Origin: Theobroma cacao
Taxonomy: Eukaryota; Streptophyta; Magnoliopsida; Malvales; Malvaceae
Length of the DNA: 64,000 bases
NCBI RefSeq assembly: GCF_000208745.1
Contig: NC_030852.1
Span: 58,902-122,901 of the forward strand
Direction: 5' to 3'
The notes beneath the pieces were generated by a model, which was not told the DNA's origin, ran no database searches, and worked only from the letters and a program-made list of their open reading frames with translations. This document shows positions 1 to 64,000 of the stretch, piece by piece. The position numbers and the translations under genes are program-made. Numbering within the stretch: the first letter of the stretch is position 1; every line of letters begins with the position of its first letter.

Positions 1-40
1 GGCACGGTAACTCAATTATATACTTACCTCCAGGGGGAGA
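1..40 (+). mobile_element. 3' internal end and polypurine tract of a Gypsy-type retroelement
   Basis: A purine run (CAGGGGGAGA, 31-40) directly precedes a TG-starting LTR, the usual junction of the internal region with a 3' LTR. The coding part of the element lies outside the window. No ORF can be assigned here. Confidence 0.6.
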
Positions 41-903
41 TGTTGGGTGAAGTATCTCCTGAGGTATGATTTGAGTGCACCTCACGTTCAGACCACCATG
101 TGAGAGTGAGACTCAGCCAACGCCAAGGAACGGCTGTGTGTCAGATGTGAAAACATGTTTATGGGTATGGGTCATTGAACAGCTTTGGCGGTCTCAGTGG
201 GATACCTTGACGAAGGTACCCGCGAGAATGATTCTGGCAGGGGCCAAGTTTAAGAAACTCATAAGCTAGGGAAATTTTGATGAAAAGAAATTGTTTGGTA
301 TAGATCGAAACGAATTTTACGTTATGAACATTATTGAAATATAACATTTTTTTTTATATTGTCTCCATCTACTTGGCTTTAGATACTTTTGATGGTAATT
401 GTTTACTTACTAGGATTATGTAATCATAATCTCACCCCTCTTCCTATCCATTTTGTAGGTTCAGGATAATTTGTTGATAGTTGATTAAGACGAGAATTAA
501 TCTCGGAGTTGCATCCTAAAAAGTAAGGGTTCGTAGCCCTACATCTTCTTAGTCAGTTGGGGGCCCACGTGTCACTGTAAAAGTAATTTTATTCTTCAGT
601 TATTTGATTTAAAGTATGTATGAATATATTTAGCTTTTACACCATGTTTTTGACGAGTTTCGGTATTTTTAAAGAAAAATGACGAAAATGCCCCTGTGAG
701 CCAGAAAGTATTTTTTATTGTTTTGATTTGGAAATGACTTATGATTTTCTTGAAATGTGAGATTTAATAACTGTTGCTCACTAGGGAGATGCGGACGCTG
801 ATGCTAAGCCTTGCGGGGTTTCGATCGGCATTTAGGGTAATGAGTGCCTATCGGGACGTCGCGACGGTTGTCACGGGCTCGATGGGAGTTTCGAGTCGTG
901 ACA
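41..903 (+). mobile_element. 3' LTR of a Gypsy-type retrotransposon
   Basis: The segment starts with TGTTGGGTGA right after the polypurine tract and ends with CGTGACA, giving the TG...CA ends of an LTR about 863 bp long. The last part contains TGTCACG followed by CGTGACA, an inverted pair that can form a hairpin. No second LTR is visible, so the target duplication cannot be tested. The LTR stops exactly where the GTGACAC repeat array begins, which suggests insertion into that array. Superfamily assignment rests on LTR style only. Confidence 0.6.
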
Positions 904-1150
904 ATTGTGGGGTGATACGGCATGCCCTAATTGTGGTGACACACTGAGTGGAAGTAGATACTTGGCGTGACACGCTGAGTGCATGCAGATTTCGGTGGTG
1001 ACATGCTGATTTCTTGCAGTATTGTGGGGTGACACAGCATGCCCCAATTGTGGTGACACGCTGAGTGGAAGTAGATACTTGGCGTCACATGCTAACTTGT
1101 TCCAGTTTTTAGGGGTGACACGCCATGCCCCAATAGGGTGACACATCACG
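904..1150 (+). repeat. Left array of GTGACACGC-type motifs (117-bp unit)
   Basis: A unit beginning ATTGTGGGGTGA starts at 904 and again at 1021, and a shorter third copy starts near 1108. GTGACAC or close variants occur about eight times, nearly all in the forward orientation; one CGTCACATG near 1080 is altered. The fullest form reads GTGACACGCCATGCCCC near 1117. The motif recurs inverted at 5690-6115. Confidence 0.8.
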
Positions 1151-1409
1151 TGGTTGCAGTATTAATTTAAAGGCACTGTGTTTGAATTAAGAAAGAAAAA
1201 GTAATGTATAAAATGTAGGAATATTAAAATTAATAAAATTAATTGTATATACGAAAAAAATGTACAAACAAGGGCCGATATGTTTAGGGTTCACTCTCAC
1301 AACTGTTGAAAAAAATTTCTAGAGCGTATTGGGGATGCATATTTGCAATCATATTTTACTTAACTTTGATCGATTATGATTGCAAAATATCGTCAATGTA
1401 CCCTATCAT

Positions 1410-4400
1410 GAACATACCGCAGCTGACACTATCATTCTACCGATACACTTTAGCTTTTGACAAATGAATTTCCAATGGCATCGGTGTCAAATCTCGTGTC
1501 TTTCGATGTGTTTTGTTGAAATAACCGGCTTGGTGGCAGATGATTGGCATAATTGAGCCGCACACACTCCGTTATCTTTAGCATCCGAAGTTCTTACGGA
1601 GTCCACCACCTTGATCATCCACCTCACCAAGTTGATCTTCGCTACCACCCAATGCCCACCCACATTGCAAGGCGAGAGGATGAAATCGACATCTTCCCAT
1701 TTTTTGCCGTATGTCGGCTTCTCACCCTCCACGTACCCCCGTAACTCATCTAAAATTTCCATAGTCGACCGGGCATCTTTAGTTGGAAATGTGGTGTGTA
1801 GCATATGGATAGTGTCTTGTGAAGCATGTATACATTAGCGTACACTTAATGTAATAAAAAACTTAGTATTTTCATAATTGAAAAATTTTCAAATAAACTT
1901 ACGAAAAATATCGTGTCAACCACGCATGCACGGGTAGTGTACAGCTTTGACTTCGGCCTTGTCATCCGCTTACAAAGTACACTGAGGCATGCGTCTATAT
2001 GTTCACTAGTCATTTCTTCTTTGGGTTCCTCTAATGTTGTGAAAAAGTCAGCCCCTTGATCCCTTAATATCCTAACGTTATGCCTGTATATGTAACAGAA
2101 TGAGTTCGAAAAGCCTTGGTGGATTAATGTTTAATTAAAAAACAAGATTTGCAATGTTGTTTATGAGCTTACCTCGTGCACTCATCTTTCTTGAAAGCTT
2201 TGTACACTTCAACCGTTGTGCTCTTTACATCCTAACGGGTCAATGAGGGGTCGATGTACGGGCCTGCCCTGTATTTGCTTGCCATTTTCAGCCGTGCCCG
2301 CTCAGTTGGGTTTGAAATTTGTGCTGCACGATGATGGACATCAGATGACTCTGGTGACGACAACCGTGACCCGTTGGCTTCAAGAGTGCTCTGAGGAAGA
2401 TGGTCCCCTCTTGCTGCTGCCTTGACTAATGCATCGACTTGAGAAAAATGTTCTCTTTCAGCCACGACTGAGTGAAGGTCCCCCTCCCCTCTCGCAGATG
2501 CATCGATAACCGAATCGACCTAAGGAATAGGGTCTCCTTCAGCATCATATAATTGAAGGGTCACATCCCTTGCCACAGCATCATCCGGATCGGCCTCAGG
2601 AACAAGGTCTCGATCAGCACTAACAACGTCATCATGAATGTGAACACCAGGTTCATCATGCTGCACATCATCAACATTATCGTGGTCCTCACAAGCATTG
2701 TGAGATGAAGGACGCCCTTACAAAATGACACAAGTGGGAAAATTTGTTAGCTCATAAAATACCACGAACCATAAACCAAGAACAAAAAATAAAACTACAC
2801 CTACTAAACGTAAATGACCAATATATGAGCAAAGTTAGAATAACGTACTTGTGATTTCAAGCGGTCTAGAATCCAAAAAACGACACGGTCCTCAAACTTC
2901 TACATCGTTAGAGTCAATGACTGAATTGAAGCCTTCAGCTCAAACATGTCTTTTTTATATCAGTGCATGATCCGTCGCAACTAAAGCTTCGTGACAACTC
3001 TGTCATTGACTTTTGTCGAATGGGTCAACTTCAATAACATATATTACTGTATTATTCAATAATCATATATGGAATTGTTGAACATTACCCGTTGAAACTT
3101 TAACATCCTTACCAGCGGCTCGTTACCACTATGCAGACGAGCAGGACCGATCGGTGGTTGAGGAGCTGTCATCGCCTCCCTCAACTATAATAACAGAAAT
3201 TACTATGTTACTTGATAAACATATGTGGAAATGTTGGACACAAATCGTTAAAACCGATCTTATCGACGGGTCGTTAGCACTGTGCGTCTAAGGAAGACCT
3301 CTCAGTGGTTGAGGAGTTGTCGTCACATGGTCCAACTACAAATATAGATATGTTATTCAATAATCACATATGGAATTGTTGAACATAAACCGTTAGAACC
3401 GTCTTTACTAGCTCTTCACTGCCATTGCCATGGTAATCACCTTCCTCCATCAACTTGGGGACCAATAGCTCATCGACGATAGTAGCGGCGATGCGCCTCG
3501 GCTTCATGGCACTAGTGGCTCTTTTGTGCTTCAAGTTTCTCCTTTTTTCCCTCGCACCTAAGCCCTAGTCCACTCGATTCTCCATGTGCCGTATTAGCAT
3601 GTATTGGTGGCCTTCAAATAACGGGACATCGATGTCCGCAAAATAATCCCAACTGGCCTCATCAGGGGTGGGCTCCAAGGTCTCCATTGCCCATAACTAC
3701 AAAATAGGGATTGTGATTAAATTTTAGGGAAAATTATTATACAAATTTACAGTAGAAATTAGTAGCTGTTCACTCAACTGTTAAGATGACTCCAACATCT
3801 CAACTGCCTTATAGAAGTTTGTTGGCTTCTGGTTGTATTACCATCTGCACATGCGTGGGTAGACGTTGTCTTTCGAAGTAGATGGGGCAACTATCTTTCG
3901 CAAGGTCAGAATTGCTTCCATTGCCCAAAATTGTAAGTCAAATGTAACCATTATTAGATTATAAATAATAAACGATTGCAACCATAAATTATTATGTCTA
4001 AAAGAAATGAAAAATATTACGTGACAGTACCTATATCATCCACGCGAATCCATAAATGTTGTACCGTAAACGATTCTTCTGCACGTTCGAGGCAAGCACT
4101 TTGAACCCCTTCGAAAGGTAGTCCAAGGTCAGCCTTCAAACATAGTGACCCCATGAGAAGACATTCCAAGCGTCGATGTCCTCCACCAATAACAAGAGCC
4201 AAGGCATTACCCGTCTACAATAGTCTTAACCAAATAAAATGTTATTCGCGATCAAGATGAGTGCCACCTTAGTCGCGTCTCCTGGTCATTGAAAGTTGCC
4301 TTCGCAGAACGTATCAAGTAATGCTTGCAGCTTAATGCTATGCTGCCCATTCTACTATCGCGCATGAATTTTATCTGTAATAACCTCGTATCGTCGTGTG

Positions 4401-4720
4401 AACACATCGGGCATTCGACCAAACTTTAGTCAGGTGATAAGGTAGAACTTCTACTTTGATATGCTCGCCTTGCTTTTGTCGATGGCAAACCATAGCTCAT
4501 GCTCCATTGAATCTATCACAGTGATTTGACGAATCATGATGTTATGCAGGAGACCAATGGAGAAGTAGCCTTATGGATATACGTCTAGTAGCATTTCGAA
4601 GCACGTACGTTTCACTGCATCGTACTCCCCATTTTTTTGGAGAGTTTTGTTGATGTAATGCAGTTGCGACCACTTATAATGGGTGTTAATAGTGACATTG
4701 AACGCCCACTTCTCCCTCAG
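1410..4720 (-). pseudogene. Broken DUF1985-Ulp1 (C48 protease-like) transposon gene
   Basis: Read on the minus strand, 4720-4020 translates (with stops) as a DUF1985 domain: RTCFEMLLDVYP, then LLHNIMIRQI, then HELWFAI, VFTRRYEVITDKI, LLLVEDIDAWNVFSWG and YNIYGFAW. A linker near 2240-2300 reads ASKYRAGPYIDP. The Ulp1 domain begins at about 2110 with SEHIDACLSVLCKRM and VVDTIFF, followed by a GTAAGT donor at 1902-1897 and an intron to about 1850. It continues at 1804-1487 with GGHWVVAKINL and VVDS, which supply the His and Asp. The Cys motif SCGMFMIGYIDDIL (Cys codon 1421-1419) is out of frame behind a TGA at about 1487 and an in-frame TAG. Several stops also break DUF1985, so no active protein is expected. 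The family is a cysteine protease of the SUMO-protease fold found in plant DNA transposons; the role in transposition is inference. Confidence 0.75.
1850..1903 (-). other. Probable intron of the Ulp1 pseudogene
   Basis: On the minus strand the Ulp1 reading frame runs through VVDTIFF and meets a GTAAGT donor at 1902-1897. The following coding block resumes by about 1848 with the residues before MLHTTFP. The acceptor is not certain. Confidence 0.5.
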
Positions 4721-4799
4721 CACAATAATTAAACTGTCAAGATTTTCATATTGTCTAGACTGTATCTGTAAAACATGGCACACATGCACGAGTGAGTTA

Positions 4800-5070
4800 A
4801 CCCATAATGTTGTAACACACCATGCATATAACATAAAATATTGTAACACGCCATGCATATAACGTATAATGTTGTAACACGCCATGCATATAACGTAAAA
4901 TTTTGTAGCACACAATGCATATAACGTAAAATGTTGTAACACGCCATGCATATAATGTAAAATATTGTAACATACCATGCGTATAACATAAAATGTTGTA
5001 ACACGCCATGCATATAACGTAAAATGTTGTAACACGCCATGCGTATAACGTAAAATGTTGTAACATGCCA
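4800..5070. repeat. 31-bp minisatellite, about 8.5 copies
   Basis: The unit TTGTAACACGCCATGCATAT plus AACGTAAAATG is repeated head to tail with few changes. Because 31 is not a multiple of three, the same peptide-like pattern appears in all three minus frames, which explains the overlapping ORFs here; they are not genes. The array lies just upstream of the DUF1985-Ulp1 gene start. Its core ACACGCCATGC is also found in the left array near 1120. Confidence 0.9.
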
Positions 5071-5073
5071 TCG

Positions 5074-5215
5074 CTGACACGCCAATCACTATAATTACTA
5101 TGTCTTTAAGCAAACTGGCCTAAAATACCCATGGCGTGTGACATGCCAATCAGTGTAATTACTGACTCGTTGCACGAACTGCCCTAAAATAACCAATCTC
5201 GTGACATGCTAAAAA
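5074..5215. repeat. Two copies of a ~67-bp repeat with GACACGCCAATCA core
   Basis: The text from the ACACGCCAATCACT block near 5077 recurs as ACATGCCAATCAGTGT near 5142. Both copies are followed by TAATTACT and then by CTAAAATA, and a further CGTGACATGC occurs near 5200. The core resembles the motif of the flanking arrays. Confidence 0.6.
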
Positions 5216-5689
5216 CCCCAAAAAAAAGTTAACCCACTACACGCCATATCTGTTATAGTTTAAAACTTTGGTACAATCATAAAACCGGGTAGAAAAATAG
5301 TTTCAACATAACAATTAAAAAAGATTGAAAAAACACGAACATATCACACAAACCTAGCAAAAAATTAATGAACAGAAGAAAGTTTTAAAAGTTTTTTTTT
5401 CAGATTGACTGACCTCTTCACTGATAATCGACATTGTTGCTGTGGTGTCGTCAAGCTTGCAAAAAACAAAGTCGAACACTCTGGTACCTTTGGGAATGAG
5501 GAATGAATCAAATCAAACTATCTGAGTTCCTTCACACAGACGTTTACGATTTTTGGAAAATATTTCAGTAAAATGAAATGGCCTCGCAATTTCCTCTATA
5601 AATATTCATTTATTCATTGAATTCATTCAATGGGAGTCCAATCGGTTTCCTCGTTATTTGCCCACTTTTTTTTCTTTTTTCAAACCATG

Positions 5690-6115
5690 TCGTGTCACCT
5701 ATAAATTACAACACCCTGTCACACACTTTAAACCCTGTCGTGTCATGGATCTCCATGGAGTCTGACAAATTCTGAACCCTGCCGTGTCACAAATTCCCTC
5801 CATGGCATGTCACGAACTCTAAACACTAGCATATCACAGATTTCTTCCATGGCGTGTCAGAAACTCTAAACCCTGCCATGTCACAGATTCCCTCCATGGT
5901 GTGTCGCAAACTCTAAACCCTACCGTGTCACAGATTCCCTGCATGCCGTGTCACAAATTCTGAACGCTGGAGTGTCACGGATTCCCTCTATGGCGTGTCA
6001 CAAACTTTAAACCCTGCCATGTCACAATGTGTCACACATTCCCACCATGTTGTGTCACACATTTCCAACATGCTATTTCACAAACTCTAAACCCTTCCTG
6101 CCACAACCGTGTCAT
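5690..6115 (-). repeat. Right array of CGTGTCAC motifs (46-47-bp unit)
   Basis: Units alternate between CGTGTCACAAACTCTAAACC and CGTGTCACAGATTCCCTCCA and repeat about every 46-47 bp. CGTGTCAC or one-base variants occur about 15 times, almost all in one orientation, which is the reverse complement of the 904-1150 motif. CATGGCGTGTCA is the reverse complement of TGACACGCCATG in the left array. The array lies outside the gene. Confidence 0.85.
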
Positions 6116-7458
6116 ATATGGCCTACTGTAGCACGACCATTTCATGCTTTGGATTCACATCTTTCTCCTTTCGATTCACCACCGTATTAGGGATTTCTGG
6201 TTTCACATCATTCTCCAAGCTTTCGATTCATCACAACCGATTCCTTATTCGGTTTAATATCACTCTTCTCCTATTATCTGAATGTCATGTTAAAAAATCT
6301 GAAAAACCATCTCATGCAACATTATTTTGTTTTGCACAAGCTTCGCGAAAAAAAAAATGGATGTTTTGCACAAAATTAGATGTTCGCAAATTCTTTGCAT
6401 ATTTATTTTCTCATTTTTCGCCTATTTGAAAGTACGCGTCAACGAAGATGGCTCATTAAGGGCATTTTTGTCCTAAAATTTATTCTCGTGGCTAAAAACA
6501 GTTAAAATTATCTACAAACTTAATTTCAAAAACACGTTATTTTTAAAGGCTAAAAAAAAATTCCCCGTTTATTTATATGATACCTTTATTTATTTTCACA
6601 CTTAGAGGAATTTGAGTTGGAAGGCACACCCGTTGAAGAAGCCCCCCTTGAAAAAGGCCAAGCCCTTAGGAAAAAACTCGCCCATAAAAAAGCACATCCT
6701 TAATAATAAAAACCTTTCCTAAAAGCCCTTATAAATATCCCTTAATTTTAAAAGCCTTAATAATAAAAATCTTCCTTAAATTCCTTTAATAAAATCCCTT
6801 ATAGATATGCCCTAATAATAAAAGCCTTTAATAGAATCCCTTAATAAAAATCCATTTATAGATTTTATTAATTTTTTAATTTCTTAAACGTTTAAATTTT
6901 TCTAAAATTATTAAGGATTAGTTCCATACATTTAGTTTCATCAAAAAAAATTTCCAATATTCTTTGTTTTTGTATTTTCTTTTATGTTTAAGTTCGTAGT
7001 TTTCTTCTTAGAGCACAAGAATTTCCTTTTTGGGCAGGCCTTTTCCTATGGGCGGTTTAGTTATAAGGGCGGGACTTTTCTAGGAGCCTTTCCTTGAGAT
7101 CATTTTCTTAAGGGCCTTTCCTTACACATGTTAGAAAGTTAAACTCTTAACTATCATATAACAAAAAGTATAAGAAATTGTTAAAATTGTTATGAAATAA
7201 AGTAGATTTAAAAAAGTTAGAAATGAACAATTAAAAGGAATCCAGGTAAATAAAATAAAAAATCCCTAAAATTTTAAGAAATTAATTTTTTTTTTTTAAA
7301 TCTAAACAAAAAGAATTAAGAAATTAAAAAAATTAAAACAAATTAAAAAAAAAGAAATTTTATAAAATTTAAAAAATAAAAAATTCAAAAAATTTAAATA
7401 TTTAAAAATTTAAACAATTTAAAAAAATTTAAAAATTTAAAAAACTAATAAAAACCCA
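6116..7458. other. Gene-free AT-rich spacer with degenerate repeats
   Basis: No coding signal was found. The stretch 6640-6860 repeats variants of AAGCCTTAATAATAAAA and ATCCCTTATAAAT. Near 6640-6700 (AAGCCCTTAGGAAAA, CTCGCCCAT) and near 7030-7120 (ATGGGCGG, AAGGGCCTTTCC) there are imperfect inverted segments that may be arms of an old foldback element. The stretch 7270-7445 is nearly pure A/T. Confidence 0.5.
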
Positions 7459-7609
7459 TGATCTATTGACTCCATATGTTTTTTATGATAACAAAACATT
7501 CTTTATTCATTAATGTCTAACTTTATTATTTAAGTGTGCAGGATATAGTTTAATTCTCCCAAAAATCTGTTAATTAAAGGCAAGTCAAAATATTTACTAA
7601 ATTTAATGA

Positions 7610-8165
7610 AGAGTTAATCAGTTAAAGGAAGAAAAAAGAAAATGATTAGTGAAGACAGAAATTTAGTAACTGATTAACATGGAGCCTTAATCAGTTAAGG
7701 TATAATTGGGTTTAGGGTAAAAGCAAGATAGAAAAGTTGTAATCAGTTAGCACCAAGCTTAACTGATTAAGAAGGTGCTGGAAATTGAAAATAGAGGCAT
7801 GCTAATCGATTAAGGAATTAGGCTAATCGATTAGAGTACAAGACTTTAGTACCTTCAAGCGTCAAAATCAAATTTGAAAGAAGGTTGACTATTGAAGGGA
7901 GCCAAAATGGAGAAATTCAAAATTCAAAGATTTTTTAATTGATTAAAGTTGATTTTAATCAGTTAAGGTTAAAGGAATTGAAACCTCAACTAGTTAAGGG
8001 AAGAGCTAACCAATTAAAGGAAAATTACTATGTAGAGAAAAATGAAAATAGAAAGTTTTTAATCGGTTAGAACCTTCTCTAACCGGTTAACCCAATGTAC
8101 ATAGCTTTAAGACAATGTAAGGCAGAGAAACTATAATCGGTAAGAGCTTGCTCATAATCAATTAG
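7610..8165. repeat. Cluster of TTAATCRRTTAA palindromic motifs in the Copia LTR
   Basis: About 15 near-palindromes occur in 550 bp, such as TTAATCAGTTAAGG, CTAATCGATTAAGG, TTAATCGGTTAG and CTAACCGGTTAACC. The spacing is irregular, so this is not a tandem repeat. A second cluster is at 14235-14585 in the same element. Confidence 0.75.
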
Positions 8166-8823
8166 CCAAACTTTGTCTACCCATTTGAATTTAAAACTAG
8201 AGGATAAAATAACGACTAAAATCGTATCAGAGTTGTTCCTAACAGCTAGAATTTGTTTTGAATAGTAAAATCTATCTCCTTAAGTATAAAAGGAAGCTCC
8301 AACGGTCAAAGAAGCAAAAGAGTGAAGCACCAAGAGTCATTTTGAGCAAAAAGCCAAAGAACCTTCACCAAAAACACTTGTTCTTCATTCTTATTTTTGA
8401 AAAAGTATTTGAGCTTGATTGTAATCTTTCTAAATCTGTAAGGGTGATCAGTTATACTTCTTTTCTTCTTTTTCTTGAGAAATTAGAGTGTGAGAAACAT
8501 TGTAAAGTTTATTGTAAGGGATTAGAGTTTGGGTTAGAAGCTCACTTTGTAAACGCTTGATGAAAGCTGTCAATTCCACTAATACAGTGAAGTTGGGTTG
8601 AAAATTCTTGATTAAGAGATCAAGGTAATGGATGTAGGTCAAGGGGACTAAACCACTATAAATACTCTTACATTGTCCACTTCTCTCTACTTTTCCTTAC
8701 TTGGTGTCTTTTGATTCTAACAAGTTCTAAACCTTCCTTTTTCTAGCTGATTAAAAGCTCTACAAGGTCAAAATGAATGACGTTAAAATTTTTATTGCTA
8801 TTCACCCCTTTTAACACTCAAAT

Positions 8824-9308
8824 AAGGGTGTGCAAACGATTATTTTGGGTTAGTTTGATTTTGGAGATCTAATAACTAAACTAACCGAACTCATATTTTA
8901 ACAATAACCAAAATCGAACCAAACTATACAAATAACTGAACTAACTAAAACCGAACTTGACAAAAAAAATTCTGTATATATTTATTTATGCTGTATTTTT
9001 ATAATAAATCAATACAGTAAAATATTAAAAATGATAATGAAAAATTATAATACATAAGATGGATACACATATAATTAAAAATGAACTACAGTGGAGAAGA
9101 TATTAGGTTTAGGATTTACTTTTTATGCAAAATCTCCATAATAGCCTTACTTAAGTTCGGTTAGTTCGATTAGAAATTTTCCTAATCAAAATCGAACCGA
9201 ATTAATTTTAATAACTGAACTATCCTAACCGAACTATCTAAAAAATCGAACTAATCGAATTGAAAAAATCAAACTCATTTTGGTTCGGTTTACATTTACT
9301 CACCCTTT
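8824..9308. mobile_element. 485-bp MITE inserted in the Copia LTR, with 10-bp TSD
   Basis: The element is flanked by a perfect 10-bp duplication ACACTCAAAT (8814-8823 and 9309-9318). Its ends are AAGGGTGTGCAAACG on the left and, read inward from the right, AAGGGTGAGTAAATG, an imperfect terminal inverted repeat. The interior carries CCGAAC and GTTCGG blocks in opposite orientation. It has no coding capacity. A 9-11-bp target duplication would fit a Mutator-type MITE. Confidence 0.8.
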
Positions 9309-9331
9309 ACACTCAAATGGGGATCAATAAG

Positions 9332-9344
9332 TGGTATTAGAGCC
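9332..9344 (+). other. Primer binding site of the SIRE-like Copia
   Basis: TGGTATTAGAGCC differs at one base from TGGTATCAGAGCC, the complement of the initiator methionine tRNA 3' end used by many plant LTR elements. It lies just inside the 5' LTR. Confidence 0.8.
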
Positions 9345-9439
9345 AAACCTTTAAGATTAAAGCTTAACATCCTTCGGGAAAATCTACTTGGTTTTATAAA
9401 AGTCTATTATTGTTGAAGGTCAATCCAAAAATAGGCCTC

Positions 9440-10985
9440 TTCTAATTGATGGATCAAATTATGCTTATTGAAGCACTAAAATGTCTATCTATATTAAAGG
9501 TCTAGATTATGAAATGTGGGAGGATCTTAAATTCCCACCTCACTTAGTTTTGTCACAGGTTAGAGAATACCAAACTATGAGCTGAATGAACTGAAACTAA
9601 AGTGAAAATGGTTCAAAGTAACTTTAAAGTCATCAACACCCTCCATTATGTATTGACTCTCATTGAATTCAATAAAATCTTTAGTTGTACCATATACAAG
9701 GAGATTTAAAAGAAAACTTAAGGTCATTCATGAAGGGACTTCACTAGTTAAGGAGTTCAAAATAGCCTTACTCACCCATAATTATCAAATGTTCAAAATG
9801 GAACCGGGTGAAGACATCTCCATCATGTTTGATAGGTTTACTAATATCACAAGCAAGCTTAATCAACTTGGTAAAATCATCCCTGAACATGAGTTAGTCA
9901 AGGGATTACTTAGATGTATCCAAAAAGTTAGAAACCTAAAGTCACTGCCATCCGTGAGGCTAAAAACTTAAACACAATTACTCTTGATGAAATTTGTGGC
10001 TCTCTTTTCATGCATGAACTTAAGTTGAAAAAAGATGAAGAGAAAGAAAAAAGAGAAGCCAAAGATAAAAAGAAGAACTTAGCCTTAAAAATCACCACAT
10101 TTAAGGAAGAGATGAAAATCTTTCTAGTAATGATGATGAAGAGTTAACGATGATGGCTAGAAGATTTAAGAAACTCATAGGGCAAAAAGGTAAAAGATTT
10201 GGAAGAAAGAATTTCAAGAAAGATCAAGGTCTTTCATGGAAAAACTAGTTTAAGGGTGATGAAAATAAAAATGATGAAATGGTTTGTTTTGAATGCAAAA
10301 AACCAGGACGTTTCATATCTGAATGTCCTCTATTAAAGAAAGAATCTTCAAAAAATATGAGGAAACCAAAGAGAGCAATGGCGACAGCAACATGGTCCGA
10401 TAGTAACTCCTTATGCTCAAAAGAAGAAAAAGAAAAATTGGAAGAGAAAGTAAATTTTTGCTTAATGGCAAGAAAGGAAGAATTTGAGGCAACATCTAAT
10501 TCTTGTGATATTTCTTATGATGATCTGCAAGATGATTATGATTACCTATATGCTGAATTTGAAAATCTTGCTTTGAAATATAAAACTATAAGAAAAAAGG
10601 CTGTGGCATTGAATTATGAATTTAAAAAAATCAAGCATGATTTCAATTGCATTTTTTAGCAAAGATACATTTTTCAAATAGAACTCAAGCATCCAAAACT
10701 AGCTTTGAACTTTTGAAGCTAGAATTAGAAAGCAAAAATTTAGAATTACAAAGAGTAGTTGATGAAAATGTTACACTTAAAGTTGAAATAAAAGAAAGAT
10801 CAAAACTAAAATTGAAAAGTGAAGAAAAGCCTAAAAGAAATACAAACCTTAGAAGGAAAATTAATGCATTCTCATGTCATTGTTATGTATGTGGTAAAAA
10901 GGTCATAAATCTTATGATTGTTATCATAATGGTAGAAATCTTCCTAAAACGAAGTTGTTTTGGGTTCCTAAAAGATCCCATGTGA
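9440..10985 (+). pseudogene. Copia gag (UBN2-type) with zinc knuckles, broken
   Basis: The best part, 9663-9971, reads KLKVIHEGTSLVKEFKIALL, FKMEPGEDISIMFDRFT and LGKIIPEHELVKGLLR, the conserved UBN2/gag core. A zinc knuckle near 10285-10326 reads CFECKKPGRFISEC; the expected His (CX2CX4HX4C) is Arg. A Lys/Glu-rich, probably coiled-coil stretch follows to about 10860, then a second cysteine block (CHCYVCGKK) that frameshifts. Stops and frame changes separate these pieces. Gag would build the particle and bind RNA; this copy cannot make a full protein. Confidence 0.7.
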
Positions 10986-11099
10986 TTGCTAACCCTTAAA
11001 GACTTATCAAAGTATGGGTACCTTTAAAAAAAATTGAAAATTTGTTTAGTAGGTTGAGCAAGAGCAAAAGGATCAATGTTTTAAAGCTCAACCAAAGGA

Positions 11100-11510
11100 A
11101 AGGTAGCCTTATTGGATAGTGGTTGCTTAAGACACATGACCAAAATTGAGAAGTTATTTTCAAAGCTTGATAGGAGGAAAAACGATAGTATTTCCTTTGA
11201 TGATGACTCCAAAAGTATTATCCAAGGAATTGAAACCATTGGTAACATTTCTCAAACGCAAGTCAAACATGTTTTATTTGTTAAAGATCTAAGGCATAAC
11301 CTACTAAGCATTAGTCAACTTTGTGATAAAGGCTTTAGAGTATGCTTTAATTCCCGTGAATGTCAAGTGATTGATATTGATGGTAACAGAGTTGCATTCA
11401 TGGGCAAAAGAATTAAGAATATGTATGTCTTATTTCTTGATGAAATTGAGTCTAGGGAATCGTGTCTTATTGCCAATGATGTGTGTGATAGTTGGTTGTG
11501 GCAAGAAGAC
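11100..11510 (+). pseudogene. Copia aspartic protease and pre-integrase region
   Basis: ALLDSGCLRHMT matches the Copia protease active-site block (DSGCSRHMT; here Leu replaces Ser). It is followed by the HVLFVKDLRHNLLSISQLCD stretch typical of these polyproteins. The frame ends in a TAG at 11511 just after SWLWQED, and the sequence continues in another frame with GHASMHTL. The protease would cut the polyprotein. The fragment runs into the integrase. Confidence 0.75.
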
Positions 11511-12260
11511 TAGGACATGCTAGTATGCACACTTTATCAAAACTCTTAAAAAAAGACCTAATCATTGAACTTTCAAAAATATCCTTTGAAAATGACAAGG
11601 TTTGTTATGTATGTCAATTTGGGAAACAATTTAGAAATTCATTTAAATCTAAGAAAATCATATCAACTTCTAGGCCACTTAAACTATTGCATGTTGACTT
11701 GTTTGGACCAATCACTGTTGCTAGTTTAGGAGGCAAGTTATATAGCTTTGTTATTGTAGATTATTACTTTAGATATACATGTTTATATTTTCTTACTCAC
11801 AAAGATGATGCATTACCAACATTTGTTAAATATTGTATAAAATTTCAAAATGAAAAAGGTCTTACGATTGTTAACGTTAAGAGTGACCATAGCGGTAAAT
11901 TTGAAAATGACAATTTTAAAATATTTTGCAATAAAAATGTCTTGACCACAATTTTTCTGCTCCTAGAACTTTACAACAAAATGTAATTGTTGAAAGAAAG
12001 AGTAAGACTTTAGAAAAGAAATGGCAAGGACAATGCTTTGTGAAAAACAACTTGCTAAAATATTTTTGGGCTAAAGCTATAAATGCTGCAGCTTATATTT
12101 TGAATCGAGTTTCCATTAGAGCCATGATTTCTAAAACCCTATATGAGCTTTACAAGGGAAGAAAACCAAACACTTATCACTTAAGGAGTTTTGGATACAA
12201 ATGTTTTGTTTTGAATAATAGAAAACACACCTTGGAAAAATTTGATGCTAGGAGATGAGG
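11511..12260 (+). pseudogene. Copia integrase, broken
   Basis: GHASMHTLSKLLKKDLI followed by CYVCQFGKQ is the HHCC-type zinc region. LKLLHVDLFGPITVASLGGK and FVIVDYYFRYTCLYFL begin the catalytic core with its first Asp. SDHSGKFEN holds the second Asp; the canonical text is SDHGGEFEN. The Glu region near 11980-12000 is frameshifted. The piece 12040-12258 reads FWAKAINAAAYILNRV and LYELYKGRKPN, the end of the Copia integrase domain. Confidence 0.75.
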
Positions 12261-12659
12261 TAGATTTCTTAGGCTATGTATGGAACTTTAAAGCATATAA
12301 AGTGTATAACAAAACAACTTTAGTTATAGAAGAGTCAATTCATATTGTTTTTTATGGGACCAATGCTGCATAATGGAAAGTAGTATTTGATGATGATGAT
12401 GCAAATGATGTTGAGAAAAAAATGGAGAAGATGAGTTTGGATAACAAAGAGAATGATGAAGAGAGCTTGAAGGAAAAAGATGAGGAAGAACCACCATTAA
12501 AAGACTTACAAAGATTTGAAGAACAACACAACAACCTTCCTAGAAGTTGGCGATTTGTAAGAAATCATCCTTAAGAACAAATCATTGGTGATCCCTCGAA
12601 AGGTATTAAAACTTAAAAGGGATTAAAAGAGGCTTGTGAATATCTTGCTTTCGTATCAC

Positions 12660-13380
12660 AAGTGGAACCAAAGAACTTTAAGAAAGTTGAAAAGGAAAAG
12701 AGTTGGATGATTGCCATGCAAGAGGAACTTGGCAAATTTGAAAGGAACAAGGTTTGGACCTTATTTTCAAGGCCAGCCAACTATTCAATTGTTGGTACAA
12801 AATATGTTTTCAAAAACAAGATGGATGAGTTAGGAAATGTGGTAAGGACCAAAGCAAGGTTAGTTGCTCAAGGCTATAATTAAAAAGAAGGTATTGATTA
12901 TGATGAAACCTTTGCACCTGTAGCTAGGTTAGAATCAATTAGATTTTTACATGCTTATGCATGCTTTATGAATTTTAAATTATTTCAAATGGATGTGAAT
13001 AGTGCATTCTTTAATGGCTTTATATAAAAAGTGGTGTTGGTTGAACGGCCTCCTAGTTTTGAAGTCTTTGATAAAATTGATCATTTGTGTAAATTATATA
13101 AAGCCTTATATGGATTGAAACAGGCTCCTAGAGCTTGGTATGAAAAACTTTCAAAATTTTTAATTGAAAAAAGATATTCTAGAGGAAGTGTAGATAATAC
13201 TTTATTTATTAAGAAAAATGAAACTGATTTGATTGTAGTTCAAATATATGTTGATGATATTGTGTTTGGTGCTACTAATAAAAGGTTGTGTGAGAATTTT
13301 GTTAGGAAAATGCAGGGACAATTTGAAATGAGTGTGATGGGAGAGTTAAAATTTTTAGTTAGTCTACAAATCAAGTAATG
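12660..13380 (+). pseudogene. Copia reverse transcriptase (RVT_2), broken
   Basis: SWMIAMQEELGKFERNKVW starts the domain, followed by KARLVAQGYN, a TAA stop at about 12882, then DYDETFAPVARLESIR, FQMDVNSAFFNG and a TAA at about 13024. LYGLKQAPRAWYEKL and the catalytic YVDDIVFGA are intact. RT would copy element RNA. With at least two stops this copy is dead. Confidence 0.85.
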
Positions 13381-13489
13381 CGAGGATTAAATATTCATCA
13401 ACCAAAAAAAATATACCAAAGAAATGTTGAAGAAATTTGGTGGGATGAATATGAAGTCAATTAGAACTCCCATGAGTCCTTCTACAAAG

Positions 13490-14175
13490 CTTGACAAAGT
13501 TAGGAAAAAATGTGGACCAAAAACTCTATAGAAGTATGATTAGCTCACTTCTTTATTTAATTGCAAGTAGGCTTAATATTTTATTTAGTGTTTACCTATG
13601 TATAAGATTCCAATCATGTCCTAAGGAATCATATTTTACTACAATAAAAAGGATTTTTAGATATCTCTTGGATACTTAAGGTTTAAGCCTATGGTATGCA
13701 AAAAGTTCATCTTTTAATCTTTTTGACTATTTCAATGTTGATTTAACTAGTAGCAAAACTAATCGGAAAAGCACTAATGGTACTTGTCAATTCCTTGAAA
13801 ACATGTTTGTATCTTGGTCTTGTAAAAAATAAAATTTTGTTGCTTTATCAACTGTTAAAGCTGAATATATCTCACTAGGTAGTTGTTGTGCACAAATACT
13901 ACAGATTAGGCAACAACTAAATAATTTTGGAATGACTATGCATAAAATTCCTATATATTGTGACAAAATGAGTGCCATAAATATCTCTAAAAATCCTGTT
14001 CAACATTCAAGAACTTAGCATATAGAAATTAGACACCATTTCATTAAACATATTAAAATAGATTTTGTGGATACCTTGCATCAATTAGCTAACACTTTCA
14101 CAAAATCATTGAATGAAGATCAATTTTGTAAAATTAAGAGAGAATTAAGAATGCTTGACGTTAATAAAGTCTAAT
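13490..14175 (+). pseudogene. Copia RNase H region, broken
   Basis: After NVDQKLYRSMISSLLYLIAS the text gives FRYLLDT, a TAA at 13678, then GLSLWYAKS, SSKTNRKSTNGTCQFL, FVALSTVKAEYISLGSC and YCDKMSAINISKNPVQHSRT. These are the usual Copia RNase H blocks: the second reads KSTSGTC in related elements, the third STAEAEY, here STVKAEY. Further stops occur near 13829 and 14019. Confidence 0.8.
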
Positions 14176-14234
14176 TGAGTTGACTTGGCCATGTTTTTGA
14201 TGATTTATAGCATGATAATTATGTTTATATTTTT

Positions 14235-14585
14235 GTGTAATTGATTAAGAAGTGTTTTAATTAGTTAAAGGGACCTTAGAAGGAAGATAATATTCATATT
14301 AATCAGTTAAGGACTTCCTTAATCAATTAAAATAATATTGTGTTAAGGTAGCTAACCCAAGTCAGTAAGGATTTAATCAATTAAAAGCTTCCATAACTAG
14401 TTAATGCAAGTCTAATAGTTAAAAAAGGCTTTAAGTAAAAAACATAGTAATCGGTTACGACCTATTCTAGTCGATTAGAGTGCCTTAGTCAAAGAAAAAA
14501 ACTGACGAGCGAGATAATTTCAATTAAAAAAAAGAGCACGAGGTACGAGAAATCACCCATTCAAAACATGGGTTAACCGGTTATT
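14235..14585. repeat. Second cluster of TTAATCRRTTAA palindromic motifs
   Basis: About ten variants lie between the RNase H end and the third ORF, such as TTAATCAGTTAAGG, TTAATCAATTAAAA, GTAATCGGTTACG and GTTAACCGGTTA. The flanking text does not align with 7610-8165, so this is the same motif rather than a copied LTR segment. Confidence 0.7.
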
Positions 14586-14729
14586 AACCCTCTATCAAAA
14601 ACCCTTCAGTTACCTAGAAAACCAATCCACTAAAAGTCAAAACTCCAAAAAATTTCCAGATTCTCTAAAATACATTCACCTTTTCTTCATCTCTCTAAAT
14701 CTCGACAAACCGTAAATCCACTCCATCAA

Positions 14730-15530
14730 AAAGCCCATGGCTAGAACTTCCCTCTCACATAACGTTTTTGACAAAGGAAAAGAGCAAAGAGTGGATGATG
14801 ATTCCCTTTCTCTTCCATCAAAGAAAAAGAGAAAAATCACTTAAGGGTCTCCAATCAAGAAAAAAAGGGAAAGTTAGAAAAAAATTTCAAGGAAAAAAAA
14901 AGGAATTGTTGCTGTAAGGGTCTCCACTAGAAAAGGGAATACCTTCACCTCTCAATTTAAAAGCAAGATTCATGCTAATAGATATAAGAAGATAGAAAAT
15001 ACAACTATATCTTGTGAAAGTTTTTTGATTGGTTGAGCTTTGATGAGACGCCCATTGTTAAGGGAAATTTGCTGAAGTGTTTTGATGAATTAAAACTTAA
15101 AGATTTAAGTACCTTTGAAAATAGGGCATATAGTGCCACACTAGTTAAGGAATTCTATTTTAGTATTACCCAGAACAAGAATGAATTAGTCAATCAAAAG
15201 GAGTTTAAAGAAGATGGTTTGAATTTTTTTTAGTGGAAGAGAATTTCAAATCACTACCAAAGATTTTAGAGAGTTTTTGAAAACAAAATTTGAGATAGGT
15301 GAGTTTAAGATCCCTAAGAAATATGATCCTAACCCTATTTCATGGCAGAAGCAATAGCTTTAGTTATGTAAGTGCTCAAGATTTCTAGATGATGGAATTA
15401 GCTTTCAATGAAATCCCATTAAATGTAGTCAGGTTTATGATTGAAAGAATCAAGGGAACACTTTTGGGAGACAAAGCAAATTTGCCATATGGCAACATCA
15501 TCTCATCCCTTGTCAAGAAAAAGGGGATTT
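14730..15530 (+). pseudogene. Third ORF of the SIRE-like Copia, broken
   Basis: A start near 14737 reads MARTSLSHNVFDKGKEQR and leads into a Lys/Arg-rich N-terminus with stops. A better frame at 15033-15233 reads VKGNLLKCFDELKLKDL and LVKEFYFSITQNKNELV, then REFQITTKDFREFL and YDPNPISWQ in shifted frames. This resembles the plant-specific protein encoded after pol in some Copia elements, of unknown function. Recognition is by general pattern only. Confidence 0.45.
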
Positions 15531-15534
15531 GGAG

Positions 15535-16127
15535 TTTAAGGTTGATTTACTTTACATTGTGATTGAATTTCAGCTTTAAGAGCTGAACAAGTGACTCGAT
15601 GATATTAATATGGAGTTGCTTTCATGCATAGCTTGTCTTGATCCACACCATTCCTTTTCAACTGTTGACAAATAAAAATTGATTTAACTTGCTAAGTTTT
15701 ATCCGTTAGAATTTGATGATATACATCTCTTGGCACTTGATGATCAACTTGATAATTATATTGCAGATATGAAAAGTAATGCTAACTTTGATGATCTAAA
15801 AGGAGTTGCCAATCTTGCTCAAAAAATGGTTCAAAAGTAAAAAGATATTCGGTTTCCTTTCGTTTATATGTTGGTGAAGTTAGCATTGGTCTTATCAATT
15901 GCAACAACAATAATTGAAAGGGCATTTTCCTTTATGAATCTCATTAAAAGTATACTCCGTAACCGAATGGGAGATGTTTGGTTGAGTGATTGTTTAGTGA
16001 CGCATATTGAAAGGGATGTTTTTGAAACTATAGACAATGAAGCAATTATGAAAAGGTTTCCAAACATGAAGAATAGAAGAATTTTATATCTCGATTATAT
16101 GAGATTATTTTTATTAAAATGGTGACC
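15535..16127 (+). pseudogene. hAT transposase C-terminal fragment (dimerisation domain)
   Basis: YIVIEFQL-ELNK-LDDINMELLSC, then LAKFYPLEFDDIHLLALDDQ, NLAQKMVQ and VYMLVKLALVLSIATTIIER lead to AFSFMNLIKSILRNRMGDVW and LSDCLVTHIERDVF. These are the C-terminal blocks of plant TTF-type zinc finger/hAT-dimerisation proteins. Stops lie at 15573, 15588 and later positions. The N-terminal two thirds, including the zinc finger and catalytic residues, are missing. It abuts the Copia third ORF in the same orientation. Confidence 0.85.
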
Positions 16128-16199
16128 CCTTGATTAACATCCTAGATCTACCACTGCTTCTTATCATCTCCAACATATCTCCCTGCCACCCCCACAAGG

Positions 16200-16535
16200 A
16201 CATCTTTAAAGGGAGGTTGTTGAAACTAGGAATACAAGCCATGATTACGCCTATTCACCACCTCAAAAGCTTTTTGCACAGAATTTTTTCGACTTGCAAG
16301 TAACATACCTTTTCACTAGTTAACTGGCATAATTTGTTCCCGTTCAAACTAGAATCTCACAAATGCAAATTCAGAGAACTTCCTATAAGCAGAACGTTGG
16401 ACAAACACATTCAGAACCATACTAAACTAATCACAAACTGCCTTGATAGTCGCCCATGACATCTCAATTCATAAGTTATCCACAAAAATTGAAAACAAGG
16501 ATCTCCTCCATCGAGCTAACTCTGATTAATTGTGA
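16200..16535 (-). pseudogene. LINE ORF1-like fragment (RRM/DUF4283-type)
   Basis: On the minus strand the text reads SLFSIFVDNL, then RSAYRKFSEFAFVRF and AFEVVNRRN with stops between. This looks like the RNA-binding start of plant LINE ORF1 proteins (FVDNLP...FGFVRF). It lies downstream of, and in the same orientation as, the LINE at 17246, so it probably belongs to a separate insertion. Confidence 0.4.
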
Positions 16536-16619
16536 TACCTATTGCCTTGAGGCTTTCCCTACCTAAAACACATAGTTGCTCTTTCTCCACATGGCTACCT
16601 GCAAAGAAACTCTCAACTC

Positions 16620-17240
16620 TCTTTCATTTTTTCTTTTTGAGTTTGAACTTTGTATTATTATATACAATAATTGATATATCATAATTTTTATAATAATGAT
16701 TATAATTTATTATATATTATAGAGACCACTGTGTTTTATAATGTATATTATAATTGTACAAATATAATTAATTGTATATTATATAATTAATAATATAATA
16801 TTATCATTGATTAATCCGTATATCTTTAAGTATAGATATATGTTTAATTGATAATATTTTTGATATTATTATAAAGATATTTTGAATAACCTCTATTATG
16901 TTTATCAATATTATATAACATAATATAATTATGTTCTTAGCTTAATTGCAATAGTTAACAAAATCAGGTATAATGCTACTTATAATTAACATGTCTAAAT
17001 ATATAACTCTACTCTTAAGTGCCAAACTGCAATATATATGTTTAACTTATATTATATTTAAGTAACATACATCATGGATTAACCTAATGATATAATTAAG
17101 TACATATACTATTTTTTTAAAAAAGTATATTATTAATTGATTTAATATTTTAATATACATATTTAAATAATAAACAAACTATATAATGAATATATTTAAT
17201 ACAATCAATTAATATAATATATTATATATTGTAATTATTT
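16620..17240. other. Very AT-rich gene-free spacer
   Basis: The stretch is dominated by TATAATATTAT-type sequence without a clear repeat period. No coding signal was seen on either strand. Confidence 0.6.
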
Positions 17241-17245
17241 TTTTT

Positions 17246-19980
17246 AAATGTATGCAATTTTATTGCTAAATATCAAAGTCAATAAACTTTGGATTTTAAG
17301 AATACAATTTAAGATAAAGAAAATAAGAATAACCCTACTTCTTAATGTTGCCCAAATTTGGAGATGTTTGGGCAACAATATCTATCCTAAAGAAGCCCAC
17401 AACTCATCCACAATTCCTTTGCAAAATATGCATTAGAGGTTGTCTAAAAGGAATACCAAGATACAAGCATCAATGTTGTTATGCGGACAGCATTTAAAAT
17501 GTCCAAGAACATATCCAAATGTCTAAACCAACGTCCATTATGCAACCCCCAATCCAAAGCTCACGATTTGCACTTTGACATCTCAAATTAAGAGTCATAG
17601 TAGCTTATGAAAACCTCCTAGCCTTGGACTCTTAATGAGAATGAACTCTTTTCAAACCAATCCACTTTGAATTTTAAGATTACACGTTGATTCTCATCAA
17701 ACAAATCTACTAGTCTACATCTTTTATATGGACTGCAACTTTAAATTATGAGAACTCTAAGATAATATCAATTTTCTTAGTCCTCTAAATTACTGTTTAC
17801 AGTTGGCATCAAGACTTGAATAAATTGATCACTTTTACATATTCCCTCCTTGGTAAGCTGATCAACCTTATTATTAATTTCTCTAAACACATGTGTTACA
17901 CTCCATTGTTTAATCTTCTTTTGCAAACCTTCCATGCTAATAATCAATTCTTTATGTCTCCACTGCACCTCATTCGGATTATTGGCCCAATAAACTGCAT
18001 TCATGGAGTTACTTTCTATCCATAAATTAGACTCATTACTGTACACACTGTTAATGAAGATATAAAAAGCTTCTTTAATGGCTAATAATTGGGCTTTGTT
18101 TGAATTTGTAACCCCACTAACTTAGAGAACTTTGCTTTGATCATGTCATCACTAGTACATAAAATTCCTTCAATTCCAACTTCAGTCGAACCACCTAAAG
18201 ATGCTCCATCCACATTAAATTTCATCCATCCATTAGGTGGAGCTATCTATTTACTTCTGATCTTGTAGCTTTATGCCTCTGACCAATTCTAACATTATTA
18301 AGACAATGAAAAATCTCTTCAATTGAATATGGCAAATCAGGCATTTACATTTAACCCATATTGTAACTCTCAGTTTAATGATCTCATATAATTGAATCAA
18401 ATCTCCTACTTTTTCATTAAAAATTATATTATTTTTGAATTCTCACAATGACCAAGTAATAGCATAGATTGCAATTAACCAAATATTAAATTGATCATTA
18501 TTAGCCGTTATAGATCATTATACCATGGAAGATGTTTGAGGATTCAATGAAATAATTTAGCTCACATTCCATTTCATACACCACATGCCTCACACCTTCC
18601 AAGATTCCTCACACGTAAAGAAAAAATGGTTAACAATTTCACGACTTTTCTTACAAAGTGCACACATAGTTTTTTCAGTGCTTAGTAGTCATCTTTTTGC
18701 TAGCTCGTCCTTTACTACTACTTTCTTCCACATTAGTTGCCATAGAAACACCTTCACTTCGTATGGAACCACACCCAACCATATCCATTTCCATAGCTCG
18801 TTGTCATCCCCATATAAATTGAGGATTTTTTGGCAAAATGATTTAGATGTGTATGAGCCACTTATTGTAGCCTTCCAAATCACCTTTTTTTTATAGCTTA
18901 CCACTTAACGTATGATTCCTTAGGTGACTTCAAAACCTCGCCCAATGCTTAAATTCCTAGCCAAACAATTGTAGATGAAGTTCAATTTTTCAAAGCCACT
19001 AATGATCCAACCACTCCACAAATTCGCACAATTTTCTATTTTTTTTGTTCATAGCCAATGCATAAAGACGTGGAAATCATTTTGTAAAATCATTCCAACT
19101 AGTCACTGATCTTGCCAAAATTTGATGAATTTTTCGTCACCTACAACGACACCAAGATTAGCTAAAACTTGCAAGAAAAACTTGTTAGTAGGCACAATAA
19201 GAGAAAGAATAATTTTCACATTTTTGAGCATTTAAGAGTAACTTCAGCATTAGGTAATAGGGCACATGGATCGTAGTCATTCTTCGCTATCATGATTTCT
19301 CTCCATAAGCTATCTTGTTCATTACGAAACCTCCACGACCATTTATTAAGCAATGCTCTATTTTTTACCTTCAAATCAACTAGCCCAAGACCACCTCGCT
19401 CTTTATAATTGCAAACAACATCCCATTTAATATAATTAATTCCATCACTTTGTTTACTACTAAGCCATAAAAACCTCCTTTCAATTGTTTCTAATTCATT
19501 TTTAATTCCTTTAGGAATTCTAAATAATGACATAAAATTGTTGGCAAACTGCTTAACACTAAATTGATTACTGTAATCCGTCAACAGTTTTGATTGCTAA
19601 CCTACCAGTTTTGCTTTAAATAACTCTATTACAAGTTTTCAAAATTTCAAAAACGATTGATTAGCTCTCAAAGGCAACCCTAATATGTGGATGGTAATAC
19701 ATCCACTCGGTAGTGAATTTTGGCTACCCATGCATCAACATTTATTAAATTAGTACCAACACCAATCAAATTGCTTTTTACAAATTTATTTTTAAGTCGA
19801 AGACAATCTAAAAGCATCGAAAGACTCTTTTCATATTCAATAAACAACTTAACTCTAAAGGGCAGAATAAAAAAGTATCATCAACGTATTATAAATGAGT
19901 TAAGGTCACACCTCGTTCTCCAAAAAAAATGACATCACATAACTTGACCTCTTTAGCTTTTACCATTAAACAGCTAAATA
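17246..19980 (-). mobile_element. LINE copy A, 3' part (RT end, zf-RVT, RNase H, 3' UTR)
   Basis: Read on the minus strand, 19584-19216 gives FRIPKGIKNELETIERRFLW, KERGGLGLVDLKVKNRALLN and KWSWRFRNE, the C-terminal RT region of plant LINEs. 18904-18689 gives the zf-RVT domain (YTSKSFCQKIL, PYEVKVFLWQLMWKK). 18046-17777 gives an RNase H domain (LWIESNSMNAVYW, REINNKVDQLTKEG). The 3' UTR ends near 17246 beside a T8 run (an A tail on this strand). Its upstream part lies at 27157-27490, beyond the Gypsy insertion. Stops break the ORF. Confidence 0.85.
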
Positions 19981-20446
19981 TGATGTAAAACATCTAACAA
20001 ATAATTTCTTGGAGCAGGTTGAGTGTCAAAAGCCAAAACGAAAAGCCCAAAAGTCATAAATAGGCATGTTCATAATTTTAATATTTCCTAATTAGTTATG
20101 AGTCTACTTAAGAATTATAGGTATAATAGAATTTTTTATTTATTTAATTTACTTATACTAGGGCTTTAGGATAGTGATGTTCTAATTAGGAATAGAACAT
20201 TTATTTTATTTAAATCTCTTGTTAACTATTTTAGTTGTAATAGACAACTAGAAATAGAGTTTTATTAGGATTTGGGCCTATAATACCATAAATAGGACTC
20301 TTAAACTTAGTTTCAGGATCATCAAATAACATTACTAAGTTCTTCTCTCAAACTTGAGTTTAAATTTTAATATTTGAAACTTGGTTATTAACCGTAAAGG
20401 CTTAATCAAGTGCTAGCCCTTATTTTTAAGCTAACTCGCTGCGTCA
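19981..20446 (+). mobile_element. 5' LTR of the CRM-like Gypsy
   Basis: It begins TGATGTAAAACATCTAAC and ends GCTGCGTCA, matching the copy at 26692-27156 throughout. The primer site follows at once. Confidence 0.95.
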
Positions 20447-20447
20447 A

Positions 20448-20460
20448 TTGGTATCAGAGC
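20448..20460 (+). other. Primer binding site of the CRM-like Gypsy
   Basis: TTGGTATCAGAGC, complementary to the methionine initiator tRNA 3' end, lies one base after the 5' LTR. Confidence 0.9.
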
Positions 20461-20481
20461 GGGAAAAACTTGCCCAATTTA

Positions 20482-20726
20482 ATGACAAGTGACCCAATTA
20501 TGGTAGGCGACAATTCTCATGGTGAAGATCAGGGAACTGAGACCTTGCGATTTGCAATGCAAGATCAAAGGGTGGCGTTAAAGGCTTTGGAGCAGTAAAT
20601 GGATCTTAGATTCTAGCATTTAGAATGACACTTTGAAGAAATTGCAGATCGACTTAATGCTCTAGGCATAGATGCCAACAAAAATCGAAATGACGAGAGG
20701 CCACATACCAGAGATGATGTAACTCA
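20482..20726 (+). pseudogene. Gag N-terminal piece of the CRM-like Gypsy
   Basis: MTSDPIMVGDNSHGEDQGTE and DQRVALKALEQ are followed by a stop at 20596, then HFEEIADRLNALGIDANKNR. This acidic N-terminus with a predicted helical stretch is usual for gag. It is separated from the rest of gag by an insert of about 1.7 kb. Confidence 0.6.
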
Positions 20727-22440
20727 CTAATAACTCTATTATATAGAGTTATTTTGACACATCTTAGGGCTTAAATAGTTAGATCTTTGAGATTTTAGGT
20801 GCAGATTTTAGCATTTTAGTTGTTTTTCTAGTTTAAATTTGCTTACTTGTTAAGTGGTTAATTTAAGTTATTTTAGTTAAATTTTATATAATTTTATTTT
20901 AAATTACTTTAAGAGTAGTTATTACTAATTTCTCTTATTACTTTTGTAGGAAATTTGATGAAAAAAGCTCATTTGATGAAAATCAGTGTAAGTATGGTGA
21001 TGGCTTCATTTGTATATGTTTCGGTATTTTGACTATATCTCTCTCAACAAAACTCCAAATGAGGTGATTCTTAGACCACTAGAATTCTAAGAAGAAGGGA
21101 TACAATGTTTATGTTTACAATTTGCCTAGTTCTAATTGGATCATGGTCTAAATATTTGTCTAAGTTGGAGCACTGTAACAGTATGTATAGACTGAACATG
21201 ATGTGGTATTTGGAGCATATTTGTCAATCCAGAAGTCCAATTGATGTGATTCTTAATCCATTGGAAAGCAAAGAGACAGGACTAAAATTTTTATGTTTAC
21301 CATTTTACCCATTTCAGAAAATATCAAGGTGAAACTCATGTTTGAAATTGATAGATCGTCATAGCACTAGGAGAATAAGACTGCAGCATTGATGGGAGGA
21401 AGCACACATACAATTTTCCAAAGAGCTCAACGCCGCAGCGCTGGGAGATTTTTCAAAAATAAAATAAGTTGACAAGATTTTAGAAATTAGGTTATTTAGA
21501 GCCTATTTAAGGGACCTTTTTTAGAGATTTTTTGAAAGAGACAACAAGTAATTTCTCTAAAAAAGCCAAAAACAAAGTAAGAAAACAAGAAAATTAGATA
21601 GGGAATCAAGATCATAAAGTTTCAACTATTAGTTTTCTCTCTCTATTTTTGTGTTTTTCTTACTTTTTTTTACTTGGACTAATGGCTAATTTTCTTTGAA
21701 TGAAGTTTTCATTAGATATTATGAACTAAACTATTTTTCTAGGACTACATTTGAACTCACATGTAACCTAAATTTTTAATTTCTTTCTTGCTTATCTTTA
21801 ATGGGATTTGAATTGTTTATTCCAATTTGTTCTTTATGCTTTTAATTACTTGATCACCAATTAGATTGATTTAGGAACCTAAACAAACTTAGGAAAAGGA
21901 GTTTAGTGTAGACTAAAATTGAGATAGCATATGACCATATTAATTGAATTGCGTACAGGATAAGAATATACCTATAGGCCTTATGTATCTAGATTAGTGT
22001 ATGAACTTAATGAGTCTATTTTAATTTCAATTCACATAGGGATATAGTGTTTTGGTTAAAATAAAAATTTTTTTAAGATAAGTCAGGAGACCCTTATAAA
22101 TAATTGAGAATTCTGTAATTCAACCCATTGGAATAAGTTAAGGAAGAAAGGCGATATTTAGATGAAGTGTAAGGGATATTGTAATCCTAGACTTGTTTGA
22201 TTTGATTTTTATCCAATTATCTTGTTGCTTTGATTTATCTTTTTAGTATAAATTTTGGTTAAATAGTTTTAGTTAATTAATTTAGTTATTTGAATTTGAT
22301 TGTTTGGACAAGATTAAATTGTTTTATTTTTAGTGCTTAGCAAAATTTTATATCAATTCTCTGTGGGATCGATGTTCTGCTTGCTTATATACCATCTATT
22401 CAATACGTATACTTACATAGTGGAATTTTAACTAACACTT
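20727..22440 (+). mobile_element. Solo-LTR-like insertion inside gag
   Basis: The gag reading breaks at about 20726 and resumes at about 22450, with about 1.7 kb of non-coding sequence between. The insert holds phrases common in long plant LTRs: a block near 21030-21260 with CTCCAAATGAGGTGATTC and CCAATTGATGTGATTC, and CTCTGTGGGATCGATG near 22361 close to the right end. It starts with a perfect hairpin (20733-20755). No internal genes are present, so a solo LTR or short LARD is likely. Exact borders and duplication are unresolved. Confidence 0.55.
20733..20755. repeat. Perfect 10-bp inverted repeat (hairpin)
   Basis: ATAACTCTAT and ATAGAGTTAT are perfect reverse complements separated by three bases. 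They stand at the left edge of the solo-LTR-like insert. Confidence 0.85.
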
Positions 22441-22479
22441 GTAGATAGCCTGTCAATAGACTTGTTCTTGCAAACAGCC

Positions 22480-23480
22480 ATAGACAGTAGGTTTACATGG
22501 AGGATTCAAAAGAGGAAAATGATTATGTTGCAGAAAGATATGCTGGATATGGAAAGAATGATTATAGTGATAGAGATACTCGCGATTTCAGATTAAAGTT
22601 AGATATTCCTTGCTTTAATGGGAGTCTGAATATTGAAGATTTTCTGGATTGGATTATGAAAATAGATAGATTTTTCGAATATATGAAAATTCTAAAAGGA
22701 AAGGGTAAGACTTGTCGCTTGTAGATTTTGCATGGTGGAAAAGGTTATAGTCTAGAATGTATCGTGAAGGGAAAGCACCAGTTAGAACTTGGTATAAGAT
22801 AAAGTAGTTGTTATAGAAAGATTTTCTTCTTTCTAATTATGAGCAAATTTTATTCCAACAATACCAGAGGTACCATCAAGGTCAGAAAACTGTACATGAA
22901 TATATTGTAGAATTTATGAGACTAGTAAAGCATAATGACTTGAAGCAGACTGAAAGGGAATAAGTTGCCAAGTATCTAAAAGTGTTAAAGCCAGTTATTA
23001 AGGACAAGATAGGGTTACAAGTATTACGAAATTTATCTAAAACACAAAATATTGCTCTAAAGGCTGAATTGATGTTACGAGAAAAGAACAAACTTGATTA
23101 GTCTCACAAGAGTTACAGCAGGGATAATTATAGAACATCTAACGATAAGAATAAATCAGTTCATGATAGTTTTGCATGTAATGATTGGTACAAGAAAGAG
23201 AAGGCAGTTGGAAAGTAGAAAGTGATGATGCAAAGGAATGGCACAAAGCTACAAATCCCTATGCTAAACCAAATTTAGAGAAGTGTTTCAAATGTAATCA
23301 ACCTGGTCATAGATCTAGTGATTGTTCTCTCAAAAAAGCAATCCATGCGGTGGAACAAGAAGAAAAATATGATAAGATTTGTTGTAATTCAGGTAGGGAT
23401 AATGATGAGTATGAGGATGATGACGATGGGAAAAACTATGTGGCGAGAAGAATGATGTTGTTTCCAAAACAATAAGATAA
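22480..23480 (+). pseudogene. Gag C-terminal part with zinc knuckle, CRM-like Gypsy
   Basis: FRLKLDIPCFNGSLNIEDFL with DWIMKIDRFFEYMKI is the conserved retrotransposon gag start. The helical middle at 22740-23100 has stops (YIVEFMRLVKHNDLKQTE, YLKVLKPVIKDKIGL). The zinc knuckle CFKCNQPGHRSSDC at 23284-23325 fits CX2CX4HX4C exactly. An acidic tail (NDEYEDDDDGKNY) follows. Confidence 0.8.
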
Positions 23481-23484
23481 TAGT

Positions 23485-24108
23485 CAACGACATCAATTAT
23501 TTCGAATCGAGTACACCATCACTAACCGTTTATTTGATGTGATTATTGATAGTGGTAGTTGTAAGAAAATTATTGGTAAGGATGCTGTGGAAAGTTTAAA
23601 ATTTAAAGTAGAGAAACACCCTAATCCATACTCTATTGGCTGGATTAAAGTAGTAGAGAAGATTCATGTAACAGAACAGTATAAGGTACCCTTTTCCATT
23701 GGCAAATACAAGGATGAGGTATATTGTGATATTGTGGATATGAATGTTTGTCACTTTTTATTTGGTAGACCTTGGCAGTTTGATGTTGCAGCACAACATG
23801 ATGGAAGAGAAAATACTTATAAATTAGAAAAAGATGGCATAAAGTTTACTTTATTACCAATAAAAGGAAGTGTCAAAACCAAAGCTTTTAAAGTGAAGGG
23901 GCGGACTTTCTTTACCCTTACTTATTGGGGGAATGAGATAGAAACTACTTTCAAGGAGTCAAAAGAGGTGCACGCTTTGATTGTGAAATGGGTGTTATCA
24001 ATTGAAGAGGATCACAAGATAGTAGAGCATCCAGAAGTAGTTAAACCATTACTAGCAAAATTCAGTGAGGTGATGCTAAAAGATTTACTCGATGGTTTAC
24101 CCCCATAA
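23485..24108 (+). pseudogene. Retropepsin region, CRM-like Gypsy
   Basis: FDVIIDSGSCKKIIGKDAVE carries the DSG active site, followed by HPNPYSIGWIKVVEKIHVTE, YKDEVYCDIVDMNVCHFLFG and RPWQFDVAAQHDGREN, which are standard for this Gypsy group. The frame is open from 23539 to 24108 and is one of the best preserved parts of the element. Confidence 0.85.
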
Positions 24109-24114
24109 GAGATA

Positions 24115-24960
24115 TTTAGCATTATATTGACTTGATTCTTGGTGCTAGTTTGCCAAACTTGCCTCATTACAAGAAGAGCCCAAAGGAAAGCGAGATTCTC
24201 AAGGAGAAAATGGAGGAATTATTGCACAAAAGACATATCCAAGAAAGTATGAGTCTGTGTGCAGTTCCCACCTTGTTAACCCTAAAGCAACATAAAAGTT
24301 GGAAGATGTGTGTGGATAGCCAAGCCATCAACAAAATTACTATTGGATACAAGTTTCCAATTCTTAAGCTAGATGACATGCTTGATAGGTTACATGGGGC
24401 TAAGGTGTTCATAAAACTTGATCTTCGTAGTGGATACCACCAAAATCGAATTAGACTTGAGAATGAGTGGAAAACAACTTTTAAGACAAAGGAAAGGTTG
24501 TACAAGTGGCTTGTGATGCCATTTGGGTTGACTAACACGCCTAGTACCTTTATGCAATTAATGAATCAAGTACTAAAACCTTTTATTAGAAAATTTATGT
24601 TGGTTTATTTTAAGGATATCCTAATCTATAGTCAATCGAAAAAGGAACATTTTTTGAGCTTGTGCGAAGTATTAACAGTCTTACAAAAAAATAAGTTGTA
24701 TGTGAACTTGACAAAGTGCAGCTTTATCACAAATAAGTTATTATTCCTGGGCTCTGTAGTTAGTGTAAATGGAATTTAGGTGGATGAAGAGAAGATTAGA
24801 GCTATTAAGGAATGGCCTACCCCAAAAACAATAATAGAAGTCAGAAGTTTTCATGTTTTGGCAACATTTTATAGGCATTTTATCAAATATTTCAATAGTA
24901 TTGTAGCACATATTATACAGTGCCTGAAGAAGGGGAAGTTCCAGTAGAGAAAAGAAGCTG
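24115..24960 (+). pseudogene. Gypsy reverse transcriptase with altered active site (YFKD)
   Basis: [73 protein letters not shown] and [20 protein letters not shown] are present in one open frame from 24132 to 24779. The catalytic box reads [10 protein letters not shown] instead of the YxDD form, so its first Asp is Lys (codon 24612-24614). A TAG at 24777 ends the frame and the domain continues as [17 protein letters not shown] would be inactive even without the stop. Confidence 0.85.
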
Positions 24961-24984
24961 CAACCAGTTTTACTGTACTAAATG

Positions 24985-25480
24985 AGAGTTATGTACCGTT
25001 CTTGTTTAGCATTACTAGATTTTGATATATTATTTGATGTTAAATGTGACACTAGTGGTGTGGGAATAGGAGCTATTCTTTCACAAAAAAAGAAACTAGT
25101 AGCTTATTTCAATGAAAAGTTTAGTGATGCAAGGCACAAATAGACCACATATAATAAAGAATTTTATTCTATTGTGCATGCTTTGAAGAATTGGGAGCAT
25201 TACTTGGTTAGGCGATAATTTGTTTTGTACTCAGATCATGAGGCATTAAAGTACTTGAATAGTTAGAAATGGATCAGTAAAGACATACATGCCAAGTGGT
25301 CTCAATTTTTGCAAAAGTTTCCTTTCAAGCTGAGACACAAGGATAAAGTACAAAATAAGCTAGCAGATGCATTGAGTAGGCATGCAAATTTGCTAATGAC
25401 AATGACACAAGAAGCTATGGGCTTTGATACAGTTAAGGAATTATATCATACTAATGAGGATTTTCATGATACATGAGAAA
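24985..25480 (+). pseudogene. Gypsy RNase H, broken
   Basis: [34 protein letters not shown], a stop, then TTYNKEFYSIVHALKNWEHY, FVLYSDHEALKYLNS and [13 protein letters not shown] follow the Gypsy RNase H pattern. The catalytic Asp of CDTSG and the SDHEAL block are kept. Several TAG/TAA codons interrupt it. Confidence 0.8.
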
Positions 25481-25499
25481 AGTGTATCACAAATCAACT

Positions 25500-26345
25500 T
25501 GTGGAGGATTTTTACATTCATGATGGTTTTTTAGTGCGAGGCAACTAGCTTTGCGTTTTTAGATCTTTATTTAGAGTAAAGTTGATTAGAGACTTGCATA
25601 GTGGAGGTCTTGCTGGTCATTTAGGCCGTGATAAAATGATTGCTACTGTTAGATAAAGATATTATTGGCCACATTTGAAAAGGTATGTAACAAGATTTGT
25701 GTAGCAATGTTACATATGCCAAACCACAAAGGGACAATCCCAAAATACTGGTTTGTACATGCCTTTACCTGTTCCAAAAAATATTTGGGAAAATTTATCT
25801 ATGGATTTTGTGCTTGAATTGCCTCGAACACAAAGGGGCATGGATTCTATTTTTGTTACTGTTGATAAGTTTTCTAAAATGGCGCACTTTATCCCTTGCA
25901 AGAAGACTTCAAATGCAAGTGGAATAGCCAAATTGTTTTTCAAGAATGTTGTTTGTCTACATGGTGCCTAAAAACATCACTTTCGATCGAGACAGTAAGT
26001 TTCTTGGTCATTTTTGGAAGACTTTGTGGAAAATGTTTGACTCATCCTTAAATTAAAATAGCACAGCTCATCCACAAACCGATGGTCAAACTAAAACAAT
26101 GAACAAAACCCTTGGCAATTTGATTCACAATATTTGTGGTGATAGACTGAAACAATGGGACTTTGCATTGGCACAAGCAGAGTTTGCTTATAATAGTGTT
26201 TTTCATAGTGTCACAAGAAAATCTCCATTTTCTATTATGTACACAAAGTCGCCACAACATGTTTTTGACTTGGTTGAGTTGCCAAAAGTTCTTGGATTTA
26301 GTGTAGCTACTGAAAATATGGCTAATTAGTTGCAATATGTTCAAG
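25500..26345 (+). pseudogene. Gypsy integrase, broken
   Basis: [14 protein letters not shown] and RYYWPHLKRYV start the zinc-binding region, with [20 protein letters not shown] as its second half. The core reads [51 protein letters not shown] and [20 protein letters not shown], then [13 protein letters not shown] frameshift lies near 25965 and stops occur at 26053 and 26328. The usual E in QTE is K (QTK), so the last catalytic acid is lost. Confidence 0.85.
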
Positions 26346-26409
26346 CAAAGGTAAAATAGAAATTAGAGCAAGCCAATGCTAAGTACAAGAAAGTTACAGA
26401 TCAACACCG

Positions 26410-26820
26410 TAAAAAGTAGATTTTTGAAGTGGGAGATCAAGTAATGGTGTTTTTACAAAAAGAAAGGTTTCTAGTGGGGACTTATAGTAAGTTACAACTT
26501 AAGAAGTACAAACCATATCAGATTTTAAAAAAGATCAATGACAATGCATATGTTGTGGATTTGCCAGACACAATGAAAATTTTCAAAACATTTAATGTGG
26601 CGGATATTTACTCATTTTATTCATTAGATGAACCCTTGTATATAGATATGCAAGTTAACTCAAGGTCGAGTTTTTCTCAAGTAGAGGGGACTGACATAAA
26701 ACGTCTAGCAAATAATTTCTTGGAGCAAGCTGAGTGTCAAAAGCCAAAACGAAAAGCCCAAAAGTCACAAATGGTCATGTTTATAATTCTAACATTTTCC
26801 TTATTAGTTAGAAGTCTACT
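26410..26820 (+). pseudogene. Integrase C-terminus running into the 3' LTR
   Basis: [40 protein letters not shown] and [14 protein letters not shown] are the C-terminal domain of Gypsy integrase. The frame continues without a stop through the polypurine region into the 3' LTR ([14 protein letters not shown] and beyond). Centromeric retrotransposons are known for a C-terminal motif partly encoded in the LTR, which fits. Confidence 0.7.
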
Positions 26821-27156
26821 TAAGAATTATAAGTATAATAAAATTTCTCTTTTATTTAATTTACTTGTAGGGCTTTAGGATAGTGATGTTCTAATTAGGA
26901 ATAAAATATTTATTTTATTTAAATCTCTTGTTAACTATTCTAGTTGTAATAGACTACTAGAAGTAGAGTTTTATTGGGATTTAGGCCTATAATGCTATAA
27001 ACAGGACCTTTAAGATTAGTTTTTAAGATCATCGAATAACATTACTAAGTTCTTCTCTCAAACTTGAGTTTAAGTTTCAATATTTGAAACTTGGTTATTA
27101 ACCTTAAAGGCTAAGTCAGGTACTAGCCTTTGTTTTTACGCTAACTCACTATGTCA
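26692..27156 (+). mobile_element. 3' LTR of the CRM-like Gypsy
   Basis: It begins TGACATAAAACGTCTAGC after a purine tract (GTAGAGGGGA, 26681-26690) and ends CACTATGTCA. It aligns with 19981-20446 end to end. AAATA follows. Confidence 0.95.
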
Positions 27157-27490
27157 AAATACCTCTACAACAATATTAAACAAAAATGTAGATAAAAGGG
27201 ATCTTTGCCTTAGCTATCTTTGCATTCTAATCGGTTTAGTAGGAAACCCATTAACAAGGACTACTAATGAAGCAATTGAGACACCCTTCATAATCCATCT
27301 CTTTCTTTTTTTGCCAAAACCCATTTTTTCCATGGTAAAGTCTAGAAATTCCTAGTTCACACTATTATATGCTTTTCAAAATCAACTTTTAGCATTAAAC
27401 CCCCTTTTTATTTTTTCTCATTGAATCTACCATCTCATTACCGATTAAAGCACAATCTAATAACTACCTCCCTTAAACAAATGCATATTG
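27157..27490 (-). mobile_element. LINE copy A, RT core split off by the Gypsy insertion
   Basis: On the minus strand this reads LLDCALIGNEMVDSMRKNKK, KVDFEKHI, LPWKKWVLAKKERWIMKGVS and VLVNGFPTKPIRMQR, then LRQRSLLSTFLFNIVVEV. These are RT blocks of plant LINEs (related copies have DFEKAYD and RGLRQGDPLSPFLF). It continues the 17246-19980 copy, separated by the Gypsy element with AAATA duplicated. The copy is 5' truncated near 27490. The FADD region falls at the split or is lost. Confidence 0.8.
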
Positions 27491-27584
27491 ATGAAATCTA
27501 CAAGGAATTACGATATAAGGAATTTGGTGATGTAGAAACGAGCAAAATTGTGGAATTTGTACAAAATTGAAAAGAAAAAAATGG

Positions 27585-29168
27585 AAGCAGCAATCTAGAA
27601 CTCCCTATAATGATTAATTTAATATCTGGTTAATTTCATTCTATGCTATTACTTGGTCATTGTGGAAATTTTGAAATGATATAATTTTCAAAGACAAAGT
27701 ATGGGATGTGATTCAATTATACGAGACCATTAAATTGAGAGTTGCAGTGTGCGTAAAATCCAAATGCCTTGAGTTGCCATATTTAATGGAGGAGATTTTT
27801 CATAATCCTAATAATGTGAATAGTATTTAGATGCTCAAAGCTGTTAGACTGGAATGTCAATGGATAGCTACACTAAGTAGATAAAAATAATTAACAAACG
27901 TTGATGTTAAATTAGCTTGCCTTTTATTGATTTATTGTAAGTGGATACATATACACAAATACAATTTATCAAAAATACAAATTCAAACTATTGTTATCTA
28001 CACAAATTCAAATAGTACTAACAATTTGAATAAAATAGAATTAGTTGATTTAGTGGCTTGAGTTGATTTAATAATCTGGAGAGAATCTTCAAAGGTACTT
28101 ATTGACTTGGAATTAACTTCTGTTGCTGATTTGGAGTTTGTTACTAACTTGGCCATATTCCTTACAGTAGATAGTTAAAATTTAATATGGATGGGGCATC
28201 GTCAGGTGGTTTGAGTGAAGCTAGAACAGGAGGAATTTTATGATCTTGTGATAACACAGGCAAGGGAAGGTTATCTAAGTCCCTACTAATTACGGATACC
28301 AACAAAGTTGAATTATTGGCCATTAGAAAAGCTTTTTGTATTTTCACCAATAGTGTGTACAGTAATTACTACAATTTATGGATAGAAAGAGATTCTATAA
28401 ATGCAATTTATTGGACCAATAATCTACAAGAAGTGCCTTGGGAACTTAGAGAATTGATTATTAGCTTGGAAGGCTTGCAAAAAAAGACTAAACATTGAAA
28501 AGTGACACATGTGTATAACGAAGCTAATAATGAGGCTAATCGACTTGCCAATGAGGGAATTTGCAAAAGTTATCAAGTGGTACAAGTATTGATGCCAACG
28601 GATTAAGATGATTGAAGTTATTCTAGAGTTCTCATAAGTCAAAGACACGATCCTTATAACAAATAAGCATTTGTTAAATTTTTGGTGAGAATCAGCATGT
28701 GATTTTAAAATTCAAAGTGCCTTGATTTGTAAGGAGTCTTTTTTTACTCAAGAGTCCATGGCGGAGAGATGTTCACAAGTCGCTAAGACTTTTTAACTAA
28801 GACGTTGTAGCATAAATGGATAGGCATGGACTAATTGGGTGCAGCACAATGGGACTTGTTTTCGGACAAGTTATATGCTGGTCGCATATCTTCTGGACAG
28901 CATTTAACACATGATTTTTGTTGAGATAAAATGAATATGAGTTTGGATGCTTTAAATGTTGTATGCATAATTCTTTTGAACAGCTTTTAACGTTGGATTT
29001 TAATCAATTGTGGGCTGCTCTAGGATAGTAAACTTGCCTAAATATCCCTAAATTTGGGCTTTAAGAAGTAGTGTTATTATTATTTATTTTATCTCAAATT
29101 GTATTCATAAAATTCAAAGTATATTAATTTTGGTATTTAGCAATAAAATTACGTACATTCAACAAAAA
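27585..29168 (+). mobile_element. LINE copy B, 3' part in opposite orientation to copy A
   Basis: ITWSLWKF and IIFKDKVWDVIQLYETIKLR, then AVCVKSKCLELPYLMEEIF form the region after zf-RVT. 28316-28605 gives the RNase H piece (LWIERDSINAIYW, GLQKKTKH, stop, NEANNEANRLANEGICKS). The 3' UTR at 28960-29165 matches the minus-strand 3' UTR of copy A, including GCAATAAAATTRCRTACATT at the end, followed by an A run. Copy B therefore points right and copy A left, head to head around 27490-27585. Confidence 0.8.
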
Positions 29169-29376
29169 ATATTAATAAACCAAATAATTTATATCTCTTT
29201 TAGCAAAATAATAAATAATTTATATAGAGTATTATCATTATACCATGAATATACTATTTTTTTTTTAAAAGCAAAATAGTATTCATTAATCAAAATGACC
29301 AAAGAGGAACAAGTTAATGTCTTCCTGTTTATAACAGTTACGACCTACAGTACAAACCTGATGGGTTAAATTTTTT

Positions 29377-30162
29377 TGATGTATTGCTAGATGCCAATTT
29401 TGGTTTATAAACTTGAATTAATCAACTTAAGGTTAATAATGAATATGATTCATTTAATCCTAACTGGACTTGGACTATAATTCATGTTTATTGCCAACAT
29501 TTTAAGAACCTAATGAGTCTTACACAAAAAGTGACAAAACTGAAATTAAAATGAGAGTTATCCTATGTGAGACTTAATTGAGAACCACTAAAAAGCTTAA
29601 TTAAAATCTTTCAACTTGGGGTTATTTTCATAAATACCAAAATGTTAAAAGTTAACCTTAGTATGAGTTGAAAATATAACCCAAGTGTAAATACTAAGTT
29701 GTAGCCACCCTTTCATTAACTTAAAAAGGTTAGTGTTACTTTATATTCTTAGCTGCCTCTTTAGTAGTGGTGAGAAAATGGTCTTTTCTCCATAGGTTCG
29801 GCCAACAAGGAAATACAAGGTGAAAAAGGGATTTTTAAAATCCTCCTTACTAGCATAAGGCTTATGGCCATAACCATCCCAACCTTAGAGCAAGTTTTTC
29901 GGTTTTGGCACTGTGTGGATACTATTGGAGGCTATTGGTTTGCGACAACCAAGCCCGATGTGCATGATTTTGAGTCCAAAAGTTGCTGCTCTTTGTGGAT
30001 TCATACATCAAAGGACCAGAGGTAATCACATCTTTATCAAAAGAGATCTGATATTCTTACTTTTACACCAAATCATTGAAATCCAAGTGAACCTTAATTT
30101 TTTGTGATCGAGAAATATTTAATTTTTTATTACATATTTTGTTTAAATTGCATGTTCAATCA
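29377..30162 (+). mobile_element. 5' LTR of an unclassified LTR retrotransposon
   Basis: The segment ends CAATCA shortly before a perfect primer site. Text such as ACTTAATTGAGAACCACTAA and TAACTGGACTTGGACTATAA recalls LTRs common in eudicots. The left border (TGATGTATTG at 29377) is approximate. No partner LTR is visible. Confidence 0.55.
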
Positions 30163-30169
30163 CTAATAG

Positions 30170-30182
30170 TGGTATCAGAGCC
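30170..30182 (+). other. Primer binding site
   Basis: TGGTATCAGAGCC is an exact match to the complement of the initiator methionine tRNA 3' end. It marks the start of an internal region that runs to about 30844 without recognisable genes. Confidence 0.85.
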
Positions 30183-30844
30183 TTTTTGGTTGTTCTTGAT
30201 TTGGTTTATGCTTGGTTATTGTCAATTTCAAAAAATGGTTTTTGATTATGTGTTGATTTGATGTAATTTTGAATTTTAGAAAATTTTCAAAAACTGTTTT
30301 GATTTTCTAAAATTATAGACAGCATGTTATTCATGCTTTCAATCCTTAATTCATGGTCATTTAATCCCTTTTAAAAGTGTCCTAATAGTAGCTAAGAATT
30401 TGTATCAAATGCATAAAAAAATTAGTGAAGTTTAGGACTATTTTGTAAGTCTGTTTAGTACTGCCATGTGCAACTGTTCAAGCTATTTTTTACTTGTTTT
30501 TCTTACTGTTTAGGGTTGTTTGGGTGCAGAATTTTCAATCAATGGGTGCATAAATGTTATGCACATTTACTGGAAATTAATGGTAGCAAACAAACCTTGA
30601 AAAGTTTAAATTTTGTGGCTATTATTGCACAAGACAACTTGCTGAAAATTAAGGCAACACAATGCAGAGTTTTCTCTCCAAAATTGGACTGGTTATGGGG
30701 CCATTTACAACGATCAATGCGATGCTTAGTGGCCTTATGCCTTTATTCTTCTGTTTCCATCAAATTCAAAACTAAACAAAAGGCCTTCTAACTATGATAT
30801 GTCATTTATGCCATAACTTTCACTCAATAAAGACTATGGCATAA
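30183..30844 (+). other. Retroelement leader, no gene seen
   Basis: This is the AT-rich start of the internal region of the element whose LTR is at 29377-30162. It is cut at 30845 by the next LTR-like repeat. The short ORF 30468-30791 has no recognisable domain. Confidence 0.45.
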
Positions 30845-33800
30845 TGTTGTAACGTGCGGGTCCAAAAACTCGTCCGCTAGATGTGGGTGTTATTAAGAAG
30901 TCGTCACCAATCTGTTTTCTAAATGCAATTGGTCACCTATTGACTCAGTCCAAATCAACGAGGTCCTAAATTAATTTTAGGTTCATCGAAAGAACGATAA
31001 ATTGGTCTACGATTTTTTTAGAGTTTGGTTCGAAAGTACGATTACGTACGGGGAAGGATTAGCATTCATGTGACGCCCGTTATACAAACGGTACCACTTA
31101 ATTGTAGGTTATCCTATTGGAGCCTTAATTCTTTAATTTATTTCACTATGTTTTATTAATTATCATTTTTTTGTCCTCTATTTTGTTAGCAAATTAAAAT
31201 ATTTTATTTGGTTTTACGAGTGTGACGTGCACATGATGCGCTTGCGAAATGCATGGTATAAAATACAAATAATGCTAGATGAAAACCTTTTATCGAGGAT
31301 ATTTCCTGGATCCGTCCATCATATTAGTGGGATTTGGGATATTCTCTCACCTAAAGAAATATTCAAAAAACTTGCCTTCGTAAATTTAACGAATAAATCC
31401 CATCATTGGGGTAATCATCTGTTCTTTTAGAAAAAATAATATTTTGTGAAGGCGGACCTATTAGGAATAGAAGCCTTTTATTAAAGATATTCTTTAAGTC
31501 CTCCCGTCGTATTGATGGGACCCGAAAATATCTTTTCACCTGGGGAATTTTTCGAAGAAAACTCGCCTTTGCCATCTCCTTCAGAAAATCCCATCATTTG
31601 GGCTTTTACTCGTGTACATAAAATATCTATGCGCCTTAACATTTAATGATGCAATAATGATGTGTGACTTGCCTATGAAATTTAATATTTGTTTCTAAAC
31701 CTTCCAATATCTTCTTTGTTATTTTTTTAAGATTTCCTTTTTATTATTTCTCTTTACAAGCATGTATATTATGAATTATATTTTTTATGTTATTTAGGTG
31801 TCTATCTACTTTACTATATAGTTTCTTTTTTTACCTAAATTCTATATCCTTTGAGCAAGATATCTTATTTCATAGTTATTATTACTTACGTATATATTTA
31901 TTTCAACTTCTTCCTTTTTTTTTATCTATCCTATTCTTTTTTAAAATAACTATTATAAATCTATATTTTTTTTGTAACAAAATATTTACCTGTTATATTT
32001 TAAATGTATTCATTATTATAAATTTACCATCATTGAATATTTTTTTACTTTTTATTTATTTATTTATTGTCATGAGTATTATTATCTTTTCACAATGCTA
32101 TCTTTATCTTTTGACACCTTAAGTAAATATATATCATCTGTCCTCTTACATTCATCATTATATTTATTTTGTTTATATTTTTGTCAATTGAGCATTTGTA
32201 ATTTTTTTATTTATTTAGAATTAGAAATATCGAAATTCAAAATTAAAACCTTCCCACCATACTGGTGAAATCTTAATTTAAATCTCGCATAGAAAAGCTC
32301 ATATGAAATTGCAACTTCTCACGTTCCAAATGAACATCCCATCATTGGTACAATTTATATATTATTCCCATGATTAATATTGAAGTACTTTGAGACCCAA
32401 TTTTATATACTTTCTTAACAATTAATGTTGATCCTAATATACATTTTATTATAATTATTATTTGACTTACCTTACCATTTTTAATATTTGACATCAAATG
32501 TCTACTTTTTTTTTTACCTACATCAAAGTTCTTTATGACTAGACATTCCACCCTATTATTACATAAATGTATATTTTGTTTTATTTTAAAATATAATTTC
32601 TATTCACTTCTTTTTGTAATATTCTCTTCCTTTTTTTTTTAATACTCATTTACAAAACCCATTTTTTATAACCTATATATACATACATATGTTTCACTTA
32701 CCTAAGTTTTTATTTTTTTTATAAATAAATATTCATCTAAGTTTAAGTTCTTTTTATAGCTAAACATTTTTAAAACATTTTTATTATTTCTACTATTATT
32801 ATTATTATTATTCTTATATTCTTCCGTTTGTTTTAATTTCTTAACCCTAAAATATCTCATGAAATTTTTATAACATTTTTTTAAAATAATTTAAATTAAC
32901 CCTGCATAATTAGATAATAATTCTAAAACCAAATGAAATGGGCTAACCCTAAACAAACCAATCCACAGTAGGTCCATAAAAAGGGTAATGGGTTTACCTT
33001 ACTGGGCTAAGTTGGCCCAAGCTAACCAGCCTAATCCGTCGCCTGCTCTAAAACGCATAGTCTGGTGTTTTGCATAGCAGCTCTTAAGCCCCAACACGGC
33101 TCCGTTGGATGCAATGGAGAAGGGCTTTCCAAGCAACCAAAAACAACACCGTTTCTTTCCCCTTCTCTTTAGTTGGAACCCTAAGTATAAAAGCTATTTT
33201 TCTTTCCTCTCTCTTCATTTCCCTCTCTGATTTTCTCTCTCTAACGGTGGACGCTCTCCCTTCTCTCTAAAAATCTTTTCCTTTTTCTTACAAACCCTAA
33301 CCCCAACCTTTAAACTCCTCTTTTTTACTCTCTCAAGTGGCGGCTCTACCCTATTTCCTCTACAACCCAAAATCAAGCCTCAAACTTTGTAAAAATTCCA
33401 CAAAAGAGAGAAAGAACAAAAACAAATCCCCCCGGCTCTCTCTAGCTTCAACTTTTTAAGGATTTTTTGTTCTCTTTTTTTTTTTTTGGTTTTGATTGTG
33501 ATTTTTGGGTTGCTAGTAAACTAGGAAATCTAGAGTTTTTGGTTCTCTGAGTTTCAAAAAGAAAAGAAAAGATTTTTTTTTTAGGGTTTCTTCGATTCTG
33601 CCTCTAAGGTTCTTTTTCATTACTGTTTATTATTTATTCTGCTATTCGAGCAATGGGTGTTGTTGGATCCCATCGTTTTTGGCCTCTGCCCAATGACATT
33701 TCTCGCTCCTGGTATAAAGCCTTTTTTCCTTATCGTAGTACGATTGTTTGGATCCTCTGTATGGCCAGCTGGCCTTTCAATTTTTTATTTTGGAATGTTC

Positions 33801-33860
33801 TTTATGTTTGTTTTAATTCTAACTTAGTTTTGTTTAATTATGGTGCTTGATCTGTTTTTA
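30845..33860 (+). mobile_element. Long LTR/LARD-like repeat, copy 1
   Basis: It starts TGTTGTAACGTGCGGGTCC and aligns for at least 1.5 kb with 58662 onward (AACGTGYGGGTYCRAGAAC, GAGTCRCCACCAAT-type text, GGATTAGCAYTC, ACGGTACCA, CATCCCATCAT). The right part has a TATA-like AAGTATAAAAG at 33182-33192 followed by CT-rich leader text, as in an LTR promoter. No gag or pol is inside. The ORF at 33653-33850 lies in this leader and is not a gene. Classification as LTR or LARD is inferred; the right border is set by the duplicated segment at about 33863. Confidence 0.55.
33182..33192 (+). promoter_or_regulatory. TATA-like box in the LARD-like repeat
   Basis: AAGTATAAAAG precedes a long CT-rich leader with CTCTCTCT runs, the normal layout of an LTR transcription start. 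Use as a promoter is inferred. Confidence 0.4.
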
Positions 33861-33862
33861 GG

Positions 33863-33979
33863 TTGAATTAATTAGTCAAATTAGCTTTTTGGTCATTAGA
33901 AAGGCTTTGGTAATAGGTTTAGAAATTAGAACCTACAGAACATATCAAGGCCCAATATAAACCTTAAAAAAAACTTATA
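33863..33979. repeat. First copy of a local tandem duplication (left part)
   Basis: The text GTTGAATTAATTAGTCAAAT, TTTTTGGTCATTAGAAAGGC, GAAATTAGAACCTACAGAAC and ATCAAGGCCCAATATAAACC recurs at 39588-39710 with few changes. The copy is cut by the Copia at 33980 and resumes at 39526-39587. Confidence 0.8.
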
Positions 33980-34262
33980 TGTTATGAAATAAATCTAAAA
34001 GAACAACTATAAAAGAAATATAAGAGAAAGTATTTAGAGGGAAAGAAAGTTTTTAGAAGGAGTAAAAAGATTTTATTCAAGTATATATTTACAAATGAAG
34101 TGAAAATGTCTATTTATAAGCTAATAACTCCTTATCTAGATTGAATTTACAAGATGAAGATAACACTTAGAAATTAGATGGATTAAATATTAATCCAATC
34201 TAATTTACATCAAATCTAGATATAGATAACATAAATGGATATTCATAAAAATATTCATAACA
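33980..34262 (-). mobile_element. 3' LTR of the minus-strand Copia
   Basis: On the plus strand it runs TGTTATGAAATAAATC to ATTCATAACA and matches 39243-39525 base for base in length. Confidence 0.95.
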
Positions 34263-35499
34263 CTCCCCCTTGAATATCCATTGTATTAAGAATATACCTC
34301 ATTAAAACCTTACTAGGAAAAAACCTCATGAAAAAAAAAATCTGAGTGAAGGAAAAAGAGTACATAATCTTTTCAAGAGTACACTTTTGAAATACTGCCC
34401 CATTAAAAATCTTATCAAGAAAAATCCAGTGGGAAAAACCTTGATGAAGGAAAAAACTACAGTGTGTATTTTACTCCCCTTGATGATTGCATTATAGAGA
34501 TCTTTAAAATGATTCATTCCAACTTTTCAAATGTTGTAGTAAAAAAGGCTTTAGTGAACAAATCTGCTAGATTGTCACTTGGCTGAATTTGTTGAACACT
34601 TATTTCACCCTTTTCTTGGAGATCATTAGTGAAGAAGAATTTTGGAGAATTTTGTGTTTTATTCAATCGCCTTTAATATATCCTTCCTTTAATTGTGCTA
34701 TGCAAGTAGTATTATCCTCATATAACTTTGTTGGAATTTTTTTCTTGGTTGACAAGCCACACGTTTCTTGAATATGTTGAGTTACAAATCTTAACCAGAC
34801 ACATTCACTATTTGCTCATGAGTTGCTAAAATTTTTGTAAGGCTAGAAGAAGTAGCAACTATAGTTTGCTTTATAAAATGCCATGAAATAGCCATACCTC
34901 CATATGTGAACAAATAATCTATATGGGATCGAGTTTTGTGTAGATCAGATAAATATCCTGCATCTACATAACTAATTAAAATTTATTTTAATGCATTTGA
35001 ATAATATAAGCCCATATCCATTGTTCCTCGGAGATATCGAAGTATATGTTTAATTTCATTCCAATTTTTTTAAGTTGGAGAAGAACTATATCTTGCTAAT
35101 AAATTCGCAACAATTGATATATCAAGTCATGTATTGCTAGTAAGATACATTAGTGCTCCAATTTCAATAAAATACGGTACTTCAGGACCAAGGAGTTCTT
35201 TATTATCCTCACAAGGTCGGAAAATGGTCTTTTTTAACATCTAATGACCTTACAACCAATGGTGAACTCAATGGATATGTTTTCTCCATATAAAATCATT
35301 TTAGCATTTTTGTGATATAATTTGATTGATGGACAAAAGTTCTATTTGCCAAGTGTTCAATCTAAAGACCCAACAAAACTTTATTTTTTTCAAGATTTTT
35401 TCTTTCAAATTCTCTCTTTAAGTAATCTACGGCCTTTAATAACTTTTTAAGAGTTTCAATAATGTTCTAGTCATCAACATAAACAACAATTATAATAAA

Positions 35500-36500
35500 T
35501 TCATATCTAAATCCTTTTATAAAATACATGGGCATATAGGATTATTTCTATAACCTTCTTTCAACAAATATGCATTAAGGCGATTATACCACATGTGTCT
35601 GGATTGCTTTAATCCATATAAAGATTTATTTAATTTAATCGAATAAATTTCTTGGAAATTCAAATTTTGTACTTCAAGTAACTTAAATACTTGAGGGATT
35701 TTCATATAGATATCAATATCCAATAAGCCATATAAATAGGTTGTAGCTACACTCATTAGACGTATTTTAATTTTCTCGTTTATTGCTAGACTAGTTAATA
35801 TAGAATTGTAATTGTATCCACCACAGAGAATATCTTTTCATCTTCAATACTAGATCTTTAGAGAAAACCTTGTGCGACAAGCTGTGCTTTATATCTCATA
35901 ATCTCATTTTTCACATTTCGTATTCGCACAAATACGCATGTATATATATCACTGGTTTTACACCATTTGGTGTATGAACTACAGGTCCAAAAACTTCACA
36001 TTTTGCAATTAAATACATTTCCTCCTTAATTGCATCTTTCCACATTGGCTAATCCTTTCTATATCTACATACTTCAATAAATATAAGTTCAAGATCCTCG
36101 CTTTTCTTTCATAATATTGAGCTCTATATTATATACAAAATATCGTCGACGTTTATTTACCAGTTCCGTCTTTTCTCATCATGACATAATTGATTGAGAT
36201 TTCTTTATTTTAACTAATTTCAGGTACCTGAATTTCTTCTGAAAAGTTTATCAATTATGTCAAAGGTCTCTTCTAGAGTTTCTACTTCCTCGTCTGACCA
36301 TCTTAAATATTTGCTCTTTTCTTTTTCAAGGATTTTATCTTTGGAACCGATTGGTCTTAACACTTCTGGCGTGCCTTGTCCTACAAGGACATTAATGTTA
36401 ATAAGAGCATTTATAGTTGGTATATAAGATTTAGTTATTCCTTTTAGATCAGTAAATACGTCTAGCAACTGATTTACTATATTTTGCAAAATAATTATCT
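35500..36500 (-). pseudogene. Copia RT region and spacer, broken
   Basis: Minus strand 36489-36220 reads VNQLLDVFTDLKGITKSYIP and SDEEVETLEETF, the linker between integrase and RT in this Copia group. 35756-35517 reads SVATTYLYGLLDIDIYMKIP, SLYGLKQSRHMWYNRL and LLKEGYRNN, the middle of the RT. The RT N-terminus (about 36000-36200) and the YVDD region (about 35450) are broken by stops. This copy cannot make RT. Confidence 0.8.
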
Positions 36501-36599
36501 TTTGAACTTCAAGTTCATATTGCTTTGTGTGATGATCAAAACTAGATAATGATAATTCATTATAAGAATTTTTCTTTTTCAGCTGCTTATTTTTTCTCC

Positions 36600-37480
36600 C
36601 CCTAATGTTGGAAAAATTATTTCATCAATATGACAATTGACAAACTTTGACATGAATAAATCTCCAATTGATTATTCTAAATATTTAATTACAAATGGAG
36701 ATTCGTATCCAACATATATTCCTAACCTCCTTTGAGGACCCATCTGTGTGCATTGTGGTGGAGCAATTGAAACATATATCGAACATCCAAAAATTCTTAG
36801 ATGAAAAATATTTGGTTCTTGACCATAAACTAATTGTATAGGGAGAATTTAAAATAACTCATTTGGCCTGATGCATACAAATGCTACTGTATCCAAAATG
36901 GCATACCCCTAAGTAGACATTGGGAGTTTGAATTTCATAAGCTTGCAATTAGTTGGAAGTGTTTAATAAATAATTCTGCTAGATCATTTTGTGTATAAAC
37001 ATAAGCCACAAGCTGTTCAATAGTTATTCCAACTAATATACAATATTAAAGGCTTGAGATGTAAATCCACCAGTATTATCAAGACAAATAATCTTGATTA
37101 CATAACTAGGAAAATGTGCTTGCAAATGAATGATTGTAAATGCCAAATTGTAAGCTGATAATAAGCACACATGTGACCATCTAATCAATGCATCGATTAA
37201 AACTGTAAAATATCTAAATAGTTCACATGATAGATGTATGAATCCACATGTAATCTTGAATATTATTAAAAAATATAAGAGATTCAATCCCAACTTTAGC
37301 TGATGATAGCCTTATAATTTATTTATCTTCAGAGCAAACAGTACATAAAATTCATTAGATTGAAAAATCTTCTGATTTTTCAATGAATGATAAATTTTCA
37401 ATCATTTTTTGCATCATTATTGATCCGAAATGGTCCAACCGGTCATGCCAAACATTAAAATCATTAGTAAACTTCTAGTT
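36600..37480 (-). pseudogene. Copia pre-integrase and integrase, broken
   Basis: Minus strand near 37450-37330 reads WHDRLDHFGSIMMQKMIENL, the GAG-pre-integrase box (usual form WHDRLGHPG). 37293-37033 reads CELFRYFTVLIDALIRWSHV, CLLSAYN and VIKIICLDNTGGFTSQAFN, which contain the first two catalytic Asp; the usual DNAGEF is DNTGGF. Further integrase text (GHEIQTPNV-type and Lys-rich parts) follows down to 36700 with stops. Confidence 0.75.
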
Positions 37481-37499
37481 TACTATGAGTTTCAACTAT

Positions 37500-37900
37500 T
37501 GTAATATTTGTATAATTTAATTCTAAGAATAGAGCGAGTAATATTTTTCAACACACACTTTCTACTTGAGATAATAGATGTAATATAGAGGTATTAAGTG
37601 TCTCTTTCATTTGTTGTCTCAATATGATATTTATTCAAACGAATATCTTTAAAACTTAATAAACTTTTTTGAGACTTAATAGAAAATAGTACATCCTCTA
37701 TTACTTTATTTCTCAAGATAGTAAAATATTAGCTCTTATGGAGCCTTCAATTAATTTTAGACTACCAGATATTGAATTGACATTGACTTTTTTTTTTCCG
37801 TTGTCAAGTAAGAAAAATATTTCTTGTCTTGAAATATAGTGTGTGTTAGAGCAATATCTGCTAGACATATATTTACATCGTAGATCTTAGATCCATTAAT
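37500..37900 (-). pseudogene. Copia protease remnant
   Basis: Minus strand near 37860-37810 reads CLADIALTHTIFQDKKYFS. Related copies have ADSATTHTI-type text at this place, so the catalytic DS(A/G) has been lost. Decayed text continues to the pre-integrase box. Confidence 0.55.
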
Positions 37901-38339
37901 ATGAATATCCATAAATATATACAATAAGAAACTTACAAGTTAACATAAAAGAATATTAAATATAGAATTAAAACATATAATACGAACACATCATTTAAAC
38001 ATATTAAAGCATCTTCATAATATAGTTATACTAAATATACCAATTATTATTAAGTTCATTCTCAGATATTTCTATTACCAATCGAATGATCAATTCCTTT
38101 TTCAGGACAAGAAAATTAATAATAGATATTTCTATTACCAATCATGTAATCAATTCCTCTTTCAGGTTGAACAAATATCTTGATGTGCTATATCAACTTG
38201 GCCATGATTAAAATTATCACAAGATGTTTTAATTCTCAGTGATGCTTAATAAAATTTAAGATGTATAACAGGTACGTGACCAATGATATTTTATGCCACA
38301 TCAATAACAATATGTTTTCTATATTCCTTTTATTCTTTT

Positions 38340-38670
38340 CATTATTTATCCACTTTTGGTGGGTTACAAGTATTTATCCACTTTTTGATGGGTTATCCAC
38401 TTCTAATGAGTTAGTAGTTTAAGGTATCCATCTACTTTTAGTGCATTGAAAATATTCATCTATTTATGGTAAGTTATAAGTATACATCCATTTTTGGTGG
38501 GTAATCCACATATAAAGGGTTATCCACTTCTAGTGGATTATTCATTTTTTTAATGAGTTAAGGCATCCATCCACTTTTGATGGTAAAATTATCTATCCAC
38601 TTTTAGTGGTAAAATTATTCTTAAATTTAGATGACAAAATTATTCATCCACTTCTTGTGGTAAAATTATA
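38340..38670. repeat. Degenerate repeats of ATCCACTTTTGGTGG in the Copia leader
   Basis: ATCCACTTTTGGTGGGTTA and close variants occur about a dozen times (for example 38349, 38370, 38388, 38481, 38527, 38568, 38595, 38645). The CCACT...AGTGG parts can pair. They lie between the primer region and the protease remnant. Confidence 0.7.
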
Positions 38671-38769
38671 ATTAAAATAGTAATAATGTAAATTATTATG
38701 GCCATCATAATTAAATGATGTTGTGTTAATAGATGGATTCATGATTATAACCATAATTATTAAATAATA

Positions 38770-38935
38770 TCGCATTCACTTCAGGGAATTGACGAATTTA
38801 TAATTTTTTATTAGTAGCTCGTTTGTCGCATTTACTTCAGGAAATGAACATTCATAATTTTTATTAGTAGCTTGTTTGTCACATTTACTTTAGGGAACGG
38901 ACAATTATGGTTTTTCATTAATAGTTATATAATAG
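38770..38935. repeat. Three ~60-bp repeats in the Copia leader
   Basis: A unit with CGCATTTACTTCAGG, then TTCATAATTTTTATTAGTAG and CTTGTTTGTC is repeated three times with changes. Confidence 0.65.
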
Positions 38936-39059
38936 CAAATTCACTTTTCAATCAAGAGACAAAATATATACTAAATATAGTAAAATTTATATTAAAGTTG
39001 ATTTTTAGGAAATGAAAATACTAAAAAGATATCAAGTTACTTACCTAATTTTTTAAAAT

Positions 39060-39230
39060 CAGAAATCAAAACCCCCAATCATTGAAATCCTTTTGAAGCT
39101 TGAAGATGATGAAAACATAATAATTCTCAAACTTGAGAGATCAGAAATCAAAACCTAATTATTGAAATCCTTTTAAAGCTTGAAGATGATGAAAACATAA
39201 AAATTCTCAAACTTGAGAGATTAGAGAATC
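39060..39230. repeat. Two ~80-bp direct repeats beside the Copia primer site
   Basis: ATTGAAATCCTTTTGAAGCT, GAAGATGATGAAAACATAA and ATTCTCAAACTTGAGAGAT occur twice in succession (from 39079 and from 39158). Confidence 0.8.
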
Positions 39231-39242
39231 GTGCTGATAACG
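39230..39242 (-). other. Primer region of the minus-strand Copia
   Basis: On the minus strand the LTR end ATCA is followed by CGTTATCAGCACGA. This ATCAGCACGA text follows the 5' LTR in many plant Copia elements of this type. The exact tRNA is not assigned. Confidence 0.5.
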
Positions 39243-39525
39243 TGATATGAAATAAATCTAAATGAACAACTATAAGAGAAATATAAGAGAAAATATTTAA
39301 AGAGAAAGAAAGTATTTAGAAGGAATAAGAAGATTTTGTTTAAGTATATATTTACAAATGAAGTGAAAGAGTCTATTTATAAGCTAATAACCTTTTATCT
39401 AGATTAAATTTATAAGATGAAGATAACACTTAAGGATTAGATAGATTAAATCTTAATCTAATATAATTTACATCAAATCTAAATATAGATAACATAAATG
39501 GATATTCATATAAATATTCATAACA
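39243..39525 (-). mobile_element. 5' LTR of the minus-strand Copia
   Basis: The plus strand runs TGATATGAAATAAATC to ATTCATAACA. It is the partner of 33980-34262 with the same length of 283 bp. Confidence 0.95.
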
Positions 39526-39775
39526 TTATAAAATAAATAAAAAAATATAATTAAAATAAAAGTAAATAAATAATATAAAAATAAAAAAGTTGAATTAAAT
39601 TAGTCAAAATTTTTTTTTGGTCATTAAAAAAGCTTTGTTAATGAGTTTAGAAATTAAAACCTACAGAACACATCAAGGCCTAGTATAAAACCTTAAAAAA
39701 AAATTATAAAATAAATAAAAAAGAAAATATAAGTAAAATAAAAGTAAATAAATAAAATAAAAATAAAATGATGTC
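39526..39775. repeat. Rest of first copy and complete second copy of the local duplication
   Basis: 39526-39587 completes the copy interrupted by the Copia (AAATAAATAAAAAA-type text). 39588-39770 is the second copy, ending again in AAATAAATAAAA. The unit is about 180 bp. It lies just upstream of the PP4R2 first exon. Confidence 0.75.
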
Positions 39776-40240
39776 CACTCAATAAACTCTAATTTGGTCT
39801 ACACAAACTGAAACCGTTTCAGGAAACGCTAAATCCTGTTAGATCAGGAAGGATTTCCCTAATGCAACTCCTTTGCGGCTTGGTCTCACTTTGACCCCTA
39901 CATTCGTCTGCATTTAATTCGAGGCTTAATCCGTATTGTTCTCATTTCTTCCCAAGGTACATCCACTTTCAATTTTTTTTTTTTAGTTTTTCTCGTGGAT
40001 ATTTCCATGTCCTCTGCTATCTTGAGTGATCCTTTTTGTAGTTGAGAAAAAATTTAGACTAGAGAAGGGGCATTGAGGGGCATAAATGGGTGGAACCTAG
40101 ATAAGGAGGGGGAGGCGAGTCATAGAGTTGGGTTTTGGAGTTTTCTTTTGCTTCATCCTTGATCAACGACATTAAATAGAATAGTGTTGAAATGCCTTTT
40201 GGAATTTCTGAGTTTGGATTTGGTTTAGCAGTTAGCAGGA
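39776..40240 (+). promoter_or_regulatory. Promoter and 5' UTR region of the PP4R2 gene
   Basis: GC content rises after 39776. A CAAG|GTACAT donor at 39956/39957 and a GTTAGCAG|GA acceptor at 40238/40239, two bases before the ATG, define a likely 282-bp leader intron (39957-40238). The transcription start is not seen; a non-coding exon beginning somewhere in 39790-39900 is inferred. Confidence 0.5.
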
Positions 40241-43200
40241 ATGGAGGAGTCGGCGCTCAAAGAAAATTCTTCCGTTGCTACTGACGAAGAGCATGACTTA
40301 AATCATGGGTGAAATTTAAGCTATTTTGTTGATTGTTTTTGTGAAATTCCTCCACTAGTAGGACTGATCATATTTTCTTGTGATTTTAGAAGCATGGACT
40401 CCAACCTTGAGATTGCTCAAGAAGAAGAACAAGTTAGGGGCATATTGCAAGTTGTTTCATCTACTGGAAATTTTTGGTATTAGATTTGTTCTTTTTCTTT
40501 TGGTATGAATTTGTTGTTAACTCTGTTTATTTATATTTACATATGAATTTGGTATTACCAACTAGGTCCTCAAGGTTAATGGCAATTCTCTGATATATGG
40601 GTAACTAAGAAAAGCAGAGAAAACTAGTTAAATCTCTAAGTTATTTTATCCCTCCCAATTAGTATCAGAACAATGCTGCACATTACCGAAGCTTCTATTA
40701 AAAACTTTTTGCTTTTGCCATTATTTTAAGGGATGGAAAGATATAGAAACTTTTAGTTTTGTGTTCAACATTCTCCACAAAGATTGCCAACATACATAAG
40801 CTTCACATTACCATCTGTAACATAGACTTGGAAGTACATGAAGTTGAACCACTGCACTACAAAAAGCATATCAACATGTAGAGCATCAGGTGTCTCTGAA
40901 CAAGGAATGAAGTGATCCAGCATAGATTAAGTCTACCACCACTAAGAATCTTCATCCCTTAAAGTCTTACTTAATCTAACATTAGAATCTTCATCCCTTA
41001 AAGTCTTACTTAATCTAACATTAAAATCAATACTTAGATCCTTCCAGGTTTATGTGGTATCGGTAATGACATATATAGACCAACAAGAATCCTACCAACA
41101 TCCCTCTTCTATTTAGGTGAATAAAACCTAGGGTAAACTCCACATAGACCTCTTGTGGTATGATATTTTCTCACATAACACCCAAAGGTTCTTTTTTCCC
41201 AAATAAAACCTTGTGTTTTACTATTGTTGCTATAGGGGGTAACAGTGTTAAATTTTCACTAAAAAGATAAAGATCCTTAATTTTCACGAGAAAGACGATA
41301 AGACCCTTATATCTAAAGGCCTTATTTTTTACATTTGAGCCCTAAATTCCCAAATTCTTCTTCAAAGAGAGCAGCCATATCTTTTCAAGTGGTTTCTCAA
41401 TAACATATAAAGTAGTATGTATTTATGTATCTTTGCACAATTAGATGCCATTTGATTGAGCAAAAAGTGGCAGTTTGAAGGAGCCTTTTTTAAAATATCA
41501 CTAACATCTTTATAGTTTAGTAATATATTTTTATTTCTAAACTCACAGTTTAAATTCAGATTTAAAATCTTCTTTCAATTTGATGACCATTTGGTGTAAG
41601 TTTCACAAAAACAATATGCTACTTTGGTAATTTTAACAGACACGTTTTTGCATTATGTTATTTTATTAAAGATAATTGAGGCTATGCTAATGCATCACAC
41701 TGGTATTTTGACAAATAGTGTGAGCTTATTATGTTACTGGTACTATGTTATTATATGAAAGATAATTGAGGCTATCCTATTAAAGAACCAACTAAATGAT
41801 GTCAGAAATTAACAAAAAACTGAAGTTTATTGTCGAAAAAGAGTAAGTTTGCAGCATACAGTCCATGTCAGAGAAAAATTTTCGAGGTCTATTTGACTTT
41901 TGCCATTAGGAAGCTTGCTTTTCTAGTAACCCGACAGCTGCCAGGAAGATTTTATTGTCCTAAATCAAAAAGTAGCCTTTTTTAAAATTAATAGGGATTC
42001 AAGCTTTTTTACATAAATGAAAAAGAAAAAAGGGATTCAGATTTGCTCTAAGATGAGTAAAATTTTTTTGTAGGCTGAAGTGATGTGAAGAAAATGAGGT
42101 TTGCAGCTTTCTGCAATTTTCATGGATTTTCCTTCATGTCAAATGTATTTTTTTGCAAATGTTTTCTATGTTCTTGTGCTTAGAGTGTTGACAGAGTGTT
42201 TTTTATTTTGAATTAATAGGTTGGACGTTGTTGCATATTGACATTATAGACCATATTTTGTTTTAATGTCAACTTCATAAATCATAAAATATTAAAATTG
42301 GGAATTTGGGGCTCAAATGTAAAATATAAGGCTTTTAAATATAAGGGTCTTATGCTGATACCCCTTGTGGGAACAGTAGTGAAATACAAGGATTTGTTTG
42401 GGGTAAAAAGAACCTATGGGTGTTATGTAAGAAAATGTCATATCACAAGGGTTCTAGGGTTTGAATCTCTGCATTAGAATTCCTTTTGCTAAGTTGAATA
42501 TATTTGCTCTGCTTCATCTACCTTCTTACTTAAACAAGCAATAGGATGGTCTTCTTGTCTAGAAACACAACCAATTCTGATTTGTGATTATGGCTACAAG
42601 CAATTGGTGTTTTGGTATCCTTATCTTGATTTCTTCAAAAGCTTTAGATGCTGCCTCTGTCCATTAAAGTGCCCTTTCTTCATGCTTTTAGTGATAGGTG
42701 CAATTTTTTGAACTGAAATTTCTAATGAAACATCTATAGAATGTTGTCAATCCATGAAAACTTGGTAATTCATGGAAGGTAGTAGGGGTTTGCCACTCTG
42801 TTCACAGAGGTCGTCCTTGATTTTTAAATCAGTCTTTCAGTCATCTCCAAGCATGATGCGTACTTGATGGCAACTGCTGTTCAAATCTCTCTTGCAAAAG
42901 ATGATGGAACTAGCCATAAAAGGTTAACATGTCCTCAAGACAGGGAATAGGAAATCTGTACTTGATAGCAGTCTTGTTAATAGCTTGGTTTTCCACACAG
43001 ATGACTAGCATCATCTTCCTTTGGTGCAAGTGAAGCTAGAACAACATGTGGACTCAAAACTTGTACAAGTAAACCTTGGAAAACCGCCTATCTACTTGCC
43101 TCTTTAAGTTTTATGTTGCTAGGATTCATGCGATGGACAGGAAGATTAGATAATTGTGACCATGATTCGAGATCAATGATTTGTTAAATATTGTGCAAAA

Positions 43201-46200
43201 GTAGCTCATTTGGTAACTCCTTTGGCGCAACATCAGAAAAGTCAAATAGAAATTTAATTAAGTTAGGAGGCATCTTGGAGGTTGAACCAGCAACTGTATT
43301 TACAGCTCCCGTGATATGTGCATCATCTTATTTTCAGTAACAATAACTGGTTTGGGTTTCTATTTTTCTTCATATTTCTTGAAAAAAAGTGAAGTCATTG
43401 GCCTCATGTTGTTGCCAATGTAAAAGTGTGTATTTTATCTCCACTTACTATTTACACCTTCATCATAAAAGCTAAGGTTGACCAAGAAGGATATGTGCCC
43501 CTTGCAGATGAATGATATCACATAGTATAGAATCGTTGTAAGCACCAAAACTTAAAAACAAGACATTCTTGGTTTACTGGAAGTGTCGGTTATCCATGCC
43601 ACCTTTTGTGGTTGAGGTTGAGGTTAAATTGGAAGCTTGAGGCCATCTACTATGGATGCTGAAACAACATTCATGCAACTTCCACCTAAATCATAAGTCT
43701 TTTAGCTTGATAACCACGATAAATCAAAGTTTTGAATATTGAAGTCCCAGCTGTCTCGTTTTTCAATTTTAGGAGATGCAAGAGAGCATTGAACAATGAA
43801 CAAAGGAGAAGTTTCCACAACCAAATGAATATTTTTTGTCATCATGTTTTTTGTTTCTTTGTCCTTGTGATCTATTCCCACAAGCGAGTTACTTTTTCTC
43901 ACACATTGGTCTCCCATGTGTCCAATTTCTTCACACTTGAAGCAAGGGAACCTTCAAGAAAGAAGAAGCTTCTCGTTAGATCAATTAAAGGACTGAAAAG
44001 AGGCTGACTTTGTGCTGTGATTTGCACTAGTAAGCCTTTTGTTGATATGTCCGTGGCTTGAAGCAGGACTTTCTTAGTTTTTGTGTAGCTTAAGTATTTC
44101 TCCACACTGAGTGCTGCTTGGAATGCATCGTACTTATTGTAGATGGGGCTGTCTAAGCAGCTCTCTTGATTTCAGCTCTTATGCCAACTTTAAATAAGGC
44201 TGTTGCTACTTTAGCATGTTACACAAACCCACTTCTAATCATTAGCTCATCAAATCTTTGCCTATACTAAGCTGCTGACCTGCTGGGCACTTCAAAGTAA
44301 GGGCTTCTCATGCATTTTTTAAAGATAAGGTGACAAAATTTTCTCTTAATCTCACTTTCATCTCAGTCCATACACCAAGTTTTTTGTGGTTATCTAGCCT
44401 TGTTATTTTCAATGTACACCATGCCAGCATATTTTTGCCAACCTGGCAAGTTTCCTCGTGGAAAATCTTAAGCTATGAGCAAGCAATAAAAATAGTCTTC
44501 ATTAGAATCAAGTCAATCGGAAAATACTGTAAAATCATCCTTCAAAATCTAGAATTTGTATCCTGATTTTCTTAGTTATATCTCCAACCACTCAATGATT
44601 TTGAGTTGCTTTATTGTTTTGCCTTAGTTATATCTCCATCTTGGACAGCACTTTGGCTTCTGGTTAACCTGCATCACCTCTCAATTGTTACATTTTTTTT
44701 TCCATGATCCTGATTGAAAGCTTCAACATTCTGTGTTTTGACCATTTTTTGACCACAAGTAAAGCAACAACGTTAGGATCTTCTTTTTACTATTTAAGTG
44801 GCATCACATGCCAACTATATGATACATGCAGTATTGCCCTAGGCATTGCTGCCCCTATACTGCTGTTGCTTCTCGAATTGCTATTGTCGCCACAATTCTA
44901 TACTGTCACCACCGCTCCAGCAACGGCCATAAGGTTTTTTGTTGCTACTTTTGCTGGCTGCAATATCTACATGATAATTGCTGCTGTCTCAAATTCACTT
45001 ACATTTCCTGATTACACATTGATGTCCCTAGCATATTGTAAAAATGAAGTTGTTTTAGCTATGCAATGTCTTGTGCTATATGGTAAGATGCTTAAATATG
45101 CTGCAAGGGGGTTCTGAAAATGAAATAAAAATATATCTAGCATGAAGTTAATTTCTAATGCAATCAGATTTTCTTGATGTAAACTTATGTGATGTTTGAC
45201 ATTGGTAGTTGGTGTCTTAAAATTTTGCCAACATCTAAATTTAATTTTACTTCAAATCATTTAGTTTTGGCAGATTTTTGATAACATGACGTGATTGTCT
45301 GTCAGTTAACGTGTCCAAAATGCTGTCCATGTAAAATTGATGCTTCCCATAGTTTTATGCATTGTGCATTTTGAAAGGCTTTCTTTTTTGTTTGTAGGTG
45401 TTATGGGAATATAAAAAAGAATAAATGCAAATTTTAATGTATGAAAAGATATATTTACTGCTTAATTCTTTTTTTTTTTGGTGTATTTAACTACAGGCAT
45501 AATTGGGATAAACTGAAGAGCATGCTCTCCTTTCAGCTGAAGCTGGTATGTTTTCTTGGTCTCTAATCTCTTTGATAGTTAGATATAATTGTTTAGATTT
45601 TTCTGTAGTATTTCTTACCTAGATATGATCCCTATTTCTTTCTGTAATTTATCACAAAGGTTTTATCAGAGTATCCTGAGGCAAAAATGACAACTGATCA
45701 ACAAAATGCTTCATTGGGCGAAACTTACTCAGATCTGGTGAAGCGACTAGATGAAGGTACTTTCCGGATCATGTTTTTCTTATCCATCCCAAATATGAGT
45801 AAAATTGGTATTTTAAAGCCTCCACATGATCTTAGGAGGAAAAATAAACTTATGAAAGTTGATTAAGAGGGTTGTGTGAGCAAAGTAGTAGGACATGAAT
45901 CTATGCTCAAGTCTGGCTATTGCTCCTTTACTTGAGCTTGGATGCAGACAAGAAATCAGCAATAATCCTTTTGCCTTTTTTTGTAGAGGACATTCTTAGA
46001 TTGTACGAGTGTGGTTGTCATGTGATTTATGAATCATGAATGCCTTTGAAAACAAAAAAACTTGAACTTTTGTTCTAAAGGACTAAGGCCACCTCCCTGC
46101 CATTGAGACAATGCCTCATTAGCCATAACTATTTCGGTTTGTTTGAGATTTGCTAATGCAACATTCAGTGGTTGGGTCTCCTTAAGCTTTGTGATTATTA

Positions 46201-49200
46201 GCTAACTTGGCAATGGCATGTGATTCAAGACATGGTTTAGTGTTCAAGGCTTAGCATTTCAGAATACTATTTTATATTTTTCTTTTCCTTTTTCTTTTTG
46301 ATTTGCGGAAGCTTTCTTTTGTTCTTTTTCATTTTTACTTGCAATAGGAATGGAAGAGTGATGCTATGTAATTTCAATATATGATACGAACGCTGTGGTT
46401 GAGTCAATTTCTGTAGGAGAACTTTTCACATATTTTTCTGCAAAATTACACAAACCGTCCTTAGAGTTTAACCCTCATAATTAAAATATCCTCTATAATT
46501 CTGATTTTAACAATAAAATGATCTTTTCAAAATTTTAGAATGAATTCCTTTTGGTTGTCTTTAGTTGCTTAAGATGTTAAATCTTACCTTGTCGGCTGCC
46601 ACATCCAACAGGCATGTTAATAGTAGTAGTTACATGTCAATCCATGTGGCAGCTTCTTATGCAATTATAATAGTAGTAATTGCACCTGAGCATTTGGCTC
46701 ATTAGTTGTTGCATGACCCCTTTGCCTAAAGAGCTAAGTTTGAATCTCCCTTCCCCCAATTAAAAAAAATTAAACAAAATAAATGAAGAAAAAATAAGTG
46801 AAATCAAATTTAACAAAAGAAAGAAAATATCAACCTAGATTTAAAGTTTCTGGAAAACCAAACAGAAGCTTCCTTCCTAAAACGAACACAAGTCAAAACC
46901 TTTGCATCCCTTTTTCTTTAATTTAAACAGAAATATCTCATTTCTGAAAACCGAACAATAAGACACCCTAATCAAAATGCTAAATACTGGCACAAAAAAT
47001 TAAAAAATATCTTTACGGAAATCCTCCATTAAAGTTACCAAATCAACCAAATACGTGATGATGCTCCAATTGTACACAATGATTGTAACAATAGCATTTG
47101 GCTTGATAGGGTTAATTATTGTTAAGTAATGATTTTGAAAATTGAGCAGTTGCTTTATGTTTGGCACAATGCTATTATGTTTTGGAATTAGCAATATGAT
47201 CCATGAGAGTGAGTGCATTGAGGGTTTGGAAGAGGGATTGAATCTTGTGAGATGCGGTGTGACAAGTAGACGGGTCATACGATAGGGAGAGTGAATAGAT
47301 TCAGTAATTTGGGGTTCTTGGGAGAGGAAATTGAAGGATTTGGTTCACTTCTTCTGAGTAGGATTTCAATATATTCTAAAATTGTCACTTAAACAATTTA
47401 ATCTAATGCAAATGACTTGGTTATATCAACTGCAATAGCTTGGTAATATCATTCATTAGTTCATTATTTCTTTTTTCTTAAAAAAAATGGAGTTTAGTCA
47501 TTAGGTTTGATAGTTAAGGTGTGTTTAGTGGGTAACAAAATTAAAATAAAAGAGAAAAGAATTTGAAGTTATGAGAGAGGTTTTAAAGTTAGATTGGGTT
47601 AAGGATACATTTGTGATGTAGCCGGGAGGTTTAGGGCAATTAGAATTCAACAACTAGGGCTAGAACAGGGTTGATTGTGTTGGATCAATAGAAAGATAAT
47701 TGGGTTTTAAAGAAACCTTTTGAATAAAAATTCAAAATAAACAAAAATTAATGATAATAATCCTCTATCTAGGATCACCTATTTATACTAACTAAGATAA
47801 ACTCTAATCAAATAGTAATCTTAATCCTAATTCAAGACTTAAAGTACTAAAATTCTAATAAATATTGGAAAAAGAATCTCAAACTAAATAAAATAAAAAA
47901 AATAAAATCCTAAGGTACCGAAAATACTAAATAAAATAAAATTCTTGATGCACCTGCATCAATCTCCTCGGGTCAGAAAAGACTCATCTCCGACGAGTAG
48001 GCCTTAACATACTTCTCATAGATGCCTGGATTCACTTGTTTCAATTCTTCTTCATTACTACCTTCAGCTTCACAATTTTCAGCAGATAAATACCTAGCGA
48101 TTTTGCTGATTTTGCTGATTTTGCTACTTCCGGGGCTTGAAGTTGCCAATTGCTTAGCCTCTTATTTAAAAGGATATAAAGTATATGTCTTGTTGTTCTT
48201 GTAGAAGGAATAGGTATTTGGCTTCGTCTTATGATCCATATCACGATCATACAACCAAGGTCTGCCAACAAGAATATGACCAACATCCATTGGCACAACA
48301 TCACATAAAGCCTCATCATCCAAGTTATCTCCTATAGTGAATTTCAACAAACATTGAGTAGTTACTAGTACCTCATGTCCTTTCTTCAGCCACCCAATCT
48401 TGTAAGAATGAGGATGTTTGCTTGTAGGAAGCTTCAATTTGTTGACGGCCTCTTTTGAAATAATATTTTTCATGCTTCCTCCATCAATCATAAGATCACA
48501 CACTTTACCTTCACAAACAACTTGTGTGCAAAAAATACTTCTCCTTTTTCAATCTTTTTCCTCATTGATTGTTGTAGTCATCACTCTTCGTACCACAAAG
48601 GACTTACCTTGTGTAGGATACACATCAATTTCCTCTATTTCTTCATCATATTTATCATAAATGGGCTCTAATTCCTCCCTAAATTCTGTTAAGTTCACCT
48701 TTCTTTGGAGGCAAGCAAAAGAAGTGTGTCCCTTCTCCCCACAAGTAAAACATCGAATATGGGAATTACTGCCTCCTTTATTTGTAGAAGAACCAGGACT
48801 GTTTTGTCCACCATAAGGCAGTATACTTTTGCTTTTAGTGTTCCTTTCAACATTGGTTGCACTTCCATTAGTTTTATTGGCTGTGGCAGCCTCTCGATAA
48901 TTTTGTTGGGATGTTTGGTAACTTGTCTTGCTTCAGAACCGTTTTTCCAATCGGTGCCATATAAGGGCTTTCTAGCACCATAGCGTGAAACTCATTTTTC
49001 TACTTTGAAAACATATTGACGAGCATCTTCAATATTGTACAAACAAACTACTTCCATCTCGTCTCTAGCAAAATGATTCAAACCAGCAAGATAACGAGAA
49101 GTAATTTTTTCGTTACTCTTAGTTAACCCAACCCGAATTGATAGGTTATTGAACTCCGATGTATACTCCTCAATGGTCATGTTATTTTGTTTCAAACAAT

Positions 49201-51770
49201 GAAACTTTTCATATAATTCCATAGTATAATCAGCAGGTAAAAATTGTTTTTGTAATTTACTTTTCATATGCTTCCAAGTGCTGATTTTAAGCTTCTCTTG
49301 TCGTGCACGTTGCTCTTCAACTCTCTTTCACCATTGAAGTGCAGTACCTTTCAATTTTAGCTTTACAAGTAACACTTTTTGATTTTCAGCCATGGGTTTC
49401 CATTCAAAGTAATTTTTCAAACTGGCTTCCCAATCCAAATATTCTTTTGCATGAACTTTCCCATGAAAATCAGTTACTTTAATCTTGATTCCTCCACCAT
49501 TTAAATCAAGAGCATGTAATAACTGGCCCTCCAATCCTACTCTCGTTGCTTGATTTGCGTGTCCATCTTCGGGAAAGGGGTTCTCAATCTCAAATTCATC
49601 ATCATTCTCAAGATCTTGAATCTCAAGGGGGTTGTGGTCACCTTCTAGATTCTCCATTCAAGTTCTCACTGGTTCCTGATGCTGCAAGGCTTGCATAGCC
49701 CGAGTCAAGTCATCAATCATTCTTCACATCTCAGCCAACTCAGCTTGTTAGGGCTGATTGCTTCTACCTCAACCTTTGCCTTGGCCAACCATAGTCTCCT
49801 AGCTTCTAGCTAAAAATCCTTGTAGAATATAGTAGGATCACTTGCTCTGATACCACTTGATGTAGTCGGGAGTTTTAGGGCAATTAAAATTCAACAATTA
49901 GGGCTAGAACAAGGTTGATTGTGTTGGAATAAGAGAAAGATATTTGGGTTTTAAAAAAACCTCTTGAATAAAAATTCAAAATAAACAAAATTAATGATAA
50001 TAATCCTCTATCTAGGATCACCTATTTAAGCTAGCTAAGATAAATCTTAATCAAATAGTAATCCTAATCCTAAGTAAAGACTTAAACTACTAAAATTTTA
50101 ATAAAGATTGAAAAAAAGAATCTCAAATAAAATAAATAAAATAAAATCCTAAGGTAATGAAAATACTAAATAAAATAAAATTCTTGATGCGCCTGCATCA
50201 TTTGCTACCCAAATTATGGTCGAATTTTCAATTTTATATACTGAACTTTGCATCCATTTATCAGTTTGCTATGAGACTAACGTTATTAGTCAAATGGGTG
50301 ATATACCCCAAAATAATTTATAAGAACACGAGACGTGTTTAAAAAATGTCAAATCATTTTTTGTTTTTGTTTTTCAAAGTATTTTTTATTTTTTTTTCTA
50401 AATTAAAAAATAAAAACAAGCCAGAGAAAGGAAAATTCATTAAAAAGAAAAAAAGGGAAGAGAGAAAATGAGGGAGAGAGAGAGGAAAGAGAGGGAAATA
50501 GAAGAAAGGAAAATAGAGAGCAGAGGAAGGGGGGAAGTTTGGCCAGCCTTAGGCTGATCAGTGTTGATTTGCCTCAAGCCATGCAGATCACACTAGTAGG
50601 GCCAAGCCATAATGGTGCCTGCCGGCCCTCACCCTTCCTTCTTTCTCTCCCCTTCCTCTCCCTTTCTCTCTTTCCTCTCTCCGCCATTTTTGCTCTCCTT
50701 TTTTTTTGAATTTTTTCTGGTTTTTGTTTTAATTTTTAGTTTTCCTTTTTGCAGAAAATTTTCAATTCAGAACTCTTTTTAAAAAAAAATCATAACAAAA
50801 AAAAATGATGTTGCAGTTTTAGACACATGACATTTTTGTTGGCTTTTTTGGCCACGTTGCCAATTTGTCTGATGAAAGGAATCAAAGTTTGAGTTCGTAA
50901 TTGCACATTTTAAACTTTAGGTATCAAATGGAACATTTGACTATAACGCGTATACCAAATGTGTTATTAACCCATTTGGATTTCTTGATCTTTTGGTGCT
51001 ACTATTGATTTTATGATATAAATTTGATAGTAGACTACTTATAAAGTTATTTACTTGGTGAGGACAGAAGGAAAGAGATAGCTCAAAGGGTGAGAAAGAG
51101 GAAGAAGGGAAATGTAAAGAAGTTGGGCTGGCTTTTCAATTCTTTTCAGTTGTCATAAGAATTGTTTGTAATTCATATAGGTATTAGTTTCCCTCACATT
51201 TGTCATGTTTAGTTCAATATATATCAGCCCTTGACTAGTAGTTCTGAAAGATGGAGCAAGTATTCTGAAGGTTAAAGAACACTAGCCAGGCCATTCTAGT
51301 TAAATGATAGGATACGTTTCTTGCTATCGACCTCAACTTTTGAAAAAGATTTTTGGAAGATTCAAAATAACTCTCTGACACTAGATATTGTTGCAGTGGC
51401 TGAAAAAATAGATCATCGTATGAAAACTCTTATTACAAAAAGTGAAGGACTATCAAAAGTAAAGTTGAAGCATTTTTATCATATATTTGGAGCACTCATC
51501 AACCATGACTCCCCTCTCTAGCTTAATAAAGTTTTCTAGAGATTTTGCACAATGAAGATGATTGTAAATAAGACCATAGGTGCAAGATTCTATGGGAAGT
51601 GCAATGATCTACAATTGGAAGCTGAAATATTACTCTAAAGGACACTAATGCTGCAACGGTTGTAGGATGCCACTTTTCAATTAGGAAAGTATCCACATGA
51701 GCACTTTATAGCACCTCTTCTCTTCCTTCAAGCTCTAGCGGTCATGCCGCATTGCATTCTAGACATGAAA

Positions 51771-51808
<38 letters not shown>

Positions 51809-54800
51809 TTGACTAAATAAGTTGTGATCGAATTTTTTTCATTCCCATTTTGAGCCAAAGGTCTTATTTGATGGTAGTTGGGAAACCCAATTCTTGCTCT
51901 TTTTGTCTCTCTAGCACAAAGGCTTACACACATTTTAACTTTGTTGTTTTAGTTTTTCAGCAACGGCTACTATTTGGCAAGAGCTGAAAAGCCAAACATT
52001 CATCAAGAGTGATGGTGTAATGATAGAAATTTAGTGTTTGAGTGAAGAAGTTGACTTCGAATGTCTATTGTTATTTTAGATACATAACTCATACTTGCAC
52101 CCATAATTAAGGATAAGGTAATCTTGCCTCTTGTTGGTCTTCCAAGTTACTTTAGAATAATAGGTTGAAAAAGGTTCATGTCCAAAGGTGCTTTCCTTGT
52201 TGGAAAATTGTAGAGTTGCGGTGTACTTTTGTAATTGTTGCCATTTTAGAACCTTTTTTATTAATTTTATATTACTGTTGTTCATAAAATCTTACAACCA
52301 TAGTTTAGCTGCTGCAATAGGCTATGAATTTTCTTCAACTCTATTTGTGCTGGAGGGGAGGATCATGCTAGAAGTGCCTAAGAAAGCCCATTACTGTGTC
52401 CTTATTCTTGCCAATGGCCGCTTTCTACTTCTCCTTTGTTAATTTTAGTTTACTGCTATACAACTCTAGAATTTCCCAGGCATTTGCTATGGGTGAATTG
52501 CATGTTTTTTGTTGCTGCATGTGAATTTGTTGACAATGTTGAAGTTGATTTTTGAAGGAGCTGCTACAGCAACAGATGATATTCATAGGGATATGTGATA
52601 CTTTTAAATGTTTTTCTCATTTAATTCTTCAGCAGGCAAATAGCAAGAGCTCTTCTTGTAAAAGAATGTTATATTTTCTCTGTATTTGATGGCTACTATA
52701 GAAGGGATTACCTAATGTTATAAAGGATGGAAGTTTAATGATCTTTATGTGGTGATTACACTAGAGTCCAAATTCGTGATTATAGGTGATTAAATGGAGA
52801 ATAATTTGCTCTTTCTCACTACCTCTTTGAAAATAGGAAAGCAAGATGTTGTTTCTGTTAGAACCTATAAACAACCTTTTTTGCCTTTGGGCTTTTTTAA
52901 CTTTTTATCATTTATTAGATCATCATGTGTTAACTGCTAGGACTTTTCAATAGTTCTCCTTTCCTGCCAATAATGCTGCATTCCTACCTCCCCCACAAGT
53001 AAGGGATAAAAGAAATCTGCTACTCAAGAAGAATAATGATAATAGCAAACATGCAAATTTGTATTTATAGGTGGCACAAGGAGAAACCATGATGGAAAGC
53101 CAAGATGAGTCTTGTGTTTTGCTTTTTTGATGATTTTTTTGTATTCATTGTAGTGTTTAAAGTCTACTTTGATAATGTGAAGCAATTATTGAAATTCTTG
53201 TTTGTGATTTTTAGGATTTGTAGTCTCATCTTGTTCTGGTATTCAAATATCTTTTCTGTTTGCAGAGCTTCATAGTTTTAATGAGGGCCCGCCGTTTACC
53301 CTTCAAAGAATCTGTGAGGTGATTACTTTGTTTTGTATTATATACCATAAATTTTACTAAAATTCCATGATGTTGCTTGTATTCTCTTCATCGACCTCTT
53401 TCATTTTACTTTACTGTAAGTGTAGTTATTCCTAGATTCTTTGGTTTATTTGCATTTAAGACAAATCAATTTTTTGGTATGCCTATAGTGTAAAACTACC
53501 AACTAGATCCGATTAGCAATAAGTGGAGATATGAGGGAGGCTTAGCTTTGGAATCCCCCTGTGAAACGCAGGTATAAAGCCATAATGATTCCCAAACCAA
53601 ATCCTTTTTAACCTTGCTGCTCCTTATATGTAGGTTGAATAGAATCAACTCCCTGAGGGCAACAATTTAAAAACAGGACAACATACCAGTTGAAAGTCTA
53701 GCACTGTGATAAAGCATTTAGTGACAGGATTGTGTTTTGTATTTTATCTTTCAACATGAGTAGAGAAAGCCCATTGACCATATATATTTGTCTTCGAAGA
53801 CCAATTACACAAGTTTAGGAGTGAGTTATGTACATGAATTGCACGAACATATTCCTTGAGTACCTTCTTCAATTAGTCTAGATTAATTTTAGCTTTATCT
53901 TTCTTAGCTTGAATCAAGCTGATCTATCTTGATTTAGCTTTAATTGTGTTGATTGAATCTTGCCAATTGAATCGAAACTTGAGTTATCTATGATAGATAT
54001 ATATGTGTATATATATATGTAAAGGATGGATGTGTACAGAACTTTTGCTTAACAAAAAAGGACATCTTTATTCCTCTTATTTCTAAATTGTCATTTATAT
54101 AATTTTCAATTATTATAACAGTAAATCTAAACAACTAAATCACCTTTTTGGTCACCTAACTGTGAAACATAACATTTTAGTCATCAATGTTCACAAGTGT
54201 TGTTGTGGTTATTTAGCCGTTAAAAGGTAATAAATCTGTTATTTGACATTCCACATCACCATAACTTGCCAGGTGGCATATTCACGTCGAAGGTGACCAA
54301 AACTTTATCTGTCATAGTTGGTTAACCAAAACAAAAAATCACAAAAAATTAAGTGATCAAAAAGGTAATTTACTCTAAATTCTCTCATAGTTTAGTTCTT
54401 TTTTGCTTTTAATTTTCTCTAATAACTTGTAGATTAGAATGTTTATTGAATAAATGCTGTTAAAAAGAACAATAAATTTCCTGCTGTTTCAATACTTTCA
54501 TTTATTAAGTACTCTTTATCAGTCCACTGAAATACTTGGTAAAGAAAAGTGAGAAAAAGAGAGGAGAAAAAGAAAACAAAAGAATAGAAGAAAACAAAAA
54601 TAAAAGTGGAGACAAAAAAATTAATTTTATGGTAAAGAAATTAATTTAAATTCAATAAAATTTGATAATAATAATAATAATAATAATAATAATAGACATA
54701 CACAAATAGGGGAAAATGAGATATATTATGTATTGCTCACTTAATTTTTCGAGATTTATAATTTTGATCACTTAACTTTTCGACATTTTCTATTTGCATC

Positions 54801-57606
54801 ACCCAACTATGAAAGATAATGCTTCGGTTACTTTCAATGTGAATGTGCCATAAGACAAGTGTAGTGATGTGGAATGCCAACTAGTAGGTCTGTTTAACAG
54901 TTGAGTGACCAAAACAATAACATTTATAAACATCAATGACCAAATGTTCTCTTTCAAAGTTAGGTGACCAAAATAAAAAATCTTGAAAAGTTAAGTGATC
55001 GAAAAGGTAATTTACTCATTATAAATTATTAATAATAAGATTGATTTGGTGTATAGATAAGATTACTAATTTAATTGAATCACTTTCATTAGAAAATGAT
55101 TTACTTGGCTCAGAATTCTTTGTTCATTATATTTCTAAATTGTAGCCATATTAAACATTTATATTTATATATTATTTAAAAATAAATTAAGATATAGATA
55201 TTCACATGCAATGTACACGATAACAAAAACTAATTTTCAATTAAAGTCCATTTAAAACTTAGAAAAGCTTGCCTTGAATATAAGGTAACAGCAAAGATTC
55301 AAGCAAATTAATTCAGGATATAACACTGCTTAACAAAGAAAAGTGAATTTTTGAAACCTTCAAATGTGCAACAGGATGTAAGGTACTGAATAGTAGACAC
55401 TATTCGAGGGTTCTCATCATTCAACCATTTTATAAATAGTAGGGTCGCATGTTGGCTTTAACAAGTTCCAGGTTGAAGGATGTTAGATTAAAACCCTCTT
55501 TTTTTTGGCCATATTCTTTAAACCATTTTCCTTGTGATAGTAGCTATGCATTTATTTTCATCTGTAAAGATTGTTATTGTTGTTCCATTTTTTTAATTAT
55601 TTTTAAAATTTTTTGAAGTATTTAAATCAAGCTTTCAAATTAGCCACTTGAGGCTTGTAATTTTAAAGTTCTAAATTAAGCCTTAAATAATCATACAATT
55701 ATGCAGAAGCCTGTTCCTATTTCATTTCTTATCTGTCTGTTTTAGGGTAGTGATTAGGAGAACCTTATACAGTGATTTTTATAGTTTGAAACTATATCTT
55801 CAAGCCCGAATTTGATTTTTATAGTTTGAAACTATATCTTCAAGCCCGAATTATGTTAGATTGGTCATATAAAGTTTATTTGGTTTCTTATACTTCTGCA
55901 TTTCATTTCCCCCATTTCTTTCCAATTACAATTAAAGTACATTTATCTTCTTGTGCATGATTCCGTATACATTTGGGTTTGAATTTTGTCCATGTACTTT
56001 CAAAAAATGTTCGGGTCTCTAGTTATACTTTGATTTGTTAATAAATGCTATGCTCTTGACTACTACCAAAATTTACCTTTTCTTTTGGCACGAATGCTAT
56101 GCTCAACAGATCCTGCTGACTGCAAGAAGCATCTATCCAAATCTTTCAAAGCTTGCCCTAGCACTAGAAAAGGTATGGTAATAAAAACTTCCAATAATTT
56201 TGTTTCCTTGCTTTATCTATAAGTCTCTCTGTTACTCTATCTCTCTACCTCAATTCTTCTATGGGTTTTAGAATTAGTTGCAGGAGCTACTTCCATCTTG
56301 AATTAACTCTTTTTATCTTTTAGAAACTTTAGCTACCATGTGTTGAATATTTAATTGAGTCAATCTGCATTGGACATGATTGACTTCTTATATATATTTC
56401 TTTTCCAAATGTTTCTGAAATATGGTTGGCCTTATAATTGTCCTTTCAATGGGAATAAGTTCTCTTTTTCATACACTTCAGCTTCAATCACGATCATTGA
56501 AAGCTTTGGAGACCTTCTGAATTGTATTAATTCCACTTCCAGCGATTCATGAACCTTTTATGAGTGATGATTGTGTTGATGTATCTTTAATTAGTTTGGT
56601 CATGCCTATCAATTCCTTAAAATTGTCCAATGGATGGAAATATGCTAGTTGAGAGATTAAGTTATCTAAGACGTTATTTTATGTTTTATGGATTTGATTG
56701 TAATCTACATATATTTAGGCTATTTTAGTTTATTTAGATTATTCTACATTAATTAGTAAAGTATTTTACTTTTTCTTAATTATTAGTGTTTTAGGGTTGT
56801 ATTTCGTATTTTGCATTTTATTATAGTTTTGGTTTAGTTATAAACACCAATGTTATTTTAATTTCAAGTAGGTTTTGGATGAATATTTGAGATTTTCTCC
56901 ATAGATTGATTCTTTTCAGATTTTCTCCCCTCAGTCTTCTATTTCTTTACCTATTTCCACTGTTTCTCCCTAATGGCTTCTGTCTATCTCTGATTTTCCT
57001 TCTGAATTTCTATTATCTATCTCTTTTCCTTTTTCCAAATCTAAGTCCAAATCAATTTGTGATACTGTTTCCCTTGATAAGTTATCAATGTTATATGCAC
57101 AATAGATGCTTTCCAAATAGATTTTAATAGAACAAAAGGTATGGAAGAAATTGGAAAACCAAGGATATTAGTAATCTAATGTGGGCTGTGATTAAAGATT
57201 TAATGAAGTGCAAATTTACTGTTAACCAGCTAGTCAATGATTTGAATTTGATTTTATCATTCCATTTGTCCATATTCTTTCTTTCTATTTCTTTTATGCC
57301 TCGTGTTAAGTCATGATTCATTTTTTCCATACTTTGTAGAATTTGCTGGTAACCTCTACATTGACAGTCTGCACCAATCCCTATCCACAAATGATGCCAA
57401 ATCCCGAACCAGAGAAGGCAAGTGAGGAAGCTCAACCACAGTCTAATCCAATCCAAAATGGGGTTGAACCTGTGGTGGGAGACAGGGATGAGATAATGAC
57501 AGAGGTGGAGGAGGCTGATATTGAGGATATGACTATTGACATGGATGCCTTCCAAGAAATGGTTGGATCATCAGAAGCAAATTCCACTGTAGCTGGGAAT
57601 TCTTAG
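40241..57606 (+). CDS. PP4R2: Protein phosphatase 4 regulatory subunit 2 (PP4R2) family protein
   Basis: Coding exons: 40241-40308, 40390-40476, 45497-45545, 45660-45756, 53266-53318, 56110-56172, 57340-57606. All introns have GT...AG ends, and the joined frame is open for 227 codons plus TAG (684 nt). The protein begins MEESALKENSS. Residues 37-55 read VRGILQVVSSTGNFWHNWD, residues 101-118 read ELHSFNEGPPFTLQRICE, followed by ILLTARSIYPNLSKL, ALEKNLLVTS and an acidic tail (EEADIEDMTIDMDAFQEM). The PPFTxQRxCE box and the leucine-rich C-terminal half are hallmarks of PP4R2, the regulatory subunit that, with PP4R3, targets the PP4 catalytic subunit in DNA-damage and cell-cycle dephosphorylation in other eukaryotes. 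The whole locus spans 17 kb because introns 2, 4 and 5 are filled with repeats. A second in-frame Met is at 40394. No damage to the coding sequence was seen. Confidence 0.9.
40640..41125 (-). pseudogene. Gypsy integrase remnant
   Basis: Minus strand reads SIDFNVRLSKTLRDEDS (the DFVLGLPRTQRGxDS block), LDHFIPCSETPDALHVDMLF, SLWRMLNTKLKVSISFHPLK and FNRSFGNVQHC (NRSLGNL block). The HPQTDGQTE box is damaged. A 39-bp tandem duplication lies inside this domain (40945-41022). Confidence 0.7.
40945..41022. repeat. 39-bp tandem duplication within the integrase remnant
   Basis: A block starting AGAATCTTCATCCCTTAAAG and ending TAATCTAACATT occurs twice, without gap or change (40945-40983 and 40984-41022). 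The length is a multiple of three. Confidence 0.9.
41131..42460. mobile_element. TIR element (MULE-like, non-autonomous) inside the Gypsy relic
   Basis: Left arm 41149-41356 and right arm 42298-42454 are long inverted copies: CCTCTTGTGGTATGAT, TCTCACATAACACCCA, AGACCCTTATAT and TTTACATTTGAGCCC on the left recur inverted on the right. About 0.9 kb between the arms holds no recognisable gene. The outermost left end GGGTAAACTCCACATAG has no good partner on the right, so the right end is worn. No target duplication is clear. The long TIRs suggest a Mutator-type element. Confidence 0.75.
42480..43270 (-). pseudogene. Gypsy RT and RNase H remnants
   Basis: Minus strand near 43260-43130 reads DFSDVAPKELPNELLLHNI, then IIDLESWSQLSNLPVHRMNP, the start of a Gypsy RT. 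42680-42490 reads FEEIKIRIPKHQ-type text, SQIRIGCVSRQEDHPIACLS and KKVDEAEQIYST, the RT-RNase H junction. The YxDD region could not be found. Confidence 0.65.
43690..44110 (-). pseudogene. Gypsy gag zinc knuckle and protease start
   Basis: Minus strand near 43950-43905 reads CFKCEEIGHMGDQC, an exact CX2CX4HX4C knuckle. Further on, GGSCMNVVSASMVDGLKL-type text and VAWITDTSS near 43680-43560 match the Gypsy protease after its DSGS box. The gag N-terminus lies upstream to about 44700 in poor condition. Confidence 0.7.
46689..46780 (+). mobile_element. tRNA-derived SINE-like fragment
   Basis: TGGCTCATTAGTTG resembles a Pol III box A and AGTTTGAATCTCC, some 35 bp later, resembles box B; an A-rich stretch follows at 46761. 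There is no tRNA fold that would make it a functional tRNA. Size and family are not resolved. Confidence 0.35.
48160..48985 (-). pseudogene. Zinc-knuckle and protease part of the TR-GAG-type element
   Basis: Minus strand near 48750 carries a decayed knuckle (CFTCGEKGHT-type text in a shifted frame). 48503-48162 gives LMIDGGSMKNIISKEAVNKL, HPHSYKIGWLKKGHEVLVTT and VVPMDVGHILVGRPWLYDRD, a retropepsin in which DSGS is changed to DGGS. After YTLYPFK comes a short tail and the LTR; there is no RT. Confidence 0.75.
48990..49660 (-). pseudogene. Gag of the TR-GAG-type element
   Basis: Minus strand 49657-49328 starts MENLEGDHNPLEIQDLEND and holds IKVTDFHGKVHAKEYLDWEA, SLKNYFEWK and LVKLKLKGTALQW, the retrotransposon gag core. 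A stop at 49328 follows, then KRVEEQRARQEKLKISTWKH and 49267-48992: LYEKFHCLKQNNMTIEEYTS and RYLAGLNHFARDEME. One stop and one at the end are the only breaks, so this copy is relatively well kept. Confidence 0.85.
50455..50690. repeat. GA-rich and CT-rich arms of an imperfect palindrome
   Basis: GGGAGAGAGAGAGGAAAGAG-type text at 50455-50540 faces CTCTCCCTTTCTCTCTTTCC-type text at 50636-50690. The arms could pair into a long hairpin about 100 bp apart. Confidence 0.6.
51769..51808. repeat. (CT)n(CA)n microsatellite
   Basis: A run of about eleven CT units is joined directly to about eight CA units in intron 4. Confidence 0.95.
54136..54371 (+). mobile_element. MITE copy 1 (TTTTTGGTCAC ends)
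   Basis: The left end AAATCACCTTTTTGGTCACC and the right end, read inward, AAATTACCTTTTTGATCACT form a TIR of about 20 bp. The interior ACATTCCACATCACCATAA aligns inverted with copy 2. No coding capacity. Confidence 0.7.
54664..54694. repeat. (ATA)n microsatellite
   Basis: About ten ATA units lie between the two MITE copies. Confidence 0.95.
54732..55017 (-). mobile_element. MITE copy 2, inverted relative to copy 1
   Basis: The right end, read inward, AAATTACCTTTTCGATCACT matches the TIR of copy 1. The interior (GATGTGGAATGCC, AACAGTTGAGTGACCAAAAC) is the reverse complement of copy 1 text. The left TIR end is missing or diverged. Confidence 0.7.
55773..55852. repeat. 40-bp tandem duplication
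   Basis: A block starting TGATTTTTATAGTTTGAAAC and ending CAAGCCCGAATT occurs twice without a gap, nearly identical, in intron 5. Confidence 0.9.
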
Positions 57607-58000
57607 GTTGAAAGCCTTTTCGACCCCATAAACAACTTAATTTTTGAAGTTTTTGGGTCCACATGCTGCTCATGTAGAGGTGCAGATTTCTTGAATGGTG
57701 CGACTATTCTGTTACTATTTGGAAGAAATTTTCAGGAAGACAGCAGAAATGGTCACAGCTTATGGTCCCTAAGGTGTCTCCCTAGATGCTGTACTTGTAA
57801 GATTGCCCACATGTAACAAGGACCATTTAGCAATTTATGAAAAATTATAAAAGCTTATGATCATGGTGAGACAACTGAAGTGGTAATGAATGATGTGAAT
57901 GGAGCTGAATGTTCAATTGAAGCTATTGTTGTTTAAATAACGGTTTTGCATTTTGATTGTCGTGTTAATATTTAATTAATTAGTGGTTCTTGTCTCATTA
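57607..58000 (+). other. Probable 3' UTR of PP4R2
   Basis: Non-repetitive sequence follows the TAG at 57604-57606. No clear AATAAA was found; the end of the transcript is not determined. Confidence 0.45.
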
Positions 58001-58661
58001 CTTTCTATAAATGGTGAGCCTTGCGTGGATTGTATTGGTCCGAAAGCAAGGAGGTTGAATTTTACAATTAAGATGAGGTGCGTTTTCAGTTATTACAATT
58101 TTGTAATTTGATTCAAAGAATATTATTATTATTATTTCATACAAGTAGATTTAAAGTACTTGATTTCATTGTTCATTACTTGATTTGAGTCAGTCAGGTT
58201 GAAATCTCAAATCAACAACCTTTGTTTCAGGGTGATATAACGCAAATGAACAACAGGAGAAGCATCTCCACATTTGCATTTCTATGAAAAACTACAGCCA
58301 ATATATATAAGAGGCCATTCATAGAGATGAAAGCAAAGTGATTTACCAGTTTAGATAAAAGGTTTTCCAAATAGCATTGATTGTTTACGTGCATACATAC
58401 GGTCTAGAAGAAGAATATGTTAAATGCAATTGAAAATCAACAATGGTATATCCCTGAGAAAATCCACATAAGTGATCATGAATAGAGAACACGTAGCAAA
58501 TTAGGCAAGATGAAGAGTAAAGAAAACAGCATGAAAGGTGAAACATAGCAGAGTTAAATACATGAAGCATACGCAATAAATAAATTTCAAAGCAGTCCAC
58601 TCAAATGAGGCCATAGAGTAGAAAATTGTAAGGTAAATTACTGATTCTGCATATAGACAAG
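58001..58661. other. Gene-free spacer downstream of PP4R2
   Basis: No repeat family, coding signal or structured RNA was recognised. A short ATT microsatellite lies near 58120. Confidence 0.5.
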
Positions 58662-60545
58662 TGTCGTAACGTGTGGGTTCGAGAACCCGATTACTAGAAA
58701 TGATTAACTTAAGGAGTCACCACCAATTTTTTTTTTTACTTAAGTGTGATTGGTCACTTATTAAATTTGTTCTATTCAACGGAGTTCTAAATTGACTTTA
58801 GGTCCGTCTAAAGAATAACAAACTAGTCTATGTATTTTTTTTTAGAGTTAGGTTCGGGAGTGCGATTACGCACAAAGAAGGATTAGCACTCTTATGATGC
58901 CCATTTCACGAACGGTACCATTTAATCATATATTATCCTAACTCATTAATTTTATTCTTATTTTTCCTTAATTATTATTTATTTAATTCATCTTTTATTC
59001 TATTAACAAGTTAAAATATTTTATTTGGTTTTACAAGTTTGACGTACACATGATGCAATTATGAAATGCATGGCAAAAAATCCGGCTAATGCCAAACAAA
59101 ACCTTTATTAAGAATATTTATTGAATCCGCCCATCATACTGGTGGGATCTGAGAATATCCTCTCACCTAAGGAATTACCAGAGAAACTCGCCTTCTCAAG
59201 TTTAACTAGTAAATCCCATCATCGGGGTAGTCGTTTGCAAGTAAAAATAATATTTTTTCATGAATGTAAACCTACTACGAGTAGAAACATTTTATTAAAG
59301 ATATTCTCCTAACCATCCTATCATATTGGTGGGACTCGGAGGTATCTTTTCACCTAGAGAATTTTTCGAAGAAACTCGCATTCGCAAGCTCCCTCGAAAA
59401 ATCCCATTAGGCTTATACTCGTATATAGAATATGCCTACATGCCATGACATTTAACAACGCAATAACGATACGTGATGTGTCTATAAATTTTGATATTTG
59501 TTTCTTAACCTTCTTGCAACCTTTTTGCTATTTCTTTGAAGTTTCCCTTTTTCTTCATATGCTTATACATCATGAATAAATATTTTATATATTACTTATT
59601 GTTGTTATATAACCATATTTTTATTTTACTACATATTTTGCTGTTTAAGTATTTATTTACTTTACTATATAGATTTTCCTTTTAACTAAAAAAAACCATT
59701 TTTTTAAACCAAATATTTTATTTTATAATTATTATTATTTATGTATATGTACTTTATCCATTTCTTTTTGTATTATTATTGTTATTATCATGTTTAGTGT
59801 TATCATGACTTCCCTATTTCTTTTGTTTTTGTATTTTTGACTAATTGGTAATTGAGTATATATAATTTTTTATTTATTTAAAATTAAAAATATTGAAATT
59901 TAAAATTGAGACCCTTCCATCATACTGGTGGGGTCTTAATCAAAATCCCTAACCAAGGGAAATTCAATCAGAATTGTGACTTCTCACATTTCGAATGGAC
60001 ATCCCATCATCGGTATGATTTGATATCCTCTCCATTAAATATATTTTGCCTATAGATATGTCTTACTTTCTTTCCCAATAACTAAATATTATTTCCTTTT
60101 CTTTGATTTATTATTATATTTTTTACACCTATTCTTATAACTTAACATTTTCCTCTTATATTTTAATTCACTATTATTATTATTTATAACTAAGCATTTA
60201 TTCACTTTTCATGTATATTTTAGCTACCTAAATACATTTTTCTTGCAACTACATATTTATCTATTTCTATATTTGTCATATTATTCTTTGATTTACATTG
60301 AAAATAATATTTAGATATTTCACTTTTTCCTTTCTTATGTAATCTTACATTTATTTTTATACATAGATATACTTTCCATTCATCAATTTTTTTACTTTAT
60401 ATGAATATCTATTTTCCTATTGATATATATTTTTTTATTTTTGATCTTATTTTATTTTTTTATTTTTTTATAGATCTCACTATTTCAACAATTTCACCTC
60501 TTATACCTTTAATATTCATGCTGCCACAAACATATTTAATTCTTA
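58662..60545 (+). mobile_element. Long LTR/LARD-like repeat, copy 2
   Basis: It starts TGTCGTAACGTGTGGGTTC and follows copy 1 (30845) in the same orientation through two CATC(C/A)T-type blocks (GAATATCCTCTCACCTAA at 59152, ATCTTTTCACCT at 59343) and CATCCCATCATCGGT at 60000. The right end meets the Gypsy protease at about 60545, so either it inserted there or it is truncated. Confidence 0.55.
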
Positions 60546-62017
60546 ACTTCGACAAGGTCTTTTCCTTGCCAAGTGCCTAACTATACCTCCACATTTTTAC
60601 CTCCCAAAGTTGGAACTCGTTTCGAGTTAACTGTCTTGATGTAACCTACTCCCCGTGTCAAGTTTGACTTCCAATCATTTGGCAACATCATCTGACAAGA
60701 GCAAATCTGAGGCTCCAGTGTCGACTAATGTCTTTTTCTTTTGTCCGTTAATCTCAATGTTTGTAAACATGAGACCACATCTTCAAGCGAATCTCTTCTG
60801 TTGGATTGCGCCTAAGACTATTGATCCTAGCTTCCTAGCTTCCGAATCATGCTTATCCTCCTTGTGAGCGATGGCCACAAATTTGGCCTTCTATGGACAT
60901 TCGTGGACCCAGTGTGGTCTTCCACAGAGAAAACATGGCTTTGGTGGTTCTTTTTGGTCCCCAAATGCAGCTTTCGCGACGATTGGCTTCTTGTAGTCGC
61001 TACTTTTACCTTTAGAATACCGATCCCTATCTCTAATGCTCTTCCCCTTCTCTCGGGCCTTGGTACGATTAGAGGATTTGTTATTGTGCTTTTTCAGCTC
61101 CACTAGAGATTCGGCAACACTCATGGCCTATGTAATGTTCTTCACATTCCGCCTCTAAAGTTCGAGTTTGGCCCATGGTTTGAGTCAATCCATGAATGAG
61201 AAAAATGCTTCCTTTTCACCAAATTTGTTGATCTACAACAAAAGTTCAAAGAATTATTTGACATACTCCCTGATCTCACCATGTTGAGATAGTCTCCTAA
61301 GTTTTCCACGTGCTTCATCGTCTGTATACTTAGGATAAAACTGTTTTTGGAATTCCTTTTGAAATTCCTCTTAATTCGTGATGTAAGCTCCCTCGAGCTT
61401 TACATCGTATCATCGCCTCCACCACAATAAGGCAATATCGGTCAAATACATGGCAATTGTATTGACCTTTAGGGCATGGTCCGTTATGCCCATAACCTTG
61501 AAGTACTACTCGACTCCCCAAAAGATATTGTCGACTTCCTTGGCCTTCCGCTTGCCTCTAAATTCCTTGGGTTTTGGTACCTTCAAGGTGGTACTTGTTA
61601 ATGTGCCAAGCCCATCACCCGGTGTGACTACCCTTAGAGATGTGATCTCGTCCTGGAGTTCAACAATCTCTTGTTACCTGGCTAAAATCAACTCCTTTAA
61701 TGCTATGTCGTAATAAGTTAATGTCTCCACCACATTGTTTATGCGTTCTCGTAAGTCAGCGTCATTTGCCTCCACCTATTCCATTTTGGTCTCAATCTCC
61801 TCAAGTTTATCTTGACTCTCTCTCACAAAAACTTCTATCTTGGTGACACGGCTTTTTAGTGCAGACAAAGCACATTTGGACTTACCTCTATTAGTAGCAG
61901 TTTTTGTTTCCCTACCTTCTTGATTCGTAGTAGATTGTTTAACAGCTGACGCCATCTTTTTCTTAATCTTCAAATCGTGTGATACCTAGCTCTGCAAAGT
62001 GTTGCTCTAATACCAAC
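60546..62017 (-). pseudogene. Gypsy gag and protease on the minus strand, truncated
   Basis: Minus strand from 61955: MASAVKQSTTNQEGRETKTA and SALKSRVTKIEVFVRESQDK form a helical gag N-terminus. The middle (61780-61130) has stops. 61124-60891 reads basic text and a knuckle CFLCGRPHWVHEC (CX2CX3HX4C). 60790-60690 reads GLMFTNIEINGQKKKTLVDT followed by GAS, the retropepsin active site, then SDDVAK, a stop, and KTVNSKRVPT, GTWQGK. The protease is cut off near 60546; RT and integrase are absent. Confidence 0.75.
62004..62015 (-). other. Primer binding site of the minus-strand Gypsy
   Basis: On the minus strand TGGTATTAGAGC follows the LTR end GTGACA after two bases. It differs at one base from the methionine initiator tRNA complement. 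Confidence 0.8.
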
Positions 62018-62896
62018 TGTCACGAGCTTGGAACTTTAGCCAAGTTCTATGCGACATTGAAGTCTCATGTTCGTAAGATTAAGCAAGCCTAAATGAGGTT
62101 TCTTGATGTTTGATACGGAAATGTAAAGTAAATAAATATGAAGAAAGAGACTGAGGAGAATAAATAAGTATTATTACTCCAATGAGAGAAAAACAAAGTA
62201 CTTAAGATCTAAGCACAAAGTAAATTGCTTGATGAAAAGAAAAGTCTACCTGCGGTGGCTATTTATAGCCTCTAACCTACTTAGGGTGCAAGTAAAATAA
62301 AATAAGAAAATATCTAACTTAGGTTTCCTTGGTATGCAAGTAAAGTAAACTTATAACTAAAGAAATAATATTCCCTAGCTTGGTGAGCAAGTATCCAACC
62401 TTAACTTTAGCCTAAGGAGTACGACTCCCATGTAGCCCGTGTGGCTCCTCCAAACTGCTTCTACCCTTAGTGCTCAGGAACAGTTGTGCTGGTTCGACAG
62501 TGGTGCACCCTGCGTGTGCACGGCCTACAGGTGCACTGGGTACAGCCTGTTAATTCACCAAGGATGCGCTTATGCGTGGCTGCCCTAGCCGAAAGCCTAA
62601 ATTTTAAGCACTAAGGTTTTCCTGGTGCACAGCACACATGCAGCCCAATGTGTGAGGGCATAACCCGCTAGTGCGATATGCACAGCCCAACAGCGCATGC
62701 GGCTCGCTAGTGCCCAGGCAGCTTGCGCACAGCCTACACATGCGTGGGCCTTGCGTGTTAGTCAGGGGCGTTGTGGCGCGAAGCGCCTAGAGACATGTCC
62801 CGCTATGTGCGCATTGAGAACCCCTCGTCTGCATGCTGGTCCGATGGTTGGTTGGGGTTGGACTCACATGCCGTGTCATTAGGCACATGGCAAACA
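62018..62896 (-). mobile_element. 5' LTR of the minus-strand Gypsy (GC-rich interior)
   Basis: The plus strand runs TGTCACGAGCTTGG to GGCAAACA, an LTR of about 879 bp. The part 62440-62830 is far richer in GC than its surroundings, with many ACAGCC, GTGCAC and TGCGC words. The left border is firm from the primer site; the right border is inferred from TG...CA ends. Confidence 0.6.
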
Positions 62897-64000
62897 ATGT
62901 AAAGTACAAATTATAAAATATTTTTATAATTATTTTCTACTACAATTGGGAGGAAAAGAATGGGTAAAAAACAGACATCCATTTCTAACCTATCAGTGAT
63001 AAGGTTTGACCACTATCAATCATAACTAAATCCCATTGCATTTGATCTTGGTGAAAACAACTCATCTACCATAGTCCCCAAAGTAATAAAAACTTAGGTT
63101 ATAGGTTATAGCTCAAAGGAATTTGTATGTACTAAAATAAAACAAAATAGACTTACAAATGTTCGGTTAAACAAAACAATCAATAAATAGTACAGTAAAC
63201 ATTTAATCTATACTATAGATCCTATGAACATTTGTAAAGATTCAAAAATGATTCTTTTAACTCATTAAACATAAAAAATATAAATCGTAAAACCTTTAAT
63301 TAACCAAACTTTATAATTAACATCAATTGAAAACTTATAGTGAAGCAAAATGAATTAGAATTAATTCGAATACCTTAAGCAAAGCTAAGACTTTGTTAGC
63401 ATTTTCACCATCAACCTCTTCTTCAAATCATCACAATACATCAAAATCAACATTTCTACGTAAACCTCCACATCATCACATTCATGATTTCCACTGTATG
63501 AAAAGCTCCTTTCAATCTGTTTTGACTCAACTGCTCGCCAAATAACCTATTTTTCTCTAACAAAACTCTTATGTGCACATCTATTGACACTCTATAGCAA
63601 TCTCTAGAAACTATTGTGAGCCTCACATCACCTGATCCCAACCCTCAGTTGTTAAGCTACAAATTTTGAGTTCAGTGAGGAATTTAGCAAGTCAGTTATG
63701 AGTCTTTTTGCGAGATTCTTTAATGGTTTTGGAGTCAAAGGTTTTCTTCTTCAGACATCATTTCAAACAGGATTGTAATTTGGGTGAGTTTAATCAATTG
63801 GAGGAGGAGGAGGAAGAGGAAAAGAAGAGGAAGAAGAGTAGAGACTACTTGCTAATCAAACACATGCAGTAACAAGTACTCAATCTATTGTGCTAAAAAC
63901 AGAGACTAAGTTTATATTTCTCAAAATCAAATACCTTTGACTTGATAAATTACCCAAATTGAAAACTTTTTACTCTAGGATACATGCAGAGAGTTAGATT
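62897..64000. other. Gene-free region with a short purine tract
   Basis: AT-rich sequence without domain-bearing ORFs. A GGAGGAGGAGGAGGAAGAGG-type purine tract lies at 63801-63838. Confidence 0.5.

Follow-up and report, generated by a model that had tools for sequence, protein, structure and literature searches.

The 64-kb window of Theobroma cacao DNA analysed here holds the decayed right half of a MULE with degenerate ends (Table 1). The whole element measures ~10.7 kb, to which an insertion adds further length. The element carries two convergent genes, a MULE transposase to the left of the window and a DUF1985-Ulp1 gene. The transposase of this same element is detected by tblastn at 3854–6000 of locus L009, where the piece 5614–6000 matches PF00872 (1.3e-6). 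Locus L010 contains the MULE superfamily domains PF10551 (6.9e-21, 3899–4309) and DBD_Tnp_Mut PF03108 (7.5e-12, 3137–3520).

Table 1. Features of the MULE half in the window
Feature	Position	Strand	Remarks
Right-hand part of putative LTR-type insertion	1..904, continues leftwards	+	Read as LTR-type from its TG...CA ends
Right half of central array	905..1150		86/117-bp units; TGACACGCTGAGTG variants; 3 plus and 1 minus site (≤2 mismatches)
DUF1985-Ulp1 gene	1383-5434	-	Decayed; convergent to transposase
Ulp1 (Peptidase_C48) exons	1383..2085	-	One frameshift near 1500
Middle exons of this gene (variable)	2184..3900	-	tblastn to P0001: 2184-2399, 3412-3900
DUF1985 exon	4034..4768	-	8 in-frame stops; DUF1985 3.7e-9 on read-through
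31-bp minisatellite in intron 1	4806..5071	+	AATGTTGTAACACGCCATGCATATAACGTAA; motif antisense to gene
Putative first exon (MSIISEE)	5414..5434	-	GAG/GTCAGT donor; predicted from sequence
Upstream array	5686..6115	-	23/24/47-bp steps; motif gene-sense
DUF-side terminal region	6116..6566	-	End of homology between copies

The first-pass annotation placed the element at 904..6566. The right end is retained, as homology between copies stops at ~6566, and the element starts there with GGGGAATTTTTTTTTAGCC (minus strand). The left end is not an element end, because the putative LTR-type insertion cuts a central array. The other half of this array is found at ~7549–8021 of L009, and left of it are the MULE transposase and then a further array. 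The insertion is flanked by ACTGT in L009 and ATTGT at window positions 905–909 (four of five nucleotides alike). Identical 9-bp TSDs, read by eye, flank two of the three elements checked (L025/L026 and L020/L021), within the 8–11 bp range of the MULE superfamily; no matching TSD was found when the ends of the window copy were compared. Alignment of the two 200-bp ends of three elements gave scores of 22, 32, and 27, where shuffled ends averaged 18–19, and two of the three exceeded all 200 shuffles. The elements thus likely have a short degenerate TIR, not a long one, and absent or degenerate TIRs are the mark of VANDAL-type (non-TIR) MULEs.

The remains of the DUF1985-Ulp1 gene are clear. The C48 domain is matched at 1.9e-7 on one piece and 9.3e-11 on read-through, and GGHW, VVDS, and the neighbourhood stop-NDSVSCG, which we take to be catalytic, are still readable. 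The DUF1985 exon matches P0001 at 70% (E 4e-103, tblastn), and P0001 contains DUF1985 and Ulp1 C48 in one gene. The end of intron 1 is predicted near 4766, with TTTTACAG. Among 35 relatives, 29 have the DUF1985 domain, and homology between DUF1985 and PMD was set aside, as two of the 35 match PMD weakly. AlphaFold models of the 35 relatives have a mean pLDDT of 47, with block means of 33–64 across the DUF1985 stretch. Being broken, the window copy would act as a target at most.

The oriented motif arrays reported together with this gene are real. With up to two mismatches, TGACACGCCATG occurs at 22 places in the window, 21 of them within 913–6057, while 100 shuffles gave a mean of 1.57 and a maximum of 4. 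Exact CACGCCATG occurs 8 times (shuffled mean 0.06). TRF reports arrays at 904–1144 (86/117-bp units), 4806–5071 (31-bp, 8.6 copies), and 5717–6026 (47-bp). The arrays had been described as forward at 904–1150 and reversed at 5690–6115. The reversed part stands, with all nine sites at 5686–6057 on the minus strand, but the sites at 913–1127 are mixed (three plus, one minus). The 31-bp minisatellite had been proposed to precede the gene; splice-site reading places it instead within intron 1, between the putative first exon and the DUF1985 exon. The window copy has no mid-intron motif site.

Genome-wide, TGACACGCCATG (type A) occurs 1,631 times (833+798) against 1+0 for the reversed word, and the type B word AGTCACGCAATG 802+761 times against 1+7. 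DUF1985 candidates number 431. The 28 DUF1985 loci picked regardless of the motif comprise the best 8 (6 A, 2 B) and 20 sampled systematically (9 A, 10 B, 1 C). All have motif sites, so that none of them is a gene relative without arrays. Fifteen are of type A, 12 of type B, and one (L044) of type C with only two clear sites. Nor is the motif a generic satellite: of the 1,631 type-A sites, the 100 listed for contig C1 fall into 20 places, 16 of which (92 sites) have DUF1985-Ulp1 gene remains, and the other four are within or beside arrays of a fourth variant, type D. Five loci contain 66 sites with at most one mismatch, whereas 200 scrambled words averaged 0.01. In ten copies, coding matches contain no site in 23.6 kb, versus 184 sites in the remaining 39.2 kb. 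One type-B element has 12 B sites upstream, 8 far downstream, and 2 exact ones at the intron-1 place (where the B word only was looked for); its upstream and far-downstream arrays contain no A site within two mismatches. It is the only element in which an upstream B array was seen, and among ten type-B loci followed for 2.2 kb upstream, a single B site lies outside intron 1.

Across 27 copies, motif polarity is strict: upstream sites are 276 sense and 4 antisense, and intron-1 sites are 6 sense and 207 antisense. Type B sites are antisense in 91 of 91 cases, 90 of them in intron 1. Orientation switches at the first exon. Sites upstream of it are sense, those in introns and the intergenic stretch are antisense, and those at the transposase end are again mostly sense (28 sense, 6 antisense). 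The two terminal arrays of complete copies are mostly co-oriented and the internal ones opposite, contrary to the proposal of opposite arrays at the two sides of the element. Two further candidate regularities were rejected. A helical-turn spacing rule fits only type A intron 1 (31 bp), as the upstream steps of 47 and 23/24 and the type-B steps of 23/22 are not multiples, and CpG depletion does not distinguish arrays from the remainder (o/e 0.78–0.84).

In maize En/Spm, 12-bp subterminal repeats are recognised by TnpA. The cacao arrays could likewise be recognition sites of the transposase and not of the DUF1985 protein, because an element with at best short degenerate TIRs needs some end recognition and the transposase-side arrays run mostly in one direction. 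This is unlikely, as introns and the interval between the genes are also filled, kilobases from the ends, and the DUF1985 promoter and intron 1 carry dense arrays.

The motif type matches the DUF1985 clade exactly. Two changes, the minimum, explain the distribution on the tree, while shuffling requires 11.4 on average and 0 of 200 shuffles is as low. The A clade (27 rows) is supported at 97/95 and the B clade (12 rows) at 100/100. No exact B core was found at type-A loci and no exact A core at type-B loci, up to 2.25 kb upstream or in the part fetched. In the DUF1985 exons, 21 columns differ between A and B, each at least 85% fixed per clade, and 78 are fixed alike. The gene linkage and this co-variation support the earlier suggestion that the arrays are putative binding sites of an element-encoded protein. 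Only two motif switches are seen, and such matching is expected even without function, since motif and gene are inherited together.

This expectation is one reason to consider that the arrays are neutral slippage minisatellites hitch-hiking with the element, their common word reflecting common descent. Their tandem structure, the intron-1 and mid-intron units that are plain copies of each other, and the lack of an upstream array at most type-B loci are consistent with it. The flanks, though, differ around the same word among upstream, intron, terminal, and central units; upstream and intron-1 consensuses share 6 of 25 flanking columns, the 12 core columns being fixed by the search and the flanks alone free to vary. 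Strict polarity and coding depletion also argue against neutrality, as do the A–B differences at positions 1, 3, and 9, all nearly invariant in type A. Neutral origin is thus rather improbable. Less probable still is a host DNA-binding protein driving element transcription, to which the dense array upstream of the gene and the CACG in the motif core, part of several plant factor sites, could point, because two families in one genome have different words tracking the encoded protein and arrays also lie in introns and between genes.

The first-pass annotation contrasted DUF1985-Ulp1 with VANC, but VANC proteins are described as containing DUF1985 (PMC5735166) and, in a 2026 review, some VANC genes as carrying Ulp1 (PMC13317346). 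VANC of VANDAL21 (Hiun) and VANDAL6 are Arabidopsis anti-silencing systems. As described, they share with cacao the MULE frame, degenerate TIRs, a DUF1985 protein, dense oriented tandem-repeat motifs in introns and upstream regions, and motif variation between related families (PMC5735166, PMC10398659); the same-orientation motifs of VANC are a precedent for the arrays (PMC5735166). Cacao differs from both in having Ulp1 in the same gene and in the polarity flip between promoter and intron. KIU/Kaonashi are VANC genes that have captured an Ulp1 domain, and resemble cacao in combining DUF1985 with Ulp1 in a MULE; their motif-specific hypomethylation is credited to Sasaki 2022 by the review (PMC13317346). 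Their motifs and copy number differ from cacao. On its sequence features, the cacao system is an unusually clear case of the known VANC anti-silencing anatomy, with an element-encoded DUF1985 protein and dense, oriented, family-specific non-coding arrays. The Arabidopsis motifs as given, YAGTATTAY and AGTTGTCC/AC, have no CpG, whereas types A to D of cacao contain ACG or TCACG with CpG. The polarity is possibly new, as is the CpG in every cacao motif, which these two published motifs lack.

The arrays are probably cognate binding sites of the VANC-type DUF1985-Ulp1 protein of the element, serving anti-silencing, and putative self-recognition by this protein is well supported by comparison between copies. 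The DUF1985 part would bind TTGTGACACGCCATG-like words, and dense arrays at the promoter, introns, intergenic stretch, and ends would recruit the protein solely to its own family. The recruited protein would lift silencing from copies of its family, letting the transposase and the VANC-like gene be expressed, and silencing factors modified by SUMO may be the substrates of Ulp1. Confidence in binding sites is lowered by the search-fixed array core and by the type-B loci mostly without an upstream array. Array spacings off the helical turn, type-D clusters mostly away from scored loci, and a window copy with neither a matching TSD nor a mid-intron site also count against this reading.

Half of the VANDAL group is reported to have PMD and/or DUF (PMC6446971). 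PMD genes in MULEs encode PMD, not DUF1985, but are often antisense to the transposase, as here (PMC6446971), and an anti-silencing role has been speculated (PMC5418596). On C1, type-D sites group into 59 clusters, of which few are close to any DUF1985 or PMD locus that was scored. Of nine PMD loci on C1, two have a type-D site at most 10 kb away, against a random mean of 0.29 (p 0.03), a weak association. L015 has a PMD gene with a MULE-like end and, upstream of this gene, a type-D array. As type D is a related word family, PMD proteins might be a second, unrecognised class of such devices. The arrays might also carry more information than a word for docking. Given the polarity flip and the CpG in every motif type, binding could be methylation-sensitive and directional: the protein would sense whether its own sites are methylated and extend from the arrays in the direction of the promoter, making a memory switch. 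This combined reading, with the PMD idea included, is improbable.

The puzzle of VANC is that one protein targets kilobases of its own transposon, yet the target switches. Cacao holds two large sister families side by side, with words differing at three positions, and this makes the specificity residues testable. Polarity and CpG-sensitivity could likewise be tested directly outside Brassicaceae using the cacao families.

Based on neighbouring stretches and fuller copies, the DUF-side half of the MULE is ordered as terminal region, upstream array, DUF1985-Ulp1 gene and central array. Past the central array, the MULE transposase is convergent with the gene and is followed by a terminal array and the opposite end. 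Within the gene, intron 1 has an array too, as does a second intron in many copies. The termini are GGGGAATTTTTTTTAGCC at the DUF side and about GAGGAAATTGTGAG at the transposase side. Identical 9-bp target-site duplications are visible by eye in two of three elements checked, L025/L026 (TTTCAAAAA) and L020/L021 (TATTTTATA); inspection by eye of the ends of the window copy found none. End-versus-end TIR scores are 22, 32 and 27, where the shuffles average 18–19, and two of the three beat all 200 shuffles. The TIRs read as short and degenerate. The central array of the window copy is split by an insertion of ~2.8 kb with flanks ACTGT and ATTGT, read from its sequence as LTR-type. This insertion covers window 1–904 and extends leftwards into L009, the stretch left of the window.

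Features of the window copy of the element and of its DUF1985-Ulp1 gene
Feature	Location	Strand	Remark
Window copy of element	from near C3:52004, within L009, through to window 6566		
Exon 1, short	window 5434-5414	minus	inferred from GAG/GTCAGT donor
Intron 1 with 31-bp minisatellite	between exon 1 and DUF1985 exon	minus (gene)	
DUF1985 exon	window 4768-4034	minus	eight in-frame stops
Middle exons, variable	between DUF1985 exon and Ulp1 part	minus	frame reading
Ulp1 peptidase part	3' of middle exons	minus	one frameshift

The gene copy in the window is dead. Its read-through matches the profiles of DUF1985 (3.7e-9) and C48 (9.3e-11), and also PMD at 2.4e-4, under the PMD family cut-off. In a protein search scored over the 7,997 candidates with the most shared words, all 15 matched proteins are from Theobroma cacao, and the top relative is P0001 (full-length coverage, 55%). 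The genome holds 431 DUF1985 candidates; all 150 scored are above the cut-off, and the domain is stop-free in 25 of these, as counted from the locus list. DUF1985 proteins are also seen in Dipteronia (P0027, P0028, P0030, P0032–P0036, P0038 and P0039), six of the ten with C48.

The first-pass annotation had placed oriented motif arrays around this gene. Relatives without arrays were sought among 28 DUF1985 loci chosen blind to the motif (the eight top-scoring, L029–L036, plus one in seven of the 150, starting at rank 10, L037–L056), and none was found: 28/28 carry motif sites. Fifteen are of type A, the window's variant of the array word, 12 of type B and one of type C (L044, with two CTACACGCCATG sites). 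A satellite independent of the gene was sought on C1 by grouping 100 type-A sites listed there, out of 1,631 genome-wide, into 20 places. DUF1985 or Ulp1 remains are present in 16 of these (92/100 sites). The other four (L015, L016, C1:457345 and C1:8451451) are in or adjoin type-D arrays, the last two being single type-A sites.

The motif enrichment in the window is real, at 22 sites versus a shuffled mean of 1.57. All sites lie at 913–6057 except a lone TGACACGGCATG at 62867–62878, remote from the element; chance would account for one. TRF reports three arrays in the window, each with a different unit. The window is C3:58902–122901 of a genome of 324.9 Mb in 431 contigs. Across this genome, exact sites number 1,631 for the type A word TGACACGCCATG, 1,563 for the type B word GTCACGCAATG and 569 for the type D word GTTACACGTCATG, versus 1, 8 and 5 for the respective controls. 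At five loci the motif has 66 hits, compared with an average of 0.01 for scrambled words. On C1, type-D sites form 59 clusters, few of them close to any scored DUF1985 or PMD locus; these are possibly non-autonomous elements.

Sites were picked at two mismatches or fewer to a 12-mer, hence its 12 columns are set by the search. The contexts of 275 upstream and 206 intron-1 sites share TTG in the three columns before it, giving TTGTGACACGCCATG; in the remaining flanking columns they agree at 6/25, the chance level. Position 1 is T in 269, position 3 is A in 273 and position 9 is C in 268 of the 275 upstream sites, compared with 170/275 for the usual base at position 8; in type B, these three positions are A, T and A. 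The CpG at positions 6–7 decays, with C->T in 37 and G->A in 23 of the 275. At ten loci, at least eight of them chosen for the motif, sites with at most one mismatch number 0 in 23.6 kb of coding (tblastn) matches versus 184 in the other 39.2 kb.

Polarity was scored in gene orientation at 27 type-A loci, with sites within two mismatches and a line 750 bp before the DUF1985 exon as a stand-in for exon 1. Before this line, 276 sites are sense and four antisense (all four in L025); within it, six are sense and 207 antisense. The mid intron has 0 sense and 44 antisense sites, and is siteless in five of 11 loci checked, the window included. The central array has five sense and 38 antisense, and the transposase-side end 28 and six. 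At 12 type-B loci, 91/91 sites are antisense, 90 of them in intron 1. C1:15317146, the one type-B element read further, has 8/8 sense downstream, and eight sense and four antisense upstream. The polarity flip at exon 1 may be new.

Motif type follows the protein. On a DUF1985 tree of 40 rows (the 28 motif-blind loci, the window and 11 C1 loci chosen for motif A), the types need two changes, the minimum, versus a shuffled mean of 11.4; L044 and L027 are long branches of unsure placement. Because motif and gene are inherited jointly, this amounts to two switches, not forty independent tests. Linkage alone accounts less well for a joint switch of separate arrays. Type-A elements carry the A word upstream, in the intron and mid arrays, and in the central and terminal ones. 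In C1:15317146, the upstream array has 12 B sites and an array 9.1 kb downstream has eight, neither with an A within two mismatches, and the intron-1 place has two exact B sites (B only counted). A transposase adjoining that downstream array was sought and is unconfirmed (best match E 0.63). Against joint switching, only one B site lies outside intron 1 in 2.2 kb upstream of ten type-B loci.

Some public cacao gene models include the arrays. Upstream array, in translation, makes up the N-termini of P0001, P0002 and P0006 (E to 5e-5), and translated minisatellite occurs inside P0003, P0011 and P0012 (E to 5e-15). In these array-like stretches, the reversed proteins had no match below 0.05. The stretches are probably wrong exons. 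In the cacao models P0011 and P0014, DUF1985-Ulp1 seems to continue into a piece of RNA-dependent RNA polymerase, a different one in each, based on a precomputed PF05183 and on our sequence reading, respectively.

The abstract of Sasaki 2022 is said to name DUF1985, DUF287 and Ulp1, and that work reportedly finds motif sequence, density and helical periodicity to be determinants in eudicots. Because it may already cover cacao, the cacao system is claimed as a new member rather than a kind of its own. Judged by title and abstract opening, the papers listed on cacao MULE/Ulp1, and the single Arabidopsis paper listed on VANC with DUF1985, do not treat these arrays. According to PMC5735166, VANC proteins, the anti-silencing proteins of Arabidopsis VANDAL elements, carry DUF1985 and bind short words of their own elements, which are dense and in one orientation in introns and upstream regions. 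A 2026 review citing Sasaki 2022 states that certain VANC genes have captured an Ulp1 domain, and that they target the families they belong to (PMC13317346). The two published Arabidopsis words compared lack CpG, whereas every cacao motif type contains it, which may be new.

In L015 (4505–7354; C1:9138504–9141353), a type-D array with 26 sites within two mismatches, 26/26 sense, precedes a PMD gene by ~200 bp, and a MULE-like end is related to the element end (83% over 60 bp). An anti-silencing role for MULE-captured PMD was a speculation of Ikeda 2017 (PMC5418596). The array beside a PMD gene may be new and, being seen at a single locus, counts as a lead rather than a finding; in this lineage, PMD may stand in place of DUF1985.
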